DNA from: Acidobacteriaceae bacterium | GTDB lineage: Bacteria > Acidobacteriota > Terriglobia > Terriglobales > Acidobacteriaceae | Assembly: GCA_030044455.1 (NCBI GenBank) | Contig: JASHVU010000782.1 | Span: forward strand, 1-15,674 | DNA length: 15,674 nucleotides | Direction of reading: 5' to 3' | Shown: positions 1-15,674 of the stretch, one piece after another | How positions within the stretch are numbered: the stretch's first letter is position 1 | How the letters are laid out: the number at the start of each line of letters is the position of its first letter | Translations under genes and position numbers: made by a program | The notes under the pieces: generated by a model | Seen by the model: the letters and a program-made list of their open reading frames with translations, nothing else | Databases searched by the model: none | What the model was told of the DNA's origin: nothing

Positions 1-1866
1 GCCAATATTGACCCGCGTGGACGCGACATTGCAGAAAACGCGATGAAGGAGTTCATCCAGAAAGAGCTGGACCCGAATACCTACGTTGGCGTATTCACGC
101 TCGGCCTTGGCGGATTGCGGCTGATGCAGCCCTACACCAATGACGGACCGAAGATTGCAGCAGCCGTCCAGGAGACGGTAAATCTCATCAACTCCGATCA
201 GCCAGTTGGAGGTGAGCTGTTCCGGCCCCAGATCGGGCTGGGGATGGGGAACGATCCGAGCGACGCGACCTCAGGACAAGTTGGGGAGACTGGAGTCGAT
301 AACCCAACCGGCACTCAGACTCCGGACACCGGAGGAACTACCAACCAGGCGACCGCTTCGGCCAACGGTCCCGCGGCTCTTATTGCCACGCTTTCTGAAA
401 TGGAATTCGTGAACGAACTGCAGGATGTGTACCACGACAGCATGCGTTTTCTCACGCCGCTGCAGTCGCTCATCCAGGCGCAGGCCCAGATGCCCGGGCG
501 CAAGGTGGTGCTGCTGTTCACGGCGGGACTGCCGGTTTCTCCTGACAGCGTTGAACTGCTGCGCAGCGTGATCAGCACCGCGAATCGCGCCAATGTCACC
601 GTGTACGCGGTCGATACCAGAGGAGTGACGTCGGTTGAGGATATGGACGCCTCGCGGCGTTTGTTGAACCAGGCTACCTCAGCCAGCAGACGGCAAATGC
701 TGTCGAAGGTGAATGGGGGCGACCAGGCGGTGACTCCCGCCGAGGCAATTGCCAACGAAATGGGCGATGCGGCCATGCACGCCGATACGCGTGAAAACCT
801 GGTTGAGCTGGCCGACGGGACGGGCGGCGCGCTGCTGCCCGACGATCTAAATCTCATTGATCCGCTGACGCGGGCCATGGAAGATGTGCGGACCCACTAC
901 GAGTTGAGCTACTCTCCGACCAATCTTGTTACCGACGGAAGTTTCAGGAAGATCGAAGTCAAGGTTTCGCGCTCCGGAGCCAGGGTGTATGCGCGCGAAG
1001 GATATTACGCGCTTCCGGTGTTGAACGGTCGCCAGGTTTATCCCTTCGAAATGGCTACGCTCAAGGCGATCAATACGCGACCGATTTTGCATCAGTTCAA
1101 CTTTCATGCGGCGGCGTTTCAGTTTCGGCCCGGCGCTGAGCAGACTCAGATGGCTTTTGTCTTTCAGGCGCCCACGCACGACCTGACTGTGATCAAAGAT
1201 GGGCAAAGGGCCAAAGTTCACGTCTGTGTTACGGCGCTGGTCAAGGACGAAGAGGGCAAGATCGTTCAGAAGATCAGCAAAGACATCCCGTATTCGGTGC
1301 CGGTTGAAAAGATGGCTGAACTGGAGCAGGGAACGGTGAGTTTTACGACTCCGTTTCTGCTTGCTCCGGGCACCTACACGCTTGAGACAGCCGCTGTCGA
1401 CCGCGAGAGCATGAAAGCCAGTGTCAGGCGTTCGGTGCTGGTGGTCGATCAAGCCTCAGGGCTTTCCATGAGCGATGTGGCATTGGCGCGCCGCATCGAT
1501 CCAGCCAGCGGCCCTGCCGATTCGTTTGATCCTCTTGAAGAAAATGGCGAAGTCGTGACGCCGGAGATGTCGGATGTGATTCGATCGGTGGCCCAGGGGA
1601 ATCTTGAGTTCTACGCGGTTGCCTATCCTCCGCGGCCAGTCGATGCCCCGGTCGACGCCAGTGTTGAAATCTGGCAGAACGGCCGCATGGTGTTGCGCAG
1701 CCCTGCGAGCGAAGTTAAGCCGGATTCAAGCGGCGCCGCGACGATTCTGGCAGGAATCCCAACGGACAAAATGCCGGCCGGCATCTACGAAGCGCACGTC
1801 GTTTTCGAGTTCAAAGGGCAGAAAGTGTCCAAGGCAATTCCCTTTATTCTCACGACGGGAAGTTGA
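1..1866 (+). CDS. VWFA-related (acidobacterial-type) domain protein, 5' end missing
   Basis: The reading frame is open from base 1 and stops with TGA at 1864-1866, so the true start lies left of the window; 621 residues are visible. The first part is the second half of a von Willebrand A-like fold. A stretch on surviving a 'test' (YVGVFTLGLGGLRLMQPYTND) is followed at about 496-630 by GRKVVLLFTAGLP and a strand ending in YAVDTRG, both typical of the VWFA-related family seen mainly in Acidobacteria. A Gly/Thr/Asn-rich low-complexity insert (about 250-360) interrupts the domain. The C-terminal half (about 1000-1860) looks like beta-sandwich modules and has no catalytic motif. Family members are usually predicted to be exported and are functionally uncharacterised; ligand binding or protein interaction is only inferred. 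The MIDAS-bearing N-terminus is outside the window and cannot be judged. The next gene starts 152 nt downstream. Confidence 0.85.
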   Translation, partial: ANIDPRGRDIAENAMKEFIQKELDPNTYVGVFTLGLGGLRLMQPYTNDGPKIAAAVQETVNLINSDQPVGGELFRPQIGLGMGNDPSDATSGQVGETGVDNPTGTQTPDTGGTTNQATASANGPAALIATLSEMEFVNELQDVYHDSMRFLTPLQSLIQAQAQMPGRKVVLLFTAGLPVSPDSVELLRSVISTANRANVTVYAVDTRGVTSVEDMDASRRLLNQATSASRRQMLSKVNGGDQAVTPAEAIANEMGDAAMHADTRENLVELADGTGGALLPDDLNLIDPLTRAMEDVRTHYELSYSPTNLVTDGSFRKIEVKVSRSGARVYAREGYYALPVLNGRQVYPFEMATLKAINTRPILHQFNFHAAAFQFRPGAEQTQMAFVFQAPTHDLTVIKDGQRAKVHVCVTALVKDEEGKIVQKISKDIPYSVPVEKMAELEQGTVSFTTPFLLAPGTYTLETAAVDRESMKASVRRSVLVVDQASGLSMSDVALARRIDPASGPADSFDPLEENGEVVTPEMSDVIRSVAQGNLEFYAVAYPPRPVDAPVDASVEIWQNGRMVLRSPASEVKPDSSGAATILAGIPTDKMPAGIYEAHVVFEFKGQKVSKAIPFILTTGS

Positions 1867-1910
1867 GGGCGGCGCCGGTTCTTGCGTTCTGTGCAGCCGG
1901 CCGCGCGCTT

Positions 1911-1925
1911 CGATCACAATGATCG
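1911..1925. promoter_or_regulatory. Small inverted repeat, operator-like, upstream of the aldolase gene
   Basis: Six-base arms CGATCA and TGATCG are separated by CAA in the 152-nt gap before the aldolase gene. The size and AT-rich centre resemble binding sites of dimeric repressors, but no regulator gene is present in the window and a 6-bp repeat can arise by chance. Confidence 0.2.
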
Positions 1926-2005
1926 TTTCGATGTAGTTTACGACGCCATGGATGATTTGCGCCGGTCGGGGAATTCAACCTGAATCAAGGCAGTTAACGA
2001 TGAAG

Positions 2006-2011
2006 TATCAT
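2006..2011 (+). promoter_or_regulatory. -10-like hexamer TATCAT just before the aldolase start
   Basis: TATCAT (TANNNT type) ends 7 nt before the GTG at 2019. No convincing -35 box lies 16-18 nt upstream and no Shine-Dalgarno sequence precedes either candidate start. This spacing would place transcription initiation at about the start codon, as in leaderless mRNAs. This is inferred from spacing only. Confidence 0.3.
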
Positions 2012-2018
2012 AGTCTGT

Positions 2019-2972
2019 GTGAACGAAATGGCCCACCAGATTTCCAGCCTTGATGAAGCCGCAATCTCTGCAATTGTTCGCCGTGCTGTTGAAGCGCGCC
2101 TTTCGGATTCTGAAGACGAAAGCGACCCCTACAAGTTGTTTCATTCGCGGCGAGCCCAGGCGCTGAAAGAAGAAATTGTTGCGACCGGTAAAAAGCTTTG
2201 GCAGCGCCAGTATGTGGATGGAAATGGCGGCAACATCTCCGCGCGCATCTCTCCGCAATACGTGATCTGCACGCCCACCATGTTGAGCAAGGGCGACCTG
2301 CGGGTGGAAGATTTGTCGCTGGTAGACCTTGAAAACAACCAGATGGTCGGCGACCGCCCCCAAACCAGCGAAGTCACGCTACACCTTGAAATCTACAAAG
2401 CGGTGCCAGAAGCTAAGGCGGTGGTTCATTGCCATCCGCCTTATGCCACGGCCCATGCTGTTGCGGGAGTTCTTCCGCAGGGGAGACTTATTCCCGAATA
2501 TGAGGTTTTTATCGGCACAATTGCGCTGGCCCCGTATGAAACACCCGGGACAAAGGAATTCGCACGCTCCGTGCTGCCCATGGCAAAGAACCACAACACC
2601 ATATTCCTCGCCAATCACGGCATTGTTACTTGGTCAGACACCGTTACGCATGCGGAGTGGAACGCCGAGATCATCGATACCTACTGCAAGACATCGATGA
2701 TCGCGTCGCAGCTGAAAACGCCTCTGCCCGAAATACCGCCCCAGAAGATTGACGAGATTCTGGCCATCAAGCGGTACCTGGGATTCCCCGATGCGCGCCT
2801 CGAAGAGGAAAGGGAATTACCGCAGGCGAAGGGCAACCTGGTTCGAAACCCAGCCAGCACAACCGTCGTTCCGCACCCGTCTATGAAGCGGATGAAGAGC
2901 AGGGAAGAGCTCGAGGAACTGGTGCGGGCAGTAACAGCAGAGTTACTCAACCTGCTGGATCCGAGAGACTGA
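2019..2972 (+). CDS. Class II aldolase/adducin family protein (L-fuculose/rhamnulose-phosphate aldolase-like)
   Basis: 317 residues from GTG 2019; ATG 2028 (residue 4) is an equally possible start and neither has a clear ribosome-binding site. The aldolase domain covers about residues 45-235 and has the family's active site: GNGGN at 68-72, SKGDL at 90-94, the catalytic-type Glu118 in TSE, Zn ligands His137 and His139 in HCH, and His200 in ANHG. Family members cleave sugar phosphates such as L-fuculose-1-phosphate to dihydroxyacetone phosphate and lactaldehyde using zinc. It is about 100 residues longer than the roughly 215-residue E. coli FucA. The extra length forms an N-terminal helix (about 10-28) and, after a Pro/Ser-rich linker, a C-terminal helix (about 293-313). 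Both are short and amphipathic, like microcompartment encapsulation peptides. A fucose-isomerase-like gene follows 129 nt downstream on the same strand, supporting deoxyhexose catabolism. The exact substrate is unproven. Confidence 0.9.
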   Translation: MNEMAHQISSLDEAAISAIVRRAVEARLSDSEDESDPYKLFHSRRAQALKEEIVATGKKLWQRQYVDGNGGNISARISPQYVICTPTMLSKGDLRVEDLSLVDLENNQMVGDRPQTSEVTLHLEIYKAVPEAKAVVHCHPPYATAHAVAGVLPQGRLIPEYEVFIGTIALAPYETPGTKEFARSVLPMAKNHNTIFLANHGIVTWSDTVTHAEWNAEIIDTYCKTSMIASQLKTPLPEIPPQKIDEILAIKRYLGFPDARLEEERELPQAKGNLVRNPASTTVVPHPSMKRMKSREELEELVRAVTAELLNLLDPRD

Positions 2973-3085
2973 GCGCTGGCGCAGGCTTCGTGCCGGATGG
3001 CATTGACGCGCCGCGCGGTCGTATGATGGTGCGCGAGTTGCGCTTCACTTCTTTTTTGTGGCGAAGGCGATTCTTCATCATTCTT

Positions 3086-3095
3086 AGAAAGAGGG
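3086..3095 (+). promoter_or_regulatory. Ribosome-binding site of the fucose-isomerase-like gene
   Basis: The purine-rich AGAAAGAGGG ends 6 nt before ATG 3102 and fixes that start. Confidence 0.6.
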
Positions 3096-3101
3096 CGTTC
3101 G

Positions 3102-4754
3102 ATGGCAACGTATACCGTTCCCGAAATCAAAGCAGCGGCGCCGGTCGCGGCGAATGAAGTCCTGCTGGTAGCTAACGGCGATCTTCGCCAATCTGCGAAC
3201 AGAGTGTGCTGGGCCGCGCAGTCTGCCATGGAAGCAAAATTAACGGCAGCTTTTCGAGCCGAGGGAATTACGCTGCGTCGTGCCCACGCGTACGATTCCG
3301 CACTGGAGCACGGGTTCATTTACAACCAGCGCATGGGAATGGATGTGTTCGCAGGCATTCATCCCGATGCGCCACTGGTGGTGGCCGAGTCGGTATGGCA
3401 GTACAGCAATCATCTTCTTGCCGGGCTCGAACACCATCGCGGGCCAATTCTGACCGTTGCAAACTGGTCGGGCCAGTGGCCGGGATTAGTTGGCATGTTG
3501 AATCTCAACGGCTGCCTGTGGAAGGCCGGCGTAAAGTTTTCGACGCTGTGGAGTCTGGACTTCACCGACGAGTTCTTTCTTTCGGGATTGCGCCGGTGGC
3601 TGCGCGAGCATCGCGTCACGCACGACACAAGCCAGGTGCACAAGCTCGACGTAGCCGCATTGTCCAAACCCGAAGCTGAGCTGGGCGCAACTCTGGCCCG
3701 CGCCCTTCGCGCGCGCAAAGCAATCATCGGCGTTTTCGACGAGGGCTGCATGGGGATGTATAACGCCATCATTGAGGACTACCTGCTGAATCCCATGGGC
3801 GTGTACAAGGAGAGGCTCAGCCAGTCGGCGCTGATCGCGGCAATGAGCCAGGTGACGGACGCCGAGGCTGGCCAGATCCGGAACTGGCTCAACGCGAGTG
3901 GCATTGAGTTCCGCACCGGCCCCAATGAAGAGAGCGATCTTACCGAAGCCCAGATCCTGGGCCAGTGCCGCATGTATATTGCTGCCCTGCGCATCGCCAA
4001 CGATTTCGGCTGCGACGCAATCGGCATTCAGTATCAGCAGGGATTGAAAGACATGGCGCCAGCCTCAGACCTGGTCGAGGGGCTGCTAAATAATGTCGAT
4101 CGCCCGGCTGCCTTCAGCACTGCCGGCAAGGAACTTTACGCCGGCAAACCGCTGCCGCACTTCAACGAGGTTGACGAGTGTGCCGGTCTCGATGCGCTGG
4201 TGACCAATCGCGTGTGGAGCGCAATGCACCTCGATCCCGCGACCACCTTGCACGATGTGCGCTGGGGCGAATATTACAAGGGCGACGGCATAGACGGCTT
4301 CATCTGGCTCTTTCAGATCTCCGGCGCAGCGCCGGCCTCGCACTTCACCGGCGGTTATCGCGGCGCTATCAGTGAGCGCCAGCCGGCCATGTACTTCCGG
4401 CTCGGCGGCGGCACGCTCAAGGGGATTTGCAAACCCGGCCCCATCGTATGGAGCCGTGTGTTTGTCGAGGATGGAAAAGTTCACGCCGATATGGGGCTCG
4501 CCGACGCGATTACCCTGCCGGGAGCCGAGACTGAGCGGCGCTGGAAATCCGTCACTCCGCAATGGCCCATCATGCACGTAAAGCTTCGCGGCGTCACGCA
4601 GAATCAGTTCATGGCGCGCCACCACGCCAACCATGTGAACGTGGCCTACGCGCCTGATGCCGCGACCGCCGAAAAGGCGCTCGCGGCCAAAGCTGCCATG
4701 ATGGCCGGGATGGGAATCGATGTTGCGCTGTGCGGAACCACGCCCTGGTCTTAA
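3102..4754 (+). CDS. L-fucose isomerase-like sugar isomerase
   Basis: 550 residues, no signal peptide, so presumably cytoplasmic. It is recognised as a FucI/AraA-fold protein by its C-terminal half. Comparing it from memory with E. coli FucI (591 aa; active-site Glu337, Asp361, His528), the equivalents appear to be Glu356 in FNEVDE, Asp385 in LHDVRW and His511 in HHANHV, in the right order and with similar spacing. The metal-binding and acid/base centre therefore looks intact. The N-terminal half matches FucI only loosely, with Rossmann-like strands such as KAIIGVFDEGCMGMYN at about 206-221. FucI-type enzymes interconvert an aldose and a ketose using Mn2+. The neighbouring class II aldolase would act two steps later, on the ketose phosphate; no kinase gene is seen. 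The substrate could be L-fucose, another deoxysugar or a pentose, and the sequence is far enough from FucI that an exact name would be a guess. Confidence 0.8.
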   Translation: MATYTVPEIKAAAPVAANEVLLVANGDLRQSANRVCWAAQSAMEAKLTAAFRAEGITLRRAHAYDSALEHGFIYNQRMGMDVFAGIHPDAPLVVAESVWQYSNHLLAGLEHHRGPILTVANWSGQWPGLVGMLNLNGCLWKAGVKFSTLWSLDFTDEFFLSGLRRWLREHRVTHDTSQVHKLDVAALSKPEAELGATLARALRARKAIIGVFDEGCMGMYNAIIEDYLLNPMGVYKERLSQSALIAAMSQVTDAEAGQIRNWLNASGIEFRTGPNEESDLTEAQILGQCRMYIAALRIANDFGCDAIGIQYQQGLKDMAPASDLVEGLLNNVDRPAAFSTAGKELYAGKPLPHFNEVDECAGLDALVTNRVWSAMHLDPATTLHDVRWGEYYKGDGIDGFIWLFQISGAAPASHFTGGYRGAISERQPAMYFRLGGGTLKGICKPGPIVWSRVFVEDGKVHADMGLADAITLPGAETERRWKSVTPQWPIMHVKLRGVTQNQFMARHHANHVNVAYAPDAATAEKALAAKAAMMAGMGIDVALCGTTPWS

Positions 4755-4766
4755 CCGGATTTGTGT

Positions 4767-4821
4767 TCAGGGCCCGTTCACACCATGGGGTGGTGGTGCC
4801 AGAGGTGTGAACGGGCCCTGA
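4767..4821. terminator. 18-bp perfect inverted repeat between convergent genes, probable two-way terminator
   Basis: The left arm 4767-4784 (TCAGGGCCCGTTCACACC) is exactly complementary to the right arm 4804-4821, with a 19-nt loop. The element begins 12 nt after the stop of the isomerase gene and ends 32 nt before the stop of the convergent TonB-receptor gene. The stem is long and GC-rich. There is no T-run on either side, so it departs from the classic intrinsic terminator. A dispersed extragenic palindrome is an alternative. Confidence 0.6.
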
Positions 4822-4853
4822 TTAAAGCCCTCCATCGTCTAACAGGCTCCGGG

Positions 4854-7800
4854 TCAAAAGATAACCTTCAGCGATCCCTGGAAGATTCTGGCCGCGTTGC
4901 TGGTGGACGAAATCTGTCCGAAGGTCTTGCTCGACAGGGCAGCCGTAGAGTTGCCTAAGCTGCTGGCTCCAGGGTTGTCGAACGATGGGTGGTTGAGGAA
5001 GTTGAATGATTCCAGGCGCACCTGGATGTTCAATCGTTCCTTGATTGGGAACAGGCGCGAAATTTGGATGTCATCCTGAAAGTACATGGGGCCGCTGAAC
5101 GCGTTCCTGCCAAGATCTCCAAAAGTGCCCTGAGCGACCGGATTGGAGCAGCCATTCGCTGTGGTGACGCAGAATGCGCTGGGGTTCAGCCATCCCCGCG
5201 TGGCAGCGGACGCGGGGGCCTTGCCGCCCTGCAAGCTGACCCCGGTTTTCACCTTGACCCCAGGCACCAGGTTCGGACGGTCGTTACCAGTATCGGTAAG
5301 TGATTGGTCCGTTCCATCCGTTACATTGATGGGCGCACCGCTGGTGAGGTGGATCAGCGGAGCAATTTCCCAACCATTGGCTAACCACTTCGAGACACCG
5401 TGGAGCGGAAATGCCGTCGTATAAACCAGCGACGTGTTGAAGACATTCCGGTAATCGGAGCCGCAACGGGCATAATCCAGGTGAATATTGTACGGATCTT
5501 CGAGCGGTGTGCTCGACCAGTCCCCGGACGCGTCAGCCACGTTGAGGCAATGCGACCAGGTGTAGTTGGTCAGCAAGACGAAAGTAGATGACACGCGATG
5601 CTGCAAGGTGAGGACCATGCCGTTGTAATTGGCAAAGCCAATGGTATTCACCAGGATCATGCCACTGCTGCTGCCGCCCGCATAGCCGTCACCCTGGGCA
5701 GGATTCGCTTCAGTCAGCGCAAAACGCGCCCGTTGGTTTCCGGTCACGGAACACGGCTTACCGGCCGCGTAGAGGCTTGGATTGGCCTTATACAACGCCT
5801 CGAAAGCCGGCCCCGTCGTCACCACGGGGCCGCAGCCGCTGAAGTTCGCGCCCCACATTCCGGGCGTGTAGACCGCCGGGTCAATTACGGTTCCGACTGG
5901 CATGTTGGCAGTATGGTTGCCGATATAGTCAATCTGTGCCTGCCAGCCGCGTGGGAACTCATGCTGGACGCTCAGAGTCCACTGCAGCGTATCGGCCACC
6001 TTGAACGGAGAAGCGATCTCAATCCACTCGCCCTGGGATGGGAAGACGGCGGTTGCAGGCGTTGGGACAACCGGTTGCGGGTAGGGGCTGGTGTTTGTGC
6101 CGCCCACTTGGTCGCAGCCATACCCGGTGCCCCCCGTCAGCCAGGGTTCGCTGAAACATACCGGCCCAAGCAGGGTGACGTTGGTGGCAAACGGCGGGTT
6201 CTGGTGGTTGCGGTTGGTGGTGTAGAAGTTCGCCTCGTCGTAAGCCAATTGCAGACCGGCGCGAATGACCGTGTTGCCATTGCCGAATGGATCCCACGTG
6301 GCGCCGATGTTGGGATTGAAATTCCAAATCGGATTGCTGGTGAATGACTTGGAAACTCCGGGATCTCCATAGAAGAAGCTTCCCGCCGGCGCATTGGGGT
6401 AAGTGGAGCTGATCTGGTCGGCAAGAAATGCAGCCATGCTGAAGGTCGTTCCGCGGTTGAATTCATCGCGGGGGATGAATTCAGGCTCCCAGCGAACGCC
6501 ACCTGCCAGTGTCAATCTCTTGCCGGCGTGGTAGGTGTCCTGAATGTACATGCTGGGAACTGGGCCGCGCAGCGCAAGCTGCTGCTCCTTGCTCTGCTGG
6601 AAGTTGTTCATGTCTCCCCAAAGGAAGTCCAGGTTGCCGTTCCCGATGGTGTTTCCTCCCAGCGGTCCGCTTCCGCTGAATTCGCCGTTAAAGCTGTAAT
6701 TCCCGTTGGCCTGGTACGCAGCCACTTCGTTGAAGTGGACCTTGACGAACTCGCCGCCGAGCACCAGCGTGTGATCGCCTTTGATCCAGGTCAGGTCGTC
6801 CGAGGCGCCTTCGTCGTCCACGTTGAAGAATCCGTTCGAACACGTGCCGCAGTACGTGTTAAAGGACGAAATTCCGCCCGTAACTTCGAGTTCCAGGTTG
6901 GTGGGCACTTCGTCGTACTGAGTGATGCCGAGGCTAACGCCGTTGATGCCGGGTGCCGATTGGCGCAGATCGACGCGCTTGGTGCCGGATGCATGGAAAT
7001 TGTTGACCAGGTTCGGCCGCCACGTGAATGCCTCGCCGATCACCGCCGTCTGCACCCGCTCATAGTTGCCCGGAGCCTGAGAGGTGACTAGGATTCCTCC
7101 GTCGGTGCCCCCTTTGAAGAAGAACGACGGAGCCTGATAGCCGTCGATAAAGTAGCGCGCATACATATTGTTCCGCGGGTTGATGGTGTAATCCACCCGG
7201 GTCACAAACTGGTTGTCGAAGGTCTCCGACGGAATTTTAAAGGAGACTTCTCCTGTGCCTGAATCAACGTAATTGGTGGGCATGTAGGCCATCAGGTTGA
7301 GAGCCTGCGCGTTGTAACTTGGCTGCGAAGGATACTTGTTCCCCGGTATCGCAGCACCGGTCAAAGGATCGTAGAGTTGCTGGCCGCCTGCCGATGGAGG
7401 CGGGTTAGTGACCGACCAGTCACCGGTTAGATTCGCCGGGGTGGGAATATACATGGTCAGGGGGTTGGTCGACTGGTCGGCCTTCAGCCGCTGATATCCC
7501 GCGAAGGCAAAGAGTTTGTTCCGCTTGATCGGCCCACCAAATGTACCGCCGAACTGGTTCTGGTGCAGCGTGTCCGGTGTGGTCGAGAAAAAGTTGGTGC
7601 CGTCAATATAGTTGTTGCGGATGAACTCAAAAGCGTCGCCGTGGTATTGATTCGTTCCAGAGCGCGTAACCACGTTGACCAGGCCGCCGGAGTGAGTACT
7701 GCCGCTCTGCGCGCCCAAAGCCGTCGATTCCACGCTGAACTGGCTCACCGCATCGGGAAACGGGAACGGTAGGTTGCCGTTGCCCATGTACTCGTTTTCG

Positions 7801-8429
7801 TCGCCACCGTCCAGCTTCCATTCCGTGGTATTGCCCATGCCTCCGGCCACAGACACGGCAATGGTCTGGTAGGAGTACTTGCTGCCCGTGAAGTCTCCGC
7901 CGGGCGCGGCGCTCGAGCCGCCGGAGAGGGTGATCAGGGCCGTCATCTGACGGCCGTTGAGCGGCATCTCCTCCACCGTCGACTGATCGATGGTCTGCTT
8001 GAACGAGGTGTCTTCGGTCTGCAGCGCCAGGGTGTCGGCATGAACCTCAATTCTGGTGTCTGCAGCGCCGACCTTCAAAACCGGATTGATGGCAATGTTG
8101 CTGCCGACTTCAAGAACAATGCCCGTTTGCACATAGGTCTCAAAGCCGGTGGCCTTGGCCTGCAGGTCATACTTGCCGATGTCGATGTTCGGAAACAGGT
8201 AGACTCCCGAACTGTCGGTTTGCACCGTGCGTTTTACTCCCGTTGAAACGTCAGTAAGAGTGACCGTCGCGCCCGCAACAATCGCTCCGGTGGGATCTGT
8301 GACGGTGCCCTGAATGTTTCCGGCACCAGTAAGTTGCGCGTGCGACGCACCGGCCGCCAGCAGGAAAGCGATCACCAGGCTGGCCTGACAGGCTGCAAAT
8401 CGCCTGAATAGGGGGAAGTTCCGGCTCAT
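4854..8429 (-). CDS. TonB-dependent outer-membrane receptor, Oar-like, with carboxypeptidase-regulatory-like domain
   Basis: 1191 residues from ATG 8429-8427, which has a perfect GGAGG 6 nt upstream. Residues 1-31 form a signal peptide with a probable cut after SHA. Residues about 38-118 form a carboxypeptidase-regulatory-like beta-sandwich beginning GNIQGTVTDPTGA. The plug follows (about 135-250, with MPLNGRQM), then a very large beta-barrel ending in the usual terminal aromatic (KVIF). These receptors take up large substrates through the outer membrane using TonB-ExbBD energy and are abundant in Acidobacteria. The ligand cannot be read from sequence; glycans and peptides are the usual suggestions. 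Presumed outside loops carry closely paired cysteines, for example Cys527/Cys530 in YCGTC. It has its own promoter, lies 246 nt downstream of the multiheme cytochrome gene on the same strand, and converges on the isomerase gene. Transcriptional linkage to the cytochrome is possible but unproven. Confidence 0.93.
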   Translation of the reverse strand: MSRNFPLFRRFAACQASLVIAFLLAAGASHAQLTGAGNIQGTVTDPTGAIVAGATVTLTDVSTGVKRTVQTDSSGVYLFPNIDIGKYDLQAKATGFETYVQTGIVLEVGSNIAINPVLKVGAADTRIEVHADTLALQTEDTSFKQTIDQSTVEEMPLNGRQMTALITLSGGSSAAPGGDFTGSKYSYQTIAVSVAGGMGNTTEWKLDGGDENEYMGNGNLPFPFPDAVSQFSVESTALGAQSGSTHSGGLVNVVTRSGTNQYHGDAFEFIRNNYIDGTNFFSTTPDTLHQNQFGGTFGGPIKRNKLFAFAGYQRLKADQSTNPLTMYIPTPANLTGDWSVTNPPPSAGGQQLYDPLTGAAIPGNKYPSQPSYNAQALNLMAYMPTNYVDSGTGEVSFKIPSETFDNQFVTRVDYTINPRNNMYARYFIDGYQAPSFFFKGGTDGGILVTSQAPGNYERVQTAVIGEAFTWRPNLVNNFHASGTKRVDLRQSAPGINGVSLGITQYDEVPTNLELEVTGGISSFNTYCGTCSNGFFNVDDEGASDDLTWIKGDHTLVLGGEFVKVHFNEVAAYQANGNYSFNGEFSGSGPLGGNTIGNGNLDFLWGDMNNFQQSKEQQLALRGPVPSMYIQDTYHAGKRLTLAGGVRWEPEFIPRDEFNRGTTFSMAAFLADQISSTYPNAPAGSFFYGDPGVSKSFTSNPIWNFNPNIGATWDPFGNGNTVIRAGLQLAYDEANFYTTNRNHQNPPFATNVTLLGPVCFSEPWLTGGTGYGCDQVGGTNTSPYPQPVVPTPATAVFPSQGEWIEIASPFKVADTLQWTLSVQHEFPRGWQAQIDYIGNHTANMPVGTVIDPAVYTPGMWGANFSGCGPVVTTGPAFEALYKANPSLYAAGKPCSVTGNQRARFALTEANPAQGDGYAGGSSSGMILVNTIGFANYNGMVLTLQHRVSSTFVLLTNYTWSHCLNVADASGDWSSTPLEDPYNIHLDYARCGSDYRNVFNTSLVYTTAFPLHGVSKWLANGWEIAPLIHLTSGAPINVTDGTDQSLTDTGNDRPNLVPGVKVKTGVSLQGGKAPASAATRGWLNPSAFCVTTANGCSNPVAQGTFGDLGRNAFSGPMYFQDDIQISRLFPIKERLNIQVRLESFNFLNHPSFDNPGASSLGNSTAALSSKTFGQISSTSNAARIFQGSLKVIF

Positions 8430-8435
8430 TGAAGA

Positions 8436-8440
8436 CCTCC
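8436..8440 (-). promoter_or_regulatory. Ribosome-binding site of the TonB receptor gene
   Basis: Read on the minus strand, GGAGG lies 6 nt before the ATG at 8429 and decides this start. Confidence 0.8.
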
Positions 8441-8464
8441 AAAAGGTGCACTAACGTGGTCGCA

Positions 8465-8494
8465 ATTATGCATCTCCGGGGAGATTGAAGGCAA
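8465..8494 (-). promoter_or_regulatory. Sigma70-like promoter of the TonB receptor gene with embedded palindrome
   Basis: On the minus strand, TTGCCT (8494-8489) and CATAAT (8470-8465) are separated by 18 nt, matching -35 and -10 consensus at 4 of 6 and 5 of 6 positions. Transcription would start near 8458, giving a leader of about 30 nt containing the GGAGG. The spacer contains ATCTCC-GG-GGAGAT (8472-8485), a 6-bp inverted repeat at a place where a repressor could block polymerase. Confidence 0.5.
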
Positions 8495-8675
8495 GGAAGT
8501 TACGATTCTGAAGGAGCAGTCGTCCGATTTGTGAAAGAGCGAACGCTGAGAGGGGAAGTGTCCGGCCGGGAACGTCAAAAATGGTTCCAAGTCCAATGTT
8601 CAGTAGGAGGAAGAAATTAATGCCCCGCATCAGAATGAATATAAGCCTGAAACCATGTGAACGTGTCAGCGACCC

Positions 8676-10382
8676 CTATGGATGGCTGCAATGCTCGGAA
8701 CCGGAAGCGATGGCTAGAGACAGACGCCGGGCGGCATCGTTGTCAGGAGAAAAAAGTAGTACGCGCTCGAGAGTCTGCGCGGCGGCCGCGGCCTGGCCCA
8801 GGCGGCACTGGGCCACGGCAAGATCGATGCCTGCGGCGCTGGCTCCGGGATCATGAGTGAATGCCGTCTGCCACAACGGCAGGGCGGCAGCGAAATCGCC
8901 CGCCTGCGCATCGAGAACAGCAAGGTCGCCGGCCGCCGTCTCGTTATAAGGATCTGCCCGCAGCGCTGCCTGATACTCCAACTTTGCCCGCTCGCGGTTC
9001 CCGCTCTCCTGCTCGAGAAAACCAAGCTCCATGTGCAGCTCCGTGTCGTTTGCCTGGGCAGAGTCGGAGGATTCGGCCTGGAGCAACAGTCGCATCGCGC
9101 GCTCTCCGGCGGGACGATCGCCGCGCAAAGCCAGCTGGGCCCAGGCGATTCCTTCGTCGCGCGCGCTCGGATGGAGGCCGCCAATAGGCTCCAGCTCTTC
9201 GGCGCCAAGTGGGTTTGTGAACGGCTTTGAAGCAATCTCGATGCGATGATCGGTCACCTGCTCGTGCGCAATGTCCTCGGTTTCTTCACGGGGCATGTGG
9301 CAGGAGGTGCAATCGGGGTCCTGCTCATGATGGCCGGATCGAAGACCGGCATGACAGCCTAGGCAACGGCTCCGGTAATAGCTGACGCGATCGTCCGCGG
9401 CCACCGATGCGTGCGGATCGTGACAGGTGGTGCAGGTGAGGCGATCTCCGCTGGCGCGCTTGCAGGCGCTCTCCAACAGCGATTCCCATTGGCTGGTGGC
9501 GCGGCCTCCAGGGCCGGCTCTGCGGCCGTTTTCAAAGTAGACCGCATCATCGAAGAGATTGTCGCCGGGCTGAAAGGCTCCCATCTTGCGCCCCAGCTTG
9601 ACCACGGCCACTTCTCCTTCCAGATGGCATTCGAGACAAACGGAATCGCGGCGGACTGCGTCGAGTTTTGCGGGGTTGAGTATGGGACCTTTTCCATTCT
9701 GCGCCAGATGCTCCGACGGATCGCCGTGACAGGACTCGCAGGTGATGCCTCCGCGTGGAAACGGCGGTCCGGCAAAGTGATTTCTCGCATCGGGCAGAGA
9801 CTCCTTCACGTTGCTCGCATGGCAGTGAAGGCATCCAGGATCGACAGGCAAAGTGAGCGGCATTTCGCGGGTGTCCAGAAAATTGGGAGTCATGTCCCAG
9901 ATATGCTTTTTCGCGTACCAGTTGATGGGGATTTCGTACCAGTAGCCCTCGCGTTCAAAGAGCCAGGTCCGACCGCGTCTGCCGGAGCCAAGATAAAAAA
10001 TCAGCAATTGCCTGCCGTTCAGCTCGCGGCCAGGCGCAGCGTTGGGCCGCTGATAGGAGAGCCACACCTGCCCCTGGCTGAGAAAAACGCGGTAGTGTAT
10101 GCCTGATGTTGCGTGAGTGAAATCGGCGGGGATGAAGCCCTCAGCCGCAGGTCCGCTGGCGTGAGCCATGGGTGTGCGCTTCCAGGAATCGCAGATTTGC
10201 TGATGGCATGGCATGCACACAAGGTCGGGATCTTGTGACTGCGCGTCTGACGGTGTGCCGGCGTTCTGCGATGCTGAGCCGGACAGCGCATTGGCGGCCA
10301 TCCAACAGATTGCCGGCAGCCCGGCAAAAAAAAGCATGAGCGCAGTGAGGCCCGGGGAACTGAAAAAATACCGGCGATTCAT
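8676..10382 (-). CDS. Exported seven-heme c-type cytochrome with C-terminal TPR domain
   Basis: 568 residues from ATG 10382. An in-frame GTG at 10400 would add six residues, but the ATG gives a cleaner signal sequence (MNRRYFFSS then a hydrophobic run). Neither has a good Shine-Dalgarno. Seven CxxCH heme motifs are present (numbered from the GTG): C62, C190, C221, C255, C323, C346 and C364. A heme-free segment of about 120 residues between the first two holds aromatic-rich strands including GSGRRGRTWLFER, which I recall from an uncharacterised cytochrome c554-like/TPR family of Acidobacteria and Planctomycetes. Residues about 417-560 are TPR-like helical repeats for protein contacts. The heme motifs require periplasmic assembly, so the role is probably extracytoplasmic electron transfer; the partner is unknown. 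It is divergent from the redoxin/monooxygenase pair, with 103 nt between starts, and upstream of the TonB receptor. Nitrite or hydroxylamine chemistry is not indicated. Confidence 0.9.
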   Translation of the reverse strand: MNRRYFFSSPGLTALMLFFAGLPAICWMAANALSGSASQNAGTPSDAQSQDPDLVCMPCHQQICDSWKRTPMAHASGPAAEGFIPADFTHATSGIHYRVFLSQGQVWLSYQRPNAAPGRELNGRQLLIFYLGSGRRGRTWLFEREGYWYEIPINWYAKKHIWDMTPNFLDTREMPLTLPVDPGCLHCHASNVKESLPDARNHFAGPPFPRGGITCESCHGDPSEHLAQNGKGPILNPAKLDAVRRDSVCLECHLEGEVAVVKLGRKMGAFQPGDNLFDDAVYFENGRRAGPGGRATSQWESLLESACKRASGDRLTCTTCHDPHASVAADDRVSYYRSRCLGCHAGLRSGHHEQDPDCTSCHMPREETEDIAHEQVTDHRIEIASKPFTNPLGAEELEPIGGLHPSARDEGIAWAQLALRGDRPAGERAMRLLLQAESSDSAQANDTELHMELGFLEQESGNRERAKLEYQAALRADPYNETAAGDLAVLDAQAGDFAAALPLWQTAFTHDPGASAAGIDLAVAQCRLGQAAAAAQTLERVLLFSPDNDAARRLSLAIASGSEHCSHP

Positions 10383-10424
10383 CGGGAGCAAAGATACCAC
10401 GCCATTGCACTTGTCCGTTGGGAC

Positions 10425-10443
10425 CGCACGGGCCGCTCGTGCG
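10425..10443. promoter_or_regulatory. Inverted repeat in the divergent promoter region
   Basis: CGCACG and CGTGCG arms are separated by GGCCGCT, near the middle of the 103-nt gap between the divergent cytochrome and redoxin genes. This is a natural place for one regulator to control both sides. No convincing -35/-10 pair was found on either strand here. GC-rich repeats of this size can occur by chance. Confidence 0.25.
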
Positions 10444-10485
10444 CTGTTTTCGACTTTCCGCAGCTACGTGGTAAAGTTCAGAGCT

Positions 10486-11061
10486 ATGGCATTGCGCCCG
10501 ACAGTGGTCCTGCTTGGCTGCCTGTCGATGTTTGCGCGGGCCGCGGGACCGTTCGGCACGGATCTGAACGGCCACCCGATCGAGCAGATTGCGCCCGCTG
10601 GAACGAAAGCGGTGGTGCTGTTTTTTGTCGCGTCGGATTGTCCAATCTCAAACCGTTACATTCCGGAGATCGAACGGTTGGACCGCAAGTTCGCGCCCCA
10701 GGGCGTGCGCTTCTGGTGGGTGTATCCAAATCCCGGAGACACGGCAGCGGTGGTCCGCCGTCATGATGAGCAGTTCGATCTTCACGCGGATGCAGTGCTG
10801 GACACGGAACAGCGGCTGACGCGCATGGCGCATGTGACGATAACGCCCGAGGTTGCTGTCTTCGTTTCCACAGCGGCAGGGCTCCGCGAACTATACCGGG
10901 GACGGATCGACGACCGTTACCTTGCGCTGGGGCAGGAACGGCCCGCGGCGACGAGGCATGATCTTGAGATGGCTATCGGCGCCGTGCTTGACAATGGTCC
11001 CGTTCTAAAGCCGGGTGGTCCTGCCGTCGGCTGTTCGATTGTGCCTCGCAATGCGCCATGA
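10486..11061 (+). CDS. Exported redoxin (thioredoxin-fold) protein with a single active-site cysteine
   Basis: 191 residues from ATG 10486. The frame continues upstream to 10213, but that extension overlaps the divergent cytochrome gene and lacks a signal sequence, whereas ATG 10486 begins a plausible short signal peptide (about residues 1-20, ending FARAA). A thioredoxin-fold core follows: strand VVLFFVASDCPIS with Cys52, and the conserved cis-proline position TPE (Pro121). The usual CxxC is CPIS, so the resolving cysteine of thioredoxins is absent; a second cysteine, Cys183, lies in the C-terminal motif VGCSI. The protein may therefore act as a peroxiredoxin-like or copper/thiol-handling factor rather than a dithiol reductase; this is inference. 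Its stop codon overlaps the start of the next gene (ATGA), indicating translational coupling, and similar domains are, as I recall, fused to that gene's product in other phyla. Confidence 0.82.
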   Translation: MALRPTVVLLGCLSMFARAAGPFGTDLNGHPIEQIAPAGTKAVVLFFVASDCPISNRYIPEIERLDRKFAPQGVRFWWVYPNPGDTAAVVRRHDEQFDLHADAVLDTEQRLTRMAHVTITPEVAVFVSTAAGLRELYRGRIDDRYLALGQERPAATRHDLEMAIGAVLDNGPVLKPGGPAVGCSIVPRNAP

Positions 11062-13268
11062 GAATTCTGCGCTGCATATCGTTTGCGCTAGTCTGCTGCG
11101 TTTTTGTGACCTGGCTGAATTCGCGCCGCGCGATGCGCGCGGCGGAAATTCCTGTAACCTGGAGCCGGCAGATCGCACCCATCGTTTACCAGAATTGCGC
11201 CACTTGCCACCACCCCGGAGGCAGCGGACCCTTCAGTCTGCTTACCTATCGCGATGCGTACCGTCGCGGGCCGCAGATGGAGGAGGCCACACAGTCGCGC
11301 TATATGCCGCCCTGGCTCCCGGCGCCGGGTTACGGCGATTTTGCGGGTGCACGCCGTCTGAGCGATGAGCAGGTGGCGCTCATTCGCAGGTGGGTGGAGT
11401 CGGGAATGCCTGAAGGCGATGCCTCTGCCGCTCCTGAGCCGCCGCACTATGACGCAACCTGGCAGATGGGAAAACCCGATCTGATCCTTACCATCAATCA
11501 CCCCTACAGGTTGGCCGCGGGGGGAACCGATGTCTTTCGCAACTTCATCCTGCCGTATCCGGACGCGCATACCCATTACATTCGAGCGATGGAGATTCTG
11601 CCGAGCGTGCCCCAGGTGGTGCATCACGCCAACGTGCTGATCGATCGCGCTGCTTCTTTGCGACGCCGTTACCCCGCAGACTGGGAGGATGGAATTCCCG
11701 GTATGGAATTGGAACTCGATGCGGGCAATACCTTTGATCCCGACAGCCATTTTCTTTTCTGGAAGCCGGACACGCCGGTGCTGGAAGAACCCAAAGGGAT
11801 GCCTTGGCGGCTCGATGCGGGCAACGATCTCGTTCTCAATATGCACCTGAAACCGAGCGGCAAGCCCGAGACGATCAGCGCGCAGATCGGTTTGTACTTC
11901 GCTCCCGAGCCGGCGTCAAAACATCCTATGCTGCTCGAGCTTGAAGATGATCGCGACCTGGATATTCCGGCTGGCGACCGGAACTTTGTAGTGCAGGACG
12001 AACTGAAGCTGCCGATTGATGTGGAGGTTTTTGGGATATATCCTCACGCTCACTACCTTGGCAAAGTTCTCGAAGCCTGGGCCATCCTGCCCGATGGCCA
12101 CAAGCAGTGGCTGATCCGCATTCCCAGTTGGGACATTGATCGCCAGTCGGTTTATCGCTATCGCAATCCAGTTTTCCTGCCACGCGGAGCGGTCCTGCAC
12201 ATGCACTACGTCTATGACAACTCGGCGGACAACTTTCATAATCCGAATACTCCGCCCATTCGCGTGCGGGCAGGTAACCGTTCCGTGGACGAGATGGCGC
12301 ATCTCTGGATCCAGGTTCTACCGGTCAATGTACCCAAAGGAAGTCCCGATCCGCGATTGCTGCTGGAGCAGGCTTGGATGGAACATCGCGTGGACAGGAA
12401 TCCTGGAGACTTGATTGCGATGTACAACCTGGCGTCGGCACAGGCCGGGCTTGGACGCTACTCTGAGGCCGCGGATGATTATCGCAATTTGCTGGCCACC
12501 CATCCGGACGACGCGCGCTCTCTTAACAGCCTGGGCGCCGCACTTGAAAATGCAGGAGACTGGCAGGGTGCCGAAGAGGCCTTTACGCGAGCGATTGCCG
12601 CCGGGCCTGACACCTGCGATGCCCAATTCAACCTGGCGGGTCTGGAGCTGAAACGCAGCAAGTTTGCGCAAGCCGAAGAGCAGTTCCGCACCATGCTGCG
12701 CCTGTGCCCCGACGATGCAGAGGCGCACAGCGGGCTGGCGGTGGCGCTCGACGGCGAAGGCAATTCTACGTCCGCACGGGCTGAGTTCGAGAGCGCGCTC
12801 GAACTCGATCCCGCCAGCTTTACTGCGCTTTATCATCTGGGAGAAATGGCGATCGCGTCGGGCTCGCCGCAGCGCGCGGTCGATCTGCTCGGCAAAGCTG
12901 CCGCCGAGCGCCCTGGCGACGTGGACACTCGCGAGCGGCTGGCCATGGCCTTGGCGCAGTTGGGGCGATCCGGCGATGCGCTCACCCAACTGCGCGAAGC
13001 GGTGCGTCTCTCGCCCAACGACGCGAACCCGCACGCGCTGCTTTCACAGGTTTTGGCGAGCGCCGGCAAGTTGCAGCCGGCGATTGAAGAACAGTATCAG
13101 GCGCTCGATTTGCAGCCAAACGATGCCGATGGCTGGAACAACCTGGGCGTGCTGGAGGCACGCATCGGTAAGACGTCCGAGGCGCGCGCGGATTTCCAAC
13201 GCGCCTTGCAGCTCGCACCCAATCATGCGCAGGCGCGCGCCAATCTGACCCGGCTTTCCCAGCAATGA
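11058..13268 (+). CDS. Cytochrome c / PHM-like copper monooxygenase / TPR fusion protein
   Basis: 736 residues; the ATG at 11058 overlaps the redoxin stop. Residues 1-29 look like a signal sequence. A single-heme cytochrome c domain follows, with CATCH at 47-51 and a conserved MPPW at 83-86 whose Met may be the distal ligand. Residues about 140-425 match the two-domain type II copper monooxygenase fold of peptidylglycine and dopamine monooxygenases. HH189-190 and His263 fit the CuH site; His330 and His332 (HAHYLGK) with Met413 (DEM) fit the CuM site. An extra HMH lies at 381-383. Residues 452-723 are exactly eight contiguous 34-residue TPRs. Known relatives hydroxylate C-H bonds using ascorbate as reductant; here the attached heme could supply electrons instead, which is inference. 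The substrate is unknown. It is coupled to the redoxin gene and faces the seven-heme cytochrome gene, suggesting an envelope redox complex. Confidence 0.85.
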   Translation: MRILRCISFALVCCVFVTWLNSRRAMRAAEIPVTWSRQIAPIVYQNCATCHHPGGSGPFSLLTYRDAYRRGPQMEEATQSRYMPPWLPAPGYGDFAGARRLSDEQVALIRRWVESGMPEGDASAAPEPPHYDATWQMGKPDLILTINHPYRLAAGGTDVFRNFILPYPDAHTHYIRAMEILPSVPQVVHHANVLIDRAASLRRRYPADWEDGIPGMELELDAGNTFDPDSHFLFWKPDTPVLEEPKGMPWRLDAGNDLVLNMHLKPSGKPETISAQIGLYFAPEPASKHPMLLELEDDRDLDIPAGDRNFVVQDELKLPIDVEVFGIYPHAHYLGKVLEAWAILPDGHKQWLIRIPSWDIDRQSVYRYRNPVFLPRGAVLHMHYVYDNSADNFHNPNTPPIRVRAGNRSVDEMAHLWIQVLPVNVPKGSPDPRLLLEQAWMEHRVDRNPGDLIAMYNLASAQAGLGRYSEAADDYRNLLATHPDDARSLNSLGAALENAGDWQGAEEAFTRAIAAGPDTCDAQFNLAGLELKRSKFAQAEEQFRTMLRLCPDDAEAHSGLAVALDGEGNSTSARAEFESALELDPASFTALYHLGEMAIASGSPQRAVDLLGKAAAERPGDVDTRERLAMALAQLGRSGDALTQLREAVRLSPNDANPHALLSQVLASAGKLQPAIEEQYQALDLQPNDADGWNNLGVLEARIGKTSEARADFQRALQLAPNHAQARANLTRLSQQ

Positions 13269-13356
13269 TCCTGGATTGTGTTAATATTCGACACTGTTTC
13301 GTCGGTCCACGAGTAATGCAGCTACATCTTAATTAACTTCGGTCGAGTCCATTAAA

Positions 13357-15674
13357 ATGAAACCCCATGCGCCTCTTGCGTCGCTTGTCGCCCTGAGCCT
13401 GGGGCAGACTCTGCTTCCCGGCCAGAGTCCGCCGGCTTTGCCCGCGGTGCCGGCCTTTGCGCTGGAACAGGGAGCAGCCCTGCACATTGTGCGAGAGGTT
13501 GACCCTGAGCGTCCCTTCTCAGTAATCGGGCCGCGCGGCGCGCTGCTGGGCAGACAGGATGGCAGCTTTGAGGCGTGGCTCTTTCCCTGGAAAATCTTGA
13601 GCAACATGCGCATCCGGGCCGAGATGCAGAATTACCCGGTGCCCATCGACGTGAATCAGTACGCCGGATCGATCGATGTGACGCCCAGCGCAACCATCCT
13701 CACTTACACCCACGCCAATTTCACGATCCGGCAGATCATGTTTGCGCCCCGACAGCCGCAGCAAGGATCGGGCGTGATCGTTCTTTATCAGATCGAAGCC
13801 ATACGGCCGATGACGCTCACCTTCAGCTTTACGCCGCAGATGCAGCGAATGTGGCCTGCGTCATCTGACCCTCAGACTTCTCCGGAGTGGGTGCCGACGC
13901 AAACAGGTTTGGGCAATGCGTCGTCGGGTTTTTATGTTCTGCACGAGAACTTCCCCGATCATGCCGCGGCGCTCGCCATACCCACCGCCGAACCGGGTAT
14001 CCTTCCGCCGTATCAGGAACGCCCACAGGTTTGGCCGCTGGAGTTCGTGCTGCATTTCGATCCTGCGAGAGACGCGAATACGTTCTTTCCCCTGCTCATC
14101 ACCAGGGCAGACACGCAGCAGGCCTCGACGCGCGAAGCGCTGGCACACAGCCTGGCTGAACTCGACGCCGTGATTCCCACTCTCTATGCGGACAACGCGA
14201 AGTACTTTCACGATCTTCTCGCCAAGCATACGAGCATCGAAACGCCCGACAGCGATTTGAATGCGGCTTTTTCCTGGGCAATCGCCGCTATCGATCAGCT
14301 TCGCGTAGAGACTCCGGAGCGCGACGGCATGGCGCTGACCGCGGGCTTTGTCGGATCCGGCGACTCCACGCGACCCGGCTTTGGATGGTTCTTCGGCCGT
14401 GACGCGCTGTGGACGCTCTACGCCGTCAATAGCTACGGCGACTTCGGGACATCCAGGCAGGAAATTGATTTTTTGCTGGCTCATCAACGCGCCGACGGCA
14501 AAATCATGCACGAGTACGCGCAGACTGCAAATCTCGTCGACTGGCAGTCGCTGCCCTATGAGTATGCCGCGGCCGATTCCACGCCGCTGCTGCTGATGGC
14601 GGTGAATGACTATCTGAAGATCAGCGGCGACGCCGATTTCGTGCGCTCGCATTGGGCCGCGTTCCAGCGCGCCTGGGATTTCGAAACATCGCATGTTTCA
14701 AGTGACGGCATCTACAACAACACCCAGGGCACAGGGTGGGTAGAAAACTGGTTTCCCTCGCTGCCGTATCAGGAAATCTATCTCGCGTCGCTCGATGAGC
14801 AGGCCAGTCTCGCGTTTGCAAATCTTGCGCGCACCTGTGACCATGCCGACCTGGCGGATGGTGCCAACGCCCGTGCCGCCCGCATCGGGCAGGCAATTGA
14901 GAAGGAGTATTCCGATCCCGCCTCCGGTTTCTACGCTTTCAGTATCGATCCACACGGCGTGCCCGACAATACGCCGTCGATCTTCCCGGCGGTTGCGTGG
15001 TGGGACGGCAGCTTTGCGCTCGATCACCCTGAAGGCATGATGCAGCGCTGGGCGTCAAGCGAGTTTTCGACCGACTGGGGCACGCGGGACATCAGTGATC
15101 AAGTCAGCTTTTACGATCCCATCAGTTATCACCAGGGAAGCGTGTGGCCGCTTTACACGGGCTGGGTTTCACTTGCTGAGTACCGCGCCGGCCGGCCGCT
15201 CTCAGGTTACGCTCACTTGATGCAGACTGCCGACTTGTCCTGGTCGCAGGACCTCGGCTCGGTCACCGAACTGCTCTCCGGGCAGTTCTTTCAGACTCTG
15301 GGGCGCAGCACGGCGCATCAGCTCTGGTCTTCGGCCATGGTGATCTCGCCCGTTCTCCGCGGCCTTTTCGGTCTGGAGTGGAATGCCGCAACTCAAACGT
15401 TGACGGTGAATCCCCATCTGCCCGCTGACTGGGTCAGCTCAACCATTCGCCGCATTCCCCTGGGCAGGTCCTCCGTCGATCTCACTTTCACCCGGCAAGG
15501 GCAGAAACTGTTGGTTGAAGCCGGTGGATTCGGCGCTTCCGCGCTGCATCTTGCCACCGCTGCTGCCGGTGCAAAACTGAGCGGAAGCACGCTCGAAATT
15601 CCGCTGCCCGCGGTCGAGGTAGCATGGTCGCATCGTCTTCCGGATTTTGGCGCCAAAACAGAGCAGCTGAAAGT
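13357..15674 (+). CDS. Exported glycoside hydrolase, glycogen-debranching-enzyme-like (alpha/alpha)6 family, 3' end missing
   Basis: The frame opens at ATG 13357, the first start after an in-frame TAA at 13330, and has no stop before the window end; 772 residues are visible. Residues 1-22 form a weak signal-like sequence (LASLVALSLGQ), so export is likely but not certain. The N-terminal part to about residue 275 is a beta-sandwich, followed by an (alpha/alpha)6 barrel. The barrel has signatures of amylo-alpha-1,6-glucosidase (COG3408) and related families: FGWFFGRDALW with Asp349, an ADSTPLLL segment, VENW with Glu463, YHQGSVWP beginning at Tyr591, and Glu638 in VTELLSG as a candidate second acidic residue. 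A C-terminal beta domain starts at about 690. Such enzymes hydrolyse alpha-glucosidic or related bonds; the substrate here is unknown. Export would be unusual for true glycogen debranching. It lies 88 nt after the TPR gene and may be separately transcribed. Confidence 0.8.
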   Translation, partial: MKPHAPLASLVALSLGQTLLPGQSPPALPAVPAFALEQGAALHIVREVDPERPFSVIGPRGALLGRQDGSFEAWLFPWKILSNMRIRAEMQNYPVPIDVNQYAGSIDVTPSATILTYTHANFTIRQIMFAPRQPQQGSGVIVLYQIEAIRPMTLTFSFTPQMQRMWPASSDPQTSPEWVPTQTGLGNASSGFYVLHENFPDHAAALAIPTAEPGILPPYQERPQVWPLEFVLHFDPARDANTFFPLLITRADTQQASTREALAHSLAELDAVIPTLYADNAKYFHDLLAKHTSIETPDSDLNAAFSWAIAAIDQLRVETPERDGMALTAGFVGSGDSTRPGFGWFFGRDALWTLYAVNSYGDFGTSRQEIDFLLAHQRADGKIMHEYAQTANLVDWQSLPYEYAAADSTPLLLMAVNDYLKISGDADFVRSHWAAFQRAWDFETSHVSSDGIYNNTQGTGWVENWFPSLPYQEIYLASLDEQASLAFANLARTCDHADLADGANARAARIGQAIEKEYSDPASGFYAFSIDPHGVPDNTPSIFPAVAWWDGSFALDHPEGMMQRWASSEFSTDWGTRDISDQVSFYDPISYHQGSVWPLYTGWVSLAEYRAGRPLSGYAHLMQTADLSWSQDLGSVTELLSGQFFQTLGRSTAHQLWSSAMVISPVLRGLFGLEWNAATQTLTVNPHLPADWVSSTIRRIPLGRSSVDLTFTRQGQKLLVEAGGFGASALHLATAAAGAKLSGSTLEIPLPAVEVAWSHRLPDFGAKTEQLK

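What the first reader, a model, noticed from the sequence alone, without database searches (positions are those of the whole stretch)
8676..13268. Divergent envelope redox module: seven-heme cytochrome-TPR, redoxin and heme/copper monooxygenase-TPR
Three apparently exported redox proteins share one 103-nt divergent start region: a seven-CxxCH cytochrome with a TPR tail on one side, and a translationally coupled redoxin plus cytochrome-copper monooxygenase-TPR protein on the other. A TonB receptor lies just downstream of the cytochrome. Two different redox proteins both ending in TPRs suggests assembly on shared partners. I know no described pathway with this set of parts. The inference is an envelope copper hydroxylation system fed by multiheme electron transfer, perhaps acting on a substrate brought in by the receptor.
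Basis: partly seen in the sequence, partly recalled or inferred. Interest (0 to 1): 0.72.

Follow-up and report, generated by a model that had tools for sequence, protein, structure and literature searches.

The report
Heme-wired copper hydroxylase with redoxin partner
A soil acidobacterium carries an uncharacterised, apparently exported enzyme that joins a copper hydroxylase like the one that finishes animal peptide hormones to a built-in cytochrome and a TPR scaffold, encoded beside the same redoxin in nearly all close relatives examined and here placed next to a seven-heme cytochrome and an outer-membrane receptor-like gene.

The parts
8676..10382 (-). Seven-heme c-type cytochrome with TPR tail (568 aa)
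   Evidence: Seven CxxCH; TPR_19/TPR_2, Cytochrom_c3_2, Cytochrome_C554 Pfam hits; 47-row alignment A4: hemes 2-7 invariant, heme 1 in at least 90%; AF2 pLDDT 78 with a beta region between heme 1 and heme 2, a confident TPR tail and poorly predicted stretches at 289-301 and 362-394
8679..9092 (-). TPR tail of the cytochrome (residues about 431-568)
10383..10485 (.). 103-nt divergent intergenic region
   Evidence: Sequence; both ends conserved in 7 divergent loci, window included
10390..10401 (-). CGTGGTATCTTT, extended -10-like element just upstream of the cytochrome ATG
   Evidence: Pattern CGTGGTANNNTT (chosen after seeing it), 2 matches in window, shuffles mean 0.04, 1 of 200 shuffles reached 2
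10467..10478 (+). CGTGGTAAAGTT, the mirrored element just upstream of the redoxin ATG
   Evidence: alignment
10486..11061 (+). Redoxin (191 aa), thioredoxin fold, DCP...GC type, apparently exported
   Evidence: AhpC-TSA/Redoxin Pfam hits; nearest solved 2ywi E 1e-8, 2cvb E 8e-5 with both Cys positions aligned; D51, C52, P53 in 57 of 57 and C183 in 55 of 57
11058..13268 (+). Cytochrome c - PHM-type dicopper monooxygenase - TPR protein (736 aa)
11196..11210 (+). Heme c site C47-A-T-C50-H51 (sixth ligand probably M83 of MPPW)
   Evidence: C47, C50, H51, M83 identical in 64 of 64 rows
11622..11627 (+). CuH ligands H189, H190
   Evidence: 64 of 64; aligned to the HH of PHM
11844..11846 (+). CuH ligand H263
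   Evidence: 64 of 64; aligned to the QVH of PHM
12045..12053 (+). CuM ligands H330 and H332 (HAH)
   Evidence: 64 of 64; aligned to the HTH of PHM
12294..12296 (+). CuM ligand M413 (DEM)
   Evidence: 64 of 64; aligned to the DEM of PHM
12396..13265 (+). TPR tail (residues about 447-736)
4854..8429 (-). Associated outer-membrane beta-barrel with CarboxypepD_reg domain (TonB-receptor-like)
   Evidence: PF25183 567 bits, PF13620 72 bits; same class within 4 kb of the monooxygenase in 17 of 48 loci
13357..15674 (+). Associated glycosidase-like gene, runs off the window
   Evidence: MGH1-like_GH 30 bits, GDE_C 26 bits; relatives in 8 of 80 related loci

Best explanation
The core is a two-gene unit: a PHM-type copper hydroxylase with its own electron inlet, plus a dedicated redoxin, both outside the cytoplasm. 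Shown by sequence and model: the 736-aa protein has a PHM/DBH fold with both copper sites complete, preceded by a c-type heme domain with a conserved Met and followed by a TPR solenoid; the redoxin gene is its constant neighbour in the window's clade and is fused to it in one genome. Inferred: electrons reach the heme domain from a periplasmic carrier, pass to CuH (H189, H190, H263), and CuM (H330, H332, M413) activates O2 to hydroxylate one C-H of a substrate in the periplasm, so the heme replaces ascorbate. Inferred: the redoxin (C52, C183) serves the enzyme itself, most likely by thiol or Cu(I) chaperoning of its copper and heme sites. In this lineage the pair lies in an outer-membrane uptake island (receptor-like barrel, seven-heme cytochrome-TPR, glycosidases); the seven-heme cytochrome is the likeliest electron feeder here, and the substrate is likely part of, or attached to, a sugar compound handled by that island. 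The TPR tails may hold these proteins together at the envelope.
Against: No activity, copper or heme content is measured. The cytochrome is missing near many redoxin-PHM pairs: within 6 kb it is present in 9 of 31, and ubiD-linked pairs stand without it, so it cannot be the only donor. In the family sample G152 has PHM-TPR without redoxin and G153 only fragments of both. The unit is patchy: none of the 4 other same-genus genomes has it. In the half of the tree outside the window's clade, 19 of 34 rows lack the adjacent redoxin. Across the phylum 7 of 10 redoxins over 80 bits lie beside a PHM; in G050 one precedes an FG-GAP protein instead. Barrel proximity is only about twice what the own genome's 73 barrel matches would give by my rough estimate. 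Glycosidase counts are inflated by close kin.
Confidence: 0.55

Rival explanations
1. Two independent modules that merely touch. The redoxin-monooxygenase pair is one system; the seven-heme cytochrome belongs to a barrel-TPR-CRTAC1 island with another task (for example electron export or oxidation of another substrate). The divergent arrangement in the window is a product of deletion, and the cytochrome does not feed the monooxygenase.
For: Cytochrome without PHM-TPR in 13 of 128 genomes. Of 16 cytochrome loci away from a PHM gene (L151-L166), 12 have the barrel (I estimate 5-6 by chance) and 10 have TPR or CRTAC1 genes. In L168 the order is cytochrome-CRTAC1-TPR-TPR-barrel, then divergent redoxin-PHM, so the window looks like a shortened island. 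Cytochrome tree: PHM-less and unlinked rows are scattered among linked rows.
Against: Co-occurrence 16 of 22 versus 13 of 128; same-strand cytochrome-redoxin-PHM order in six loci (L046, L050, L053, L065, L087, L102) and divergent order in six plus the window; cytochrome and PHM distances correlate, r 0.84, n 16, 0 of 500 permutations, although common descent alone can do this.
Confidence: 0.3
2. The PHM-like protein stores or delivers copper (or senses it) rather than hydroxylating anything; the redoxin and cytochromes are copper- or redox-homeostasis parts.
For: Copper ligands alone do not prove turnover; a thioredoxin-fold partner with two conserved Cys would suit copper handling.
Against: Both sites of a hydroxylase are invariant, with invariant positions H415, W417, Q419 next to the CuM Met in 64 of 64 rows, which suggests a fixed substrate; a fused heme inlet has no evident use in storage.
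Confidence: 0.08
3. The redoxin is a thiol peroxidase-like guard that removes peroxide made by uncoupled turnover, not an assembly factor. (This competes with one step of the best explanation only.)
For: AhpC-TSA/Redoxin Pfam match; that PHM-type enzymes can leak peroxide is recalled.
Against: The conserved Cys sits in D-C-P-x-S with no second motif Cys; the other conserved Cys is C-terminal, as in 2ywi and 2cvb. That a peroxidatic Cys would align to the second motif position is recalled.
Confidence: 0.2

Closest known systems
Peptidylglycine alpha-hydroxylating monooxygenase (PHM) and dopamine beta-hydroxylase (DBH)
   Different: Fused N-terminal cytochrome c and C-terminal TPRs; PHM Arg240 aligns to invariant Tyr328, and Asn316, Tyr318, Met320 align to invariant His415, Trp417, Gln419 (PHM numbering and the roles of these residues are recalled), so the substrate probably differs.
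Thioredoxin-fold proteins with one motif Cys and a C-terminal Cys (2ywi, 2cvb; the class name PRX-like 1 is recalled)
   Same: Sequence match and both Cys positions.
   Different: Apparently exported and genetically bound to a copper monooxygenase; the solved ones are called hypothetical or probable in the listing.
Lytic polysaccharide monooxygenase with cellobiose dehydrogenase cytochrome (recalled)
   Same: Works alike in outline: secreted copper monooxygenase fed by a cytochrome domain, in a sugar context.
   Different: Unrelated copper protein (recalled); here the cytochrome is on the same chain and the copper sites are of PHM type.
Multiheme c-type cytochromes (NrfB, decaheme DmsE-like)
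   Same: Weak sequence matches over the central hemes.
   Different: Seven hemes, a beta region between heme 1 and heme 2 and a TPR tail.

Membership tests
PHM/DBH copper monooxygenase superfamily (fold and metal sites) | PHM fold (two beta-sandwich domains) | tested here: met
PHM/DBH copper monooxygenase superfamily (fold and metal sites) | CuH by three His and CuM by two His and one Met | tested here: met
   64 of 64 rows, aligned to PHM
PHM/DBH copper monooxygenase superfamily (fold and metal sites) | O2-dependent two-electron hydroxylation | not testable with these tools
   needs an enzyme assay
Pfam Cu2_monooxygen / Cu2_monoox_C as curated | Score over the gathering cut-off | tested here: not met
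   No match for the window protein at E 0.01; among 18 rows, 5 match PF03712 and 2 match PF01082 at E 0.001. Not filed under these Pfam entries
Peptidylglycine hydroxylase proper | Arg240-type carboxylate-binding residue | tested here: not met
   Aligned position is Tyr328 in 64 of 64 rows; the role of Arg240 is recalled. Not filed as a peptide-amidating enzyme
Thiol peroxidase (peroxiredoxin) | Peroxidatic Cys at the second Cys position of the thioredoxin motif | tested here: not met
   Motif is D-C-P-x-S with no later motif Cys (the rule is recalled)
TonB-dependent receptor (4854-8429) | Outer-membrane barrel family | tested here: met
   PF25183 OMP_b-brl_4, 567 bits against cut-off 30
TonB-dependent receptor (4854-8429) | Plug domain and TonB box | tested here: inconclusive
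   No plug match by Pfam at E 0.01; TonB box not examined

The most novel reading that the evidence does not exclude
An ascorbate-free, heme-wired copper hydroxylation system at the cell envelope of Acidobacteriota: a PHM-type enzyme with its own cytochrome inlet and a private redoxin, which in some lineages is plugged into a sugar-uptake island (receptor-like barrel, multiheme cytochrome-TPR, CRTAC1 and TPR proteins, glycosidases) and oxidises the imported glycoside or its aglycone there: an oxidative counterpart of a polysaccharide utilisation locus.
Probability: 0.25. Interest if true: 0.8.

Novelty: new variant of a known kind. Interest (0 to 1): 0.55.

Why it matters
PHM-type copper hydroxylases are known mainly from animals, with ascorbate as donor (recalled). 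Here a large protein group (6643 of the 8000 scored candidates match the cytochrome-PHM part) has the same active site with a joined cytochrome and, in one clade, a constant redoxin. Where the listing shows a source's name it refers to TPR, TadD or mono/diheme cytochrome, so the copper chemistry is not visible in the names. If the heme replaces ascorbate, this gives a clean system in which to test how the two distant coppers of this enzyme class receive electrons, and it adds an oxidative step to how abundant soil bacteria may use organic matter.

Tried and rejected
Chance neighbourhood: rejected for redoxin-monooxygenase; partly open for barrel and glycosidases. Three-gene obligate set: rejected. 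Peptide amidation: rejected on pocket residues. Shared TPR partners: the two tails match at 31% over 106 residues, as TPRs do in general. Plasmid-borne copies: no match at E 1e-10 in 72,556 plasmid records. Fold of the heme region of the cytochrome: the rows listed were to its TPR tail, so the heme and beta part stays untested. Papers: searches listed nothing on this system; I saw passages of PMC3174227 and PMC5900883, and search listings only for the rest; only open-licence PMC papers are covered. Planctomycetota and Verrucomicrobiota were not tested: the one genome-collection scan confirmed 574 stretches and kept the best 80, nearly all titled as Acidobacteriota. L060 and L063 are titled Rhodanobacteraceae and L064 Verrucomicrobia; they fall inside the acidobacterial clade of the tree, so I suspect mislabelled bins. 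Six of the 80 loci (L036, L056, L073, L093, L100, L106) were left out of the 74 for having under 700 nt upstream; L100 and L106 do show the redoxin. L070 and L082, with partial monooxygenase matches, count among the 74 without redoxin but were left out of the tree. The first barrel count came out as zero through a column error and was redone. Greedy ORF calls hid some genes (the cytochrome in L157, the redoxin in L171 and L172), so absences read from those maps are soft. The family sample and the named loci overlap (for example G268 with L069, G180 with L083), so their counts are not independent.
Full report
WHAT IS THERE. The window comes from a fragmented genome (G000, 4.72 Mb, 813 contigs, 76.5% complete). 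Its nearest named relatives are bins labelled Terracidiphilus, Acidobacteriaceae and Sulfotelmatobacter. The cytochrome gene (8676-10382, minus) has seven CxxCH motifs and a TPR tail; the redoxin gene (10486-11061, plus) overlaps the next gene as ATGA; the third gene (11058-13268, plus) encodes 736 residues. The divergent ATGs are 103 nt apart.

THE REDOXIN IS ITS PARTNER. Of 80 named loci from the genome collection, 74 have at least 700 nt upstream of the monooxygenase domain; 53 of these have the redoxin directly upstream on the same strand, 2 have it nearby on the other strand, 19 show none. On a tree of 73 rows the clade that holds the window has the redoxin in 39 of 39 rows; in the other part 15 of 34 have it. 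In 150 family genomes (the own one included), 46 have some PHM match, and the PHM-TPR type is in 22 (two incomplete: G153 interrupted, G171 at a contig end); none of the 4 other same-genus genomes has it. Redoxins over 80 bits are in 20 of 150 genomes and, by coordinates, all 20 are beside the PHM-TPR gene on the same strand. G152 has the gene without a redoxin match. In 149 genomes of the phylum, 28 have a PHM match and 10 a redoxin over 80 bits; 7 of the 10 are beside a PHM gene by coordinates. Of the other three, G008 has no PHM match, G024 has none among the ORFs called around the redoxin, and in G050 the redoxin precedes a 942-aa FG-GAP protein. G001 has redoxin, cytochrome c, PHM and TPR in one chain of about 830 residues. 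Conserved in 57 aligned redoxins: D51, C52, P53, R57, P60, P121 in all, C183 in 55. Both Cys positions are also in the solved relatives 2ywi and 2cvb.

THE CYTOCHROME IS A LOOSER PARTNER. Matches of at least 290 bits occur in 16 of 22 family genomes with PHM-TPR and 13 of 128 without (Fisher 2e-9; kinship not corrected, cut-off chosen after seeing the list, own genome included). G239 counts by a 313-bit match on another contig; its copy beside the PHM gene is in two pieces of 255 and 135 bits. Of the 16, ten have a copy on the PHM contig within 10 kb (my reading). Among the 80 named loci the cytochrome is divergent from the redoxin in six (L031-L035, L091), directly upstream on the same strand in six (L046, L050, L053, L065, L087, L102), and on the far side in L048, L058, L083 and, in pieces, L062. 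In L037, L038, L043 and L069 it starts to appear about 10 kb upstream. The cytochrome tree scatters PHM-less and unlinked rows among linked ones.

THE ISLAND. Of 16 cytochrome loci away from a PHM gene (L151-L166), 12 have the CarboxypepD_reg barrel gene, where I estimate 5-6 by chance, 10 have TPR or CRTAC1-type genes, and 7 the CRTAC1 type (CRTAC1 means FG-GAP plus UnbV_ASPIC by Pfam in four representatives). L168 shows the fullest order: part of a five-heme cytochrome, TPR, seven-heme cytochrome, CRTAC1, TPR, TPR, barrel, then divergent redoxin and PHM-TPR. The window looks like a shortened form. Within 4 kb of the monooxygenase, 17 of 48 loci have the barrel, 11 the CRTAC1 gene and 11 the cytochrome. 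The own genome has 73 barrel matches, some of them pieces of one gene, and 20 UnbV_ASPIC matches, so barrel proximity is about twofold and CRTAC1 about fivefold over a rough density estimate. Glycosidases (GH13 alpha-amylase family in 12 loci, the window's own MGH1/GDE_C-like gene in 9, trehalase in 6, GH130 in 5) occur in 22 of 81 loci, counting the window; the own genome has 3 alpha-amylase matches and 2 of the window type. Close kin inflate these counts. In L041, L044, L049 and L055 the redoxin-monooxygenase pair stands near ubiD without cytochrome, barrel or glycosidase label.

HOW IT MOST LIKELY WORKS. Shown by sequence and model: active-site anatomy, fold, heme inlet, bond to the redoxin gene. 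Inferred: electron path heme to CuH, O2 chemistry at CuM, redoxin as assembly or copper-thiol helper, seven-heme cytochrome as feeder in this lineage, sugar-linked substrate. The rival that cytochrome and barrel form another module that merely abuts this one is serious (0.3).

PROMOTERS. CGTGGTANNNTT stands in mirror image just before both ATGs (10390-10401 minus, 10467-10478 plus); 2 matches in the window against 0.04 expected, and 1 of 200 shuffles reached 2, for a pattern chosen after seeing it. Both ends are conserved among seven divergent loci. The spacing suggests extended -10 elements and near-leaderless messages, and I see no ribosome-binding site; this is inference. The scan for sigma-70 hexamer pairs found no promoter there. 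In the related loci GTGGTANNNT is followed within 18 nt by ATG in 15 of 35 cases, these loci included, against 7-32% for shuffled hexamers.

NOVELTY. The parts are known kinds; the combination of a cytochrome-fused PHM with its own redoxin was not described in anything my searches listed. I rate it a new variant of a known kind.

Noticed in passing
window 10390-10401 (-) and 10467-10478 (+): Mirrored CGTGGTANNNTT elements, extended -10-like, a few bases before both divergent ATGs; suggests leaderless messages.
   Followed up: partly
L168, L151, L153, L162, L169: Recurrent acidobacterial island: CarboxypepD_reg barrel, TPR proteins of about 350 and 590 residues, CRTAC1-type FG-GAP/UnbV_ASPIC protein, multiheme cytochrome-TPR.
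   Followed up: partly
   Followed up: no
protein P0052 (1072 aa): Tandem cytochrome c-PHM / cytochrome c-PHM / TPR protein, two such units in one chain.
   Followed up: no
L084:1522-3435 (-): Protein with seven CxxCH that combines a multiheme part, a PPIC-type prolyl isomerase domain and TPRs.
   Followed up: no
L173:3620-7058 (-): The same redoxin type followed by a 942-aa FG-GAP protein instead of a PHM, with a CRTAC1-type gene divergent.
   Followed up: partly
L041, L044, L049, L055: Redoxin-monooxygenase pair near a ubiD decarboxylase gene, without cytochrome or barrel label.
   Followed up: partly
window 2019-2972 and 3102-4754 (+): Class II aldolase and a protein with a weak, below-cut-off L-fucose isomerase C-terminal match, side by side; no match over 120 bits in the 80 related loci.
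   Followed up: partly
G153:C155:6914-7842 (-): Interrupted relatives of both monooxygenase and redoxin side by side, apparently decaying together.
   Followed up: no
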